Shown piece after piece: positions 1 through 64,000 of a DNA stretch of 64,000 nt (within the stretch, counting starts at the first letter, position 1; every line of letters begins with the position of its first letter). The translations under genes were made by a program, and so were the position numbers. The stretch lies in assembly GCF_024178165.1 (NCBI RefSeq), contig NZ_JAMZIE010000002.1, forward strand, positions 124,001 to 188,000. Direction: 5' to 3'. The DNA is from Halohasta salina. GTDB taxonomy: Archaea; Halobacteriota; Halobacteria; Halobacteriales; Haloferacaceae. The notes under the pieces were generated by a model. That model searched no databases. It was not told where the DNA came from and worked only from the letters and a program-made list of their open reading frames with translations.

Positions 1-771
1 GTCAAAACCCTCGCCACGTGGCTCGGCTCCGAACTCGAACGGCATCGCTACGAGGCGCGGCTCGAACGGCAGAACACGCAGCTCGAACGGTTCGCCAGCG
101 TCGCCAGCCACGACCTCCGGAACCCGCTCAACGTCGCCTCCGGCCACCTCGAGATGGCACGGGAGACCGGCGCGGACGAACACTTCGAGGCGGTCGCCGA
201 GAACCACGACCGGATGGCGACGATCATCGACGACGTCCTCACGCTGGCCCGTCAGGGGACGTTCGTCGAGACGACCGAGCCGGTCTCCCTGCAGTCGATC
301 GCCACCGAGTGCTGGGAGGGCGTCGAGACGGAGGGCGCGGAGCTGGTCGTCGACGGCGAGACGACGATCCAGGCGGACGCCGGCAAGCTCAGACACGTCT
401 TCGAGAACCTGTTTCGGAACGCGCTCGAACACGGGACGACCGCCGACACCGACCATGCCGGCGAGGGACTGACGGTGACGGTCGGCCCCACCGATGGCGG
501 GTTCTACGTCGCCGACGACGGTCCGGGGATCCCGCCGGCGGACCGCGAGCACGTGTTCGACCACGGCTACTCCGGTAGCGACGGCACCGGCTTCGGGCTG
601 GCGATCGTCGACTCGATCGCCGACGCACACGGCTGGTCGGTCCACGTCACCGAGAGTCGCTCCGGCGGCGCGCGCTTCGAGTTCGTCGTCGACGGCACGG
701 GCCACGCGGATGGGGACTCCCCGACGGCTGCCACCATCGAGTGGCTCCGCTCGTCGCTCGATGAACTGTAA
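1..771 (+). CDS. Sensor histidine kinase, C-terminal part (5' end outside window)
   Basis: The reading frame is open from the first base, so the N-terminal sensor part lies upstream. It starts in a coiled region rich in Glu, Arg and Leu, followed by an H-box (SHDLRNPL, His near codon 38). The HATPase_c part has an N-box (ENLFRNALEHG), a G1 box (VADDGPGIP) and a G2 box (GTGFGLAIV), so both HisKA and ATPase domains are intact. It would autophosphorylate on His and pass phosphate to an unseen response regulator; many haloarchaeal kinases are orphans. Unlike the kinase at 61552-62691, its N-box region has no repeat insertion. The input domain and signal are unknown. Confidence 0.93.
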   Translation, partial: VKTLATWLGSELERHRYEARLERQNTQLERFASVASHDLRNPLNVASGHLEMARETGADEHFEAVAENHDRMATIIDDVLTLARQGTFVETTEPVSLQSIATECWEGVETEGAELVVDGETTIQADAGKLRHVFENLFRNALEHGTTADTDHAGEGLTVTVGPTDGGFYVADDGPGIPPADREHVFDHGYSGSDGTGFGLAIVDSIADAHGWSVHVTESRSGGARFEFVVDGTGHADGDSPTAATIEWLRSSLDEL

Positions 772-783
772 CCGCCGACCAAG

Positions 784-1437
784 CTACTCGACGGCCGACG
801 GCGTCGACTGCCGGTCGGCGACGAGCCGATAGCTCGGCCCGGCGAGCAACAGGACCGCCAGCGCCGACATCCCGGCCAGCAGCCACGGGTCGACCGCGCC
901 GGCAAGCGACCCCGTGGTGAGGTGGTCGACCGACCGGCCGACGACGAGGCCGAGGACCGCCCACGGCAGTTCCCCGAGGGCGGTTCCGACGAGATACGGG
1001 CGGAGCCGAACCCCGATCCCCCCGGCGGCCACCGAGATCACGTCCGACGGCAGCGGCAACAGCCGGGCGGCCGCGACACCGCGAACCCCACCCGTTTCGG
1101 CGAGTAGCCGCCGACCGGCCGCCGTGAGTCGACCGCCTCCGGCCATCGAAGCCCCGAACCAGTAGGGTGGCAGGCTCGTGACCACGAGCGCGGTCAGCGC
1201 GAGCGGCAACCCCTCGAGACCGATGGCGTAGCCGACGCCGATCGACACCACGAGCGTCGGCCACGCACACGCCGGGCGGACCAGCGCCACCGCGAACACG
1301 GCCGCGGCGAACGCCAGCGGTCGGTCCGCCAGCGCCTCGAAGCCCGCAAGCGCGGCCGCCGGCGAGCCGGCCCACGCCGCCAGACCGACCGCCAGCAGCG
1401 TCCCGGCCCCGACCCCGAGACGCGTTCGTCGCTGCAT
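784..1437 (-). CDS. DedA/TVP38-like (SNARE-associated) membrane protein
   Basis: A 217-residue protein with about five hydrophobic segments. The middle carries a glycine- and proline-rich stretch (AARLLPLPSDVISVAAGG, roughly residues 125-142) like the re-entrant loop motif of the VTT/DedA/TVP38 family. Such proteins are thought to act in lipid scrambling or membrane homeostasis. The ATG at 1437 was chosen because the upstream extension of this frame runs antisense through the neighbouring gene and has no membrane character. It is convergent with the kinase at its left. The exact family branch is inferred. Confidence 0.75.
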   Translation of the reverse strand: MQRRTRLGVGAGTLLAVGLAAWAGSPAAALAGFEALADRPLAFAAAVFAVALVRPACAWPTLVVSIGVGYAIGLEGLPLALTALVVTSLPPYWFGASMAGGGRLTAAGRRLLAETGGVRGVAAARLLPLPSDVISVAAGGIGVRLRPYLVGTALGELPWAVLGLVVGRSVDHLTTGSLAGAVDPWLLAGMSALAVLLLAGPSYRLVADRQSTPSAVE

Positions 1438-1521
1438 ACCTCTCACCACTCGTGTACTGTGATACGCTTTGTGTTCGGCGACACACGAACGGTTATGTGA
1501 TCGGATTGCGAACGCCGGAGC

Positions 1522-1905
1522 GTGACCGAGCCGAAGCCATCCTCGCGGCAGGAAACGATCGAACTCGGCGTCGACCTGCTGGCCCATCTCGAAGCCGACG
1601 ATCTCGATTTGGCTGCGGTTATCGATCGGCTCGAAACCGTCACGACGAACCCAACGCTCACGCGAGAGATCCTCGATACCGCCGACAAACGAGGCGTTAT
1701 CGACCGCGAAAACGGTCGGATTCGGACCCGCCGCGGCGGCACCTTCGTTCGGTTCGAGAGTCAGGTGACCGTCCGCGAGGGCGACTTCGAGTGTCGACGC
1801 TGTGGGGCGGGACTTTCGACGGGCCACTTCATCGAGTTCGAGTCCGGAGAACTCGGCCCGTTCGGCTCGTCGTGTATCAAGAAAGTCGTCGGCCGCGAGG
1901 AGTAG
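1522..1905 (+). CDS. Haloarchaeal conserved protein with HTH-like N-terminus and Cys pairs (probably DUF5830)
   Basis: 127 residues from a GTG start. The N-terminal two thirds (residues 10-75) are predicted helical with a basic RIRTRRGG turn, which looks like a small winged-helix fold. The C-terminus contains CRRCGAGLSTGHFI and then a lone Cys in GPFGSSCIKKV, a layout suggesting a small zinc-binding or redox motif. I recognise the pattern as a widespread haloarchaeal family, probably DUF5830. No function is known to me. It is divergent from the DedA-like gene, with about 80 nt between. Confidence 0.75.
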   Translation: MTEPKPSSRQETIELGVDLLAHLEADDLDLAAVIDRLETVTTNPTLTREILDTADKRGVIDRENGRIRTRRGGTFVRFESQVTVREGDFECRRCGAGLSTGHFIEFESGELGPFGSSCIKKVVGREE

Positions 1906-1912
1906 ACAGTGC

Positions 1913-3040
1913 CTACCGGCCGCGCCGGAGTTCCTCGATCAGGGTTTCGATCAGCTCTGCCTGTCGGGCGAGCTGTTGTTGTTGGGCTTCGACCGTCTCG
2001 GTGAGCGCCGCGAGCTGCGCCGACAGATCGTCCTCGTCGACCGGGCCGGCGGACTCGAACGGCGAGCCTTCGAAGGCGTCGGCCGGCTCCTCGCGCTCGA
2101 TGACGGCCTGCGACTGGTCGGTCGACCCGGCGTGGTCGATCGATCCCTCGCGGTCGGTCGGCTCGGAGTGGTCGATCGACTCCGTGTTCTCGGCCGGTTC
2201 CGCGTGGCTGGCCGTCTCGTCGGTCGAGTCGTCGGCTTCCAGCGAGGCGACGAGCCCCTCGTCGACCGACGACGTCTCGCCGTCGCCCGACTGCGTGCTG
2301 TTGGCCGGTTCCGACTCCAACTCACCCGGATCCGCACTGAGTGGATCGGGACCGTCCCCGAAATCCAACCGGTCTACGGCTTCGCCGTCGGCGTCTTCCT
2401 GGTTGGCCATCGCCTCGCGAAGCTCCTCGATACTGGTGACGCCGTGGAACTCACAGACCGCCTCGACGATGGCCTCCCGGACCGCTCTGGCGTCGCTGTT
2501 GGGGGTTTTGAACCGGTTCTGCCGGCCGTTGTGGGTGAGGACGACCGACGTGGCGACGCTGCCCTCTTCGAAGTCGACGTCGGTCAGGCCGCCGTACTCG
2601 AAGGCCTCGAAATCGGTGTCCCACACTGGCGAGCCGATGTGTTTGATGACGCGCTTGCTGGTGACGATCAGCGTGAGATCGCTGAACCGGAACGTCTTGT
2701 GGACCGTCTCGCCGGCTTCGGTGATCCCCGCCGCGCTGATGACGCCTGCCAGAATCGGGTGGAGGACGTTGTCGACCCGCTTGGCCGGAAACGACAGCGT
2801 CTCGCTGCCGTCGAGTCCGTATTCGAGGGTGAGCTTGGCCTTCCGCCGGCCGACCGAGAGGTCGACCTGCTCGGCATCGTGGGGGTAGCTCTCGACGGAC
2901 TCGTCGGAGAGCAGTCCGTCCGCGCGGTAGACGACCGTCCGGCTCGGGGTGACGACCAGCACGTCCTCCCCGCCGAGTTGGACCTCCGCAACCGATGGTT
3001 CACCGTCCAGTTCGGACTCGAGTAGCTCGGGCAGGCTCAT
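1913..3040 (-). CDS. Haloarchaeal conserved protein with C-terminal coiled coil (probably DUF7115)
   Basis: 375 residues from ATG at 3040 (MSLPELLES). The first 190 residues are a beta-rich globular region containing two similar halves, around VVTPSRTVVYRADG and LIVTSKRVIKHIG, reminiscent of PH-like/bPH lipid- or protein-binding folds. Residues 200-330 are an acidic, Ser/Thr/Asp-rich low-complexity linker. The last 40 residues (LAALTETVEAQQQQLARQ and onward) form a clear coiled coil that could oligomerise the protein. No membrane segment or catalytic motif is visible. Function unknown. It is convergent with the gene ending at 1905. Confidence 0.8.
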   Translation of the reverse strand: MSLPELLESELDGEPSVAEVQLGGEDVLVVTPSRTVVYRADGLLSDESVESYPHDAEQVDLSVGRRKAKLTLEYGLDGSETLSFPAKRVDNVLHPILAGVISAAGITEAGETVHKTFRFSDLTLIVTSKRVIKHIGSPVWDTDFEAFEYGGLTDVDFEEGSVATSVVLTHNGRQNRFKTPNSDARAVREAIVEAVCEFHGVTSIEELREAMANQEDADGEAVDRLDFGDGPDPLSADPGELESEPANSTQSGDGETSSVDEGLVASLEADDSTDETASHAEPAENTESIDHSEPTDREGSIDHAGSTDQSQAVIEREEPADAFEGSPFESAGPVDEDDLSAQLAALTETVEAQQQQLARQAELIETLIEELRRGR

Positions 3041-3193
3041 TGTGATGGGGTACCGTCCGTAGCTGATAAATCCGCGGGTATGCGTATCAGTGTTTCGTGA
3101 TTGTTCACCGCCAGCAACAGCGCCACGTGGCTCCGACTCGGCACTCGATACGGGGGCTGATCGCACGCCACGAAGCCGACCGAGATGAGAAGG

Positions 3194-3199
3194 TTAAAG
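3194..3199 (+). promoter_or_regulatory. TATA-like box of tRNA-Met
   Basis: TTAAAG centred about 30 nt before the first base of the tRNA at 3226, the normal spacing for a haloarchaeal TATA box driving a tRNA with almost no leader. Confidence 0.45.
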
Positions 3200-3225
3200 A
3201 GTATCATCGGGGTATAGGCAGGTGA

Positions 3226-3377
3226 GGCCGGGTGGCTTAGCTGGACATAGCGCCGCACTCATAGGGTTACTGAGATTCGGTGCGGTCACCGCCTTGGAAG
3301 CGTCCGCCCCACAGAGGCCTGCCGAGCCTCGTACCTGGGTTATGCGGAGATCGCGGGTTCGGAGCCCGCCCCGGCCA
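3226..3377 (+). tRNA. tRNA-Met(CAU), elongator, with 78-nt intron
   Basis: Exon 1 is 3226-3263 and exon 2 is 3342-3377; the intron is 3264-3341. The acceptor stem GGCCGGG/CCCGGCC (3226-3232 with 3370-3376) is perfect, as are the anticodon stem CCGCA/TGCGG (3253-3257 with 3343-3347) and the T stem GCGGG/CCCGC. The anticodon CAT is at 3260-3262, discriminator A at 3377, and no CCA is encoded. The intron sits after nucleotide 37. CTCA (3258-3261) pairs with TGGG (3336-3339) to form the 4-bp helix between two 3-nt bulges, a canonical bulge-helix-bulge for the archaeal splicing endonuclease. Elongator tRNA-Met introns are usual in haloarchaea. Confidence 0.97.
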
Positions 3378-3517
3378 TTCTTTCCGACGACAACCGAAGC
3401 GAGTAGCACGCCGACCCCGTCGACGGCGGGTAGTAAGCACTGACTACTGTCGGTCTCAGCAGATAACAATCGGTAACGACTAGCTACTATCGTCAGTTCG
3501 ACGGTGCTGTGGCGGCG

Positions 3518-3703
3518 CTAAACCGACCGTCCGGAGCCGCTGGTGCCGAACAGATAGGTCCCGGCGGTCAACAGCAGTGCGGCGACGACCAGCGACGCGA
3601 GGACGAGGCCGCTCGATCCCACCGTAGCTCCGGGGATGAACAGCAGCCCCCCGACGATTATCAGTCCGATACCGACCGCCGCCTGGTTCGGTACGTCTAC
3701 CAT
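3518..3703 (-). CDS. Small two-TM membrane protein
   Basis: 61 residues. Two hydrophobic helices (residues 8-26 and 32-54) are joined by a short GATVGSSG loop, with a basic C-terminus (GSGRSV). Codon use shows strong GC3, in keeping with a real gene. No family recognised; it could be an integral membrane accessory protein or small-protein regulator. It is transcribed in the same direction as the DUF1684 gene upstream of it (66 nt gap), so co-transcription is possible. Confidence 0.6.
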   Translation of the reverse strand: MVDVPNQAAVGIGLIIVGGLLFIPGATVGSSGLVLASLVVAALLLTAGTYLFGTSGSGRSV

Positions 3704-3769
3704 ACACTGTCGACCGAACCGACCGATATTGAGCTTTCTCCTTCAGTCGATACAGAGTAACGCCGACAG

Positions 3770-4360
3770 TTACTGGTCGACGATGGATTCGGGCGGGCTC
3801 TTCTCGCCGGCCGGGACGACAACGTCCAGCCAGTTTTCCTCGGGCGGCAGCGGGCAGGCGAACGTCTCGGCGTACGCACAGAAGGGGTTGTAGGCGAGGT
3901 TGAAATCGAGAGTGACCACGTCGCCGTTGACGAGGTCGTCGTCGGGTTCCATCTCCATGTAGCGCCCGCGGTGGTAGGTCTGCTGACCGGTCGTCTTGTC
4001 GCGGAACGGGATGAAGATCGTCCGGTCGTCGTCGCTCTCCTGTCGGTAGCCGGCCATCTGGATCCGTTCGCCGCGGAGTTCGAACTCGAAGATCACCGCC
4101 CGGAGATACCGAATCGGTTGGCCCGCAGTCACATCGAGTTCGATCGGATCGGGGTTGCCGTAGACCCGTACGCGGGCGAGGACCCGAAAGTCGGGGTCGG
4201 GCTCGAAGTAGTTCAGGCCCTCGAAATCGTCGCGGTAGTCGGGGTCGATCGGCGACTGTGGGTGGTCGGTGAAGAACTCGTCTTTGTCGGCGCGCATCTG
4301 TCGTACCTCGGCCATCCACTTCTCGGGATCGGTCGGTCGGTCGCCATCCGGCGTTGTCAT
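3770..4360 (-). CDS. DUF1684 domain protein
   Basis: 196 residues. The C-terminal half carries the family signature: a FIPFRDKTTGQQTYHRGRY segment (about residues 116-134) and LDFNLAYNPFCAYAETFACPLPP (about 152-174). This is the pattern of DUF1684, a widespread beta-rich cytoplasmic family of unknown reaction. The N-terminus has KDEFF and a DFEGLNYFEPDPDFRV block, also typical. No signal peptide is visible. Start at 4360 (MTTPDGDRPTDPEKW) follows from the conserved N-terminal helix. Confidence 0.88.
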   Translation of the reverse strand: MTTPDGDRPTDPEKWMAEVRQMRADKDEFFTDHPQSPIDPDYRDDFEGLNYFEPDPDFRVLARVRVYGNPDPIELDVTAGQPIRYLRAVIFEFELRGERIQMAGYRQESDDDRTIFIPFRDKTTGQQTYHRGRYMEMEPDDDLVNGDVVTLDFNLAYNPFCAYAETFACPLPPEENWLDVVVPAGEKSPPESIVDQ

Positions 4361-4430
4361 ACCCCGATTCAGTCCCGAGGGAACCTAATCCCATTGGAAC
4401 GCCTCGCCCGGCGGGTCGACGCGGTGCGCG

Positions 4431-4682
4431 CTACTGCTGGTAGGAGTGACCGACGACCAACACGACGACGTGTGCGACGAGCAGCCCGACGAGCATCTCT
4501 ATCGAGAGGCCACCGACGTCCAATATAAACAGCGGCAGGTAGCCAAGCGGGAGGGCGATCGCAGTCCAGAACGCGAGGCCGCAAGCCGAGGCCCGAAGGC
4601 GGGCAACGATCGCTGGGAGACTGTTCGAGAGACGGCCGAGGGGGCCGAACGAGGGCGGGAACGACATCTGTGGGACCACCAT
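4431..4682 (-). CDS. Small membrane protein, haloarchaeal hypothetical
   Basis: 83 residues if ATG 4682 (MVVPQMSF) is used; an ATG at 4718 and one at 4667 are also in frame. There are two hydrophobic helices (about residues 31-50 and 57-78) separated by a short LDVGGLS loop. The ending GHSYQQ is soluble. Function unknown; not in an obvious operon. Confidence 0.55.
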   Translation of the reverse strand: MVVPQMSFPPSFGPLGRLSNSLPAIVARLRASACGLAFWTAIALPLGYLPLFILDVGGLSIEMLVGLLVAHVVVLVVGHSYQQ

Positions 4683-4877
4683 ACACGAAACGGTCGGCCA
4701 AGCGAATATACCCCACACAGCGTTTGCCGTGCTTGTGACTGTTGCAGCGACAGTAGAAACAGCTTACCAGCAACTGAACGAGCCGTTCGTACGGTAATCA
4801 CGACCTACTAACCCGGCGTCGACGCAGGAGTCGAGTGAAACCGCGGCGGTTTACCCGATCGGCCGCCAACAGTCGGT

Positions 4878-5156
4878 ATGGCGGATCTCAATCCGATCGC
4901 GAAACGGATTCACAACCTGACACCGAAGCCGGTTCGGCTCACATTAGCCGACGGCACCGAGGCCGTCTTCGAGATGGCGTGGACCGAGTTCTTCCAACAG
5001 GAGTTTCAGGCCGAAGCGACCCGTGAGGACGACGACGCCGACTATCGCCTCGTCTCCAGCGAGGACAACGACGCGGTACTGGTCGGCCGTCAGGCGGTCG
5101 ACGAAGACGAGTGGTCGATGATCGGCGCGGTTGAGTCGGTCGAGGCCGCCGAATAG
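4878..5156 (+). CDS. Small acidic conserved protein, function unknown
   Basis: 92 residues from ATG 4878. It begins with a helix (NPIAKRIHNLT) followed by a short beta-hairpin-like segment, PVRLTLADGTEAVFEM, and a second beta region near residues 55-75. The fold looks like a small SH3- or Sm-like beta barrel, but this is only an impression. The strongly acidic C-terminus (DEDEW, ESVEAAE) is typical of haloarchaeal cytosolic proteins. The neighbours on both sides are on the minus strand, so it is probably monocistronic. Confidence 0.65.
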   Translation: MADLNPIAKRIHNLTPKPVRLTLADGTEAVFEMAWTEFFQQEFQAEATREDDDADYRLVSSEDNDAVLVGRQAVDEDEWSMIGAVESVEAAE

Positions 5157-5212
5157 TCGGTGACAGTCGGTACCGGGAGTTTCCACGGCTGCCGTCGGGC
5201 AGCCCTCGCCAG

Positions 5213-5683
5213 TCAGTGTCTGTTGACGGCCTCGACCAGATTGAACGCACAGGTGATCTTCTTGTGGGCCGTCGAGAGGTGATCCTCCAGCAACCGTTCG
5301 GAAACCCCCAGCAGTTCAGCGGCCCTCGCCGCCTCGATGTTCGCGATCCGACAGAGGGCGTAGGCTTCTTCCTGCCGGACAGTAAGGATGCGGACGTCCT
5401 CGAAGGAGGCGACGTTCCGGAGGAACTCGCCCAGCCGGTTCAACGACCAGCAGCTTCCCTCGCGTTCGGTCCGGTGGATATACTCGCCGACCGTCTCCGC
5501 CGACAGCTGACAGACGTCGGCTGCCTCCGGGTCGACTGCCGGCGTATCGATCTCGGCGAGCCGGTTGGTCGGGACGTGCCAGTAGACGGCGATGTCGTCT
5601 CGCTCGCCGATCCGAAGCGCACCGTCGAACTCGCCGGTCTCGATCCGCTCGGGCAGCCGCAGTTCCGGCCCGTGGTCCGCCAT
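5213..5683 (-). CDS. Putative HTH (sigma-70 region 4-like) regulator, haloarchaeal
   Basis: 156 residues. The C-terminal 60 residues contain LTVRQEEAYALCRIANIEA followed by AAELLGVSERLLEDHLSTAHKKI, which reads as a sigma-70-region-4/LuxR-type helix-turn-helix (a first helix with a coverage motif, the turn at GVS, then the recognition helix). The N-terminal 90 residues have no recognised family. It is probably a small DNA-binding protein; the target is unknown. It lies 54 nt upstream of the malic enzyme 3' end and is transcribed in the same direction, so it could be its downstream partner. Confidence 0.6.
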   Translation of the reverse strand: MADHGPELRLPERIETGEFDGALRIGERDDIAVYWHVPTNRLAEIDTPAVDPEAADVCQLSAETVGEYIHRTEREGSCWSLNRLGEFLRNVASFEDVRILTVRQEEAYALCRIANIEAARAAELLGVSERLLEDHLSTAHKKITCAFNLVEAVNRH

Positions 5684-5737
5684 GGTTGGTATAGTATCAA
5701 ATTTTGTTATAAATCCATTGATGGATTTCAGACCCGC

Positions 5738-7987
5738 TTACTCCTGTTGGGCGTCGACGACGGCCACCCCCGCCAGATTCACGATGTCTTTGACCTCGTC
5801 GCCGCGCTGGAGGACGTGGACGGGTTTGTCCATCCCGACGAGCATGGGACCGATGGCTTCCGCGCCGCCGAGCCGCTGGAGGAGTTTGTAGCCGATGTTG
5901 CCGGCCTCAAGATTGGGGAAGATCAACACGTTCGCCGGGCCGTCGAGCGCCGAGAAGTCGTAGGTGTCGTCGATAATCTCCTCGACGACGGCGGTGTCGG
6001 CCTGCATCTCGCCGTCGACGGGGAAGTCGACCGTCGAGTCGTCGTGGAGGTCGGCGACCGCCTCCCGGATGGTCGCCGTCGACTCGTTTCTGACACTGCC
6101 GAAGTTGGAGTACGACAACATTGCCGCCCGGGGCTCGACGTTGAAACTCCGGGCCAACTCGGCGGTGTGTTTCGTGACCTCCGCGAGTACTTCGGCGTCG
6201 GGGTCCTGATTGACCGTCGTGTCCGCACAGAACACGACCTTGTTTTTGAACGTGAGCAGGTAGACACCCGCCGCGTAGTCGGCGTCGTCGGCGGTGCCGA
6301 TCACCTGCAGCGGCGGTCGCAACGCCGAGGGGTAGTGGTGGGTCAGCCCGGTCAGCATGGCGTCGGCGTCGCCCATCTCGACCATCACGCTGCCGAGGTA
6401 GTTCGTGTCCTTCGCGACGAGTTCGGCCGCCTCTCCGCGGGTGATTCCCTTCCGGCGACGGCGTTCGTAGAGTCGGTCGGCATACACGTCGAGACTCCGC
6501 TCGGCGGGGTCGACGACCTCCGGATCGAACGACAGCCCCAACTCGGCGGCGATCCGGCTGATCTCCTCGCGGTCGCCCAACAGAACCGGCTCGGCGATCC
6601 CCTCTTCTTCCAGTTGGTAGGCCGCTCGAATCATCTTCTCGTCGGTGCCCTCCGCGAGCGCGAGCCGCTTGGGGTCGCTTTTGGCCTTGTTGAGGACGAC
6701 TCGCATCATCTCGCGGGATTTGCCGAGTCTGGCTTCCAGCTTCTCGGCGTAGGTCTCGCGATCGATCTCTGTCCGGGCGACGCCACTGTCGACGGCGGCC
6801 TCGGCGACGGCGGGGGCGACCTCGAACAGCACGCGGGGATCCAGCGGTTTGGGGATCACGTAGTCGGGGCCGAACTGCAGCGGCTGGTCGCCGTAGGCTT
6901 TGACCACAGCATCGGGAACGTCCTGTTTGGCCAGCTCCGCCAGCGCCATCGCCGCCGCGCGCTTCATCTCTTCGTTGATGTCGGTCGCCCGGACGTCGAG
7001 CGCGCCGCGGAAGATGAACGGGAACCCCAGCACGTTGTTGACCATGTTCGGGTAGTCCGAGCGGCCGGTGGCGACGATCACGTCGTCGTCGCGGGCGGCC
7101 TTGGCGTCCTCGTAGCCGATCTCGGGGTCGGGGTTCGCCATCGCGAAGATGATCGGGTTGTCGGCCATCGATCGGACCATCTCTTGGGAGACGATGCCGC
7201 CGACCGAGAGGCCGACGAACACGTCGGCACCCTCCATCGCATCCGCGAGGCTCCCATCGTCGACGTCGCGGGCGAACTGCTGTTTGTACTCGTTGAGGTC
7301 ATCGCCCCGGTCGGTGGTGATGATCCCCGAGGAGTCACACATCGTGATGTTGGACTCGTCGGCCCCCAGCGAGACGTAAAACTGCGCGGTAGCGAGCGCC
7401 GATGCGCCCGCCCCCGAGAAGACGATATCGAGTTCGTCGAGTGATTTGCCCGTGATCTCGGCGGCGTTGAGCAGCGCGGCCCCCGAGATAATCGCCGTCC
7501 CGTGTTGGTCGTCGTGGAACACGGGGATGTCCATCCGCTCGCCGAGTCGGCGCTCGATCTCGAAACACTCCGGAGCTTTGATGTCTTCGAGATTGATGCC
7601 GCCGAAGGTCGGCTCCATGGCGTCGACCGTCTCGACGAGGGCGTCGACCGAATCGAGGTCGAGTTCGATATCGAAGACGTCGATGTCGGCGAACCGCTTG
7701 AACAGCACCCCTTTCCCCTCCATGACGGGTTTCGAGGCCTGCGCACCGATGTCGCCGAGACCGAGCACCGCCGAGCCGTTGGAGACGACGCCGACGAGGT
7801 TGGATTTGGCCGTGTAGTTGTAGGCCTCGTCCGGCTCGGCGTCGATGTCCCGACAGGGGGCGGCGACACCCGGCGAGTAGGCGAGGCTTAAATCCCGCTG
7901 AGTGTTGGTCGGCTTCGTCGTCGCGATCTCGATCTTCCCCGGCGGATCACGCCGGTGATACTCCCGTGCGTCGTCGTCAAGTCCCAT
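5738..7987 (-). CDS. maeB: Hybrid malic enzyme (malic domain fused to phosphate-acetyltransferase-like domain)
   Basis: 749 residues from ATG 7987 ([19 protein letters not shown]). Residues 1-160 are the malic N-domain with [12 protein letters not shown]. The Rossmann part has [12 protein letters not shown] and [13 protein letters not shown]. From about residue 430 it continues as a phosphotransacetylase-like domain ([20 protein letters not shown] and [19 protein letters not shown]). It oxidatively decarboxylates malate to pyruvate, usually with NADP. In characterised MaeB-type hybrids the PTA-like part is catalytically silent and acts in oligomerisation and acetyl-CoA control. Length matches that family (about 750). 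Single gene, flanked by short gaps. Confidence 0.96.
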
Positions 7988-8080
7988 ACCACAGCGGTTC
8001 GCTGGATTCATGAAAAAGCTGTGTGTATGTCGATTGTCAGGTTCGACGGTTGTCGAACTGACGAGTGGAGTAGGCAGCGA

Positions 8081-9124
8081 CTACTCCGCCACCGTCGACG
8101 GGTCGCCCCCGTCTGCGGCCGGGAGGAGTCGGAGCTCCTCGTCGGCGGCCCCGAGTACCGACAGCTCGTAGCTGAAGACGTAGGTGAGGACGACGATGTT
8201 GATCGGCAGTGTCAGGACGAAGACGATCAACAGCGTCACCGCCGCGATCACGCCGAGGGCGACGAGGCCCGCCGTCGACGCGACGGCCGCGCCAAAGCCG
8301 CCGAAGACGCCGAGGACCACCACGAGCGCGGCGATCCCACCGATGATGCCGACGATCCCGAATATGATGAACCCGATGATCGACTGGCCGATTGAGATCG
8401 CCAGCAGTACCAGGAAGTGAACGACGACGTAGACGCCGAACTGGGCGAGGTTCCCGCGGAGCACCGGCCAGAACCGCCGCCAGCCGTCGAGGACGCCGCT
8501 GTCGGTCACCACCATGATCGGCGTGACGAACTCGGTCGTCGCCCGAGCGACGATCAGGTAGACGAGGCCCGTCACCGCGGCGACAGCCACTGCAAGCAGG
8601 CCGCCGACGAGCATCGCGGTTTCGCCGAGTTCTCCGGCCGCTCCGGCGAAGACCGCCACCCCGATGAGGACGATCGGGATCGCAGAGACGACGTTGAGCA
8701 CGAGCTTAAACAGGAACAACCGGAGCGCCTGTCCGAAGCGTCGCTTGGCCGGCCCGCGGATCCGTACGGTGTCAGTCCGCAGCCCGTCGTAGAAGACCAG
8801 CCGAAGGATCTCCGAGAGCAGCGACACCGCGAGCCCGAGGAGCAACAGCCCCGCGACGATGGCGGCGATCACGACCGGTTCGACGGGGAGCATTTCCGGT
8901 GTGGGTTCGGCTGGTGCCGGCGCAGGCGCACTGTCGGGACCGGTTCCGGAGGGCGTCGACCCGGCGTTGAAGAGGTTGAACACCGACGAGATCCCGCCGC
9001 CGCCGACACCGACGAAGATCGCGATCAGGCCGAGCCGGAGCCACTGGCCGAGGTCGAAGGGAAAGAGGAACGAACGGGTGGCATCGATCGCGTCGTCGAC
9101 GCTCTCGATCGCGTACCATGACAT
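8081..9124 (-). CDS. Multi-pass membrane protein, haloarchaeal (DUF7544-like)
   Basis: 347 residues from ATG 9124 (MSWYAIESVDDAI). Six or so hydrophobic segments: near residues 33-52, 92-116, 150-170, 182-205, 233-275 and 290-320. An N-terminal amphipathic helix includes RSFLFPFDLGQWLRLGL and there is a Pro/Ala/Glu-rich extracytoplasmic loop (residues 62-84). The C-terminus is soluble. I recognise the N-terminal pattern from a haloarchaeal membrane family but know no role. Divergent from the MBL hydrolase gene. Confidence 0.78.
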   Translation of the reverse strand: MSWYAIESVDDAIDATRSFLFPFDLGQWLRLGLIAIFVGVGGGGISSVFNLFNAGSTPSGTGPDSAPAPAPAEPTPEMLPVEPVVIAAIVAGLLLLGLAVSLLSEILRLVFYDGLRTDTVRIRGPAKRRFGQALRLFLFKLVLNVVSAIPIVLIGVAVFAGAAGELGETAMLVGGLLAVAVAAVTGLVYLIVARATTEFVTPIMVVTDSGVLDGWRRFWPVLRGNLAQFGVYVVVHFLVLLAISIGQSIIGFIIFGIVGIIGGIAALVVVLGVFGGFGAAVASTAGLVALGVIAAVTLLIVFVLTLPINIVVLTYVFSYELSVLGAADEELRLLPAADGGDPSTVAE

Positions 9125-9227
9125 ATCCGGGTGGTGGCCGGGTAGTGGCAAATAGGTTGGTGGTCAGTTTCTCCTCGGGCGACTCGGTTCGCAGGGATTT
9201 TTCGCCGTCGACCCCGTGGAGGCCGGT

Positions 9228-9845
9228 ATGGACCCGATCTGCGTCACCGACTCGGCCGACGTGTTCACCTGTAACGCCTACCTCCTCGACGGCGAGGTGA
9301 CAACCCTCGTCGACGCCGGCGCGATGGCTGGCGTCGAGGACGTCGTCGCCGACCACGTCGACACAGTGGACCGCGTCGTCCTCACTCACCAGCACGGCGA
9401 CCATGTGGCCGAACTCGACGCCGTGTTGTCGGCGTTCGACGCCGACTGCTATGCCTACGACGACCACCCTCACCGGACCCACAGCCTCGACGACGGCGAC
9501 CGAGTCGAGATGGGCGACGAAACCTTCGAGGCCGTCTACACGCCGGGCCACGCGACCGATCACCTCTCGTTTGTCGGCGAATCGATGCTGTTCAGCGGCG
9601 ACGTGGTCGTCTACAACGACGGGGCATTCGACGACGGGAGTTTCGGCCGGACCGACCGGCCCGGCCAGTCCCGCGAGCGACTCATCGAGAGTCTGGAAAC
9701 GCTGCTGGATCGACTTCCCGACTCGGTGACGGCGATGTACGCAGGCCACGGCGATCCGTTCCATGCCGACGGCGAGAGCGTCCGGACGGTCATCGAGCGC
9801 GCGCTCGAACGGGCCGAGCGTCGCGAGCCGAAATATCCCGAGTAG
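9228..9845 (+). CDS. MBL-fold metallo-hydrolase
   Basis: 205 residues. Metal ligands are clear: HQHGDH (about residues 55-60) is the HxHxDH motif, followed by TPGHATDH (about 108-115) and the FSGDVV Asp (about 124-129). This is a glyoxalase-II-like zinc hydrolase fold, probably acting on a thioester or related small substrate in the cytosol. ATG 9228 (MDPICVTDSADVFTCN) is chosen over an ATG 12 nt upstream because the family begins with this strand. The substrate cannot be told from the sequence. Confidence 0.92.
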   Translation: MDPICVTDSADVFTCNAYLLDGEVTTLVDAGAMAGVEDVVADHVDTVDRVVLTHQHGDHVAELDAVLSAFDADCYAYDDHPHRTHSLDDGDRVEMGDETFEAVYTPGHATDHLSFVGESMLFSGDVVVYNDGAFDDGSFGRTDRPGQSRERLIESLETLLDRLPDSVTAMYAGHGDPFHADGESVRTVIERALERAERREPKYPE

Positions 9846-9976
9846 TGACCATCTACGAGCCGTAGTCGGCAACTAACTACAGTCCGTGATTCGGGGAGTT
9901 TCGAAACCGAGCTCGCGAACCGTGGCTGTTGGTCGGTCGATGGCCGAGTTGTCGGTAAGAAAGGATCGGTGAGCGA

Positions 9977-10126
9977 TCAGGCTGCGCGTCGCTCTTTGGC
10001 CTTCGGGCGGAGTCGGTCGTAGCCGCACTTCCGGCAGCGGTTGGCCCGCGGTGAGTTGCGAGCGTTACAGCGCATGCAGATCTGTTTGTTGAGGGTTCGC
10101 TCGGTCGCGTTCTCGTTGCTTGGCAT
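9977..10126 (-). CDS. rpl40e: 50S ribosomal protein L40e
   Basis: 49 residues, [10 protein letters not shown] at the start. A four-cysteine zinc ribbon is visible, CMRC and CRKC separated by 10 residues, within a highly basic protein ([18 protein letters not shown]). This is the archaeal L40e, a component of the large subunit. The gene is short and easily missed. It is followed downstream (lower coordinates) by about 130 nt of sequence without a feature. Confidence 0.96.
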
Positions 10127-10176
10127 ACGGCTCTATCGTCGACGTCGCTGTTTAAGCGTTCCGAGACTTCCCGGCC

Positions 10177-10443
10177 TCACGCGCCGGCTTCTTCGAGGGC
10201 GGCTTCGAGGTCCTCGCGCTGGGTGACGCCGACGAAGCGGTCGACGATGCCGTCGTCGTTCTCGACGACCAGCGTCGGCAGCGACCGAACCTGATACTGG
10301 TTGGCGACGTCCTGTTCTTCATCGACGTCGACTTTGGCGAACTCGACGTCCTCGTAGTCGGCTTCGAGCTCTTCGAGGATCGGGTCCTGTGTCTTACACG
10401 GGCCACACCAGTCGGCGTAAAAATCTGTGAGTCGAACCGTCAT
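10177..10443 (-). CDS. Small thioredoxin-fold protein
   Basis: 88 residues. The active site WCGPC (Cys13 and Cys16) and the cis-proline segment RSLPTLVV (about residues 53-60) are present. It is shorter than standard thioredoxin (about 105-110) because the first beta-alpha unit is missing, as in the short archaeal thioredoxin/glutaredoxin-like proteins. It would reduce protein disulfides or act as a redox relay. Only 50 nt separate it from L40e downstream, in the same direction. Confidence 0.9.
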   Translation of the reverse strand: MTVRLTDFYADWCGPCKTQDPILEELEADYEDVEFAKVDVDEEQDVANQYQVRSLPTLVVENDDGIVDRFVGVTQREDLEAALEEAGA

Positions 10444-10545
10444 TTGTGTTCCCGCCCTCGTTTTGCCGAGGGTGGCGCATAAGCGTTTCCAAGCGCGCAG
10501 TCGGAAGCCGAAACCCTTAGGAGACCAACGTGCAGTAGTTCGACT

Positions 10546-10710
10546 ATGAGCTCAGGCGACAATTCCGGCGGGCTGATGTCCAGTGCCGGGCTGGTCCGGT
10601 ACTTCGACTCCGAAGACCGGAACGCGATCCGTATCAATCCGAAAACCGTCATCGCGTTCTGTTTGCTGTTCGGCCTGCTCGTCCAGATCCTCACCATTTC
10701 GGTGGCGTGA
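10546..10710 (+). CDS. Preprotein translocase subunit Sec61-beta (SecG)
   Basis: 54 residues. A polar Gly/Ser N-terminus ([20 protein letters not shown]) is followed by a basic [13 protein letters not shown] segment and one C-terminal TM helix. This is the archaeal Sec61-beta pattern, a single-span component of the SecYE-beta channel. Start ATG 10546. The next gene, pdxT, begins 46 nt downstream. Confidence 0.94.
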
Positions 10711-10756
10711 TCCCGCGAACGCGGTCTTTTTCCCCACCGCCTTCGGTCGACTAACC

Positions 10757-11368
10757 ATGATAGCTGGCGTCATCGCCGTTCAGGGCGACGTGAGCGAACA
10801 CGCCGCCGCGATCCGACGGGCTGCGGCCGCACACGATGCCGACTGCGAGGTGCGGGAGATCCGAACCAGCGGCATCGTTCCCGACTGCGACGTACTGCTC
10901 ATGCCGGGCGGGGAGTCGACCACGATTTCCCGCCTGTTGGCCGACGAGGGGATCGACGACGAGATTCGGGCCCACGTCGAGGCCGGCAACCCGATCTTGG
11001 CCACCTGTGCGGGGCTGATCGTCGCCGCCCGCGACGCGAAGGACGACCGCGTCTCGACGCTGGGACTGCTCGATGTGACGGTCGACCGCAACGCCTTCGG
11101 TCGACAGAAGGACAGCTTCGAGGCCCCCCTCGACATCGAGGGCCTCGACGAGCCGTTCCCGGCAGTCTTCATCCGCGCGCCGCTGATCGACACGGTCGGC
11201 GACGACGTCGAGGTGCTGGCCGACTGGGAGGGCAACCCCGTCGGCGTCCGGCAGGGACCGGTCGTCGCCTCCTCGTTCCATCCGGAGCTTACCCCTGACA
11301 CGCGGCTCCACCAGCTGGCGTTTTTCGACGAGACGGAAGCCGTCGTGCCCACGGAGGTCGACGGATGA
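10757..11368 (+). CDS. pdxT: Pyridoxal 5'-phosphate synthase glutaminase subunit PdxT
   Basis: 203 residues, a class I-type glutamine amidotransferase. Seen motifs: GVIAVQGDVSEH at the N-terminus, GGES (51-54), the nucleophile Cys84 in TCAGLI, and the His175/Glu177 pair in SSFHPEL. It releases ammonia from glutamine for PdxS in R5P-dependent PLP synthesis; pdxS is not in this window. It overlaps hisE by 4 nt (ATGA), so the two are translationally coupled although they belong to different pathways. Confidence 0.97.
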   Translation: MIAGVIAVQGDVSEHAAAIRRAAAAHDADCEVREIRTSGIVPDCDVLLMPGGESTTISRLLADEGIDDEIRAHVEAGNPILATCAGLIVAARDAKDDRVSTLGLLDVTVDRNAFGRQKDSFEAPLDIEGLDEPFPAVFIRAPLIDTVGDDVEVLADWEGNPVGVRQGPVVASSFHPELTPDTRLHQLAFFDETEAVVPTEVDG

Positions 11369-11673
11369 GCGACACCGAAGAACAACTGGACAGCGAGGTG
11401 CTCGATGAGCTGTTTGCGACGATCAAACAGCGGCAGGCCGAGCTACCCGAGGACTCCTATACGGCCTCGTTGTTCACCCACGAGAAAGGTGAAAACGAAG
11501 TCCTCGAAAAACTGGGCGAGGAGTCGACCGAACTCATTCTGGCGGCCAAAGACGACGATCTCGACGAACTACAGTACGAGTCGGCCGATTTCGTCTACCA
11601 CTTGCTCGTGTTGTTCGCGATGAAGGGGTTGGACGTCGACGATCTGCGGGCCGAACTCGAATCGCGGTTCTGA
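11365..11673 (+). CDS. hisE: Phosphoribosyl-ATP pyrophosphatase
   Basis: 102 residues, all-alpha MazG-like fold. The conserved pattern KGENEVLEKLGEESTELILAA (residues about 36-56) and YESADFVYHLLVLF (about 66-79) hold the Glu/Asp residues that bind Mg2+ and PRPP-ATP. It catalyses the second step of histidine biosynthesis (PR-ATP to PR-AMP). No cyclohydrolase (HisI) is fused to it. ATG overlaps the pdxT stop by 4 nt. Confidence 0.97.
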   Translation: MSDTEEQLDSEVLDELFATIKQRQAELPEDSYTASLFTHEKGENEVLEKLGEESTELILAAKDDDLDELQYESADFVYHLLVLFAMKGLDVDDLRAELESRF

Positions 11674-11700
11674 GGCTGTCGGCGTGTTCCGACCACTTCG

Positions 11701-11811
11701 TTAGTCATCGCCTTCGGTGTCGTCCGACCGGAGCCAGTGATAGAGTTCCGCGGACAGTTCGGCCACCACCCCGAGACCTTTGAAAATCCCAATGAGGAGA
11801 TCGTCGATCAT
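11701..11811 (-). CDS. Very small hypothetical protein
   Basis: A 36-residue open frame starting at ATG 11811: one amphipathic/hydrophobic helix (LLIGIFKGLGVVAELS) and an acidic tail (RSDDTEGDD), typical haloarchaeal composition. An AT-rich stretch upstream (around 11820-11850) could hold its promoter. Support is only composition and context. Confidence 0.4.
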   Translation of the reverse strand: MIDDLLIGIFKGLGVVAELSAELYHWLRSDDTEGDD

Positions 11812-11965
11812 TAGCTACACGCTGTGTAGATCGTCCACATATATCTATTGGTGACTGAAACACGGCACAGACGGCCACTACCGGGAGTATCCGACGCCCG
11901 GATCGTGGTGGCTGGATCCTCTCGACGCCGACGCCCTTTTCAAACCAGTCGACCAAACGCGGCCA

Positions 11966-12778
11966 ATGGATGCCGTTACGCTCGGTCCCGCCGGGACCTA
12001 CTCACACCGTGCCGCCAGCGCTGTCGCCGACGACGTCTCGTTTCGTGAGTCGGTGACCGCCATTATCGAAGCGGTCGACGACGGCAGCTTCGAACGGGGC
12101 GTCGTCCCCATCGAAAACAGTATCGAGGGCAGCGTCACCGAGACGCTCGATGCACTCGCCGACCGGGAGGTCGCCGTCGTTAGCGAGATCATAACGCCGA
12201 TTAGACACGCCCTACTCGCCCAGTCCGACGAGTTCGAAACGGTCGCTAGCCACTCCCAAGCGTTGGCCCAGTGTCGGAGTTACCTCGAAACGAACTATCC
12301 GGGGGCCAATCAGGAGGCCGTCGCCAGCACTGCCCGCGGTGTCGAACGCGCCCGCGAGGACCCTTCGATCGCGGCGATCGGCCACCCCTCGAACGCGACC
12401 AACGGCACCGAACTGGAGATCCTCGCTGAAGACATTCAGGATCAAGACTCCAACGCGACGCGATTCTTCCTTCTTGCGCCCGCCGCCGAGCGATCCGACG
12501 CTGGCGGCAAGACGACGCTGATCGTCTACCCGAACGTCAACTATCCCGGGCTGCTGTTGGAACTGCTGGAGGCCTTCGCCGACCGCAACATCAACCTCTC
12601 GCGGGTCGAATCCCGGCCCAGTGGCAACCGCCTCGGCGACTACCTGTTCCACTTCGATATCGAGGCCGGCGTCTACGAGAGCCGCGTCCAGGAGGCGATC
12701 GCCGAGATCGAGACGATCGTCGACGACGGCTGGATCCGGAATCTTGGATCCTACGACACGAAACACGTGCTGTACTGA
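11966..12778 (+). CDS. pheA: Prephenate dehydratase
   Basis: 270 residues. The PDT catalytic domain covers about 1-180, with TLGPAGTYSH at the N-terminus, VPIENSIEGSV (about 48-58) and the active-site Thr in NATRFFLL (about 163-170). The C-terminal ACT domain (about 188-262, with [20 protein letters not shown] and the ESRPS motif) binds Phe for feedback inhibition. It converts prephenate to phenylpyruvate in phenylalanine synthesis. No chorismate mutase or dehydrogenase is fused to it. Start ATG 11966 follows a short AT-containing leader. Confidence 0.97.
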   Translation: MDAVTLGPAGTYSHRAASAVADDVSFRESVTAIIEAVDDGSFERGVVPIENSIEGSVTETLDALADREVAVVSEIITPIRHALLAQSDEFETVASHSQALAQCRSYLETNYPGANQEAVASTARGVERAREDPSIAAIGHPSNATNGTELEILAEDIQDQDSNATRFFLLAPAAERSDAGGKTTLIVYPNVNYPGLLLELLEAFADRNINLSRVESRPSGNRLGDYLFHFDIEAGVYESRVQEAIAEIETIVDDGWIRNLGSYDTKHVLY

Positions 12779-12862
12779 TTCTCGGGGGCCGCGGACAGTC
12801 CGGTCGTTCCTGTTGGGTTCGTGTCGACAATATTCATGTCTCTCAACGCCCAATTTGTAGGT

Positions 12863-13294
12863 ATGGCTGGACGACCCAACCCGTTCCGCGAACTCGACGA
12901 ACTGATCGAACGAATGAACCGCCAGTTCGGCGAGCTGAGTGGCGGCTTCGAGGCCGAGAGCATGCTCTCGGACGTGAGCGTCGACGTCGCCGATCAGGGC
13001 GATCAGCTGGTCGTCACCGCCGACCTTCCCGGCTTCTCCGGGGACGATATCGACCTCCGTGTCGACCGGGAGAGCCTCACGCTCAGCGCCGAGTACGAGG
13101 CCGAAGAGAGCGAAGACACCGGCCAGTTCCACCGCCAAGAACGGCGGCGGGAGTCGGTGCACCGACAGCTCCCGCTGCCCGAGGCGGTCGAGGCCGAAAA
13201 CGCCTCGGCTAGCTACAACAACGGAGTACTGACAGTGGAGCTCCCGAAGCTCGACCCCGAGGCGTCGAGTGGCTACCGGATCGACGTCGAATAG
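12863..13294 (+). CDS. hsp20: Hsp20/alpha-crystallin family chaperone, copy 1
   Basis: 143 residues. The N-terminal arm (RPNPFRELDELIERMNRQF) is followed by an alpha-crystallin domain (about 50-140) with the VVTADLPGFSGDDIDLRV strand pair and the NGVLTVELPK signature at the end. ATG 12863 is chosen for the conserved arm; frame-compatible upstream starts add no conserved residues. A holdase against protein aggregation. It is followed 97 nt later by a second copy on the same strand. Confidence 0.94.
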   Translation: MAGRPNPFRELDELIERMNRQFGELSGGFEAESMLSDVSVDVADQGDQLVVTADLPGFSGDDIDLRVDRESLTLSAEYEAEESEDTGQFHRQERRRESVHRQLPLPEAVEAENASASYNNGVLTVELPKLDPEASSGYRIDVE

Positions 13295-13391
13295 CGACGC
13301 CCCCGTATTTTTCCCCGCGGCGAGTAGCTAGCATGGCTCCATCTCCCTTTAAGCCATCAGCGAGCATATATGTTGGCTGGTGAAACACACG

Positions 13392-13811
13392 ATGAAACGC
13401 GCACTCACACCGTTCGATGGATTCGACCAGTTCTTCGGCCAGTTCGGCCGCGGCTTCGAGCCGATGACTACCAACGACGGAACGGGAATGGCCGTCGACG
13501 TCGCCAACAACGACGACGAGTTCGTCCTGACGGCCGATCTGCCGGGGTTCGATCGCGAGGCGATCGAGCTCAGGATCGACGACGCGGTGGTGACGATCAG
13601 CGCCGAACGTCACAACGAAACCGACGGGACGAACGCGGAGTACCTCCACCGCGAACGCCGCACCGAGTCGGTCCAGCGGCAGCTTCGGCTCCCGGAGGCA
13701 GTCGACGACGAGGGCGCGACGGCGACCTACCACAACGGCGTGCTCACCGTGACGGTCCCCAAAGCGTCGACCGACGTGGTCGACGACGGCCGACGGATCG
13801 AGATCGAATAA
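13392..13811 (+). CDS. hsp20: Hsp20/alpha-crystallin family chaperone, copy 2
   Basis: 139 residues from ATG 13392 (MKRALTPFDGF); a GTG at 13380 is also in frame and the start is uncertain. The crystallin core holds FVLTADLPGFDREAIELRI and the NGVLTVTVPK signature. The sequence differs clearly from copy 1, so the pair is an old tandem duplication. A CATATAT at 13365-13371 lies about 24 nt before ATG 13392, which favours a leaderless heat-inducible transcript of its own, while TTTAAG at about 13348 would suit the GTG. Confidence 0.92.
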   Translation: MKRALTPFDGFDQFFGQFGRGFEPMTTNDGTGMAVDVANNDDEFVLTADLPGFDREAIELRIDDAVVTISAERHNETDGTNAEYLHRERRTESVQRQLRLPEAVDDEGATATYHNGVLTVTVPKASTDVVDDGRRIEIE

Positions 13812-13833
13812 CCCGCCGGCCGGTTGGCCGCGG

Positions 13834-14259
13834 CTACGGCCGCTGTCGGTAGCGGATCGTCCGCGAGCCGCGGAACATCGGGCCCGTACCTGCGGTTTCG
13901 AATCCCGCGGCCTCGACGGCCGCCTTCTTGTCGGTCGCCTCGGTTTCGACCAGTACCTCGACGTCCATGTTCTCGCTGGCCGCAAACCGGACGGGCTCGC
14001 CCAGCAGGCGCTCGCAGGCGGCTTCGGTGCCGCCGAACTGCGTGACATGTACTGTTCGATCGTGGGCATCGAAGCTGACGAACCCCAAGAGTTCGGTGTC
14101 GTCGGCCTCGGTGTCGACGTTCGGATCGCGGTTTCCCTGCTGGCGTTCGGCGACGCGGACGCTCCGGTCGTGGACCAGATTCCGGACGACGTCCGCCGGT
14201 GCATCCGCCAGCGCCGCGATCGCCTCGGCGTCGTCTTCGACCGCATCCCGCACGTGCAT
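13834..14259 (-). CDS. GNAT-like N-acetyltransferase
   Basis: 141 residues. It begins with the GNAT beta1-alpha1 pattern (MHVRDAVEDDAEAIAALA) and a strand with LLGFVSFDAHDRTVHVTQFGG (about 57-77). The usual acetyl-CoA pyrophosphate loop (Q/RxxGxG/A) is degenerate in the segment ACERLLGEPVRFA. The C-terminal VEAAGFETAGTGPMF matches the alpha4-beta7 end of the fold. Substrate unknown; weak loop conservation makes the activity uncertain. Confidence 0.75.
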   Translation of the reverse strand: MHVRDAVEDDAEAIAALADAPADVVRNLVHDRSVRVAERQQGNRDPNVDTEADDTELLGFVSFDAHDRTVHVTQFGGTEAACERLLGEPVRFAASENMDVEVLVETEATDKKAAVEAAGFETAGTGPMFRGSRTIRYRQRP

Positions 14260-14344
14260 ACCGCCCCTACCATCGCTGCCCGCATAAATCAGGGGGCCGA
14301 AGCGAGATTGAAGGCTTTATTTGGGAGCCACCGAACCGTAGCGT

Positions 14345-14434
14345 ATGAGCAAAGCTACCAAGATCGTGGTGGGAACGGTCGGCCTCTCGGCGCTGCTGGC
14401 GGTCGGTATCATCCTCTCGTACGTGGGCGCCTGA
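14345..14434 (+). CDS. 29-residue single-TM peptide
   Basis: Open frame of 29 codons: a basic start (MSKATKIVVG) then one hydrophobic helix to the end (YVGA). The stop TGA overlaps the ATG of the next gene (TGATG), strong evidence for translation and coupling. TTTATTTGG about 25-30 nt upstream could be a TATA box. Role unknown; possibly a membrane microprotein. Confidence 0.6.
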   Translation: MSKATKIVVGTVGLSALLAVGIILSYVGA

Positions 14435-15222
14435 TGTTCAGCGAGCGATCGCTGTCGCCGCCGCTCGCAGCGGCCCGGACAGCGTACGCTCCGGAGTCGA
14501 CGGTGCTCGATGTCGCACAGGATTTCGAGACGCTACCCCCGGCGGTCGCCGAGGACCTCGGGCTGTTCGCCGACGCGCTCGATCCGGCAAGCTATCCGGT
14601 CGACTGGCTGCCGGCCGATGCGCCGACGGCACTCCAACGGTATGCGGGCCCGACATTCACGATCGGCATGCCCGGCGACGGCACGGTCGTCTGGACCGCC
14701 CAGACCGAGCCGCCGACGGTGCTGTTGAAAAAGCGTGCCGACGGGACGCCCGAGACGTTTCTCGACTTCCTCGTCGCCGAAGCGTTCGTCCGGATCGACT
14801 CCGGGGTTCCCGAGCATTTCGTGCCGTTTTTCGGCTCACAGTACACCGAGCTGGCCGACGCGACCGGACTCGGACCCGCCGACGTCTACCAGATCGCCGC
14901 CGCGCTGTTCGACGGCTGGGTCGGCCTCCAGACCCGCAAGGTGTTCCGGTCGTGGGCCGAGGATCCCGAGTTCGAACCGCTGTACGAGGCGTGGGTCGAC
15001 GCCGGCGAGCGGCTCGAACCGCGGCTCGACGAACTCTCGGCGTCGGTCGCCCGCGGCGAGATGACGTTCCCCGAGGCCACCGAGTACGCCTGTTCGGCGA
15101 TCAAACACGATCTGGACCTCCCGACGCCGTTCGGCGCGCTTGATACCGATGCCTTCCGGGAGTACGGGGCCGACTACGCGATTCAGTGGGCCGATAAAAC
15201 CGTCGCGGCACTCGCCGAGTAG
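14434..15222 (+). CDS. Haloarchaeal conserved protein, function unknown
   Basis: 262 residues from ATG 14434, overlapping the stop of the 29-residue ORF. No TM or signal. It is rich in Asp/Glu/Ala and mostly helical, with a conserved-looking middle (RYAGPTFTIGMPGDGTVVWT, WVGLQTRKVFRSWAEDPEF) and a C-terminal CSAIKHDLDLPTPFG. I recognise no catalytic family. The gene is followed by 28 nt and then the convergent RecA-like gene. Confidence 0.82.
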   Translation: MFSERSLSPPLAAARTAYAPESTVLDVAQDFETLPPAVAEDLGLFADALDPASYPVDWLPADAPTALQRYAGPTFTIGMPGDGTVVWTAQTEPPTVLLKKRADGTPETFLDFLVAEAFVRIDSGVPEHFVPFFGSQYTELADATGLGPADVYQIAAALFDGWVGLQTRKVFRSWAEDPEFEPLYEAWVDAGERLEPRLDELSASVARGEMTFPEATEYACSAIKHDLDLPTPFGALDTDAFREYGADYAIQWADKTVAALAE

Positions 15223-15250
15223 GCAGTCTCTACCAGCCAGTAGCCGCTAC

Positions 15251-15838
15251 CTACTGGAAGTCGACGCTCACGCTGCCGTCGTCGCCGAGGTCGACGACGC
15301 CGTCGAACAGTTCGGTGAACTCGTCGAGGGTCGACTGATCGTGGACCTCCTTCGAGAGGTGGAAGATACCGACCGCGTCGTGGTCGGCCAGCAGTTCGAG
15401 CAGTTGTTTGGTCGCCTCGTAGACGCCTTCGTCGTCGGCGTAGTAGATCATCTCGGTCAGGGAGTCGACGCTGACCCGTACCTTGCCGTCGTGACTCGAC
15501 AGGAACTCACGGGTCTTCTCGACGATGCCATCGAGGTCGTCCGGCGAGGAGACGTAGTGGACGTCGTCGGCCCCGCGACGGGAGTAGCCCCGCTCGACCG
15601 ACAGCGTATCGAGGATCACGGCCCGATCTTCGTCGACGTCGTAGTGTTCGAGCTTCTGTTCGACCTCGCGGGCCGTGGTGCGTGTCGAAACGACGAGGAA
15701 GTGGTCGGTGTCGGTCTTCAGGAAGTCGGTGTCGATCCGGTCGGTCTCGCCGATACTTGGATGGAGCAACAGCAGCCCCGTCCCGCTCGCAATGGTGTCG
15801 GGTGCGTTTTCGATCGCTAGCGTGTAGTCCATATCCAT
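15251..15838 (-). CDS. RecA/KaiC-like protein, HTR-like (DUF7090-like), lacking Walker A
   Basis: 195 residues. It has the strand-helix spacing of RecA/KaiC ATPases: FLVVSTRTTAREVEQKL (strand-loop-helix), VSVDSLTEMIYY in the Walker B position (VSVDS), and DAVGIFHLSKEVHD as the sensor strand. The Walker A lysine loop (GxxxxGK) is missing, so ATP hydrolysis is unlikely. Haloarchaea annotate relatives as HTR-like. Its role is unknown, perhaps a regulatory partner. Confidence 0.75.
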   Translation of the reverse strand: MDMDYTLAIENAPDTIASGTGLLLLHPSIGETDRIDTDFLKTDTDHFLVVSTRTTAREVEQKLEHYDVDEDRAVILDTLSVERGYSRRGADDVHYVSSPDDLDGIVEKTREFLSSHDGKVRVSVDSLTEMIYYADDEGVYEATKQLLELLADHDAVGIFHLSKEVHDQSTLDEFTELFDGVVDLGDDGSVSVDFQ

Positions 15839-15932
15839 ATCTGCGACTGGGTGAACTTAATCATACAGGCCTTCGGTTTGCCCGTCGTCCGCCAGCCACC
15901 TTTTTATTCGTCCCATACCCACGTCGAGACGG

Positions 15933-16505
15933 ATGTACGGACAGGATACGGCCAAAGACGTCTACAGAGACGCCCTGCCCGTGATTATCGTCAGTCTCGT
16001 CGCCGGACTGTTCGCGGGAACGATACTTGGCAGCGAGACGATGCGCGAGGGAATCGAGAGTGTTCCCGGACTCCTGTTGTTGCTGCCCGCCTTTCTGGCC
16101 ACCCGTGGCGGCGTCTACGGATCGCTTGGCGCACGGATCTCCAGCGGTCTCCATCAGGGGATCATCGAACCCCGGTTCGAACTTGACGAGCGGCTTTCGA
16201 ACGCCATCATCGCCTCGTTTATCAACGGAATGACCGTCTCGGTGTTCATCGCTGTCGTCACCTTCGGCGTGCTGACCGCGACCGGTCAGTCGGGGAGCCT
16301 CCCCCGGCTGGTCGGCATCATGATCGTCGCCGGCTTCCTGAGTGCCGTGCTCATGTTGTCGGTGCTCGTCTCGGTGATCATCCTCGGCTACCGCCGCGGG
16401 CTCGACCCCGACAACATCATCGGACCGGTCGTGACCACTCTCGGTGATGTCTTCGGCGTGCTGTTCCTGCTGGTCGGCGTCTACGTGACGGGGGCGGTGC
16501 TGTGA
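15933..16505 (+). CDS. MgtE/SLC41-type Mg2+ transporter half, subunit A
   Basis: 190 residues, five hydrophobic segments. The MgtE transmembrane domain pattern is visible: LLPAFLATRGGVYGSLGAR (about 48-66) and the DPDNIIGPVVTTLGDVFGVL segment (about 157-176), which hold the acidic and polar residues lining the Mg2+ pore. No cytoplasmic N domain or CBS pair precedes it, so the usual Mg2+ sensor is missing. Its stop overlaps the GTG of the next gene (GTGA), so the two halves are coupled. Confidence 0.9.
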   Translation: MYGQDTAKDVYRDALPVIIVSLVAGLFAGTILGSETMREGIESVPGLLLLLPAFLATRGGVYGSLGARISSGLHQGIIEPRFELDERLSNAIIASFINGMTVSVFIAVVTFGVLTATGQSGSLPRLVGIMIVAGFLSAVLMLSVLVSVIILGYRRGLDPDNIIGPVVTTLGDVFGVLFLLVGVYVTGAVL

Positions 16506-17074
16506 GCACCGGCGGCGACGTCGACGGCGAGTGGGCGATCCGGAGCATGGTCCGGACGATGGTGCCGTTGTTGGCCGGACTGTCGTTGCTCCAGATGGCT
16601 TCCGGCTCGGTGCTGGAGTCCTTCGAGGCGACGCTCGTGACCCAACCCTCGCTGCTCGTCCTCGTCCCGGTTCAGATCGGGACCGCGGGCAACCTCGCGT
16701 CGATCATGTGTTCGCGGCTGTCGACACAGCTCCACCTCGGGACGTTCGAACTCTCGCCGTCGAATCCGGCGATCAGGGCCAACACCGGCGCGGTCTTCGG
16801 GCTGGCGGCGACCGTCTTCGGCGTCGTCGGGGTCGCCGCGTGGGCGATCGGTCGGGTGCTCGGCGGTTCGTTAACTCTCATCGAGGTACTGACGATCTCG
16901 CTTGTTAGCGGGATGCTGTTGGCGCTGGTGGTGGTCGTGCTAAGCGTCGTCTCGGTGACCGCCTCCTACCGGCTGGGGTACAACCCCGACGACACGACGA
17001 TCCCGGTGGTCACCAACCTCTGTGACATCACCGGTGTTCTCATCCTGTTCGGTGTCGTCGTAGTCGTCCTCTAA
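16502..17074 (+). CDS. MgtE/SLC41-type Mg2+ transporter half, subunit B
   Basis: 190 residues from GTG 16502, a second MgtE TM domain not closely alike to the first. Pore elements: LLVLVPVQIGTAGNLASIMCSR (about 51-72) and NPDDTTIPVVTNLCDITGVL (about 164-183). Bacterial MgtE works as a homodimer of one TM domain each; animal SLC41A has two in one chain. This gene pair would make the two-domain arrangement from separate subunits. Start taken for the 4-nt overlap. Confidence 0.9.
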   Translation: MSTGGDVDGEWAIRSMVRTMVPLLAGLSLLQMASGSVLESFEATLVTQPSLLVLVPVQIGTAGNLASIMCSRLSTQLHLGTFELSPSNPAIRANTGAVFGLAATVFGVVGVAAWAIGRVLGGSLTLIEVLTISLVSGMLLALVVVVLSVVSVTASYRLGYNPDDTTIPVVTNLCDITGVLILFGVVVVVL

Positions 17075-17166
17075 CCGTCTGTAGCCGGTGGCTACTCCCG
17101 ATCCAATCGTGCGGAGCCCGCGCAGTTCCCCGTAACAGTTTGGAGGATCGACGCCGAACCGTCGGT

Positions 17167-17481
17167 ATGGCAGCGTCAACACCGCAGTTAGAACTCCACA
17201 ACCTCCAAGGCTGTCCGTACTGCAAGAAGGTCCGCCGCGCACTCGCCGATCTGGAACTCGAATACGAAACCCACTCGGTCCCGCAATCGCGGAGCGAGCG
17301 CACCGCGGTCTACGAGGCCAGCGGTCAGTACGGCGTGCCGGTACTGGTCGACCACGCCAACGGTATCGAGGGGATGGCCGAAAGCGACGATATCGTCGAC
17401 TACCTTTACGCGGAGTACGGCGATGGCGAAACTCCTCCGCCGTCGGGCATTGTTGGGCGGCTGCTGTACCGATTCTTTTGA
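17167..17481 (+). CDS. Glutaredoxin-like protein
   Basis: 104 residues from ATG 17167. Active site CPYC (Cys16, Cys19), cis-proline in YGVPVLVD (about 57-64) and the C-terminal DIVDYLYAEYG helix of the glutaredoxin/GST-N fold. It would catalyse thiol-disulfide exchange; glutathione is replaced by gamma-glutamylcysteine in haloarchaea. Convergent with the DUF2391-like gene (17 nt between). Confidence 0.92.
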   Translation: MAASTPQLELHNLQGCPYCKKVRRALADLELEYETHSVPQSRSERTAVYEASGQYGVPVLVDHANGIEGMAESDDIVDYLYAEYGDGETPPPSGIVGRLLYRFF

Positions 17482-17498
17482 CGGTAGTCACCGATTAC

Positions 17499-17930
17499 TT
17501 ACAAGACGCTGTCGGCGGTGGCCGCGCCGACGACGCTGAACACCGAGCCGACGCTAATCGCTTTGAACGTGGTTTCGGCGAGTTCGCGTGTCGACAGGCC
17601 GTTGTCGCCGAGGAACGTGGCGGGGGCGTCGAACACGAGCGCCAGAATCGCCACCGAGCCAAAGGAGACAACCATCAGGGAAATGAACCGGATCGGGATA
17701 CCGACGACCTGCTGTTCGCTGTCCGGATCACGCTTGGTGTCGGCCTGATACAGCGCCGCGTAGCCGATCAAGCCGACGATCGTTACCGTGAGGACGGCCT
17801 GTAGATTGCTCATGCTGCCCGCCAGCACCCAGACCTCCTCGGTGACCACGAACGGCCCGGCCAGCAGAAAGCCGCCGACTACTTGTTGGGCGGAGTCGGC
17901 GATCCTGAATGTCGGCCGTCGGAGCCTCAT
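17499..17930 (-). CDS. DUF2391-like integral membrane protein
   Basis: 143 residues from ATG 17930. Four TM helices (about 19-36, 44-63, 85-105, 118-141). The middle has a conserved-looking LYQADTKRDPDSEQQVVGIPIRF cytoplasmic loop and the ending SVGSVFSVVGAATADSVL typical of the DUF2391/TIGR02587 group. No known function. The upstream in-frame extension adds only Arg/Pro residues. Confidence 0.72.
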   Translation of the reverse strand: MRLRRPTFRIADSAQQVVGGFLLAGPFVVTEEVWVLAGSMSNLQAVLTVTIVGLIGYAALYQADTKRDPDSEQQVVGIPIRFISLMVVSFGSVAILALVFDAPATFLGDNGLSTRELAETTFKAISVGSVFSVVGAATADSVL

Positions 17931-18049
17931 TCGTGGTCGTGGTCGCATACACCGGCCGAAGTCAGCGGACTCATATAAATGATGAGGCTGCGCCCCGCGC
18001 GGTCGGTCCGTAGAGCAACCGATTTAGCGATTCGTCGACCACACCCCGT

Positions 18050-18730
18050 ATGAGCGTACGCGAGGAGTTCGACAGTTGGGCCGCAAGCGGCCGCGACAAG
18101 GGGATGGAAGACCGCCACTGGCACACCGCCAAACACGCACTCGCGCGGATGCCGGTCGAAGCGGGCGAGACCGTCCTCGATCTCGGCTGTGGCAGCGGTT
18201 ACGCGCTCCGGGCGCTGCGAGAGACGGCGGATATCGGCCACGGGGTGGGCCTCGACGGCTCCCCGGAGATGGCCCGCAACGCGGCGGGTTACACCGACGA
18301 CGAGGCGGTCGACTTCCTCGTCGGCGACTTCGATTCGCTGCCCGTTGCCACCGACAGCGTCGACCACGTCTTCTCGATGGAGGCCTTCTACTACGCGCCG
18401 GACCCCGCCCACACCCTCGAAGAACTCCGGCGGATCGTCCGGCCCGGCGGGACGTTCTACTGTGCGGTCAACTACTACGAGGAAAACGAGGCCAGCCACG
18501 CGTGGCAGGAGGACATCTCCATCGAGATGACTCGCTGGGACCGCGGGCAGTACCGCGCGGCGTTCCGCGAGGCGGGGTTCCACGTCGCCGAACAGGAGAC
18601 GATCCCCGACCGCGAAATCGAGATCCCGCCCGTGGATGCGTTCCCGACAGACGACTGGGAGACGCGTGAGGCGATGGTCGACCGGTATCGGACGTGGGGA
18701 ACGCTGTTGACCGTCGGTGTCGTCCCCTAA
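18050..18730 (+). CDS. Class I SAM-dependent methyltransferase
   Basis: 226 residues. Motif I VLDLGCGSGYALRAL (about 43-57), acidic motif II GVGLDGS (about 66-72), motif post-II VGDFDSLPV (about 92-100), and the RIVRPGGTFYCAVNYY segment (about 126-141) of the Methyltransf_11 fold. The substrate is unknown; the N-terminal DSWAASGRDKGMEDRHW helix would cap it. Start ATG 18050. It lies 86 nt before the DUF4382 lipoprotein gene. Confidence 0.92.
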   Translation: MSVREEFDSWAASGRDKGMEDRHWHTAKHALARMPVEAGETVLDLGCGSGYALRALRETADIGHGVGLDGSPEMARNAAGYTDDEAVDFLVGDFDSLPVATDSVDHVFSMEAFYYAPDPAHTLEELRRIVRPGGTFYCAVNYYEENEASHAWQEDISIEMTRWDRGQYRAAFREAGFHVAEQETIPDREIEIPPVDAFPTDDWETREAMVDRYRTWGTLLTVGVVP

Positions 18731-18779
18731 CTCGGCTCCAATTCGGAGCAATTGGGCCTAATTCGGCGCGAGAAACTCA

Positions 18780-18787
18780 CTATTTTA
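18780..18787 (+). promoter_or_regulatory. TATA-like box of DUF4382 gene
   Basis: TATTTTAG about 30-33 nt before ATG 18817, normal haloarchaeal spacing for a short leader. Confidence 0.5.
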
Positions 18788-18816
18788 GGAGTGTCTGGCG
18801 ACTGGATAGGAACGCA

Positions 18817-19794
18817 ATGACTGACCAGTCACCCACCGATCGAACCAGCGGAGACACAGGAATGGTAAACCGACGACACCTCCTCGGCGTTGGTGCCGGT
18901 GTCGGCGTCACGCTGCTGGCGGGCTGTGCGAACCAAAGCGACAGCGGGACCAGCGGTGACGATGGCACGACCGATGGATCGTCCGACAGCGAGACGTCGA
19001 CGGGTACGTTCCGGCTACTTATCAGCGACCAGCCGGTCGCGATCGACGACTTCGACTCGCTGAACGTCTCCTTCGACAGGGCGCGGGTCTTCCGCGGCGA
19101 AGCGGACGAAGACGAGGCGGACGACTCGACGAACGAAAGCGAGGAGACCAACGAGACGGACCCCAACGAAACCGAGACCAACGGGACAAACGAAACCCGA
19201 ACGAACGAAACGGAGACGGACGACTCCGAGACCGAAACGATGGACGACGAGTCGGACGACGACGACGAGGAGGAAGAGTCCGACGACGGAGCCAGCGGCT
19301 TCTCGATCATCGATCTCGATGGCGCGACCGTCGACCTCACGCAGGTCGTCGGCGACAAAGCCATCGGCGTCTTCGAGGGCGAACTCGAAGCAGGCCAGTA
19401 CTCGAAGATCGAACTCTACGCCAGCGACGTCGAGGGCATCGTCGACGGCGAGACGGCCGAGGTCAAGATTCCCAGCGGGAAGCTCCAGATCGTCAAACCG
19501 TTCGAGATCGTCCCCGACGAACCGGTGAGCTTCGTCTTCGACATCAACGTCGTCAAGAAGGGCAACAACGGCTACAACCTCCTGCCGGTGATCTCCGAGA
19601 GCGGCGTGGCAGGCAAAGACGTCGACGTCGAGGAAGTCGACGAGGACGACAGCGACGACGCCGATGAGAGTGCCGACGCTGGAAACGAAACCGACGCCGA
19701 CGAGTCCGGCGACAGCGAGGGCGATATGACCGACGGCAGCGACTCCAACAGTACCGACACTGGCGGTAACGAAACGGACGAAAGCGGCCAGTAG
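18817..19794 (+). CDS. Tat-exported DUF4382 lipoprotein
   Basis: 325 residues. The leader has MVNRRHLLGVGAGVG and the lipobox LLAGC (Cys37), so Tat export and lipid anchoring are expected. The mature part begins with a DUF4382 beta domain (FRLLISDQPVAIDDF, about 64-78). It is interrupted by a Thr/Glu/Asn/Asp low-complexity insert (about 95-165) and resumes with the DLTQVVGDKAIGVFEGELEAG and KIELYASDVEG segments. A second acidic tail (270-325) ends the protein. DUF4382 proteins are beta-sandwich cell-surface proteins of unknown role. A GTG/ATG choice near 18862 is possible. Confidence 0.88.
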   Translation: MTDQSPTDRTSGDTGMVNRRHLLGVGAGVGVTLLAGCANQSDSGTSGDDGTTDGSSDSETSTGTFRLLISDQPVAIDDFDSLNVSFDRARVFRGEADEDEADDSTNESEETNETDPNETETNGTNETRTNETETDDSETETMDDESDDDDEEEESDDGASGFSIIDLDGATVDLTQVVGDKAIGVFEGELEAGQYSKIELYASDVEGIVDGETAEVKIPSGKLQIVKPFEIVPDEPVSFVFDINVVKKGNNGYNLLPVISESGVAGKDVDVEEVDEDDSDDADESADAGNETDADESGDSEGDMTDGSDSNSTDTGGNETDESGQ

Positions 19795-19797
19795 ACC

Positions 19798-20122
19798 CTA
19801 CGCATCCGGCTCGCCGACCGACTCCGACTCGGGGTTCGAACTTGAGGCCGTGTTGGGTGGTGAGCTTCGCCGTCTAGTGGCCGGTGACGCCGGCGGCGAT
19901 CCGGTCGCGTTCCAGCACCGCGACTGACAGGCCGGCGTCGACGAGTTGCTTGGCCGCGGTCAGCCCGACGATGCCGCCGCCACAGACCGCCACGTCGACG
20001 GTGATTGGCTCGGTCAGCGGTTCGTATCGCGTTTCGGGGTTGGTCGCCAGCCACAGCGACAGCGGCGTTCCGGGCAGGGACGATTCGTCCGACTGGTCGG
20101 TGGGGGAAGACTCGTCGGCCAT
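19798..20122 (-). pseudogene. Decayed FAD-dependent oxidoreductase (DAO family), internally deleted
   Basis: Start ATG 20122 (MADESSPTDQ). Residues 55-80 hold the dinucleotide-binding motif VCGGGIVGLTAAKQL and VLERDRIAAGVTGH. The codon after this is TAG (19874-19876). In the same frame, past the stop, the sequence goes on as TAKLTTQHGLKF, the normal continuation of such proteins. Almost all of the roughly 450 residues that should follow are gone. A shifted frame then reads a typical acidic C-terminus (NPESESVGEPDA) to a TAG at 19798. So one nonsense codon, a deletion of the substrate domain and a frame change have inactivated it. Confidence 0.8.
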
Positions 20123-20318
20123 AGTTGCCCACGCCCGTCCCGTCGACACGGCGAGCACCCACACATCGACACACGACTGCGGGGACGATGCGCATCACGG
20201 TTCGGCTGCGGAGCGATTAGCTCTCTCGTCCAGTATCCGAGACTGTCTCTGTGAATGATCTGACAATCAAACCCATCGGATGCCGAACTGTTTTGTGGGC
20301 CGGTTGCCCTCATTCCGT

Positions 20319-21398
20319 ATGAGCCGTCGACTCTACGTGCTCGGTGGCGTGTTGGCGGCGGTCGCCACCCTCGCGGCCGTCATCCTCTTCGAGGTGTTGG
20401 GAACGGTGTTTCTCGCACTCTCGGTGGCCTACCTGTTGGTGCCCCTGCGCCGGCGGCTGCGCGGCTATGGCTTCTCGCGGCTCACATCAACGCTCGCGGT
20501 AACCGCAACCGCCGTAGGTGGTGTCCTCGCCCTGTTCGGGCCGCTGGGGTATCTCCTGATCGTCCGGTTTTCAGAGGTGAGAGCGGTCATCCGTGGCCTG
20601 CCCGAATCGATCCCGCTAGGTGTTGGGGGCCTCACTTACGAACTGGTCGTCTCGGATGCCATCACGGTTATCAGTCGGGAGCTGACCGCTCTGGCGGGGT
20701 CGATCGCCGCGTCGCTGCCCGTCCTGTTGATCAAGCTCACGCTGTTCGTGTTGTTGGTGTTCTCGCTGCTCCACAACCAGCAGGATATCCGTTCCAACGT
20801 GCTGACGGTGGTGCCACCGAACTACCGCGATATCGCGGAGGCGCTCCATACGCGGGCCCGGGAGACGCTGTTTGCCCTCTACGTGTTACAGGCGGCGACC
20901 GCGGTCGGGACGTTCCTGATCGCGCTGCCGGTCTTCGTCCTGTTCGGATACAGTTCGCCGATCGTCCTCGCAACGACCGCCGGCATCCTCCAGTTCGTGC
21001 CGATCGCCGGCCCGAGTCTGTTGATCGTCGTGCTCGTCGGCGGTCGACTCGTCGCCGGCGACGTCGCTGGCGCGCTGGCGGTCGGGTTGATCGCCGGCGG
21101 GCTCATCGCGTGGCTGCCCGACCTGCTGATCCGCCCCCGGCTCGCCAGCCGGACGGCCGATCTCTCGGGGAGCCTCTACTTCATCGGCTTCGTCGGCGGC
21201 CTACTGAGTCTCGGCGCGATCGGCATCATCGTCGGCCCGCTGGTGGTCGCTCTGTTGGTCGAGGCCGCCAGTCTCGTCTCCCGGGAGTTCGAGCCCACCA
21301 GCCAGACGCCGGTCGGCGACGACGAGCCGGGCGTCCCTCCGGAGGGAGCCGAACCGACCGACGCCACCACGTCGACCGGCACCCCCGAGACCGACTGA
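20319..21398 (+). CDS. AI-2E family transporter (PerM-like permease)
   Basis: 359 residues from ATG 20319. Eight TM segments are seen, with the family's pattern of two at the N-terminus, a large soluble loop (RFSEVRAVIRG to SLLHNQQDIRSNV), and a C-terminal bundle with ILQFVPIAGPSLLIV and RPRLASRTADLSGSLYF. Homologs export autoinducer-2 or act in Na+/H+ exchange; which applies here is not shown. The acidic Pro/Thr-rich tail is haloarchaeal. The 3' end carries a 19-nt tandem duplication covering the stop codon. Confidence 0.9.
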   Translation: MSRRLYVLGGVLAAVATLAAVILFEVLGTVFLALSVAYLLVPLRRRLRGYGFSRLTSTLAVTATAVGGVLALFGPLGYLLIVRFSEVRAVIRGLPESIPLGVGGLTYELVVSDAITVISRELTALAGSIAASLPVLLIKLTLFVLLVFSLLHNQQDIRSNVLTVVPPNYRDIAEALHTRARETLFALYVLQAATAVGTFLIALPVFVLFGYSSPIVLATTAGILQFVPIAGPSLLIVVLVGGRLVAGDVAGALAVGLIAGGLIAWLPDLLIRPRLASRTADLSGSLYFIGFVGGLLSLGAIGIIVGPLVVALLVEAASLVSREFEPTSQTPVGDDEPGVPPEGAEPTDATTSTGTPETD

Positions 21399-21417
21399 CA
21401 CCCCCGAGACCGACTGA
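21380..21417 (+). repeat. 19-nt tandem duplication spanning a stop codon
   Basis: CACCCCCGAGACCGACTGA at 21380-21398 is repeated exactly and without spacer at 21399-21417. The first copy ends on the TGA of the permease gene, so the last five residues and stop are duplicated in the 3' untranslated part. Confidence 0.95.
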
Positions 21418-21424
21418 CGCCGTC

Positions 21425-22990
21425 TCAGCCCAACACGACCCCGGCAATCGGCGGCGTCAGGAACGCCTCGACGAACGCGGCGACGACGAGAACGATCGCC
21501 AACCCCAGCAGCACGCGGTAGGCCAATCGGAGCCCCGCGGCGAGTTCCGCCGAGGTCCGGTTACCGCGGAGGACGCCCGCCACGAGCACTGTGAGGTGGA
21601 AACCGAGCCCGCCGGCGACGACGATCGCCGGCAGTTCGATCACGCCGTGGGGGGCGACCAGCGCAGCGAACACGAGCGGGTCGACGACCCCCGCGAGCGC
21701 GCCGACGATGAAGCCGTTGAGCAGCATGTCGGCGGCCGTCGGGAGCCCGAGGACGACCCCGCCGTAGGCGGCGGTCGCCGAGACAAGCCAGTTGTTGGCC
21801 GCGATGGTCACGAAGACGCCGGCCGGGAACGTTCCGAACACCGCGCCGGGATCGCTGCTGGCCGGAAGGTCGACGGCATAGGCGGCGGTGAGCCGCCAGC
21901 CGCCGGCGACCGCGAGCCCGAAGAGGGTCGTCGCTGCCAGAATCGGTCCCGGGTGGTGGCGGACGAAGCCGCCGACCGCCGCCAACCCCTCACGGAACGC
22001 CGTGACGATCCGGCGTCGGTAGGGCGGACGGGCTGTCGAGTCGACCGGGGTGCCGCCGTCGGCTTCCGCGGCATCGATCGCCGCGATCCGGCCCTCGGCT
22101 GCGGCGGCCGGCTCGAAGGACCGCTCGGCGTACAGTGCGGTCTTGAACGCATCGAAAAACGGGATTGCGGCGAGCGGACCGACGATCCCCGAAAGCTGCG
22201 AGACGCCGAGCGCGCCGGAGATGCCACCGAACACACTTAGCCCACCGAAAACGCCGAGGGCGACCAGTAGATAGGCGAGAAACGGCACTGGTCGCCGGAA
22301 GGGGAAGCCGACGCTCCGCCGGAGAGCGCCCCCGAAACCAACCCCGTCGACGACGACCGACTGACCGGCGAACGCGAGCGCCGCCAGCCCGACGAAGACG
22401 ATCACGGCCGAGAGGAGTCCACCGACGAGCGTCGCCGCGATGCCGGCGGTCGTCGAGACCGCAAACAGGCTCGCCCCGAGCGCCACGGGGACCACTCCGA
22501 CGAGGATCACCCCGAATTTAGCGAGGCCGAGCCCGACGAACGGTTTCCAGTCTTGGCCGACGCCGACGACGGCGTCGGCGACCCCATCGCCGCGATAGAG
22601 ACAGCCGTAGATCCCGTTGATCGCCGCGGCACTGCCGACGCCATTGGCGACGAGGCCGACCAGCAGCGACGCCACCCCCGCCGCGACGATCACGACGACC
22701 ACCTCCGGCGTGACGAGATCCGCGGCGGCGGCTTCGAGTTCGGGCGGGATCGCTTCCGGGGTGGGTTCCTGTTGGTCCAGCGATTCGAGGTCGACGGCTT
22801 CCAGTGCATCGAGCAGTGCCTGCAGCCGGCCGTCGGCCGCCAGGAGGGCGATAACGGCTCCGATGCCGGCGAGGATCGGCACCCGTGTCGCCGCGTTGAG
22901 ACCGACGACGAGCAGATAGACGGGCACCACGCTCGCCGGCCGGTCGACGAGGACGCGGACGGCGGACTGGAGCGAGGTTCCTACGGTCAC
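21425..22990 (-). CDS. Two-part membrane protein with SpoIIM-like C-terminal domain
   Basis: 521 residues from GTG 22990. The first half (1-310) is a Gly/Ala/Val-rich block of about six TM helices like the haloarchaeal DUF7847-type domain, ending in an AYAERSFEP-like helix. The second half (330-521) carries the SpoIIM/DUF95 pattern: RHHPGPILAATTLF, NNWLVSATAAYGGVVLGLP and APHGVIELPAIVVAGGLGF. SpoIIM proteins work in membrane remodelling in bacteria; the archaeal role is unknown. It is convergent with the AI-2E permease gene, with 26 nt between. Confidence 0.85.
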   Translation of the reverse strand: MTVGTSLQSAVRVLVDRPASVVPVYLLVVGLNAATRVPILAGIGAVIALLAADGRLQALLDALEAVDLESLDQQEPTPEAIPPELEAAAADLVTPEVVVVIVAAGVASLLVGLVANGVGSAAAINGIYGCLYRGDGVADAVVGVGQDWKPFVGLGLAKFGVILVGVVPVALGASLFAVSTTAGIAATLVGGLLSAVIVFVGLAALAFAGQSVVVDGVGFGGALRRSVGFPFRRPVPFLAYLLVALGVFGGLSVFGGISGALGVSQLSGIVGPLAAIPFFDAFKTALYAERSFEPAAAAEGRIAAIDAAEADGGTPVDSTARPPYRRRIVTAFREGLAAVGGFVRHHPGPILAATTLFGLAVAGGWRLTAAYAVDLPASSDPGAVFGTFPAGVFVTIAANNWLVSATAAYGGVVLGLPTAADMLLNGFIVGALAGVVDPLVFAALVAPHGVIELPAIVVAGGLGFHLTVLVAGVLRGNRTSAELAAGLRLAYRVLLGLAIVLVVAAFVEAFLTPPIAGVVLG

Positions 22991-23091
22991 GGTCGACCGG
23001 TCGTGTTGCTGGGTAGTAATTTCACGGGGTTCGGTTCGCAGTCGGCAACCCCACCGTCGCGGTAAAGTATGGCGGTCCCTAACGTCCGCTA

Positions 23092-25152
23092 ATGAGCGAC
23101 ACGCAGTCGGGACCCCTCCAGCCGGACCGCCCCGGCGAAGATCGCCCGTTCGTGGTCGACGCGCCTTTCGAGCCAGCGGGCGATCAGCCCGAGGCTATCG
23201 AGCAGTTAGTCGACGGCTACCGACAGGGGATGGATGAACAGACGCTGCTCGGCGTGACCGGTTCCGGGAAGACGAACACGGTGTCGTGGGTCGTCGAGGA
23301 GATCGAACAGCCGACGCTTGTGTTGGCCCACAACAAGACGCTCGCCGCGCAGCTATACGAGGAGTTCCGCAACCTGTTTCCCGACAACGCGGTCGAATAC
23401 TTCGTCTCCTACTACGACTACTACCAGCCCGAAGCCTACGTCGAACAGACCGACACTTATATCGACAAGGATATGTCGATCAACGAGGAGATCGAGCGAC
23501 TGCGGCACTCGGCGACGCGGTCACTACTGACGCGGGACGACGTCATCGTCGTCGCCTCGGTGTCAGCCATCTACGGGCTGGGTGATCCGGGCGTCTATCG
23601 GGATATGGCCCTCGAACTAAGCGTCGACCAGCAGCTCGACCGCGACGAACTGCTCGCGCGGCTCGTAGACCTCAACTACGAGCGCAACGACGTCGACTTC
23701 TCGCAGGGCACCTTCCGGGTGCGGGGCGATACGGTCGAGATCTTCCCGATGTACGGTCGGTACGCCGTCCGCGTGGAGTTCTGGGGCGACGAGATCGACC
23801 GCCTCCTGAAAGTCGACACCCTCGCCGGCGAGGTGAAGTCGACCGAACCAGCCGCACTGATTCACCCGGCCGAACACTACTCGATCCCCGACAACACCCT
23901 CGAACAGGCGATCGCGGAGATCGAGGGGCTGATGGACGAACGGATCAGCTACTTCGAACGACAGGGCGATCTGGTGGCCGCCCAGCGGATCGAGGAGCGG
24001 ACCACCTTCGATATCGAGATGCTCCAGGAGACGGGCCACTGTTCGGGGATCGAGAACTACTCGGTCCACCTCTCGGACCGCGAGTCGGGCGAGGCTCCCT
24101 ACACCCTCCTTGATTATTTCCCGGATAACTTCCTGTGTGTGGTCGACGAGTCTCACGTCACCCTCCCACAGATCAAGGGGCAGTTCGCGGGCGACAAATC
24201 CCGGAAGGATTCGCTGGTCGAAAACGGGTTCCGGCTCCCGACTGCGTACGATAACCGCCCCCTGACCTTCGAGGAGTTCGAGGAGAAGACCGATCGGCTG
24301 CTGTACGTGAGTGCGACCCCCGGCGACTACGAGCTAGAGAACTCCGGGCAGGTCGTCGAGCAGATCGTTCGGCCGACCCATCTGGTCGACCCCAAGGTCG
24401 AAACGGTCCCGGCGACGGGGCAGGTCGAGGACTTGCTGGATCGCATCGACCAGCGTATCGAGCGCGACGAGCGGACGCTGGTGACGACGCTCACCAAACG
24501 AATGGCCGAGGATCTCACCGAGTACTTCGACGAGGCCGGGGTCGACGTCGCCTACATGCACGACGAGACCGACACCCTCGAACGACACGAACTGATCCGA
24601 AGCCTGCGACTCGGCGAGATCGACGTGCTCGTGGGGATCAATCTTCTGCGGGAGGGGCTGGACATCCCGGAGGTCTCGCTCGTGGCGATCCTCGATGCCG
24701 ACCAGCAGGGGTTCTTGCGCTCGGAGACGACGCTCGTCCAGACGATGGGTCGGGCCGCCCGCAACGTCAACGGCGAGGTAATCCTGTATGCCGACGAGAC
24801 GACCGACGCGATGGAAGCGGCTATCGAGGAAACCCAGCGCCGTCGACGCATCCAACAGGAGTTCAATGCCGACCACGGCAACGATCCGACGACGATCGAC
24901 AAACCGGTGAGCGAGACGAACCTGCCGGGATCGAAGACCGATACGAGCGGGCTGTCTACCGACGCGCCGTCGACCGACGACGAGGCCCAAGCACAGATCG
25001 AACGGCTCGAAGAGCGCATGCAGGAGGCCGCCACCAACCTCGAGTTCGAACTCGCCGCCGACATCCGCGACCGGATCAGGGAAATCCGACAGTCCTTCGA
25101 CGTCGACGGCGGGGATCTGGGCGTCGAACCCGAGACCGAACCGGAGTTCTAA
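23092..25152 (+). CDS. uvrB: Excinuclease ABC subunit B
   Basis: 686 residues, typical length. Walker A GVTGSGKT (54-61), the beta-hairpin [11 protein letters not shown] that inserts into damaged DNA, the DESHVTLPQ motif, helicase motif VI (GRAARN) and the C-terminal UVR domain ([29 protein letters not shown]) that contacts UvrC. With UvrA it scans DNA, then verifies damage and recruits UvrC in nucleotide excision repair. uvrA/uvrC are not in this window. Haloarchaeal uvr genes are of bacterial type. Confidence 0.98.
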
Positions 25153-25214
25153 GCCGGTCCCAGCGACCGGTAACAGCGGAAACGTCTTTGTCGGAGCACG
25201 ACATCGGTGTAGGT

Positions 25215-25496
25215 ATGACCACTGCTGACGCACCGGAGCGCTCGGAGCCGGCGACCGATCCCTCCGAGGTCGACGACTGGCTGGACCTGATCGACTACCT
25301 CACCGGCGAGGCTGCGGCCCGCAATCAGGCGCTCGAATGCGAACTCCAAGAAGTGAGCGTCGACGTGCCGATGAGTATGCGCGAGGACGCGAAAACGGCC
25401 AACTGGCGGTTCGACGGCGGCCTGACGATGAGCGTCGGCGAGGTCCGCGTTCCGTTACGGGACTGGATGCAGTACTGGGAACGACGCTCCGACTAG
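25215..25496 (+). CDS. Small conserved protein, function unknown
   Basis: 93 residues from ATG 25215. Acidic N-terminus (ERSEPATDPSEVDDW), one amphipathic helix (WLDLIDYLTGEAAARNQALE) and a C-terminal beta-hairpin-like RFDGGLTMSVGEVRVPLRDW. The C-terminal VDVPMSMREDAKTANWRF looks conserved in related haloarchaea. No function recognised. It lies 62 nt after uvrB on the same strand and ends 3 nt before the convergent SPFH gene. Confidence 0.65.
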   Translation: MTTADAPERSEPATDPSEVDDWLDLIDYLTGEAAARNQALECELQEVSVDVPMSMREDAKTANWRFDGGLTMSVGEVRVPLRDWMQYWERRSD

Positions 25497-25499
25497 CCC

Positions 25500-26645
25500 T
25501 CACTCCGTTTCGACCGATTCGAGTTCGGCCGCGATCGGTTCGTCGTCGGTCCCCACCTCGGCGAGGTCGTCGACATCTAGATTCGTCAGTAGCTCCTCGA
25601 TGTCGTCCAAGCCGAGCATCTCGCGGGTCTCCGGATCGAACTCGCGGCTTTCGAGTTCGTGGCCATCGGTCGGGATGTCGCCGCCGGTGAGCTGGCCGCC
25701 GTACCGACCCACCAGCGAGGTGAGTTCCTGCGGAAGGATGAACGTCGACGAGTCGCCCTGACCGATGGATTCGAGGGTTTCCATGCCGCGTTCGATGATG
25801 GCGCGCTCGCCCATCGCTTCGGCGGATTTCGCGCGCAGGACCGTCGAGATGGCCTCGCCCTGTGCTTCGAGGATCTGGCTCTGTTTTTCACCTTGGGCGC
25901 GGATGATGTTGGACTGTTTGTCACCCTCGGCCTTCTCGACTGCCGAGCGACGCTGGCCCTGTGCTTCGAGGATCATCGCGCGTCGACGGCGCTCGGCGGA
26001 GGTCTGTTCCTCCATCGCGCGCTTGACGTCTTGGGAGGGGCTCACTTCGCGGACCTCGACTGCCTCGACACGGATCCCCCACTCGTCGGTCGGCTCGTCC
26101 AACTCTCGGCGGATCCGGCTGTTGATCCGATCCCGCCGCGAGAGGGTGTCGTCGAGTTCCAGATCGCCGATCACCGCACGCAAGGTTGTCTGGGCGAGGT
26201 TCGAGATCGCGTTCTCGTAGTCGTCGACCTCCAGAAACGCCTTCTTGGCGTCCATGATCCGGTAGTAGACGACGGCGTCGGCCCGAACTGGGGAGTTATC
26301 TTGCGTGATCGCCTCCTGTGGGTCGACGTCGATGATGCGGGTCCGCATGTCGAACCGGTAGGTCCGGGAGACGAACGGCGGCACCAGCTGCAGTCCGGGT
26401 TCGAGTAGCTTGCGGTACTCGCCGAAGACGGTCAGCGCGCGCTTCTCGTAGGCGTCGACGAACTCGACGGCGCTGGCGAGGGTGACGCCGGCGACGACCA
26501 GCGCCAACAGTCCGACGGCGAAGATCGGCGAGAGGCCCGCAAACAACAGGATGCCAACGATCCCGGCGGCGAAGACGGCGAGGGTCGTCCAGACGATGTC
26601 CGGAATCCGCGGCACGTTCCCGCCGATACTGGGTCCCGTGTTCAT
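25500..26645 (-). CDS. SPFH/Band 7 (stomatin/prohibitin-like) protein, copy 1
   Basis: 381 residues from ATG 26645. Two short hydrophobic helices (about 20-55) anchor it. The Band 7 domain (about 65-225) has YEKRALTVFGEYRKLLEPG and VEVREVSPSQDVKRAM. A long Ala/Glu/Gln coiled coil follows (QTSAERRRRAMILEAQG to GERAIIERGMETLE), then an acidic C-terminus. SPFH proteins form membrane scaffolds, often with NfeD. This copy has no NfeD neighbour, unlike the paralog at 39246-40394, and its coiled-coil DNA (25699-25838) is almost identical to the paralog's. Confidence 0.93.
   Translation of the reverse strand: MNTGPSIGGNVPRIPDIVWTTLAVFAAGIVGILLFAGLSPIFAVGLLALVVAGVTLASAVEFVDAYEKRALTVFGEYRKLLEPGLQLVPPFVSRTYRFDMRTRIIDVDPQEAITQDNSPVRADAVVYYRIMDAKKAFLEVDDYENAISNLAQTTLRAVIGDLELDDTLSRRDRINSRIRRELDEPTDEWGIRVEAVEVREVSPSQDVKRAMEEQTSAERRRRAMILEAQGQRRSAVEKAEGDKQSNIIRAQGEKQSQILEAQGEAISTVLRAKSAEAMGERAIIERGMETLESIGQGDSSTFILPQELTSLVGRYGGQLTGGDIPTDGHELESREFDPETREMLGLDDIEELLTNLDVDDLAEVGTDDEPIAAELESVETE
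25699..25838 (-). repeat. Converted tract shared with the SPFH gene at 39246-40394
   Basis: Reverse complement of this 140-nt stretch matches 39966-40105 at 138 positions, including synonymous third bases; only GAA/GAG and CTT/CTC differ. The N-terminal halves of the genes are much more different. Confidence 0.95.
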
Positions 26646-26747
26646 AGCTACTGTTCGGACCGTGCACACTTACGACTATCCCTCACCCCGATCGGAGCCA
26701 TTGTTCGGTATCCGCGTGTTTTTGCCCGGTCGACCCTATCGTCGACC

Positions 26748-27269
26748 GTGTTCAGTCTCAACGTCCCTGTTCCGGGGGCCGTCGCCCGGGTGGCCGCCGA
26801 GCTTCACCCCCAACTCGTCGGCTTCGATTCCCGCCGTGAGCAGCACACGCTTGTGGTCAAGCGGTTCGACGAGTCGACGCTCCGGGCCAGCCAGCCCGAA
26901 TTGCAGTTGGCGACCCTCCAGCAGCAACTTCCACAGAAGCTGACCGGGACCCCGGCATTTGAGGCTGCAGTCCGAGAGATCGACTTCTTCGCCGAGCCAG
27001 CCCGCGGCGAGGGGCCGGTCGTCTATCTGGCCGTCGAGAGCCCCGGCCTGCGGGAGCTTCACGAGGAGTTAGTCGACGCCTACGAGGCGATCGAGGGGTT
27101 GGAAGGCGTCGACTACGTGCCGCACGTGACCCTCGCGCGTGGGGGATCGGTGGTCGATGCCGAGCGGGTGGCTGGGGAAATTGAAGGGGTTTCTTGGGCC
27201 GTTTCCGAACTCGTGATCTGGGATTCACGGTACCGTGAGGCGGTCTCGCGCTACTCGCTTCCGGCCTAA
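26748..27269 (+). CDS. 2'-5' RNA ligase family protein (2H phosphoesterase)
   Basis: 173 residues from GTG 26748. The two HxT/S catalytic motifs of the 2H superfamily are visible, HTL (His33) in REQHTLVVKRF and HVTL (about 124-127) in VDYVPHVTLARG. This fold hydrolyses or transfers 2'-phosphates and cyclic phosphates in RNA; ThpR-like enzymes act on 2',3'-cyclic phosphate ends. Which reaction occurs here is open. Divergent from the SPFH gene at its left, with 102 nt between. Confidence 0.88.
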   Translation: MFSLNVPVPGAVARVAAELHPQLVGFDSRREQHTLVVKRFDESTLRASQPELQLATLQQQLPQKLTGTPAFEAAVREIDFFAEPARGEGPVVYLAVESPGLRELHEELVDAYEAIEGLEGVDYVPHVTLARGGSVVDAERVAGEIEGVSWAVSELVIWDSRYREAVSRYSLPA

Positions 27270-27311
27270 CGCAACCGGATCTCACACACAGATTGTACTC
27301 TTTCGCAACTA

Positions 27312-27320
27312 GTTTATTTA
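27312..27320 (+). promoter_or_regulatory. TATA box of DUF2892 gene
   Basis: GTTTATTTA centred about 26 nt before ATG 27342, so transcription would begin at or near the start codon (leaderless). Confidence 0.6.
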
Positions 27321-27341
27321 CTGTAATACGATAGGTAGTAT

Positions 27342-27605
27342 ATGGCTGGAAGGAAACTAAACGTCGGTCGCCGCGACCGGATCGCACGAGCGATCCTCAC
27401 ACCGGTTGTCTTAGTCGGTGTGTTCTGGCTCTACAATTCGGCTCCCCGCGACCCGCTCACGCTAGCGGGCATCGGTGTGTTAGCTATGGTTGCTCTCATT
27501 CTCGGAACTGGTGCCCTGACCGGTACCTGCGGGGTCTATGCAGCCCTCGGCATCGATACCTGTAGCTGCGAAGACGAGTATAGCGGCGGCAATACGTGGG
27601 GCTGA
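27342..27605 (+). CDS. DUF2892 (YgaP-TM-like) membrane protein
   Basis: 87 residues. An N-terminal basic helix (RKLNVGRRDRIARAI) is followed by two TM helices (about 20-34, 44-62). A Cys at TGTCGVYAALGIDTCSC follows. The NVGRRDRIARAI pattern is the DUF2892 hallmark; relatives often accompany rhodanese domains. Codon use has lower GC3 than neighbours, as does the following glycosyltransferase. Function unknown. Confidence 0.8.
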   Translation: MAGRKLNVGRRDRIARAILTPVVLVGVFWLYNSAPRDPLTLAGIGVLAMVALILGTGALTGTCGVYAALGIDTCSCEDEYSGGNTWG

Positions 27606-27613
27606 CGAACCGG

Positions 27614-28843
27614 TCAGTCGGCCTCTGATTTCGGCGTCGGATCCGACTCGTTATCCGGCGTCACGGTGTCTTCCTCCAGATCGGAATTCAATTCCAAGAG
27701 GGTTTTTGCACTCGCCTTTCCCGGCGTCTTTTCGGTGATCTTGAAATCCGTCGCCGGGCGGAGTAGCCCCCAAAACGCACCAATCGCATGAAGTGTCACA
27801 GCGAGGGGAGTCAAGATAAGGAACACCGGCCACACCTCGGGGTATTTCCGGTATTCCATCAGCCCGGAAATCATGTAGACAAACAGCATGCTAAACAGAG
27901 CAAGCGAGGCGATTTGGTAGAGGCCGTGTTGGGGCACCAGTTCCGGGTATAGAAACGCCAGTACGGACAACACCGGGATCACCGGCGACAGCGTCCACGT
28001 GATGATTCGGGCGAACTGCAGCGGGAGATACCGCCGTGGGAGCCGATACATGTCCCGTAGCGTCCCCGACATCCATCGCCGTCGCTGGTTGAACATCTCC
28101 CGAATCGAGGGCGGGGCTTGGTTTCTGAACCGCCGGTTCAGCAGTCGGTATTCGAAGCGGCCGCCCTGCTGGTCGACGTGCTTGGCGGCTCGCCAGATGT
28201 AGGTCGTGTCCTCGGTGATCGTCGGCACGTCCCAGGTCACCTCGTTTTCGAGGTCGTGACGAACCGCAACCGCACCACCCCACGCATACAGTGGGTAGGC
28301 CATGCGGTGGAACGCACGCTGTTCGCGCTGGTAGCCGACCCGAAACACTTCACAGAGATAGACCCACCACGAGCCGGTTTGCAGCGGGTGTTCGGAGATC
28401 TGAATCAGATCGGCCGCCGGGAGCCCCTCGAAGTTGACCAGAATGCTATCCTCGTCGAGATAGAGGATGTACTCCTGGTCGCAGTCGACGTGCCGTCTGG
28501 CCCACTCGATAGCCCGGCCCTTCTTTTGGGCTGCACATTCGAAGGACTCGGGGACGACGTGGACGTCCGCGCCGTCGATCTCCATCTCGGCCTCGGCGAT
28601 CACCTTCGTTTCGGCGATCCCGGCGGGGACCGAGTTCACAGTCACCTGGACGGTCGACGGCGAGTTGTAGGTCAGGATCCGCACTTGGATGTTGTCGAGG
28701 CCGATTTCGGTCTCGTCGTCGGCCCGCCAGTTGTACGCGAGCACTGTCACTTCAAGGAGCCACCAGAACGACGAAAAGCCATACAACAGGAGTATCAGCC
28801 AAAACACGAGCGCAATCGCTATCCCGACGGGTGAGGCTATCAT
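27614..28843 (-). CDS. Family 2 glycosyltransferase, membrane-bound
   Basis: 409 residues. One or two N-terminal TM helices (about 5-37). The GT-A domain has DED (130-132) in YILYLDEDS, a TED motif (210-212) and QRRRW (253-257), the D, DxD, TED, Q(Q/R)xRW set of processive GT2 synthases. Three C-terminal TM helices (about 278-365) and an acidic tail follow. The motifs recall egghead-type beta-mannosyltransferases and polysaccharide synthases, so it could build an exopolysaccharide or glycolipid. The product is unknown. GC is lower than in flanking genes, a sign of transfer. Confidence 0.88.
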   Translation of the reverse strand: MIASPVGIAIALVFWLILLLYGFSSFWWLLEVTVLAYNWRADDETEIGLDNIQVRILTYNSPSTVQVTVNSVPAGIAETKVIAEAEMEIDGADVHVVPESFECAAQKKGRAIEWARRHVDCDQEYILYLDEDSILVNFEGLPAADLIQISEHPLQTGSWWVYLCEVFRVGYQREQRAFHRMAYPLYAWGGAVAVRHDLENEVTWDVPTITEDTTYIWRAAKHVDQQGGRFEYRLLNRRFRNQAPPSIREMFNQRRRWMSGTLRDMYRLPRRYLPLQFARIITWTLSPVIPVLSVLAFLYPELVPQHGLYQIASLALFSMLFVYMISGLMEYRKYPEVWPVFLILTPLAVTLHAIGAFWGLLRPATDFKITEKTPGKASAKTLLELNSDLEEDTVTPDNESDPTPKSEAD

Positions 28844-29068
28844 CGACAGCCCTCACCCACAATCATCGTTCCTCTTGCAGTGGATTCCGTTCCCATTACT
28901 TGTCCGTAGTAGCAGATTCGTTGTCTGCCATTTCAAACTACTGTCTAAAGAAGTATGATAGATTCCCTGCGTGACAGTACGGTCTGTGGTAGACTACAGC
29001 ATGCCAGTGGATAGTAAATCACTCAAACTAACAACATTCCGGCAACATCGCCAAGCGCCTTCGTCGAC
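28844..29068. other. AT-rich spacer between glycosyltransferase and P450
   Basis: About 225 nt, clearly poorer in GC than the genes. No ORF, tRNA or repeat recognised. It must contain the glycosyltransferase promoter (transcribed leftward) and perhaps the 3' end of the P450 transcript. Confidence 0.6.
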
Positions 29069-30406
29069 CTACCGCTCCCGAAGCCGCATCGCAACCGGTT
29101 CCTCGGGATGCATCGTCAGCGAGCCGCGAAGGCTGAGATCATCGGAGCCGAGATACTCCATCGTGTACTCTTGGGCCACGATCGACAGAATAACGGTCGC
29201 CTCTAACATTGAGAACTGCTTGCCGATACAGTGTCGTGGGCCGCCGCCGAAGGGGAAGAAGGCGAACCGGGGGCGCTCGCTGCTCCGTGCTGACTCCCAG
29301 CGATCCGGGTCGAACGTCTCGGGGTCGTCGTACCACCGCGGCGACCGGTGGACGACCCACTGCGGGAGCATGAGCCCCGAGCCAGCGGGCAGTTGGTAGC
29401 CGCCGAACTCGGCGTCGACCGCTGCCTCCCGGAACAGCGTATACACCGGCGGATACAGCCGCATCGCTTCGTTGAGCACGTTGGTGGTGTAGGAGAGCCG
29501 TCGACTGTCGGCAGCCGTCGGCCTGTCGCCGCCGAGGACGGCATCGAGTTCCGCGTGGAGGCGTTCTTCGACCTCGGGATGCTGGGAGAGCAGATACCAC
29601 GTATACGTGAGCGTGAGCGCGGTGGTGTCGTGGCCCGCCAGCAGCATCGTCATCATCTCGTCGCGAATGTCGCCGTCGGTCACCTCGCCGTGGCGCTGGG
29701 CCCGCAGCAGGATCGACAGCAGGTCCATCGGCTCGTCGCCGTCGCCCCCTTCGGTCCCGCGGCGTTCGGCGACGATGTCGTCGATGATCGCCTCCAAGGC
29801 GTCGACCGCGGCGCGAAACTCCCGGTTCTTCTTCGTCGGGGCCCAGTCGGGAACGAGTCGACCGAACGGATCCGGCTCGAACCGTCGTCCGAGCGGTTCG
29901 AGGTGGGTCTGGATCGCCTCGACCCGCTCGGGATCGATGTCGGTGCCGAACATCGCCGAGACGATGATCCGCACCGTGAGGCGGGCCACCTCGACGTGGA
30001 CGTCGACCCGGTCGCCGTCGTTCCAGTCGGCCACCATGGCCTCGGTGTGGTCGACCATCATGTCGGCGAGGGAGTTGATTCGGCCGCTGTGAAACGCGGG
30101 GTTGGCGCGCTGGCGCTTGTCCTGCCACGCCGCCCCCTCGCTGGTCAACAGCCCCTCGCCGAGCAGTCGGTCGACCGCGTCGTCGCCCAGATCCCGTTTG
30201 GGGAACGACGACGCCTCCGCGACGAGCACGCGCTCGATATCGCGGGGGTTGGTCAGCATGTAGAGCGGTTGGGGGCCGAGATCGATCCCGATGACGTCGC
30301 CGTAGGCGTCGGCGCAGGCATCCATGAACGCAAAGGGGTCGTCGGCGAACCGGTTGCTGTTGCCGAACACGGGCACCCCCTTGGGGCCGGGTGGCTGGGG
30401 TCGCAT
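29069..30406 (-). CDS. Cytochrome P450
   Basis: 445 residues. I-helix oxygen motif AGHDTT (257-262), ExxR at 313-316 (EAMR), and the haem loop FGGGPRHCIGKQ (386-397, haem-binding Cys393). The N-terminal PGPKGVPVFGN is a soluble-type proline motif without a membrane anchor. It is a monooxygenase likely needing ferredoxin and a reductase, which are not next to it. Haloarchaeal P450s of this kind (CYP174-like) are known but their substrates are mostly unclear. The glycosyltransferase downstream may be unrelated. Confidence 0.96.
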   Translation of the reverse strand: MRPQPPGPKGVPVFGNSNRFADDPFAFMDACADAYGDVIGIDLGPQPLYMLTNPRDIERVLVAEASSFPKRDLGDDAVDRLLGEGLLTSEGAAWQDKRQRANPAFHSGRINSLADMMVDHTEAMVADWNDGDRVDVHVEVARLTVRIIVSAMFGTDIDPERVEAIQTHLEPLGRRFEPDPFGRLVPDWAPTKKNREFRAAVDALEAIIDDIVAERRGTEGGDGDEPMDLLSILLRAQRHGEVTDGDIRDEMMTMLLAGHDTTALTLTYTWYLLSQHPEVEERLHAELDAVLGGDRPTAADSRRLSYTTNVLNEAMRLYPPVYTLFREAAVDAEFGGYQLPAGSGLMLPQWVVHRSPRWYDDPETFDPDRWESARSSERPRFAFFPFGGGPRHCIGKQFSMLEATVILSIVAQEYTMEYLGSDDLSLRGSLTMHPEEPVAMRLRER

Positions 30407-30451
30407 TGGCTACAGTAGGGCGCTCACCGACCTAAGGGTTCGGCCGCCGGC

Positions 30452-30706
30452 TCAAATCTCGTCGTTGGGATCGTGTTCGGCAGCCATTTTCTGGGCTTCG
30501 GCGGCGAACCGCTCGCGGTCGCGCTCGTCGACCGCGCTGAGTTCGTCGGCGTCGGCCTCGATGGCGGCGGTCATGGGGCCGCGCCGACGGAGCAGCGTCA
30601 TCGACAGCTGCTTGCGGAGCTGCCGGCTGCCGTCGGGAGTCGCATACGTAAACGAAACGAGGTTCCGGTCGTCGTAGGCTCGCTCGACGAGCCACAGCCG
30701 TGTCAT
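30452..30706 (-). CDS. Small conserved haloarchaeal protein
   Basis: 84 residues from ATG 30706 (MTRLWLVERAYDDRNLVSF). The N-terminus forms a beta-rich region, LVSFTYATPDGSRQL, then a KQLSMTLLRRRG basic segment, then acidic helices (ADELSAVDERDRERFAAEAQ). No function recognised. Located 45 nt upstream of the P450 start, on the same strand, so possibly the first gene of the same transcript. Confidence 0.65.
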   Translation of the reverse strand: MTRLWLVERAYDDRNLVSFTYATPDGSRQLRKQLSMTLLRRRGPMTAAIEADADELSAVDERDRERFAAEAQKMAAEHDPNDEI

Positions 30707-30868
30707 AGCCTCCCTTCGGCCTCCAGCCCGTTGTGGGTGTCGATACCGCGATGTATGTCGGTTCGTTTCGGGCTGCTGTCGGATGGTCGTCGGTAGGGGC
30801 AAGCTACTTCTCCCTCACAGCGAAATGGCTGTACACACGTTGTCCAATCGTTCCCCGGTTCCAGCCCC

Positions 30869-31876
30869 ATGTCCTCTAGGGTAGCCCTCCACGCGCTGCT
30901 GACCGGACTGCTAGTCGTCCTGCTGGCGGTCTGTCTGAGCGCCGGCAGTGTCGCCGGCCAACAGTCGACCCCCGGGTTGGTCGTCGAACAGCACGGCTCG
31001 GGGGTCGCCCTCGAAAACGAATCCGAGACCTACCTCTGGCAGTACAGCCCCTACGCCGTGACGGTCACGTTCTCCGCCGATAACGACGAGACTCACACGG
31101 TCTGTCTCTCGGAGGTCGACGACGGGACGGTCGAGGAGCCGCTGGGCTGTCAGTGGACCGCCGTCGACGCTGACGAGCCGACAAGCGTCACCCTCTCCCG
31201 GCCGGAGTGGCCCGAGAACATCACCGGCGAGACGACGCTGGCTGTCGAGATCTACTCCGGCCGGACCACCAACGGCGAACCCACCGACCGTGCACACCTC
31301 CCGGTGTACATCATCGAAAAGGACGGCGACCTCGCGGGCAACGGGCTGACGAACGAACGCGAGATCGAACTCGGCACCCACCCCGCCCGCGCCGACACCG
31401 ACGACGACGGCATCACCGACGGGATCGAGGTCATGCTGGGCACCGGTCCGCGGAACCCCGCGACACCCTACTGGATCGCGGCCGTTACGATCGGCTCGAT
31501 CGTGGTCGGCGTCGTCGGCCTCATGCTCGTAGCGGGCCGGTTCGTGATGGCACTCGAAGCACTCGGCCTCCGATCCGACCACGAGGACGCCGACGAGCCG
31601 GTCGACCCGACAGCCGACCGGTCATTCGAGCCACCGATCCGGGACGAAGAGCGGGTCCGTCGGCTGCTATCGGCCCACGATGGCCGGCTCAAACAGTCTC
31701 AGATCGTCGAGGCCACCGAGTGGTCGAAATCGAAGGTCAGCCGGCTGCTCTCGTCGATGGAGGACGACGACCGGATCACCCGTATTCGACTGGGTCGTGA
31801 GAACCTCGTCTGTCTCCGCGGCCACGAACCGCCGGATATCAACCCCTCGTGGACCGACGACAACGATACCGAATAA
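30869..31876 (+). CDS. Membrane-anchored winged-helix protein with extracytoplasmic sensor-like domain
   Basis: 335 residues. Signal peptide (1-31, ending SAGSVAG). Then a beta-rich extracytoplasmic domain (about 32-150) and a calcium-binding-like DTDDDGITDGIE segment (about 175-186) next to the bilayer. One TM helix (about 200-225). The cytosolic C-terminus (255-325) is a winged helix: RLLSAHDGRLKQSQIVEATEWSKSKVSRLLSSMEDD. Similar haloarchaeal proteins are one-component, membrane-bound regulators. Ligand and targets unknown. Confidence 0.85.
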   Translation: MSSRVALHALLTGLLVVLLAVCLSAGSVAGQQSTPGLVVEQHGSGVALENESETYLWQYSPYAVTVTFSADNDETHTVCLSEVDDGTVEEPLGCQWTAVDADEPTSVTLSRPEWPENITGETTLAVEIYSGRTTNGEPTDRAHLPVYIIEKDGDLAGNGLTNEREIELGTHPARADTDDDGITDGIEVMLGTGPRNPATPYWIAAVTIGSIVVGVVGLMLVAGRFVMALEALGLRSDHEDADEPVDPTADRSFEPPIRDEERVRRLLSAHDGRLKQSQIVEATEWSKSKVSRLLSSMEDDDRITRIRLGRENLVCLRGHEPPDINPSWTDDNDTE

Positions 31877-31912
31877 TCTGCCCGCCACCCGTGCCGGCGG
31901 TCGACGGCCGGC

Positions 31913-32845
31913 TCAGCCACCCGACGCCGACCGCTGTCGATAGGCCCGGTCGAGCAGTTCGTACCAGTCGGTCGCGAGTTCGAGGAACGGCTCGTCGGTG
32001 TAGTCTTCCGGTGGGGCCGATGTGGGGTCGTCGAGTTCGTCTCTGACCTGCTCGAATTCGTCTCTGGCGGCTCCCAGTTCCCGCACCGACCGCTTCCGTA
32101 GCTTGTGGGCTCCTTTGGAAGTCACGAGACCGGCAAACATCCGCTCGAGGAGCGTGAGCTGCCACGCCTGCTGGTCGTATTTCACTTGGAGTTCGTCCAT
32201 GTAGACCTCAAGTTCTTCCATCACCTCGCCGAGATCCTCGTGGTGACGTCTCGCCTTCTCGAGTTCCGAGGGGGCGCTGGCGTAGAGCGTCCGCTTGTCG
32301 GTCGAATCGATGTAGCTGTAGACCCGGTGGATGAACCGCTGGATCCGCGCGAGATCGCCGATCCGGTCGTCGTAGGTTCGGTACTCCCGGACGCGCTCGC
32401 GGTCGGCCTCGGTGTTGGCGTAGTCGCGGGCGTCCTCCCAGAGGATCTCGCCGGCTCGATCGAGATACGCCCGTGCGTTGTTCGTCTCCACATCGGTACT
32501 CGGGTAGACGTGAAGAAACGTCGCGTCCTCGATATCGACCGCCCCGGCATACTCAGCCAGCCCGCGGCGATACTGGCGTTCGGCGCGCGCGAGCGCACGC
32601 TCCAGCTCGATCGCGTCGTCCGGCGATCCCTCGTCTTCGCTCCCCCCGTCTTCGCTTCCGTCGTCGGACGCTTCCTCGGTCGGCTCCGGTTCGGTATTCG
32701 ATACCGAGCCGCCGGTCGACTGCTCACCGTCGGGATCGGTGTCCGCCTCCGAATCGGCGTCGGCCTCCGAGTCGCCCTCAAAGAACCCGAGACATCCGGC
32801 GACAGCTACCGTCCCGCCTACCGCGAGGTATTTCCGACGGTCCAT
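31913..32845 (-). CDS. Putative exported lipoprotein, helical
   Basis: 310 residues. The N-terminus MDRRKYLAVGGTVAVAGC has twin Arg and a lipobox (Cys18), suggesting Tat export and lipid anchoring. A Ser/Asp/Glu/Gly low-complexity linker (about 25-75) separates it from an almost all-helical part (80-300) with heptad-like Arg/Glu/Leu stretches. No family recognised. Convergent with the membrane regulator gene. Confidence 0.72.
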   Translation of the reverse strand: MDRRKYLAVGGTVAVAGCLGFFEGDSEADADSEADTDPDGEQSTGGSVSNTEPEPTEEASDDGSEDGGSEDEGSPDDAIELERALARAERQYRRGLAEYAGAVDIEDATFLHVYPSTDVETNNARAYLDRAGEILWEDARDYANTEADRERVREYRTYDDRIGDLARIQRFIHRVYSYIDSTDKRTLYASAPSELEKARRHHEDLGEVMEELEVYMDELQVKYDQQAWQLTLLERMFAGLVTSKGAHKLRKRSVRELGAARDEFEQVRDELDDPTSAPPEDYTDEPFLELATDWYELLDRAYRQRSASGG

Positions 32846-33002
32846 ACTAGGTACGTGTATTACAAATATAAAAGAATCAATGTTACTATCGGATAGTTAG
32901 TCGGTTCATACTGCTATCCACGGGCGCTGTCGCTACTCGGTCAGTGTCGGTAAGTTTGCGAGGGAAGAACGCTCCAAGAGCGGTCTTCCGCACTGTTGCC
33001 AG

Positions 33003-33086
33003 TGCGAGGGGAGGGATTTGAACCCACGGACCTCTACAGGAGCGGAGCTTGAATCCGCCGCCGTTTCCGGGCTTGGCTACCCTCGC
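33003..33086 (-). tRNA. tRNA-Leu(CAA)
   Basis: 84 nt. Acceptor GCGAGGG/CCCTCGC is perfect, discriminator A. The anticodon stem GCGGA/TCCGC closes the loop TTCAAGC, anticodon CAA. A long type II variable arm (TCCTGTAGAGGTCC region) fits Leu. The T arm GTGGG-TTCAAAT-CCCTC has a U50:U64 mismatch. No intron. CCA is not encoded. Confidence 0.96.
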
Positions 33087-33229
33087 ACGCAGTGCCAATC
33101 GTCCTGCGGGTCCTCATCCGGTTTCTGTGACCGCCGTTAATAAAGACTTCGTGGTCGACTCGTCGGTGACATCCAGCGATCAGACCCATTAGCGCACAGG
33201 GACGCCGATACCAGTCGGAGGCTTCGTGG

Positions 33230-33481
33230 TTACCACGCATCGCGGAGGACGTGGTACGGAAAGATAAGCAGCGAAATACAGACCGCGAGAGCAAGGATGC
33301 TCCCCGTGACGACCAGCGAGTAGTCGCCGGAGAGATGGACGACCGCAGCCAAGATTAGCAGCACCAAGACACTGTGTGATCCATGATAGTATTTATCAAT
33401 TCGAAGGGATGGATCTATTTGCCCCGACCCCTCGATACTCCGCGTGTCCTGTTGTGACTCGTCTGTGGTATCGTCAGTCAC
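33230..33481 (-). CDS. Small two-TM membrane protein
   Basis: 83 residues. Soluble acidic N-terminus (MTDDTTDESQQDTRS), then two TM helices (about 36-52 and 55-76) and a short ending HVLRDAW. The middle has KYYHGSHSVLVLLIL. No known family. Low-GC codons compared with flanking radB. Confidence 0.5.
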   Translation of the reverse strand: MTDDTTDESQQDTRSIEGSGQIDPSLRIDKYYHGSHSVLVLLILAAVVHLSGDYSLVVTGSILALAVCISLLIFPYHVLRDAW

Positions 33482-33549
33482 GACGGTGTCCAGTAGACAC
33501 GACCGGGTAGTAAAACTGCGCCACCAACAATAGAGGGGTATTGAACGGG

Positions 33550-34242
33550 TTAGGGCAGTTCGCCGTCGACGATCCCCGCGTCGGTGATCTCGAAGGTCGT
33601 CTGTTCGCCGGCGGCTTTCGACCGGTGTTTTTCGAGTGTGGCCCGGCGGTTGCCGCCGCGGAACCGGTCGAGTCTGAGGACGACGCCTGTCCAGTGTTCC
33701 AGCGTGTGGCCGCCGAGGGCGCGCGTCCGGTCGCTGTCGGGGTCGGTGAACACCTGATTGGTGACGACGACCGCGATGTCGTGTTTTCGCGCCAGCGACA
33801 GCAGTTGGGTGACCTGTCGAGCCACGGCTCGGAGGGAGTCGCCGCCCTGTTCGTCCTCGCCGCGCTGGAGCCGGTAGAAGCCCGTCGCGCTATCCAGCAC
33901 GATGAGGTCGACCTGCTCGGCGAACTCCGCGGCGTCCCTGACGGCTTCCTGCTGTTCGTCGAAGTCGACGGCATCGGTGATGATGAGCCGTGAGGCGACC
34001 GTCTCGACGGGTTCGCCGGCACTCGTCTCGATCAGCTGGCGAAACCGGTCGACCGACAGTCCTTCAGTATCGATATAGAGGGCCTGCCCGCCGTCGGCGG
34101 CGACACCGACTGCCGCCGAGAGCGCGACGTTGGTTTTGCCCGCCGCCGGCGGGCCGTAGAGCTGGGAGACGGTCCCGCGCTCGAAGCCGCCGCCCAACAG
34201 CTCGTCGAGTGCCCCACAGCCGGTCGAAACTGGCTCGCTCAC
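33550..34242 (-). CDS. radB: DNA repair and recombination protein RadB
   Basis: 230 residues from GTG 34242 (VSEPVSTGCGALDELLGGG). Walker A GPPAAGKT (about 30-37) and Walker B VDLIVLDSATGF (about 110-121) are intact. Length and the absence of the N-terminal HhH domain identify RadB, the RadA paralog that helps RadA load. Start chosen because upstream sequence has no conserved residues. Confidence 0.95.
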   Translation of the reverse strand: MSEPVSTGCGALDELLGGGFERGTVSQLYGPPAAGKTNVALSAAVGVAADGGQALYIDTEGLSVDRFRQLIETSAGEPVETVASRLIITDAVDFDEQQEAVRDAAEFAEQVDLIVLDSATGFYRLQRGEDEQGGDSLRAVARQVTQLLSLARKHDIAVVVTNQVFTDPDSDRTRALGGHTLEHWTGVVLRLDRFRGGNRRATLEKHRSKAAGEQTTFEITDAGIVDGELP

Positions 34243-34356
34243 AGTCGGCCAGTCGACTGGTCGGCGCAAAAGCCCCTCGGTCTCGGGCAGTCGGAGGGGT
34301 CGTCCCACCAACTGCCAGCGGGCACGACAGGCTCGGCAATCCCGCCGATGGTGAGT

Positions 34357-34423
34357 GGTCGACGACGGACCATTCGGGCAGCCCTAACGGTGGTCGACGA
34401 CCGACTCTTCGGGCAATTGTAAC
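34357..34423. repeat. Two 32-nt imperfect direct repeats
   Basis: GGTCGACGAC-N-GAC-NN-TTCGGGCA-NNNN-TAAC occurs at 34357-34388 and 34392-34423 with 25 of 32 positions identical. Together they lie in the 248-nt gap between the divergent radB and amphi-Trp genes. May be a regulator-binding pair or chance. Confidence 0.7.
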
Positions 34424-34490
34424 TCGTGGTGCTGACTGGTACGTTCGGCCGCAAATAGACTGATACGGTCCGCGAGCGAAGCCGGAACGC

Positions 34491-34988
34491 ATGACCGAAG
34501 AAACACTGCTGTCGATCGAGGGATCCCATGACAGGACAACGATTGCATCGTACTTCCACCAGTTCGCCGAACAGCTCGAAGCCGACGGCTCGGTCACGTT
34601 CAGCACGGACAAAAACGAGGTGAGCCTGTCGGTCCCCGAGACCGCGGAGTTCGAACTCGAAGTCGAAAGCGAAACCGAAGAGGAGGGAACCGAGTACGAG
34701 GTCGAGTTCGAGATCGAGTGGTCGACCGAGGAAGAAGAGACCGCCGAGGAGGCGGTTCTCGAAATCGGCGGTGAAACTGAACACGAACAAGAGACGATCG
34801 ACGAGTCGGTCGACGAACCCGAAGGCGGCCAAGAGCCCGCAGCCAGCGACGAGGCCGAAGCCCACAACGAGGAAGGCGAGGCCGGCAGTGACGCGGAGAT
34901 GGAGCCACCGGACCCGCCGGAGGGCCGGAGCGAAGTCGACGCCGCCGAAGACGACGAGAGTAGTCAGGCGACGGACGAACACCAGTAG
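34491..34988 (+). CDS. Amphi-Trp domain protein
   Basis: 165 residues. The N-terminus (MTEETLLSIEG to FSTDKNEVSLSVPE) matches the amphi-Trp domain (TIGR04354), then alternating acidic and hydrophobic residues in FELEVESETEEEGTEYEVEFEIEW. The rest is an extended, disordered, very acidic tail. Function unknown. Divergent from radB. Confidence 0.82.
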   Translation: MTEETLLSIEGSHDRTTIASYFHQFAEQLEADGSVTFSTDKNEVSLSVPETAEFELEVESETEEEGTEYEVEFEIEWSTEEEETAEEAVLEIGGETEHEQETIDESVDEPEGGQEPAASDEAEAHNEEGEAGSDAEMEPPDPPEGRSEVDAAEDDESSQATDEHQ

Positions 34989-35005
34989 GCAGTGCCTAAC
35001 ACGAG

Positions 35006-36301
35006 TTAGTATCCGTCTTCGAGCGCCGCTTCCGCCCGGCGCATAAGTTCGCCGATCGGTCGACCCGTCTCGGCCGCGACCGCGGCCGCGTCGTCGTATT
35101 CGGCGCTCACATCGTAGACCTCGCCGTCGGTCGTGCTGGCTACTTTCACGTCGATGGCGTAGTTGGTGCCATCGACCGTGAGGTCGACTGTCTCGATCCG
35201 TCGATCGGCGGTCCAGCGGTGGCCCGCGCCGTGTTCGCGGACGCCCAGCGTTCCGGTCTCCAGCGCCAGCCGATGGGCGACGCGCTCGGCGTCCTCGGGC
35301 TTACAGATTACTTTGACGAGGTGGCCCGGTCTGGATTTCTTCATCGTCGCCGGGAGGATCGACACGTCACGGGCACCCGCGTCGGCCAGCGTCTCCTGGA
35401 GCCCGCCGAGCAGTTCCGGCGGGGCGTCGTCGAGGTTCGTCTCCAAAACCGTGATCGACTCCCGGTCGAGCCGCTGGCCGTCGTCACCGACAGTCGACCG
35501 GAGGACGTTGGGATAGCTCTCGAAGGAGCGGTCGCCAGCCCCGTAGCCCGAGGCCGTGACCGACAGCGCCGGCAGCGTGTCGACGCCGGTGGCGATCTCG
35601 GCGAGGATCGCCGCCCCGGTCGGGGTCAAGAGTTCGGCCTCGATCGGCCCGCCCCGGATCGGCCAGTCGGCCGTCTCGGCGATCTCGACGACCGCCGGCG
35701 CGGGGATCGGGTAGGTGCCGTGGCCCATCGCCTGCTGGCCGCCGCCGACCGATACCGGCGTGGTGACGATCCGGTCGACGTCGAGATCCGCAACGAGCAG
35801 CGCCGCCCCGACGATGTCGGCGATGGCGTCGTCCGCACCGACCTCATGGAAGTGGATCTCCTCGAGGGATTCGCCGTGGACTGCCGCCTCGGCCTCCCCG
35901 AGTCGCCGAAACGCCCCGAGGGCAGTGGTTTCGACCGCCTCGGGGAGGCCCATCCCCTCGACGATGTCGACGACCGTCTCGTAGTTCCGGTGGGGGCCGC
36001 GCCCCTCCGCCTTCCGGTCGTGATTATGATCATGGTCGTGATCGTGAGTATGACCCTGATCGTCGTCGTTGTCGACCGTCCCGTCTGCGGCCTCTCTCCC
36101 GTCACCACCGTCGTCGGTGACGACGACGTCGACCGTTGTCGCGGCGATCCCGTTTGTTATTGTCTCCTCGACTACGTACTCGACGGGGAGGGCGGACTCG
36201 ACGGGATCGAGCGCCGATCGGTCGGCACCGGCCGCCAACAGCGCGCCGAGAATCATATCGCCACTGGCACCCAGTCGGCCGTCGAACGCGAGCGTTCGCA
36301 T
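35006..36301 (-). CDS. larC: Nickel pincer cofactor biosynthesis protein LarC (DUF111)
   Basis: 431 residues. N-terminus FDGRLGASGDMILGALLAAG and the HFHEVGADDAIADIVG segment are DUF111/LarC signatures. A His-rich stretch (about 84-95, HTHDHDHDHNH) likely binds nickel. The C-terminal half (VLETNLDDAPPELLGGL, and LVKVICKPEDAERVA) is the LarC2 part. LarC inserts Ni into the P2TMN pincer cofactor of lactate racemase-like enzymes. In Lactobacillus it needs a frameshift between C1 and C2; here it is one continuous frame. No larA/larB/larE in the window. Confidence 0.92.
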   Translation of the reverse strand: MRTLAFDGRLGASGDMILGALLAAGADRSALDPVESALPVEYVVEETITNGIAATTVDVVVTDDGGDGREAADGTVDNDDDQGHTHDHDHDHNHDRKAEGRGPHRNYETVVDIVEGMGLPEAVETTALGAFRRLGEAEAAVHGESLEEIHFHEVGADDAIADIVGAALLVADLDVDRIVTTPVSVGGGQQAMGHGTYPIPAPAVVEIAETADWPIRGGPIEAELLTPTGAAILAEIATGVDTLPALSVTASGYGAGDRSFESYPNVLRSTVGDDGQRLDRESITVLETNLDDAPPELLGGLQETLADAGARDVSILPATMKKSRPGHLVKVICKPEDAERVAHRLALETGTLGVREHGAGHRWTADRRIETVDLTVDGTNYAIDVKVASTTDGEVYDVSAEYDDAAAVAAETGRPIGELMRRAEAALEDGY

Positions 36302-36480
36302 AGGTAGCGTTCGCCCCGCCAGTCAAAAACGAGTCCGATTTCGGGTCCTGATTCTTTAGTATGCAGTGACTACTCTCGGTCGACGATCGCTCCGAGACGC
36401 GATCCCTCGACCGGGGGAGCAGACGCCCATCGTGAGAAACATACACAAACCGAAACTAGTAACCGTTCGTATCGTGGGGC

Positions 36481-36488
36481 TTTTTTAA
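36481..36488 (+). promoter_or_regulatory. TATA box of pyruvate kinase
   Basis: TTTTTTAA centred 26-27 nt before ATG 36511, implying a leaderless transcript. Confidence 0.65.
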
Positions 36489-36510
36489 CTCGTCTTGCCA
36501 ACTTCGGGGC

Positions 36511-38265
36511 ATGAGAAACGCGAAAATCGTCTGTACACTCGGTCCAGCGTCGAGCGACACCGAGACTATTCGTTCGCTCGCCGAGGCCGGGATGTCTGTC
36601 GCCCGTCTCAATGCCAGCCACGGCTCGACCGAGCACCGCGCGACGGTGATCGACCGCATTCGTGAGGTCGACGCCGAACTGACCGAGCCGCTGGCGGCCA
36701 TGGTCGACCTCAAGGGACCGGAGGTCCGAACCGCCGAGATCGACTCGCCGGTCATGCTGGAGACCGGCTCGGAGGTCGTCTTCGCCGAGGGCGACACCTC
36801 GACGCCGGAGTTCGTTGGCCTGACCGTCTCGATCGCCGAGTGCGAGCCCGGTGACACCATCCTGCTCGACGACGGTCGCATCGAGGCCACCGTCGAGCGC
36901 GTCGACGGCGAGGAAGTCGTCGCCGAGATCATCTCCGGCGGCAAGCTCCAGAGCCGCAAAGGCGTCAACATCCCCGGCGTCGACCTCGATATCGAACTCA
37001 TCACCGAGGCCGACCGCGCGGAACTCCAGCTTGCGGCCGACAAGGGCGCGGACTTCGTCGCGGCCTCGTTCGTCCGGGACGCCGAGGACGTCTACAAGAT
37101 CGTCGACAAGCTCGACGAGTTCGGCGGCGGCGAGATCCCCGTCATCGCCAAGATCGAACGCGCCGGTGCGGTCGAGAACCTCAAAGAGATCGTCAGCGCC
37201 GCCGACGGCGTGATGGTCGCCCGCGGCGACCTCGGCGTCGAGTGCCCGCTGGAAGACGTCCCGGTCATCCAGAAACGCATCATCAAAACGAGTGTCGACG
37301 CCGGCGTCCCCGTCATCACGGCGACGGAGATGCTCGACTCGATGGTCCACTCCCGGCGGCCGACCCGCGCGGAGGCCTCCGACGTGGCCAACGCCGTCCT
37401 CGACGGCACCGACGCCGTCATGCTCTCCGGGGAGACCGCTATCGGCGACCATCCGGTTCGGGTCGTCGAGACGATGGCCAATATCGTCGAAGGTGTCGAG
37501 GAGACCGACGAGTACGCCGAGAGCATCGAACAGCGCGTGCCGACGGCCACCGACCAGTCGCGGACCGAGGCACTGGCACGGTCGGCACGCTATCTGGCCC
37601 GCGACATCGGGGCCTCCGCGGTGGTCGCCGCCAGCGAGTCCGGCTACACCGCCCGGAAGACCGCCAAGTTCCGCCCACAGGTCCCGATCCTCGCCACGAC
37701 ACCCAACGACAGAGTGCGCCGCGAGCTGGCACTCGTCTGGGGAGTTATTCCGCGGTACTGCGAGTACAAGGAGAACGTCGAGACGATCCTCGAAGGGAGC
37801 GTACAGAAGGCGATCGACGCCGGAGCCGCCGAGAGCGGCGACACCGTCGTTGCCATCTCCGGCATGATGTCGAACCTCGAACGGTCACAGACGACCAACA
37901 TGCTGAAGGTCCACGTCGCCGCCGAACAGATCGCCACCGGCAAGCAGATCGTCGGCGGCCGGGTGGCCGGGCCACTGGCCCGGCTCGACGACGGCGACCT
38001 CTCGGCGGTCACCGAGGGAGCGATCGTCTCGCTGCCGACCGACTTCGACGGCGAGTTCACCGGCGACATCGAGAAGATCGGCGGTATCGTCGACAGCCGC
38101 GAGGGGATGACCGGCTACCCGGCAGTTGTCGCCCGCGAACTCGGGATCCCGATGCTCAGCGGCGCGACGATACCCGAGCGGATCGACGAGGGTGAAACAA
38201 TCAGCGTCGACGCCGAACGCGGGATCGTCTTCGAAGGGGACGTCCGCCGAACACCCAGACGGTAG
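36511..38265 (+). CDS. pyk: Pyruvate kinase with C-terminal PEP-mobile domain
   Basis: 584 residues, longer than the usual 470-480. The catalytic core is intact (MRNAKIVCTLGPASS at start, the IAKIER segment around residue 213 with the catalytic Lys, and MVARGDLGVE binding Mg2+). It converts PEP and ADP to pyruvate and ATP. The extra C-terminal ~100 residues are a PEP-synthase-type mobile domain like that of Bacillus Pyk, but at the normal TSH position there is TGY (534-536), so the phospho-His is missing. Confidence 0.95.
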   Translation: MRNAKIVCTLGPASSDTETIRSLAEAGMSVARLNASHGSTEHRATVIDRIREVDAELTEPLAAMVDLKGPEVRTAEIDSPVMLETGSEVVFAEGDTSTPEFVGLTVSIAECEPGDTILLDDGRIEATVERVDGEEVVAEIISGGKLQSRKGVNIPGVDLDIELITEADRAELQLAADKGADFVAASFVRDAEDVYKIVDKLDEFGGGEIPVIAKIERAGAVENLKEIVSAADGVMVARGDLGVECPLEDVPVIQKRIIKTSVDAGVPVITATEMLDSMVHSRRPTRAEASDVANAVLDGTDAVMLSGETAIGDHPVRVVETMANIVEGVEETDEYAESIEQRVPTATDQSRTEALARSARYLARDIGASAVVAASESGYTARKTAKFRPQVPILATTPNDRVRRELALVWGVIPRYCEYKENVETILEGSVQKAIDAGAAESGDTVVAISGMMSNLERSQTTNMLKVHVAAEQIATGKQIVGGRVAGPLARLDDGDLSAVTEGAIVSLPTDFDGEFTGDIEKIGGIVDSREGMTGYPAVVARELGIPMLSGATIPERIDEGETISVDAERGIVFEGDVRRTPRR

Positions 38266-38295
38266 GCCTATGTGTGCGGCGACCCTGTCTCCGGT

Positions 38296-38490
38296 ATGAG
38301 TCAGGGCCCCGAATCCCAGTCGGACGACGACCACGAGTGGCGGTTCGGCATCGACGACGTCGGCCCCGAGGCCGAGGTCGACGAACCGGAGCCCGATCCT
38401 ATCGAACCCGAGCCGATCTCGGTGGAACACGCCGTCTTCGTCGGCCTCGGGATCGCACTCACCGTCGGGCTCATCGCGACCGCTCTCTAG
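38296..38490 (+). CDS. Small single-TM protein with acidic N-terminus
   Basis: 64 residues from ATG 38296 (MSQGPESQSDDDHEW). A polar acidic N-terminal part (WRFGIDDVGPEAEVDEPEPDP) and one C-terminal TM helix (about 47-64, AVFVGLGIALTVGLIATAL). Similar to a haloarchaeal DUF7312-like family. Role unknown. Confidence 0.7.
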   Translation: MSQGPESQSDDDHEWRFGIDDVGPEAEVDEPEPDPIEPEPISVEHAVFVGLGIALTVGLIATAL

Positions 38491-38547
38491 CTGCCACCGC
38501 ATCCCCGGCATGCAAGCGTTAAACGGATCGAACACCTACAGGTGGTT

Positions 38548-39162
38548 ATGCTCCAGTTGGACCTCGTGAGCCCGGAGACACTCCCCCTGTTGCTCGTGAC
38601 GGCCGGGCTGTTGATCTCGCTGGTCGAGGCGCTGGCCCCCGGAGCGAACTTCATCGTCGTCGGGATCGGCCTGCTGGGTGCTGGCCTCGCTGGCCTGCTT
38701 TTGAGCCCACTGATCGTCCTCAATCCCTTCGTCCTCGGACTGCTGGTCCTGCTGTTCGGCGGGATCGGCTTCTACCTGTACAACGAGTTCGACTTCTACG
38801 GCGGGAAGGGCCAACAGCAGACGCGTGACTCCGGGGCGCTGCAGGGCAAAACCGGTCGGGTCACCGAACGGGTCACCCCATCGGGTGGTGAGGTCAAACT
38901 CCAAGGTGGTGGCTTCAACCCCTACTACTCGGCCCGCGCGCTCGACACCGAGATCCCCGAAGGCACCGACGTGATGGTCGTCGACCCCGGAGGAGGGAAC
39001 GTCGTCACCGTCGAGGCGCTGTCGATCATCGAAGACGACATCGACCGTGAGTTGGCCCGCGGCCGCGCCGAGGCCGAGTCGCCGCCCCAACAGGACGAAT
39101 CGGCCGCCGAAGAGTTCATCGAACGCCAGCCCGACGCCGCAGAACGCGAGCGCGAACGGTAG
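38548..39162 (+). CDS. nfeD: NfeD-like membrane protein
   Basis: 204 residues from ATG 38548 (a GTG at 38542 is an alternative). Three or four TM helices in the first 90 residues (TLPLLLVTAGLLISL, FIVVGIGLLGAGLAGLLL, FVLGLLVLLFGGIGFYLYN), then an OB-fold-like NfeD C-domain (ALQGKTGRVTERVTP, VVDPGGGNVVTVEALS). It lies 83 nt upstream of an SPFH protein gene, the typical nfeD-stomatin pair; NfeD and SPFH proteins together form membrane microdomains. Confidence 0.9.
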   Translation: MLQLDLVSPETLPLLLVTAGLLISLVEALAPGANFIVVGIGLLGAGLAGLLLSPLIVLNPFVLGLLVLLFGGIGFYLYNEFDFYGGKGQQQTRDSGALQGKTGRVTERVTPSGGEVKLQGGGFNPYYSARALDTEIPEGTDVMVVDPGGGNVVTVEALSIIEDDIDRELARGRAEAESPPQQDESAAEEFIERQPDAAERERER

Positions 39163-39245
39163 CTGTTCGTATTTATATTTATCTCTACGTGTCTGAATGA
39201 AATACTGAAGCCAACCCTTATGCCCCTGTCAGTCCAAAAACTGGT

Positions 39246-40394
39246 ATGGAACCACTCGTACTACAGGGCGCGCTGACGTTCACGGCCGTCGGGCTGCTGT
39301 TCCTGTTTTTCGCCATTATCGTGGTCTGGCAGACCGTCGAGATCGTCGACGCCTACGAGAAGGAGGCGTTGACCGTCTTCGGGGAGTACCGCAAACTGCT
39401 CGAACCGGGGTTCAACATCATCCCGCCGTTCGTCTCCCGGACCTATCCGTTCGACATGCGAACCCAGACGCTGGACGTGCCGCGGCAGGAGGCGATCACC
39501 CGTGACAACTCCCCTGTCACGGCCGACGCGGTCGTCTACATCAAGGTCATGGACGCCAAGAAGGCCTTCCTCGAGGTCGACGACTACAAGAAGGCGGTCT
39601 CGAACCTCGCCCAGACTACCTTGCGGGCCGTGCTGGGTGACATGGAACTCGACGATACGCTGAACAAGCGCCAGCAGATCAACTCGAAGATCCGGACCGA
39701 ACTCGACGAACCCACCGACGAGTGGGGGATCCGTGTCGAGAGCGTCGAAGTACGGGAGGTCAACCCCTCGAAGGACGTCCAGCAGGCGATGGAACAACAG
39801 ACCTCCGCCGAGCGCCGTCGACGCGCGATGATCCTCGAAGCCCAAGGTGAACGGCGCAGTGCCGTCGAGAAGGCCGAAGGTGACAAACAGTCCAACATCA
39901 TCCGCGCCCAGGGTGAAAAACAGAGCCAGATCCTCGAAGCACAGGGGGATGCGATTTCGACCGTGCTGCGCGCGAAATCCGCCGAGGCGATGGGCGAGCG
40001 CGCCATCATCGAACGCGGCATGGAAACCCTCGAATCCATCGGTCAGGGCGACTCGTCGACGTTCATCCTCCCGCAGGAACTCACCTCGCTGGTGGGTCGG
40101 TACGGCAAGACGCTCACCGGCAGCGACGTCCAGGAATCCGAAAGGCTCGAAGGAAAAGAGTTCGACGAGGAGAGCCGGAAGATGCTCGGTCTCGACGACA
40201 TCGACGAGATTCTCGGCGAGATCGATCAGGCCGCCGAGATGGACATCGAACAGCTCGAACAGGAGGCCGAACAGGTCAAAGCCGGCGACGCGAACATCAA
40301 GGGTGCCGAGGAGGTCATCGACGAGGAGACGCTCACCGAATCCGAGCCCTCGGCCGACGGCGGCCGCGAACGCGAGACCGAGACCGAACAGTAG
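39246..40394 (+). CDS. SPFH/Band 7 (stomatin-like) protein, copy 2
   Basis: 382 residues from ATG 39246. One N-terminal TM helix (about 8-32), then a Band 7 domain (YEKEALTVFGEYRKLLEPG to SVEVREVNPSKDVQQAM), a long coiled coil, and an acidic C-terminus. It is partner of NfeD just upstream. The paralog at 25500-26645 shares the coiled-coil part at near-identity while the N-terminal domains differ (for example RTYPFDMRTQTLDV here, RTYRFDMRTRIIDV there). Confidence 0.93.
   Translation: MEPLVLQGALTFTAVGLLFLFFAIIVVWQTVEIVDAYEKEALTVFGEYRKLLEPGFNIIPPFVSRTYPFDMRTQTLDVPRQEAITRDNSPVTADAVVYIKVMDAKKAFLEVDDYKKAVSNLAQTTLRAVLGDMELDDTLNKRQQINSKIRTELDEPTDEWGIRVESVEVREVNPSKDVQQAMEQQTSAERRRRAMILEAQGERRSAVEKAEGDKQSNIIRAQGEKQSQILEAQGDAISTVLRAKSAEAMGERAIIERGMETLESIGQGDSSTFILPQELTSLVGRYGKTLTGSDVQESERLEGKEFDEESRKMLGLDDIDEILGEIDQAAEMDIEQLEQEAEQVKAGDANIKGAEEVIDEETLTESEPSADGGRERETETEQ
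39966..40105 (+). repeat. Converted tract shared with the SPFH gene at 25500-26645
   Basis: 140 nt matching the reverse complement of 25699-25838 at 138 positions. Shorter identical runs go on upstream in both coiled-coil regions (39795-39965), with more synonymous changes. Confidence 0.95.
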
Positions 40395-40543
40395 TCGGTC
40401 ACTACCGGTCGCCACTCGCTGCCTGTCGGTATGTACACCGACAGTAGTCGGCCGAAAACACGACAGTAGCCGGCCCCTACCAGCCCGTCAGAACGAATTA
40501 GGGTCGAAGTACTTTTAGTGTGGATGTCGCCTACGGACGGGTA

Positions 40544-41170
40544 ATGGGAGATCCGGTCGACGAACGAAAACGGACGACACTTCGGCGGTTCGCCGCCCTC
40601 GGCGCGACCGCCCCGTTCGCCGGCCTCGCCAGCGGTGCCGAGGGAAGCGGCGAGGAGTCGGCCTCCCGCAGCGAGGTCCCCGACGCGATCCGGGGGTATC
40701 TGTCGACCACACCCGGCGCACACTTCTCGAAACTCCGGGACGATCTCAAGCTCGGAACGGGCGAGACCCAACACCACCTTCGGGCGTTGATCGATGCGGA
40801 GGCCGTCGAGGCCCGCCGGGACGGCGAGTACCGACGGTTCTTCCCGGCCGGGCAGTTCTCCGAGTTCGAGCGGACCGCTCTCGGCTACCTTCGGCGGGAG
40901 ACCCCCCGCCGCATGGTGATCGAACTGCTCGAATCGCCAGCGGAGACGGGAAGCGAACTCGCCGATCGACTGTCGGTCTCCCGGGCGACCGTCAGCACCT
41001 ACGCGGGCGACCTCGAAGCCGCCGGCCTGCTGGACCGCTCGGAGCAGTACGTCGTCGCCGAACCCGAGACCGTGCTGATGCTGTTGCTCAGGTATGCGAA
41101 CTCCTTCGGCCCGGATGCCGTCGACTTCGCCGCGAGAGCCGACGACCTCATCCGGGTCGACCGCGCCTGA
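40544..41170 (+). CDS. Two-winged-helix transcriptional regulator with Tat-like N-terminus
   Basis: 208 residues from ATG 40544. The N-terminus (RKRTTLRRFAALGATAPFAGLASG) looks like a twin-arginine leader. Then a winged-helix domain with TTPGAHFSKLRDDLKLGTGETQHHLRALI (about 55-83) and a second one (VIELLESPAETGSELADRLSVSRATVSTYAGDL, about 127-160). This is a DNA-binding regulator, not obviously an exported protein, so the leader-like start may be a mimic. Targets unknown; it lies 1 nt before the convergent gyrA stop. Confidence 0.82.
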   Translation: MGDPVDERKRTTLRRFAALGATAPFAGLASGAEGSGEESASRSEVPDAIRGYLSTTPGAHFSKLRDDLKLGTGETQHHLRALIDAEAVEARRDGEYRRFFPAGQFSEFERTALGYLRRETPRRMVIELLESPAETGSELADRLSVSRATVSTYAGDLEAAGLLDRSEQYVVAEPETVLMLLLRYANSFGPDAVDFAARADDLIRVDRA

Positions 41171-45955
<4,785 letters not shown>

Positions 45956-48376
45956 ATGACGTCATTTCAGGCGGAACTCGGTGCCGACGAGGGGATCGCC
46001 GAAGAGTTGGCCAAGGGCCAACGGGAGATCTCCATCGCCGAGTTCTTCGAGAAGAACAAACACATGCTCGGCTTCGACTCGGGCGCCCGGGGGCTCGTGA
46101 CGGCTGTCAAGGAGGCCGTCGACAACGCCCTCGACGCGACCGAGGAGGCCGGCTTCCGCCCCGACATCTACGTCGAGATCGCCGAGGTCGGCGACTACTA
46201 CCGACTCATCATTGAGGACAACGGGCCCGGTATCACCAAAGAACAGCTCCCCAAGGTCTTCGGGAAACTACTGTATGGCTCGCGGTTCCACGCCCGCGAA
46301 CAGTCCCGCGGCCAACAGGGGATCGGGATCTCGGCGGCCGTCCTCTACTCCCAACTGACCAGCGGCAAGCCCGCCAAGATCACGAGCCGGACACAGGAAG
46401 CCGAGCAGGCCGAGTACTTCGAGCTGATCATCGACACCGACACCAACGAGCCCGAAATCCGGGCCTCCGAGTCGACCACGTGGGACCGAACTCACGGGAC
46501 TCGGATCGAGTTGGAGATGGAGGCCAATATGCGGGCCCGCCAGCAGCTCCACGACTACATCAAACACACGGCGGTCGTCAACCCCCACGCCCGCATTGAA
46601 CTCCGTGAGCCCGGACTCGACGAACCCCTGAAGTTCGAGCGGGGGACCGACCAACTGCCCGCCGAGACCAGCGAGATCCGCCCGCACCCCCACGGGGTCG
46701 AACTCGGGACGCTGTTGAAGATGCTGGCGGCGACCGAATCCTACTCGATCTCCGGCTTCTTGCAGGAGGAGTTCACCCGCGTCGGCAAGAAGACCGCCTC
46801 CAAGGTGCTCGATGCGTTCCGTGACCGTCACTACGGCCGAGAGGTCTCGTGGCCGACACCCTCCCTCGACGTCGACATCGAGGCGGCAGTCACCGAGGCG
46901 GTCTCGAACAAGGGCGCAGACGCCACCGCATCGTTCGCAAGCGAGGTCGAATCGGTGCTGGCCTCCCGCGAGCGAACGGCCCGCTTCGAACTCCGCGAGA
47001 TCGTCGACAACGTTGCCGAAAGCGTCGCCGCCGACACCGGTCGCACCTTCGGCTCGACGGTCCGCGAGAAAGCGGTCGACGCCGCGTGGGGCGAACTCAC
47101 CGCCTTCGAGCCGGACGCCGAGGACGGCCGGGACCACCTCACGCCAGCGATCTACACGCTGGTCGACGAGGCCACGAGCACCCGCAAGGACGACGCGACG
47201 GTGCAGGCGCTGGCCGAGCGGATCGCCCGGCGACTCGGCAACCGCGAGGGGGCGGCCTTCCGGCTGACGCACACGGAGCTAGAAGGGCTGGTCGACGACG
47301 CGGCCGACGCGACCGTCGAGTACGACGACGTGACCGTCGGCGACACCGCCCGCGAGAACATCATCGAGGCACTGTGGAAGGTCTCACGGACGGTGCCGGA
47401 CGACCCGCCGAAGGTCCGCGAGATCGCCGACAGCCGCGATACCGCCAGCGAACTGCTGGAGGCGATGCGGGAGACCAACATCCTCGCGCCGCCGACCGAC
47501 TGTCTGTCGCCGATCACGGCCGAACTGGTCGAGGCAGGGCTGAAAAAGGAGTATGACGCCGACTTCTATGCCGCCGCGACGCGCGACGCGGACGTCCATG
47601 GCGGCGACCCCTTCATTGTCGAGGCCGGGATCGCCTACGGCGGCGAACTCACATCGGAAGGCAAAGTCGACCTCCTCCGGTTCGCCAACCGCGTCCCGCT
47701 GGTCTACCAGCAGGGAGCGTGTGCCATCACCGACGTCGTCAAGGGCATCGGCTGGCGGAACTACCGGCTCGACCAGCCCGGCGGTAGCGGGATCCCCAAC
47801 GGCCCCGCAGTCATTATGGTCCACGTCGCCTCGACAAACGTTCCCTTCACCAGCGAGTCGAAGGATGCGCTGGCGAACATCCCGGCGATCGAAGACGAGA
47901 TCGAGCTGGCGATCCGCGAGGCCGCCCGCGAGCTCAAATCCTACCTCAACAAGCAGCGCTCGCTCCAGAAGCGCCAACAGAAACAGGACGTCCTCAGTCG
48001 GATCCTCCCGGAGATGGCCGACAAGGTCGCCGAGGTCACGGGGCGAGAACGACCCAACATCGAGGGGGCGATGGGCCGGATTATGAACAACCTCTGTATC
48101 GACCGCGAGGTCGACGACGGGACGGTGACGCTGTCGGTGGAAAACTACTCCGACCGGAGCGAGACCCCCGAAATCACCGAGATCGTCAGCGTCGAACCGC
48201 AGGATCTCAACGGCGATGCGACCGTCGTCGACCTCGACGGCGAATGGTACGTCCAGTGGTCGCCCGCCGTCTCGGCCGGCGAGGAAAGCGAGATCAGCTA
48301 TTCGGTCGACGGTGAGGCCGATTTCGAGATCACGGTCGACGGGATCGAAGACGAGAAACTAACCCTCAACGCCTAA
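45956..48376 (+). CDS. top6B: DNA topoisomerase VI subunit B
   Basis: 806 residues. GHKL ATPase: N-box [11 protein letters not shown] (about 51-61), G1 EDNGPGI (87-93), G2 [10 protein letters not shown] (119-128). The H2TH domain (about 262-292, [13 protein letters not shown]) is followed by an insertion of about 185 residues (about 295-480) not found in the shorter enzymes. The transducer domain resumes at MAPPTD-like [12 protein letters not shown] (509-520) and ends with an Ig-like domain (730-806). ATP gate of the type IIB topoisomerase for relaxation and decatenation. It is followed by top6A one nt later. Confidence 0.97.
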
Positions 48377-48377
48377 C

Positions 48378-49472
48378 ATGAGCACACAAACCAACGAAGA
48401 GCGAGCCCGAGAACAGCTCATCGACCTCGCCGCCGAGTTCTACGATCAGTTCGCCGGCGGCCAAATCCCCGAGATGACCCTGCCGACCCGGACCAAAAGC
48501 AACATCGAGTACGACAAAGACTCCGGGGTGTGGGTCTATGGCGACCGCACTTCCTCGCGGTCGGCCAACTCCGTGCGGGGGGCGCGCAAGCTCCTGAAAG
48601 CCGTCTACACCATCGAGTTCCTCGCCCAACAGTTGGACGAGGACCGGTCCTCTACGCTGCGAGAGCTCTACTACCTCTCCGAATCGTGGGACAACACCGA
48701 GGCCCACTTCTCCGATCAGGACGAGTCCAATCAGCTGATCGAGGACCTCGAAATCGTCTCGGGGGTCACCCGCGAGGACTTCCACATGCGGCCCGAGGAG
48801 TCCGGCGCGACGCTGATGGGCCCGCTGCAGATCCGCGAGCAGACCCGCCGTGGAGAACGCGAGATCCACTGTCAGGAGGACGTCGGCGAGGGTGGGTATC
48901 AGATCCCGAACAATCCCGATACCATCGAGTTCCTCGACAACGACATCGACTTCGTCCTCTGTGTGGAGACCGGCGGGATGCGCGACCGGCTGATCGAAAA
49001 CGGGTTCGACGAGCAGTACAACTGTCTCGTCGTCCACCTCAAGGGCCAGCCCGCCCGTGCCACGCGACGGATCATCAAACGCCTCCACGACGAACTCGAC
49101 CTGCCCGTCACCGTGTTCTGTGACGGTGACCCGTGGTCCTACCGCATCTACGGCTCGGTTGCATATGGGTCGATCAAGTCCGCCCACCTCTCGGAGTATC
49201 TGGCGACGCCGGAAGCGGAGTATATTGGCATCCAGCCGCAAGATATCGTCGACTACGATCTGCCGACCGATCCACTGGCCGATTCGGATATCAATGCCCT
49301 CGAATCCGAACTGACCGATCCGCGCTACCAGACCGACTACTGGGAAGAGCAGATCGAACTCCAACTCGACATCGGGAAGAAGGCCGAACAGCAGGCACTG
49401 GCAGCCCGTGGGCTGGATTTCGTCACCGAGACGTATCTCCCCGAGCGGCTCGACTCGATGGACGTTATCTGA
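48378..49472 (+). CDS. top6A: DNA topoisomerase VI subunit A
   Basis: 364 residues. Catalytic tyrosine in [11 protein letters not shown] (Tyr98 or Tyr99) of the 5Y-CAP domain, and a TOPRIM domain with [11 protein letters not shown] and VFCDGDPW (DxD). Homologue of Spo11. Cleaves DNA with 2-nt 5' overhangs. Coupled to top6B: one nt separates stop and ATG. Confidence 0.97.
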
Positions 49473-49495
49473 CCCGGTCGACGATCGATGTATCG

Positions 49496-50329
49496 CTATC
49501 GAACGACGGTGACTGGCGCCGGTGATCGCCTCGCAACAGTTTCTGCGACACTGCCGAGGAGCACTCGTGACACACCGGATCGACCGTGGCTCCCCAGAAT
49601 CACGTGGTCGACGTCGTTGTCCTCGACGTAGTCGAGAATCGCGTCCGCCGGTCGGTTCGGCCCCCACTCGACGGCAATTGTCGACGTTACGTTGGCATCG
49701 TGTTCTTCGGCGAGCGCTTCCGCGTCAGCCAGCAACTCCTCGGCGTCGGTTTTGATCCGTTCGTAGGCCTCCTCGGAGTGGATCAACTGCCCCTCGCCGT
49801 AGTGGGTTTCCATCGGGTCGATCGCGTGGAGAATCGTAGTCTCGACGTCTGGAAAGACCGAAAGGGAGTATTCGAGCGCTTTGTGTGACTGTTCGGAGCC
49901 GTCGATGGCGACGACGTGGTGCGTCGTGCCGATCCGCTGGTGTGGGTGGACGATCGTAACCGGTACCGGTGCTCGGCGAAGGACGCGCTCGGCGACGCTC
50001 CCCAAGAGGACCCGTGCAGGCAGCGTCCGACCATGACTACCCATGATGATTTCGTCGACAGCAGCGTTCTCGGTAAAGCGGAGGATCTCACGACTCGGGT
50101 GGCCGACACGGACCTCGGTGTCGACCTCGATCTCGTTGCGCTCGGCGGTAGCGAGTAGATCCGCAAATTTCCGTTCCGGCTGTAGCTCGTCGTCGGTAGC
50201 CGCAGTGTAGCGGGAGTCGATGACGTACAGGAGCGTGATGTTCCCATCGGGAAACGCAGTGATGGCATGTTCGAGTGCGTCGGCAGCGAGTGGAGAGCCG
50301 TCTGTCGGTATCAACACATCCCGGGGCAT
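49496..50329 (-). CDS. Universal stress protein with two UspA domains
   Basis: 277 residues, two tandem UspA domains (about 1-138 and 139-277). Both carry the ATP-binding G2xG9xG(S) motif: GSHGRTLPARVLLGS and GSHGRSGVSRVLLGS. Codon choice is somewhat AT-richer than the neighbouring topoisomerase genes. Role in stress survival is general. Convergent with top6A, 23 nt apart. Confidence 0.92.
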   Translation of the reverse strand: MPRDVLIPTDGSPLAADALEHAITAFPDGNITLLYVIDSRYTAATDDELQPERKFADLLATAERNEIEVDTEVRVGHPSREILRFTENAAVDEIIMGSHGRTLPARVLLGSVAERVLRRAPVPVTIVHPHQRIGTTHHVVAIDGSEQSHKALEYSLSVFPDVETTILHAIDPMETHYGEGQLIHSEEAYERIKTDAEELLADAEALAEEHDANVTSTIAVEWGPNRPADAILDYVEDNDVDHVILGSHGRSGVSRVLLGSVAETVARRSPAPVTVVR

Positions 50330-50491
50330 ACCAGACGATTCGGTGCGGTATGTGTTAGGGGTTGTCGCAGTATTGGTGAAATTCTACAACGGTTGGGCCA
50401 CGGGTTCGGTCGGATCTACGAGCGATCGGGTCGTCATCGAGGAGTCAGTTGGTCGTTGGGACCGAGAAGGATCGGGGTTCTGTCAGGCGAT

Positions 50492-51001
50492 TTAACCCAT
50501 GAGATCACCGATGGTCTGGGCAGTATCAACCACACGATCGACGACATAGGTCGCCGCACCGCCGACGACTCCAGTCGATTCGATCTCGATTCGATCGTTC
50601 GCATATGCGGTTTGGAACGTTCCAACCGGATCATCAGCGGTTGCTAATTCACATGCGGTTCCACGATCCGTTTCGACGATAACGTCCGGATCGGACGGCT
50701 CACCGGTTTCGATGCCCGTAACGGTGAACTCGTCGTCGGTCGACACCGTATAATCAGTTGTCTCTGCGCCCTCGATGTGGAGATGAGTCGTGTTCGATGA
50801 GAGGGCTGGTTTGATCGCACCCGGGATCTGATCGGTATTCGATTCGAAGAGTGACACAGCGGTTTCGATATCAACCGTTGCCTGCGTTCCATCACAACGG
50901 ATCTCTGTTGTCCCAGTCGGAGCAGTCTGCCCATAGACGGGCATCATCAGCACACCCGCCGAAACCACGAGCGCGATTCCGACAGCTATCGACTGTCTCA
51001 T
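50492..51001 (-). CDS. Secreted protein, function unknown
   Basis: 169 residues with a signal peptide (MRQSIAVGIALVVSAGVLMMPVYG, cleavage near 24). The mature part is beta-rich with TEIRCDGTQATVDI, LHIEGAETTDYTV and an RIEIESTGVVGGAATYVVDRVVD end; two cysteines could form a disulfide. No family recognised. GC lower than the surroundings. Confidence 0.65.
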   Translation of the reverse strand: MRQSIAVGIALVVSAGVLMMPVYGQTAPTGTTEIRCDGTQATVDIETAVSLFESNTDQIPGAIKPALSSNTTHLHIEGAETTDYTVSTDDEFTVTGIETGEPSDPDVIVETDRGTACELATADDPVGTFQTAYANDRIEIESTGVVGGAATYVVDRVVDTAQTIGDLMG

Positions 51002-51291
51002 AGATGGGATATTACTTTCCGGTCACATAGTCTTTCTTCGGTACCCGCCTTGCAGTCAAGTGGTTCGAGAAACGATATAGCGTGTTCGGCCCCCTGTTGG
51101 AGATCGAGTTTCGTTATACGGCTGTTGGAGACAAAACAGCATTCGGGCCGGGCCAGCAAACGTTCGGTCGGTCGACGCTGTTCGATTGCGGGCCTCGGTG
51201 CCATTTGTTGTGGCTGGATTGGTACCCTGTGGCCACCGGTCGACCGAGTCGGCGAGAAGGCTTAGGTGGCGGTTCGTGGTAGCCACCCCCG

Positions 51292-51855
51292 ATGAGCCTC
51301 CAAGACGCCATCGAACGACGACTTCACAGGACCGCGCGGGACGACGACCGGTTGCCGGAGAGTTCCCGTGGGATTCATGCGGCGGTCGCGGCGGTTCGCG
51401 GCCTCCAAGCGGGGTTCGTGGCGACACTGATCATGACTGCCTTTCGGCTCCCGATCATGCGGTCGCTGCCGCCGTCGACGAACTTCTGGGCACGGTACAT
51501 CGGTTGTGGTGATACCGGCGACTATCCCGTGATCGGCCTCCTGTTGCACCTCCTGTATGAGACCTGCGGCGGAGCCGTCTTCGGCGGACTGTTCGCGTTG
51601 TTGTCCGCGGAACGCACCATCGAACCCGAACAACGGGGGATCGTCTGGGGATCAGTGTTCGGCATGGTACTGTCGGTGTTCGGGACACAGGTCGTCCTTG
51701 AGGGGTTGCTGGACAGCCGCCTCGATGCCGACGAACTCACGTTGTTCCACGCCGGCCATCTCGTCTACGGTATCGCCCTCGGCGCGTGGGTCGGCTCCCG
51801 AACCGAGGGGGTCGAGAACGTCCAAACCGAGTACGATTACGAACCCGACGCGTAA
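51292..51855 (+). CDS. Four-TM membrane protein, haloarchaeal
   Basis: 187 residues. Helices about 37-53, 80-102, 118-138 and 150-167, with a soluble N-terminus (MSLQDAIERRLHRTARDDDRL). Loops hold PPSTNFWARYIGCGDTGDYPVIG and the ending VYGIALGAWVGSR. Similar proteins exist in other haloarchaea. Function unknown. Confidence 0.72.
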   Translation: MSLQDAIERRLHRTARDDDRLPESSRGIHAAVAAVRGLQAGFVATLIMTAFRLPIMRSLPPSTNFWARYIGCGDTGDYPVIGLLLHLLYETCGGAVFGGLFALLSAERTIEPEQRGIVWGSVFGMVLSVFGTQVVLEGLLDSRLDADELTLFHAGHLVYGIALGAWVGSRTEGVENVQTEYDYEPDA

Positions 51856-51938
51856 GCATATACCCTGAAAATCGGTGGCGATCTCCCGGAACACTCGGGC
51901 CACGCACGTCGGCAGCCCGTTGGTCGACAACGAATTCA

Positions 51939-52055
51939 ATGAGCCGTCCCCTCGACACCGCGCTCCCCGAATGGCTGCGACGGGTCGACGACGAATGGGT
52001 CGACCTCTCGATTGGCAACGAACCTGCCGGAAGGCGTGTGGAATTCGAGAACTAA
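51939..52055 (+). CDS. Possible 38-residue ORF
   Basis: ATG 51939 to TAA: MSRPLDTALPEWLRRVDDEW then an acidic/basic end. The composition is haloarchaeal but there is no other support; it could be a remnant of a larger gene. Low confidence. Confidence 0.22.
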   Translation: MSRPLDTALPEWLRRVDDEWVDLSIGNEPAGRRVEFEN

Positions 52056-52093
52056 ACCAGACGCTTTTCATCGGACCGAGCAGATGTGTGCGT

Positions 52094-52501
52094 ATGGGTG
52101 TAAACCAAACAACGCAGTCGGATAGTCTCATTCAGTGGCCGTCCAATCCGGTCGGCTACGTGGCGATACTGATGGCCCTCATTACGGGCATTATCCACCT
52201 CGTGGCGACGACACGAGCCATCGAGATGAGTGTCGTGCTCGCCGTCCTGTTCGTGCTCAACGGACTGGGATTCCTCGGCGGAGCCGCACTGTATCTCACG
52301 CAGTTCTGGCGACGCTGGCTGTTCCTCGCGGCTGCGGTGTACTCGCTGGTGACGATTCTCGCGCTGTTCCCATTCCGCGGCTGGGGAATCGAGGCGTTCT
52401 ACATGGACGGATCGATCAACCCGATCGTCGTCGTCACGAAGGTCGCCGAGGCCCTCCTCGCGGTCGTTTCGATCTATCTGTACCGTAGCACTGCCGAGTA
52501 A
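52094..52501 (+). CDS. Four-TM membrane protein, haloarchaeal (DUF7475-like)
   Basis: 135 residues from ATG 52094 (MGVNQTTQSDSLIQW). Four hydrophobic helices (about 20-37, 43-62, 71-89, 110-130) with little loop sequence except YLTQFWRRWLF and FPFRGWGIEAFYMDG. The last residues are short (YRSTAE). I recognise a haloarchaeal family, no function. Confidence 0.75.
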   Translation: MGVNQTTQSDSLIQWPSNPVGYVAILMALITGIIHLVATTRAIEMSVVLAVLFVLNGLGFLGGAALYLTQFWRRWLFLAAAVYSLVTILALFPFRGWGIEAFYMDGSINPIVVVTKVAEALLAVVSIYLYRSTAE

Positions 52502-52625
52502 GACGGATGCCGCATCGGGCGCGTCGACCGACGGAACACGCCCGATCTATCGTGTACTATTCACACAGTACTGGGCCAGTAAAACGGCGGTCGACTACGG
52601 GGAATCGGCGTGTTCGGCGGCCGCC

Positions 52626-53051
52626 TCAGGTGTAGTTCTCGACCAGCGTCGTGAGTTGGGCTTTGGGTTTGACGCCGACGGTCTGTTCGACGGCCTCGCC
52701 GTCGCTGAACAGGACCATCGTCGGCACGCCACGGACGCCGTACTGCTGGGCCAGCGGCTGGAGGCGGTCGATGTCGACCTTGGCGACGGCGGCGTCGGTC
52801 TCGGCGGCGACCTGTTCGACGATCGGTTCGAGCTGCTGGCAGGGCCCACACCAGTCGGCATAGAAGTCGACCAACACCACGTCGTGACTTTCCGTGACCT
52901 CGGAGAAGTGGTCGACGCTCTCGATGTGAATCGGCGTGTCGGGTGCCCCGGCTGCCGAGTCGTCGTCGGCACCGTTGTCGGTGCCGAGCTGCTCCAACAG
53001 CTGTTCGCGTCGGCGCTCCTTGATTTCCTCGATGGTATCGGCGTCGCTCAT
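52626..53051 (-). CDS. trxA: Thioredoxin
   Basis: 141 residues from ATG 53051. An N-terminal helix (DTIEEIKERRREQLLEQLG) and acidic linker precede a normal thioredoxin fold with WCGPC (Cys68, Cys71) and the RGVPTMVLF cis-proline segment. The N-terminal helix-linker extension is typical of a set of haloarchaeal thioredoxins. TTATAAAG on the reverse strand at about 53078-53085 gives a TATA box. Confidence 0.95.
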   Translation of the reverse strand: MSDADTIEEIKERRREQLLEQLGTDNGADDDSAAGAPDTPIHIESVDHFSEVTESHDVVLVDFYADWCGPCQQLEPIVEQVAAETDAAVAKVDIDRLQPLAQQYGVRGVPTMVLFSDGEAVEQTVGVKPKAQLTTLVENYT

Positions 53052-53356
53052 ACGGCTACCGATACGTGACTGGACTTTATAATTGTGTCTTTTGAGTACA
53101 ATACTGTTGCGTGACTGCTCCGAGAGCGAGCGGTGATGAACGGAAGCGAACGGTCTGTGCTGTGGTTGTTGCGTACTCCCCGTGATGTCGTGGATTCGAC
53201 GCCAGCAGTTATGTGCTTGGGTTACAATACAAAGTCGACAGTACCTGTGGTGGCCGTTGTGGTCGGCGGCGGCACCAACGGGAACCAGTATCGGTCGGTA
53301 GGGCGGCAACGATACATATTAACTTTGTTCCCGCGTGGCGACTAACGATAGACGTT
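53052..53356. other. 305-nt intergenic region with divergent promoters
   Basis: The thioredoxin promoter is near 53080 (reverse strand). An AT-rich element (ACATATTAAC, about 53315-53324) is roughly 35 nt before the DUF47 gene at 53357. Between them no gene is convincing. Confidence 0.55.
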
Positions 53357-54064
53357 ATGTCCACCGAACCCACTTTCGGCGAGGAGTTAGAGTCCCTCAC
53401 CGAGACGTATCTCGACCGGCTCGGCGACTGTATCGGCCTGCTTCCCGACCTCCTCGACCAGTATCGGGCTGGCGAGGACTACGAGTCGACGCTCGACGAG
53501 ATCCAGGAGATCGAAAGCGAGTGCGACCGACTCAACCGGACGATCAACGGGACGATCACCAACGCCGGCGCGGAGGATATCGGGCTACTCAACTCCCGGG
53601 TCCACTTCAACACCTCCTCGCTGATCAGTTTCTACGGCAGCCTCGACGTGGTCGCCAACCTCACCGAACGGATCGGCCAGGAGCTCCACATGATCCAGCC
53701 CGACCACGACAACGCGTGTTTCGAGCGGATGGTCGAGATGGCCGAGAGCGCCGCCGACGGGATGGCACCGCTGGCCGACGTCGTCGTCCGGTTCATCCAC
53801 AGCCTCAGTACGACCGACGAGTCCGACACCCTGACCGAGGAGATCGACGCCGTCCGGCGGATGGAAAGCGAGTGCGACGAACTCCGCAACGGGATCATCA
53901 CCGACGCCTTCGACGGCGCGGTCGACGACCCACTTCTGTACCGGGAGTTCGCCATCCTGCTGGACAAACTCGCCAACACGATGGAAGACGTCACCGATCA
54001 GGTCATCGTGATCGCGAGCAACGAGCCCGGCATCGTCACCGAGCCCGACCCGCAGTGGGAGTAG
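53357..54064 (+). CDS. DUF47/PhoU-like protein
   Basis: 235 residues, all-helical. The two helical repeats hold metal-binding acidic motifs: EIQEIESECDRLNRT (about 47-61) and AVRRMESECDELRN (about 169-182), the PhoU/DUF47 ExxxD-type signature. Relatives regulate phosphate transport, often next to a PiT permease; no phosphate transporter is adjacent here. Start ATG 53357 (MSTEPTFGEELESL). Confidence 0.9.
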   Translation: MSTEPTFGEELESLTETYLDRLGDCIGLLPDLLDQYRAGEDYESTLDEIQEIESECDRLNRTINGTITNAGAEDIGLLNSRVHFNTSSLISFYGSLDVVANLTERIGQELHMIQPDHDNACFERMVEMAESAADGMAPLADVVVRFIHSLSTTDESDTLTEEIDAVRRMESECDELRNGIITDAFDGAVDDPLLYREFAILLDKLANTMEDVTDQVIVIASNEPGIVTEPDPQWE

Positions 54065-54142
54065 GCTCCCGTCGACTAACTGGTCGCAATAGCGTCCCGA
54101 TCCGACGAAAACACCGTTGCTGATGCGGCGACACTGTCGGCT

Positions 54143-54658
54143 ATGGGACGCGACCTCGATATTATCGACCGGAAGATCCTCTCGAGTCTCCAGGAGGACG
54201 CCCGCAACAGCACCGCCCAGGAGCTCGCCGATACGGTCGGCGTCTCGGCCAGCACCGTCCGCAACCGGATCGCCCTGCTCGAATCCGACGGGATCATCCG
54301 GGGGTACTATCCCGAGATCGACTACGAGAACGCCAACATCCCGCTCAAGATGACGTTCGTGCTCACCGTGCCGCCGACAGAGATGACCGACTACTCCGAG
54401 CGGGTGCGCCTGATCCCCGGCGTGATCGACATCCGGGAGATGGTGACCGGCCGCCGGAACCTCTACGTCGACGTGGTGACCGGGGACTCCTCAAAACTCA
54501 CCACTATCACCGACGAGATGCACGAACTCGGCGTCGATATCGAGAGTTCGGAGCTGATGCGCCGCCGCCGCGTCCAACCGTTCAACTTCTTCCGGCCGGA
54601 CTCGGCCGAGGGCCGTCGCCACGATGATGCCGGGGACACGACGGTGGACCGAACGTGA
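54143..54658 (+). CDS. Lrp/AsnC family transcriptional regulator
   Basis: 171 residues. AsnC-type HTH at about 5-55 (DIIDRKILSSLQEDAR and SASTVRNRIALLESDGIIRGY). The C-terminal part is a RAM-like ligand domain (FVLTVPPTEMTDYSERVRLIPGVIDIREMVTGRRNLYV). A short disordered tail follows. Effector unknown, commonly an amino acid. Located 79 nt after the DUF47 gene. Confidence 0.95.
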   Translation: MGRDLDIIDRKILSSLQEDARNSTAQELADTVGVSASTVRNRIALLESDGIIRGYYPEIDYENANIPLKMTFVLTVPPTEMTDYSERVRLIPGVIDIREMVTGRRNLYVDVVTGDSSKLTTITDEMHELGVDIESSELMRRRRVQPFNFFRPDSAEGRRHDDAGDTTVDRT

Positions 54659-55041
54659 CAGATCGCAACTAGTACGACGGGATCGAAACGAACCAGCGAT
54701 CACACAATCCGGCCGACATTCAGGTTCGGATCCTGGCCTTGTCGGTGTGGATTGCACAGAAAACACTGTCCGAATACGACTATTACACAACAATCAGCAA
54801 ATATTGAACGTTATATTTATCTTCTCAGGAGTGTTCGGATCGATAGGGAACAACGCCGGTATGCGTACGATCGGCAGCCCGATGTCGCTGGTCCGTTCCC
54901 ACCTCCCCTTCCCCCACCCCCGGTCTCTGCCCCGGGACCCCACCCCCGGTCCCGACCCACCCGCCGGATCAACTCGTTTTCCGCCCTCTTGGACTCGGTT
55001 TCCCTGCCGCCAGGCTTTCCAAGTGTCGGTCGTCCGGACTG
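54659..55041. other. 383-nt region with orphan TATA box and C-rich (G4-forming on reverse strand) tract
   Basis: A strong TATTTAT-type box (TTATATTTAT, 54811-54820) points rightward with no credible gene behind it. From 54900 to about 54965 the plus strand is almost free of purines other than some G/A pairs, with many CCCC runs; the reverse strand therefore has four or more G-runs. An ATG at 54861 opens a Pro/Arg-rich frame that soon runs antisense to the next gene. Confidence 0.5.
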
Positions 55042-55905
55042 TCACACGGCCGTCGACTCGGCCTCGTCGCTCTCGGATTCGGTCCGCCCGTCCAACGTCT
55101 CGAAGTCGAAGGTGGCGAACGCTTGTGGCACCGTGCCCTCGGTCGCATAGACGTAGAGCGCGGTTTTGACGATCCCCTGGACCGTTCGACCGACGAGGTA
55201 GACGCCGACCGAGACGGCCGCGACGCCGACGAGGACGGTCGTTGTCCCGACCCACGGCACGAGGCCGAACAGCCCGACGCCGACGGCGACGACCGCCGCG
55301 ACGCTGCCGAGCCAGACGACGAACTGCAGCAGGCCGATCCCGAAGTTCGACCCCAGCGTCTCGCCCCACGTGCCCCGAAACGTTGCAGCACTCCGGGCGA
55401 ACAGCCCGCGGGCCGAGACGTCTTCGAAGACGATCACCGGAACGACGAACAGCGTCGCAATCGTCCAGCCGACGGCGAACACCGCTCCGACGAGCCGCGA
55501 GAGCAGCGACTCCGAGCGTTCCAGCGACCGCAGAACCACCCCGACGAACGCCGAGATCGCCGCCCAGACCGCCAGCGGGCGTCGCTTCTCCCAGGCGGCG
55601 GCCAGCCCTGCCCGCAGCGTCGGCTCTCGGCCGTGGAAGGCCTCCCCGACCGACGCCACCAGCCCGGCGGTGACGAACGCGGCGACGAACGTCGTGGCGA
55701 AATACACGCCGAAGAACCCCACGACCGACTGCCAGCCCGTCGTCAGGTCGACGGTGAAGACGGCGACGTACAGTCCCACCCACAACAGCAGGCTCGCGCT
55801 CCCGCCGACCAGCGGGAACGCCACAAGCGTCGGATGGCGGCGGAGGACCTGCAGGCTGCTGCGGGTGAGCCGCAGCCCGGTCGTAAACCGCCGTACCAGT
55901 CGCAT
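55042..55905 (-). CDS. DUF6159-like multi-pass membrane protein
   Basis: 287 residues. N-terminus RRFTTGLRLTRSSLQVLRRHPTLVAFPLVGG matches the DUF6159 pattern. Six TM helices follow (about 25-50, 65-90, 110-128, 138-160, 185-215, 225-250). The C-terminus ends with an acidic SESDEAESTAV. Role unknown. Confidence 0.83.
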   Translation of the reverse strand: MRLVRRFTTGLRLTRSSLQVLRRHPTLVAFPLVGGSASLLLWVGLYVAVFTVDLTTGWQSVVGFFGVYFATTFVAAFVTAGLVASVGEAFHGREPTLRAGLAAAWEKRRPLAVWAAISAFVGVVLRSLERSESLLSRLVGAVFAVGWTIATLFVVPVIVFEDVSARGLFARSAATFRGTWGETLGSNFGIGLLQFVVWLGSVAAVVAVGVGLFGLVPWVGTTTVLVGVAAVSVGVYLVGRTVQGIVKTALYVYATEGTVPQAFATFDFETLDGRTESESDEAESTAV

Positions 55906-56092
55906 AGACGATACGTCTCGCGTCGACTACTAAAAGGGTACGTCCAGCCACGGCTCGGAGCCGATCAGTCGGTTACACTCGGGTTCCGTGGTCAAGCGCA
56001 GTGTGGGCTGTCGGCGCGGCGGTGACGTCGACGCCCAAGGTGGCTTCGAAAGCTATCGAGCGTGGATCGAAAGCAAGCGGAACAGCCGACGC

Positions 56093-56746
56093 CTACCCCT
56101 GCATCAGGTTCATCACTTCGTCGGCGACCTCGGGTTCGACGGCGATGACGTAGCGACGGCCAGCGGTCAGCGTGGTGTCCGACCGAGCGACGCGGTTGCC
56201 ATCGTCGTCGGAGACGACCAGTGCGCCGGCGGGAAACCGGACCTTGCTGAGCTGTTTCCCGGCCGCGGGGGCTCCCTCAGTGACACGGACGAGCATGATG
56301 TCGAGGGTGCTGGTCACGTCGGCCAGCGTCTGCATGTCGCGGCCGATGATCTCGTCGGCCGCGACCCGTGCACCGGCGTGTTCGGGGAAGACGACCGCGT
56401 CGACGAACCGGGTGTACTCCTGGCCGGTCGCCCGTTCGATCCGGGCGACCGTCCGGATCTCGGGGGACAGCTCCGAAGCGGCCAGACAGACGCCGAGGTT
56501 GAGTCCCGTCTCGCCGGTGAGTGCAGCGATCACATCGGCCCGTTCGATCCCCGCCTGCTCGATGATGCCCGGATCGGTCGCATCGCCCTCGATGACCGTC
56601 GCGACCCACTCGTCGGCGATCTCGTCGACGATACGCTCGTCGCGTTCGATGATCGTTACGTCGTGGCCATGGTCGGCGAGCAGTGCGGCAGTCTCGAAGC
56701 CGACGCGTCCGCCACCGGCGATGATGACGTCACGACTCCCTGTCAT
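56093..56746 (-). CDS. TrkA-type RCK protein
   Basis: 217 residues. RCK-N Rossmann (VIIAGGGRVGFETAALLADHGHDVTIIERD, GxGxxG with acidic end, about 7-36) binds NAD(H) or nucleotides. The RCK-C/TrkA-C domain (about 140-215, TSTLDIMLVRVTEGAPAAGKQLSKV) follows. It usually gates K+ uptake. Here it starts 3 nt after an amino acid permease stop, so it probably gates that transporter. Confidence 0.94.
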   Translation of the reverse strand: MTGSRDVIIAGGGRVGFETAALLADHGHDVTIIERDERIVDEIADEWVATVIEGDATDPGIIEQAGIERADVIAALTGETGLNLGVCLAASELSPEIRTVARIERATGQEYTRFVDAVVFPEHAGARVAADEIIGRDMQTLADVTSTLDIMLVRVTEGAPAAGKQLSKVRFPAGALVVSDDDGNRVARSDTTLTAGRRYVIAVEPEVADEVMNLMQG

Positions 56747-56749
56747 GGG

Positions 56750-58198
56750 TCAGCGTTCGGCCTCCGGACCCATGTCGATACCGGTCTCGGCTCCTTCCTC
56801 GGCGGGCGTTCGGACCCGATCCAAGAGGAAATAGGCCACCCCGCCCAGCAGGATCCAGCCCGCGCTGAGTCCGAGCGCCAGCGGATCCGTCCGGACGAGA
56901 TACACCACCAACACCCCGGTCAACAGCAGATTCAGCGCGATCCCGATCAGCGGTGGGGCGGGGTAGAACGGCATCTCGTAGGGGCGGTTCATATTGGGGC
57001 GTTCCCGGCGCAGTCGGATGACGGCGACGTTGACGACGATAAACGACAGCAGGAAGAACAGACTTGACATGTTGCCGGCGCTCTGTGTCGGGAGCGCGAC
57101 CGAGCCGAGCATCACCACCGCGCTCGCGAGGATCGCCACGAAGGGCGTCCCGTAGCGGTGGTGGAGCTGGCCGAACGACGGCAGGAGCTGGCCCTCCCGA
57201 CCCATCGAGAACGCCACCCGCGAGGAGGCGATGACGACCGCGTTCAGCGCGGTCAGCGTCGAGAACACCGCCCCGAAGACGATGAGCGCCCCGCCGTTTT
57301 GGATGATCGGGAGCCCGGTCGGCATGAACTCGGTCGCGGCGGTGGCGATCCCGGCCTCGCCAGCCTCGGCCAACCCCTGTGCGCCGAGAGTGCCGACCGC
57401 CACGGCGACGACCGCCAGATAGACGATCACCGTCGCGATGAGGCTCAGGAAAATCGCCTTCGGGATGTTTTCCCGCGGGTTTTCCACCTCTTCGGTGACG
57501 GTGGTGATGAGGTCGTACCCTTCGAAGGCGATGAACGTCAGCCCCATCGCCGGCAGGATCGCCGCCGGGCCAGCACCCTCCGCGAACAGCGGCTGGAACT
57601 CGGCTTCCGAAAACATCGGCGAGGCCAGCCCGAAGCCGACGAAGACCACGAGGATCCCCACCTTGATGATGGTAAACACCGTCTCGGCGCTCCCGCTGGC
57701 AGCCGTCGACACCGCGTTGAGCGCGACCAGCGCGAGGACGGCGACGAACGCCAACAGGAACCCGACCGGAAGAGCGATGTCGACGACCGGGATCGCGAGC
57801 GCGTCGACTGCGTCGGGCGGGGCGACGAATCCGTACACGTGGAGCAACTCGAGGAAGTTCGGCGCGAAGCCCAGCGCGTACAGCGCCCCGGCGATCATGT
57901 AGGCGAACCAGAGCATCCACCCCATCAGGAACGACGGGAGGTCGTCGAAGATCTCACGAACGAAGGCGTAGCCGCCACCGCTTTTCGGAATCGATGCAGC
58001 GAGCTCCGCATACGAGAGGCCAGTAAACGCCGTCACGACACCGTTGAGCGTGAACACGAGGATCGCGGCAGGACCGGCGATCTCGGCGGCCAGTCCCGTG
58101 AGCACGAAGATACCGGCACCGATCATCGCCCCCATCCCGATCATCGTCGCATCTAACAGTCCGAGCTCGGCGTTCGGAGAGCGGTTGGAGCCGTCCAT
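56750..58198 (-). CDS. APC-family amino acid permease
   Basis: 482 residues, twelve TM helices. APC motif at the first helix (GLLDATMIGMGAMIGAGIFVLTG), the helix-6 motif FIAFEGYDLITTVTEE, and RPYEMPFYP before the last helices. Cationic amino acid or broader substrate; uncertain. It is transcribed with a TrkA protein 3 nt downstream. Upstream promoter near 58255-58265 (TATATTTAG on the reverse strand). Confidence 0.94.
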   Translation of the reverse strand: MDGSNRSPNAELGLLDATMIGMGAMIGAGIFVLTGLAAEIAGPAAILVFTLNGVVTAFTGLSYAELAASIPKSGGGYAFVREIFDDLPSFLMGWMLWFAYMIAGALYALGFAPNFLELLHVYGFVAPPDAVDALAIPVVDIALPVGFLLAFVAVLALVALNAVSTAASGSAETVFTIIKVGILVVFVGFGLASPMFSEAEFQPLFAEGAGPAAILPAMGLTFIAFEGYDLITTVTEEVENPRENIPKAIFLSLIATVIVYLAVVAVAVGTLGAQGLAEAGEAGIATAATEFMPTGLPIIQNGGALIVFGAVFSTLTALNAVVIASSRVAFSMGREGQLLPSFGQLHHRYGTPFVAILASAVVMLGSVALPTQSAGNMSSLFFLLSFIVVNVAVIRLRRERPNMNRPYEMPFYPAPPLIGIALNLLLTGVLVVYLVRTDPLALGLSAGWILLGGVAYFLLDRVRTPAEEGAETGIDMGPEAER

Positions 58199-58620
58199 GG
58201 CGTCCTATGGGCATAGTATCCATCGGCCCTACATGATGGTTCGGAAATCCGCTCTAAATATAGTATATATGTACTGTTCGGACATTTGACCTGTGTTCGT
58301 GAGCATGCAGTCGTCCTCAGACAGCGAGTCACCCACTGTCGGACGTCACAGTGGAGTGTCACCACCACGCCGCTGCCGACAACCGCCGACACTCGATCCG
58401 ATTGCGCGACGCGTCGACGCCGTCGAAAGCCGCCGCAGGGGAACCGATAGCGACGACTCACAGCGGCGCGAGGCGGCGTCGGAAACGTGCGTCGACAGGG
58501 GCCATTCGCGGCGGAATCGCGGTACTCGCCGTGTCAGCGGCCGCGGCCGTCACGATGGTCTCGAAAACCGGAGTATTGACTCGGCACCGATCGATAAAAA
58601 CGGGAGTAACGGACGCGGAG
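58199..58620. other. 422-nt intergenic region, no gene recognised
   Basis: The AT-rich end (58245-58275) contains the APC permease promoter. The rest is GC-rich with open frames in several phases, none having acidic halophilic composition. A short AT-rich piece (GATAAAAACGGG, about 58592-58603) precedes the FKBP stop region and may be its terminator. Confidence 0.5.
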
Positions 58621-59592
58621 TTAGGCTTCGTCTTCGATCTCTTCGGCGAGTTCGTCGGCGTCGAGGTCGACGTCATCGAGGTCGACGTCGTCGAGGGCCT
58701 CTTCGACGTCCTCGCCGCCAGCACCGCCGAGGCCGCCCATCCCGCCCATGCCGCCGAACATGCCGCCACCGCTGCCGTCGAGGATCTCCTGGACGACGAT
58801 GCGGTCGATGCCGGTCTTGGCGATGACGTCCTGGGCGATCTGGCCTTTCGACATCATCCACTGCTGGTTCATCGTTAGCTGGGGCGTCGACTCGATGTAG
58901 AGCGTCTCCTTTTCGACGGTCTGGGTCTCGAATTCGGGCTCTGCGTCCTCGTCATCGTCATCGGAGTCGACGGGGACCTCCTCTTCGACCTCGTCGGTCT
59001 CGATCCACAGCGGCGGCGCGTGCTGGAGGTACATGCCGAGCATGCCCTCGGCCTTCCCTTCGTCGTCGTCGACCTCGTCGAGGACCTCGTATTCGTATTC
59101 GAGCTCCTCGCCGGCCAGCGGGTGGTTGAAGTTGACGCGGGCGCGGCCGCCGATGATCGTCTCGACGTGGCCCTGCTCGTTGTCGATCTGGACGTTCGCG
59201 CCGGGGTAGCGGTCGTCCTCGGGGATCTTGTCGGCGCTGATGGTGCGGACCTGATCGGGGTCGTACTCGCCGAAAGCTTCCTCGGGGGAGATGACGACCG
59301 AGCCCTCGTCGCCGACCTCGCTGCCGACCAGCGCGTCGTCGACCGACTCGAAGACGTGACCCTCGCCGATGATGATCGTCCGCGGCTCGAACTCGTGTTC
59401 GTCGGTGTCGATGCCGGCCTCTTCGGCGACCTCGAGGATGGTGGTGTCGACCACGTCGTCGTCCTCGGTGGTCCGGAGCGTGTAGTCCAGTTCGACGAAA
59501 TCGCCGTTCTGGAACCCTGTCTCGGTCTCCGATTCAGCATCTGCAGACTCATCAGCCTCGGCAGCCTCTGCCTCGGCCTGTTCCTCACTCAT
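58621..59592 (-). CDS. slyD: FKBP-type peptidyl-prolyl isomerase, SlyD-like long form
   Basis: 323 residues. FKBP domain split by an IF (insert-in-flap) domain (about 30-170, with FVELDYTLRTTEDDDVVDTT, PEEAFGEYDPD and HPLAGEELEYEYEVL). The C-terminal part (175-295) is an extra region seen in long archaeal FKBPs, ending with a Gly/Met stretch (GGGMFGGMGGMGGLGG) and an acidic tail. Chaperone and proline isomerase. Start ATG 59592; CTTAAG at 59619-59624 is its TATA box. Confidence 0.94.
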   Translation of the reverse strand: MSEEQAEAEAAEADESADAESETETGFQNGDFVELDYTLRTTEDDDVVDTTILEVAEEAGIDTDEHEFEPRTIIIGEGHVFESVDDALVGSEVGDEGSVVISPEEAFGEYDPDQVRTISADKIPEDDRYPGANVQIDNEQGHVETIIGGRARVNFNHPLAGEELEYEYEVLDEVDDDEGKAEGMLGMYLQHAPPLWIETDEVEEEVPVDSDDDDEDAEPEFETQTVEKETLYIESTPQLTMNQQWMMSKGQIAQDVIAKTGIDRIVVQEILDGSGGGMFGGMGGMGGLGGAGGEDVEEALDDVDLDDVDLDADELAEEIEDEA

Positions 59593-59682
59593 ACCCTGAC
59601 CAACTGTCGATGCACCCTTAAGAAGCACGGTTCGCGGTGGCCAACCCACAGAAGCTTTCGGGATACAGTGGGAGCAACGGGT

Positions 59683-60231
59683 ATGTACGAAGTCGAACTC
59701 AAATGCCGGGCCGACCACGACGCCCTCCGCGAGACACTCGCCGAACTAGGAGCCGACCACGTCGACAGTCGCCAGCAAACGGACACCTACTACGACGCTC
59801 CCCACCGCGAGTTCGCCGAGACCGATGAGGCCCTCCGCATCCGCCACGAAGCGCCGGCCGACGGCGAGGCGGTCACCAAACTCACCTACAAGGGGCCACT
59901 CGTCGAGAGCGAGTCGAAGACCCGCGAGGAACACGAGACCACCGTCGACAGCGAGTCGGCCCTCGAAGGCGTGCTTTCAGGGCTGGGCTTCGAGCCAGCC
60001 GCAACCGTCGAAAAGGACCGGGAGTTCTACGCGCTGGAGGGGTATACGATCACCCTCGACAGCGTCGACGGCCTCGGGGAGTTCGTCGAGGTCGAGCGGG
60101 AGGCGACCGAATCGGAGGTCGAGCGTGTGCGGGAGGGCGCAGTCGACCTGCTGTCGAGGCTTGGCCTCGATCCGGGCGAACAGATCCGGACCTCGTATCT
60201 CGGCCTGCTGTTGGCCGCCGATGACGCCTGA
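59683..60231 (+). CDS. cyaB: CYTH domain protein (class IV adenylate cyclase / CyaB-like)
   Basis: 182 residues. EVELK (ExExK, Glu3, Glu5, Lys7) at the N-terminus, then RIRHE and LTYKGP and the DSVDGLGEFVEVE motifs of the CYTH tunnel that binds triphosphates and Mg2+. Family members make cAMP or cleave triphosphates (thiamine triphosphate, tripolyphosphate); the activity here is not known. Divergent from the FKBP gene, 90 nt apart. Confidence 0.92.
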   Translation: MYEVELKCRADHDALRETLAELGADHVDSRQQTDTYYDAPHREFAETDEALRIRHEAPADGEAVTKLTYKGPLVESESKTREEHETTVDSESALEGVLSGLGFEPAATVEKDREFYALEGYTITLDSVDGLGEFVEVEREATESEVERVREGAVDLLSRLGLDPGEQIRTSYLGLLLAADDA

Positions 60232-60243
60232 TATTCGTGTGAG

Positions 60244-60254
60244 TTATTTTAAAA
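60244..60254 (+). promoter_or_regulatory. TATA box of methionine adenosyltransferase
   Basis: TTATTTTAAAA centred about 32 nt before ATG 60282, so the start at 60282 would have a short leader; ATG 60306 would be 56 nt away. Confidence 0.55.
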
Positions 60255-60281
60255 GGATATTAGGTTTCCGCAAGTTATAGA

Positions 60282-61508
60282 ATGGCGGCCTCCGAACGGT
60301 CGGTAATGAGTCGGAACATTCAGGTTAGCGAACTCGACCGGTCGGCGGTCGAGGATCAGGCGGTCGAGATCGTCGAGCGGAAGGGCGTCGGGCATCCGGA
60401 TTCGATCAGCGACGGCATTGCGGAAAGCGTCTCGCGGGCTCTCTCGCAGCTCTATCTCGATCGGGTCGGCAAGGTGCTGCACTACAACACCGACGAGACC
60501 CAGCTCGTGGCGGGCCGGGCCGCCCCCTCCTTTGGCGGCGGCGAGGTCGTCGAGCCGATCTACATTCTGATCGTCGGCCGGGCGACCAAGGAGTACGACG
60601 GCCAGCAGTTGCCCGTCGACTCGACGGCGCTGGCGGCCGCCCGCGAGTACCTTGCTGAGACGATCCCCGAACTGGAGTACGGCACCGACGTGATCGTCGA
60701 CGTCAAACTCGGCGAAGGCTCTGGGGACCTCCAGGAGGTCTTCGGCGAGGACGGCGCGACCGTCCCGATGGCCAACGACACCTCTTTCGGCGTCGGTCAC
60801 GCCCCCCTCACCGAAACCGAAGAGATCGTCGCCACTGCCGAACAGGAACTGAACACCACCTACGCCGACGAACATCCCGAACTCGGCCCCGACGTCAAGA
60901 TCATGGGCAAACGCGAGGGCGACCACATCAACATCACCGTCGCCGCCGCCATGATTGACGCCTACATCGAGGATATCGACGCCTACGCGACGGCCGTCGA
61001 CGACGTCGAGGCCTATGTCACCGACCTTGCTGAGGAGATCACCGACCGCGAGGTCAGCGTCGACGTCAACACGGCCGACGATCTCGATGAGGGATCGATC
61101 TACCTCACGGTAACGGGAACCTCGGCCGAACAGGGAGACGACGGCTCGGTGGGCCGAGGCAACCGCGCCAACGGCCTCATCACCCCCAACCGACCGATGA
61201 GCATGGAGGCCACCTCCGGCAAGAACCCCGTCAACCACATCGGAAAGATCTACAATCTCCTCTCGACGGAGATCGCCGAGTCCGTGGTGGCGGAGGTCGA
61301 CGGCATCCGCGACCTGCAGGTTCGCCTGCTGAGCCAGATCGGCAAACCCATCGATCAGCCCCACGTCGCCGACGCGCAGGTCGTCACCGACGAGGGCGTT
61401 GCCGTAGCCGACGTCGAGGGGGAGATCCGCGAGATCGTCGACCGCGAGTTGGGCAACGTGACCGACGTGACCCGGAAAGTCATCGACGGCGACATCTCGA
61501 CGTTCTAA
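60282..61508 (+). CDS. mat: Archaeal methionine adenosyltransferase
   Basis: 408 residues of the archaeal family (PF01941), unlike bacterial MetK. Seen are [18 protein letters not shown] near the N-terminus, [30 protein letters not shown] and [13 protein letters not shown]. It makes SAM from methionine and ATP. Starts at 60282 or 60306; TATA position supports 60282. Confidence 0.96.
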
Positions 61509-61551
61509 AAAAACAGTACGCTTTTGGGCTCCGATCCGTCTGTGTAGCTAG

Positions 61552-62691
61552 ATGCGCCGCCGTCTCAGTGCGGGGACGATCGCCGGAGTCGGCATCGCAA
61601 CCGCCCTCCTGACGCTGCTGTTCGTCGGCAACCGGACGCCGCAGAGCGACATCGTTTTCGTGACCGACGCCGTCGTGCCGCTGTTGTTTTCGGCGTTGTT
61701 GGTCGGCGCGAGCTACTGGGCGCTGTCGGACCGCTCGGACGACCGGGCGATGGTGCGGCTGACGCTGTGGTGTCTCGCCGGCGGGACGGTCGTCGGGGGC
61801 TTCGAATTCCTGACGCTGTTCTCCCAGTCGGAGGGCGGGGTCGTCATTCAAAACGAACTCCAGACGCTGAACGCGGGGGTCGCCCGTGGGGCGGTCATGG
61901 GGTTGGCCTTCGGCTTTTACGACGTCGAGCGGCAGCGGACCAGACGCCGCGAGCGGCAACTCCAGCGGCAGGTCGACCGGCTCGAGGAGTTCGCTTCGAT
62001 CGTCTCCCACGACCTTCGGAGCCCGCTGACGGTCGCCCGTGGACGAATCGAGTTGCTGAAGGCGACCCACGACCTCGACGACGAACACGTCGACCAGATC
62101 GAGTTCGCCCACGAGCGGATGACCGAGATCATCGAGGACTCCCTCGCGCTGGCCCGAGGCGGCCACGAGGTGACCGATCCCGAGCCGGTGGCGATCGACG
62201 AGATCGCCCAGAGCGCGTGGCAGACCGCGGGCTCGGCGTCGGCAACGCTGGTCGTCGACGCCGAGGGGTCGATCGAGGCCGACGCCGATCGGCTCACACG
62301 AATGTTCGAGAACCTGTTTCGCAATAGTGTGGAGCATGGCTCCACGAGCAGTCGGCCGCAGGCCGACGACAGCGTGGAACATAGTCTCGACAGCGGCTCG
62401 GTGGCCGACGAGCCGGTCGACGAGACGGTCGACCACACCGCCGAAACCGACGTCGACCTCACGGTCACGGTCGGCTGGCTGGCCGACGAGGAGGGCTTTT
62501 TCGTGGCCGACGACGGGACGGGGATCGATCCCGACACCCGTGAGTCGGCCTTCGAGGCCGGCGAGACCGGCGGCGGCTCCGGCAGCGGTCTCGGACTGGC
62601 GATCGTCCGCCGGATCGCCGAGGCTCACGGCTGGACGGTCGAGATCACCGAGAGCCGTGAGGGCGGGGCGCGTTTCGAGTTCCGAATCTGA
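61552..62691 (+). CDS. Sensor histidine kinase, four-TM, with in-frame repeat insertion
   Basis: 379 residues. Four TM helices (about 8-26, 36-56, 69-89, 105-122), then a coiled helix and HisKA (H153 in SHDLRSPL). The HATPase has N-box ENLFRNSVEHG (253-263), G1 VADDGTGI (318-325), G2 GSGLGLAIV (344-352). Between the N-box and the following strand is a 40-residue insert (262-300) containing two copies of SVEH. In the other kinase of this window (1-771) only about 10 residues stand there. Signal and partner unknown. Located 43 nt after mat. Confidence 0.94.
   Translation: MRRRLSAGTIAGVGIATALLTLLFVGNRTPQSDIVFVTDAVVPLLFSALLVGASYWALSDRSDDRAMVRLTLWCLAGGTVVGGFEFLTLFSQSEGGVVIQNELQTLNAGVARGAVMGLAFGFYDVERQRTRRRERQLQRQVDRLEEFASIVSHDLRSPLTVARGRIELLKATHDLDDEHVDQIEFAHERMTEIIEDSLALARGGHEVTDPEPVAIDEIAQSAWQTAGSASATLVVDAEGSIEADADRLTRMFENLFRNSVEHGSTSSRPQADDSVEHSLDSGSVADEPVDETVDHTAETDVDLTVTVGWLADEEGFFVADDGTGIDPDTRESAFEAGETGGGSGSGLGLAIVRRIAEAHGWTVEITESREGGARFEFRI
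62326..62400 (+). repeat. In-frame 45-nt repeat unit with two hairpins inside kinase gene
   Basis: Unit 1 is 62326-62370 and a decayed second unit starts at 62371 (AGTGTGGAGCAT versus AGCGTGGAACAT). Unit 1 contains two perfect 7-bp inverted repeats with 3-nt loops: GTGGAGC (62329-62335)/GCTCCAC (62339-62345) and GTCGGCC (62351-62357)/GGCCGAC (62361-62367). Confidence 0.9.
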
Positions 62692-62810
62692 TACGGTCCG
62701 TCGTCGGACGTTCCCGTCTCGACCGCCGCTCTGTGGGCGGTCGAGCGGGAACCGTCTACAACAGACAGGAAACCCAAACCGATTTACTCGGCGGCTGGCT
62801 TCTCCCGCCT

Positions 62811-63263
62811 GTGACTCGTGTCTGTCTCATCGGGGCCGGCGACGCCGACCTCCGCTACGAACTGCTGTCCCGTGAGACCGCCCGCGCCGCCCTCGCTACC
62901 TACGATCTCACCGAACCGTACGACAACACCATCGCCCTCGAGACGGTGAGTCTCGGGGCCGCAGTGGCCCTGCTGAACGACCTCCAGTGGTATCTCGTTC
63001 GGTTCACCGACGCCGCGCTGGTCAAGGAACCCTCCATCAGCGAGACCGAGTGGCTCTCCCGCGATCTCGCCGCACAGGTCCGCGATCGGGAGCTGCCGCC
63101 TGAAGAAACCGATCGCCGGTTGCAGATCTTCGGCGTCGACGACGGTCGGCTGGTCGAACCCATGTATGCCACCCGCGTCGCCGGCTCGGTGCCGAGCTAC
63201 GACCTCCGTGCGGTCGACGAGACCGTCATCGTCCGGATCACTGACGACGAATTCGGCGGCTGA
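62811..63263 (+). CDS. DUF5804 family protein
   Basis: 150 residues from GTG 62811. The N-terminus TRVCLIGAGDADLRYELLSRETAR and the YDNTIALETVSLGAAVALLNDL segment are DUF5804 hallmarks. Cytosolic, no catalytic motif known. The C-terminal part is beta-rich (SYDLRAVDETVIVRI). Same strand as the kinase, 119 nt apart. Confidence 0.82.
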   Translation: MTRVCLIGAGDADLRYELLSRETARAALATYDLTEPYDNTIALETVSLGAAVALLNDLQWYLVRFTDAALVKEPSISETEWLSRDLAAQVRDRELPPEETDRRLQIFGVDDGRLVEPMYATRVAGSVPSYDLRAVDETVIVRITDDEFGG

Positions 63264-63597
63264 GCCGCCGGTCGACCGCGAGAGCCGCCCCCATCGATCC
63301 CTGCAACCGTCCCGCAACCCCCTCTCCAACGACGGTTTTCTGACCGTTCGTGGTCTGTACACAGTATTCGTGGATTGTTTCTAGAACACAGTCTATAGAC
63401 GACAAATTACCGAACGTATGTTGTCTATTTAACTCTTACACGTATTATAATTCAGAAAACCATCAATAACTTTATGGTTGCGAACTGTACCTTTTGCAGT
63501 ATGAAAGCGATACGCTCACACGGGTCGACGATCAGGCCGGGCCACCAGCATCTGTCGACTGTCGGTATATCGTTCCCCACGGAGGGATCCGTATAGT
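63264..63597. other. AT-rich promoter region before the PAS kinase, with possible 31-codon leader ORF
   Basis: 334 nt; from 63390 to 63500 it is much richer in AT than the window (ATTATAATTC at about 63446-63455, AATAACTTTATGG at about 63467-63479). ATG 63501 opens a 31-codon frame (MKAIRSHGSTIRPGHQHLS...) ending TAG at 63594-63596, one nt before the kinase ATG. Confidence 0.5.
63501..63596 (+). CDS. Possible 31-residue leader peptide
   Basis: 31 codons, ends one nt before the kinase start at 63598. The composition (Ser, Gly, His, Arg) is not typically haloarchaeal. The only support is its position, so it may be non-coding leader. Confidence 0.18.
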   Translation: MKAIRSHGSTIRPGHQHLSTVGISFPTEGSV

Positions 63598-64000
63598 ATG
63601 CAGCAACCTTCCGAGCGGCTGACGGGCTGTTTCAGGCACTTCTTCGAGGAGCTCAACGACGCCGCCGTGAAGTTCGAACTCGTCGACGGCGAGCCGGTGA
63701 TCCGAGAGGCCAACGACGCCTTTCGGGACGTCTTCGGCTACGACGCCGGGCCGGTCGCCGGCGAGCCGCTGAACGACCTGATCGTGCCGGCGACCAAACA
63801 CGAGGAGGCCAAACAGTTCGATGAGCGCACGCGGGCCGGCGAGTCGAACGCGGCGATCGTCGAGCGGATGACCGACGACGGCGAGCGGAAGTTCGTCTAC
63901 CGGGGGGTCCCCTACCGGGACGACTACGGCTTTGCGGTCTACTCGGATATCACCGACGAACTCCAGCGCGAGCGGCACCTCGACGTGCTCCACCGGGTGC
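63598..64000 (+). CDS. PAS-domain sensor histidine kinase, N-terminal part (runs off window)
   Basis: First 134 codons from ATG 63598 (MQQPSERLTGCFRHFF). PAS domain about 15-120: AAVKFELVDGEPVIREANDAFRDVFGYD, then GEPLNDLIVP and RGVPYRDDYGFAVYSDITDE, the end of the PAS/PAC block. The last residues (RERHLDVLHRV) are the usual lead-in to the haloarchaeal HisKA helix, so the kinase domain should follow beyond 64000. Confidence 0.9.
   Translation, partial: MQQPSERLTGCFRHFFEELNDAAVKFELVDGEPVIREANDAFRDVFGYDAGPVAGEPLNDLIVPATKHEEAKQFDERTRAGESNAAIVERMTDDGERKFVYRGVPYRDDYGFAVYSDITDELQRERHLDVLHRV

Follow-up and report, generated by a model that had tools for sequence, protein, structure and literature searches.

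The window, meaning the whole stretch of 64,000 nucleotides of Halohasta salina DNA that was analysed, carries a gene for a membrane histidine kinase with a short palindromic unit in its coding sequence. The parts of the unit, its host gene and an unoccupied site in a neighbouring gene are collected in Table 1.

Table 1. Features of the kinase locus and of the neighbouring PAS gene (positions are those of the window)
Feature	Position	Strand	Description
Host gene	61552..62691	+	membrane histidine kinase, 379 aa; HisKA PF00512 E 1.7e-13; HATPase_c PF02518 E 5.2e-19
Palindromic unit	62326..62370	+	45 nt, AGT-hairpin 1-GAGCA-hairpin 2-GAC; encodes SVEHGSTSSRPQADD, kinase residues 259-273
Hairpin 1	62329..62345	+	GTGGAGC-ATG-GCTCCAC; encodes VEHGS(T), re-encodes the N-box
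Linker	62346..62350	+	GAGCA; family consensus RRGCA
Hairpin 2	62351..62367	+	GTCGGCC-GCA-GGCCGAC; encodes SRPQAD
Terminal GAC	62368..62370	+	reads GTC beside the stem on the other strand; compare the CGTC tag of some REPs
Putative displaced end of the resident N-box	62371..62382	+	AGCGTGGAACAT, SVEH; no intact hairpin
Empty site in PAS gene (63598-)	63687..63688	+	between GTCGAC and GGCGAG; alignment of window, L379 and L369

The preliminary description of this DNA had drawn the unit as two adjacent, perfect inverted repeats of 7 bp with 3-nt loops; sequence and folding (z = -3.9 for the DNA) both confirm this. Single hairpins of that form occur 18 times in the window; paired ones, no more than 10 nt apart, occur once, at this unit, against 0.02 expected under an order-1 Markov null. 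Chance as the origin of the hairpins is rejected on both counts, the folding and the pairing. An Rfam search of the kinase region matched no family.

The unit is read in the frame of the HisKA and HATPase_c kinase. Three orthologous kinases of the same genus (L066, L067 and L070; 76-81% identity) have no unit, and show a single SVEH or SLEH at the position of the AGCGTGGAACAT stretch. The preliminary description saw in that stretch the start of a diverged second unit. Because the sisters have one SVEH/SLEH there, and no hairpin is intact, it is better read as the end of the resident N-box, apparently pushed aside by the insertion, though it may be a heavily decayed unit. The placement of the insert, formerly put between the N-box and the next strand, stands in part. 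A structure model gives the N-box helix as residues 245-267, then an unstructured stretch of lower confidence, 268-302, and then the next strand; the unit is thus predicted to supply the final helical turns and a portion of the flexible loop. The loop before the next strand is where it had been placed; the insertion, however, falls at the N-box itself, which it re-encodes. An ordinary conserved loop with no copies elsewhere is rejected: sisters lack the unit, and copies do occur elsewhere.

Those copies are widespread among haloarchaeal kinases, and the majority lie at the N-box of histidine kinases. With up to two mismatches, the pattern of hairpin 1 is matched in 210 of 391 genomes of the class, and the matches include compensated variants such as GTGGAAC-GTTCCAC and GTCGAGC-GCTCGAC. 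When public genomes were scanned with exact hairpin 1, 47 of the 48 haloarchaeal loci among the matches listed lay, by translated context, at a kinase N-box in the same frame; the bacterial matches were scattered singletons. When 148 genomes of the phylum were scanned under strict filters, 18 of the 24 from Halobacteriales had units, and 0 of about 124 sampled from outside that order. Kinases retrieved by protein similarity hold from one to five units each, of 15, 16 or 17 residues (for example VEHGSTSSRPQADD, VEHGSTSPDSQARQD and VEHGSTGNQNAKRSD), and decayed copies are present in some (e.g. L226, L277, L282). Likeness between units is only slightly higher within arrays, at 0.775, than between them, at 0.739 (P = 0.13). 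Unit-to-unit spacing in the DNA is 45, 48, 51 or 54 nt in 159 of 159 instances, every one a multiple of three; RNA splicing or translational bypass of the unit is not favoured, because of these spacings and because the units contain no stops.

The anatomy common to the units is [AGM]-hairpin 1 (7 bp, 3-nt loop)-RRGCA-hairpin 2-GAC. The linker is GAGCA or GGGCA in 31 of 43 15-aa kinase units, and the same linker is found in non-kinase genes and at TnpB 3' ends. Hairpin 2 takes several forms: its stem has 7 or 10 bp when the loop is of 3 nt, and 6 bp in a variant whose loop is longer. GAC directly follows its stem on the 3' side in 53 of 97 kinase units (GACG in 30, GACA in 23); in another 28 of the 97, mostly of the 16-aa class, GAC starts within the stem. 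The 48-nt class (16-aa units, e.g. L236, L246, L281) has a conserved 10-nt loop, TCGCAGGCTC, between 6-bp arms, unlike the other classes, which have 3-nt loops.

What is conserved in these units is the nucleic acid, rather than the peptide. The silent-site test used units fetched by protein only (n = 109): Val3 and Ser3 are complementary in 90 (shuffle mean 46, maximum 67), and Glu3 and Gly3 in 91 (shuffle mean 54, maximum 70); two control pairings are at chance. Across 24 units the covariation score is 0.454, compared with 0.143 when shuffled and at most 0.072 when slid, and 8 pairs have changes on both sides. Of the 7 pairs of hairpin 2, 6 have changed in a compensatory way among 24 units; two of the residues that this hairpin encodes, 10 and 12, swap jointly (T-S, P-A, A-P, S-T, P-D, T-C), with mutual information of 1.08 against a null maximum of 0.57. 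Judged from sequence, the stems are shown to be held by compensatory change irrespective of what the protein says. The mismatches that do occur in stems are 32 A-C and 18 G-T, a difference to which third-position codon bias toward C adds. As G-U pairs in mRNA and A-C does not, the commoner A-C mismatches leave no excess of wobble and no sign of mRNA-specific selection. Decay of the two hairpins is weakly correlated (Spearman 0.25, P = 0.013); this, together with the decayed kinase copies, fits elements that have no host function.

A covariance model was built from 24 kinase units, the window's own among them, so that its score of 69 bits in the window is by construction. Besides two tandem units in a glucose/sorbosone dehydrogenase (GSDH) of the same genome, the model finds about ten other non-kinase genes with one unit or a tandem, as well as noncoding copies, including sites next to TnpB genes. 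Non-kinase copies score mostly 35-55 bits; the background in unrelated bacterial DNA is at most 24 bits away from the selecting hairpin-1 sites and at most 32 bits at them. Non-kinase copies that lie in genes in sense orientation are always in the same frame. Their hairpin-1 stems often differ (GAGGAAC, GAGGGAC, GCGGGAC), and most non-kinase copies keep the linker, hairpin 2 and the terminal GAC. The sole antisense in-gene copy seen is a unit-like element inside a phosphoglycerate-mutase-like gene (L360, G161:C32). In another genome, tandem units lie between two genes, and the stop codon of the upstream ORF falls within hairpin 1 of the first unit (L336, G135:C1:1753881).

Empty and filled versions of one site are found within the genus for four genes. 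The kinase of the window is filled, and its counterparts L066, L067 and L070 are empty. The neighbouring PAS gene is empty in the window, and filled in two other genomes (G283 and G068) by exactly 45 nt between GTCGAC and the next Gly or Ser codon. GSDH is filled in G000 and empty in G283, at 95% identity. In another kinase, L052 is empty and the corresponding L361 is filled. In most cases the insertion comes after an AC codon, frequently GTCGAC. One PAS junction (L369) runs from GTCGAC through an insert ending in CGAT to GGCGAG, with no exact duplication; yet most units end in GAC, and since this equals the GAC of the 5' flank, insertion may involve a short target duplication. Mobility is here inferred solely from presence and absence, and units this short carry little phylogenetic signal. 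The proposal made in the preliminary description, of a copied, hairpin-forming, protein-tolerated element dispersed through the family in the manner of the palindromic elements of Rickettsia, gains support from this recurrence and from the sisters that lack the unit; many haloarchaeal kinases have the unit, in a single frame and with copy numbers that vary, and it is also present outside kinases and in noncoding DNA.

Some IS1341-type (TnpB) transposons have, at their 3' end, a two-hairpin module much like the unit: several of the noncoding copies stand some 100 nt 3' of TnpB genes (Pfam PF07282, PF01385), antisense to Rfam RF02656 sot0042, the omega-RNA of haloarchaea, which they abut or overlap (sotRNA is omega-RNA; PMC12558985). 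In some TnpB elements the unit sits in the loop of the element's terminal hairpin. The module is carried by 1 of the 30 top TnpB loci, so the link is to a subset of TnpB elements only. TnpB as such is rejected as the source, because many TnpB 3' ends finish in a TAGGG(T/A)GGGGTAGTTCAC-type sequence without the module. Transfer may have run from transposon end to genes, or from genes to transposon end. Y1 transposase genes are present in 9 of 12 genomes tested, the window's own included; in the other three, all unit-bearing (G030, G161, G373), no match to Y1 transposase was obtained. Two further observations concern TnpB ends. Near-identical TnpB copies with the module stand at both ends of one 120-kb contig (L352/L353, G058:C3), perhaps an assembly repeat or a terminal duplication. 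Several haloarchaeal TnpB 3' ends (L406, L420) have a different short hairpin, and end in a TAGGGTGGGGTAGTTCAC-like sequence soon after the stop codon.

These units are best, and most simply, accounted for as non-autonomous, palindromic mobile mini-elements, PATE-like and related to some IS200/IS605 ends, that are translated when they come to lie in frame; the probability of this reading is put at roughly 0.7. In outline, a strand of its DNA would fold into hairpins and be copied in that form, for which Y1 (TnpA) transposases of the IS200/IS605 family, working in trans, are plausible enzymes; the element would land 3' of an AC or GAC codon. Its terminal GAC would rebuild its own target, each unit becoming the target of the next, and tandem arrays would thereby be explained. 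Persistence in proteins would follow from the properties of the unit: in one frame it has no stop and a length divisible by three, and the loop that it encodes is hydrophilic, acidic and disordered, of a kind suited to halophilic proteins. At the kinase N-box, insertion would be tolerated because hairpin 1 re-encodes the interrupted VEHG: the protein regains its motif, and the 15 added residues form a disordered loop ahead of the next strand. A copy whose stem differed would abolish the N-box and would not survive. A host function would not be required, and old copies would decay.

A different perspective locates the whole history in the kinases themselves: an ancient 15-aa duplication at the N-box would have spread, without transposition, as paralogous kinases underwent unequal crossing-over and gene conversion with one another. 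The near-confinement of exact hairpin 1 to one kinase motif and one frame (47 of the 48 haloarchaeal loci among the matches listed), the tandem spacing of 45, 48 or 51 nt, and the conserved flanks that kinases share and that recombination could use are all in keeping with this. It does not predict, however, that the same architecture should occur next to TnpB and in genes of other kinds, where the stem sequences are often different, nor the antisense copy in the phosphoglycerate-mutase-like gene, the exact 45-nt presence or absence in the PAS gene, or the two units in GSDH; and a protein repeat gives no reason for base pairs to covary at silent sites. The non-kinase copies largely refute this account, which is unlikely as a whole; as the main route among kinases it is possible. 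Recombination between paralogous kinases probably does contribute to the spread of the mobile element as well, because transposition alone does not explain the strong preference for the kinase N-box.

Two other explanations address the pairing itself. Template switching during replication, a documented mechanism (PMC8794818; PMC8604942), can homogenise the arms of a quasi-palindrome, so that an element inserted once would stay perfect; this predicts pairing at the level of DNA with no preference for wobble, as is seen. It leaves unexplained the new copies at empty sites, the linker and GAC end that are fixed across unrelated genes, and the decay of some kinase copies. As a sole cause it is improbable; as an additional process that helps to keep the stems of a mobile element perfect, it may operate (PMC8794818). 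Least probable of all is that the host preserves in its kinase genes a functional mRNA element formed by the hairpins, with a role in translation, stability or RNA binding. Compensatory pairing is strong across divergent units, and the RNA fold reaches -25 kcal/mol; but G-U does not exceed A-C among mismatches (18 and 32, codon bias toward C contributing), orthologous kinases do without the unit, some copies are decayed, and the unit is also found in unrelated genes and in noncoding DNA.

The mobile mini-element is less nameless than the preliminary description supposed when it knew of no named class in haloarchaea, because the palindrome-associated transposable elements (PATEs) of Haloquadratum have been published. 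These are IS605-derived and include terminal-only versions of 52 bp, according to the part of that account consulted (PMC3119063), to which the following comparison is confined. Both are haloarchaeal, lack a transposase, are related to IS605-type ends and show lineage-specific insertions, here the empty and filled sites of four genes within the genus. At 45-51 nt, the unit is too short for a transposase gene. PATEs have palindromes near their termini and no terminal inverted repeats; the hairpins of the unit lie 3 nt from each end, and its ends, AG(A/C/T)...GAC, do not form an inverted repeat. Two further traits of PATEs are the lack of a target duplication and mobilisation by TnpA; for the unit, the L369 junction has no exact duplication but most units end in the GAC of the 5' flank, and Y1 genes are present in 9 of 12 genomes. 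IS605-type palindromes find their parallel in the module near TnpB 3' ends beside sot0042, at 1 of the 30 top TnpB loci. The unit differs in its size of 45-51 nt, with two adjacent hairpins and a fixed 5-nt linker, in its tandem arrays, and in its in-frame coding copies, of which that part of the account describes none for PATEs (PMC3119063). A full-text literature search, with subscription papers mostly outside it so that absence is not proof, found no prior description of VEHGST peptides or repeats in haloarchaeal kinases, and both repeats and insertions go unmentioned in a census of archaeal two-component systems.

Palindromes that code in frame are known from Rickettsia, Wolbachia and Methanocaldococcus jannaschii (reviewed in PMC2996958, PMC3733652). 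Like the Rickettsia palindromic elements (RPEs), the unit is inserted in frame at tolerant sites of unrelated proteins and also occurs outside genes; it belongs to another lineage, with another architecture, and is strongly concentrated in one protein motif, which it re-encodes. By description, then, it appears to work like an RPE, and is not classed as one. CGTC-tagged REPs, which include RPE-4 and RPE-6, resemble it in having a short stem-loop with a (C/T)GTC tag next to it (on the other strand, the GAC[G/A] that follows hairpin 2), and have known intragenic copies. As published, their stems are 8-9 bp long and have A-T outer pairs, their loops measure 4-5 nt, and they have a CCA tail and no association with a transposase (PMC3733652); the unit has stems of 7 or 10 bp, mostly 3-nt loops, an outer pair that is mostly G-C, and the association with TnpB. 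PARCELs are likewise tandem in-frame repeats with dyad symmetry in their DNA, but they are 25-aa amphipathic repeats in proteins of unknown function, with imperfect palindromes and a bacterial and eukaryotic distribution (PMC2996958); the unit, of 15-17 hydrophilic residues, is not one of them. By this comparison, the unit seems to combine in haloarchaea the traits of PATEs and of in-frame coding palindromes.

If the reading as a mobile element is true, these proteins hold segments shaped by selfish DNA instead of by protein function, and haloarchaea join the organisms whose proteins have taken in mobile palindromes. A fuller version can be offered tentatively, with the odds somewhat against it: an order-wide coding palindrome that targets the kinase N-box, heals it by re-encoding the motif in a hairpin arm, and moves as single-stranded DNA with IS200/IS605 machinery, the TnpB end module being its source or sibling, so that dozens of signalling proteins would have loops dictated by DNA pairing. 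The possible link to TnpB/IS200-IS605 transposons would be of interest for coding palindromes, whose mobilising enzyme has been unknown. As a practical caution, neither covariation nor the conservation of repeats in these kinase loops is to be taken for protein function. The units also provide a large, testable set of natural cases: many kinase units, pairs of empty and filled sites between close relatives, and covariation of amino acids caused by the pairing of DNA. Among the kinases, two (L347, G267:C10; L215, G093) hold four to five nearly identical units in tandem, which suggests recent expansion, and possibly variation in copy number within the ATPase domain.
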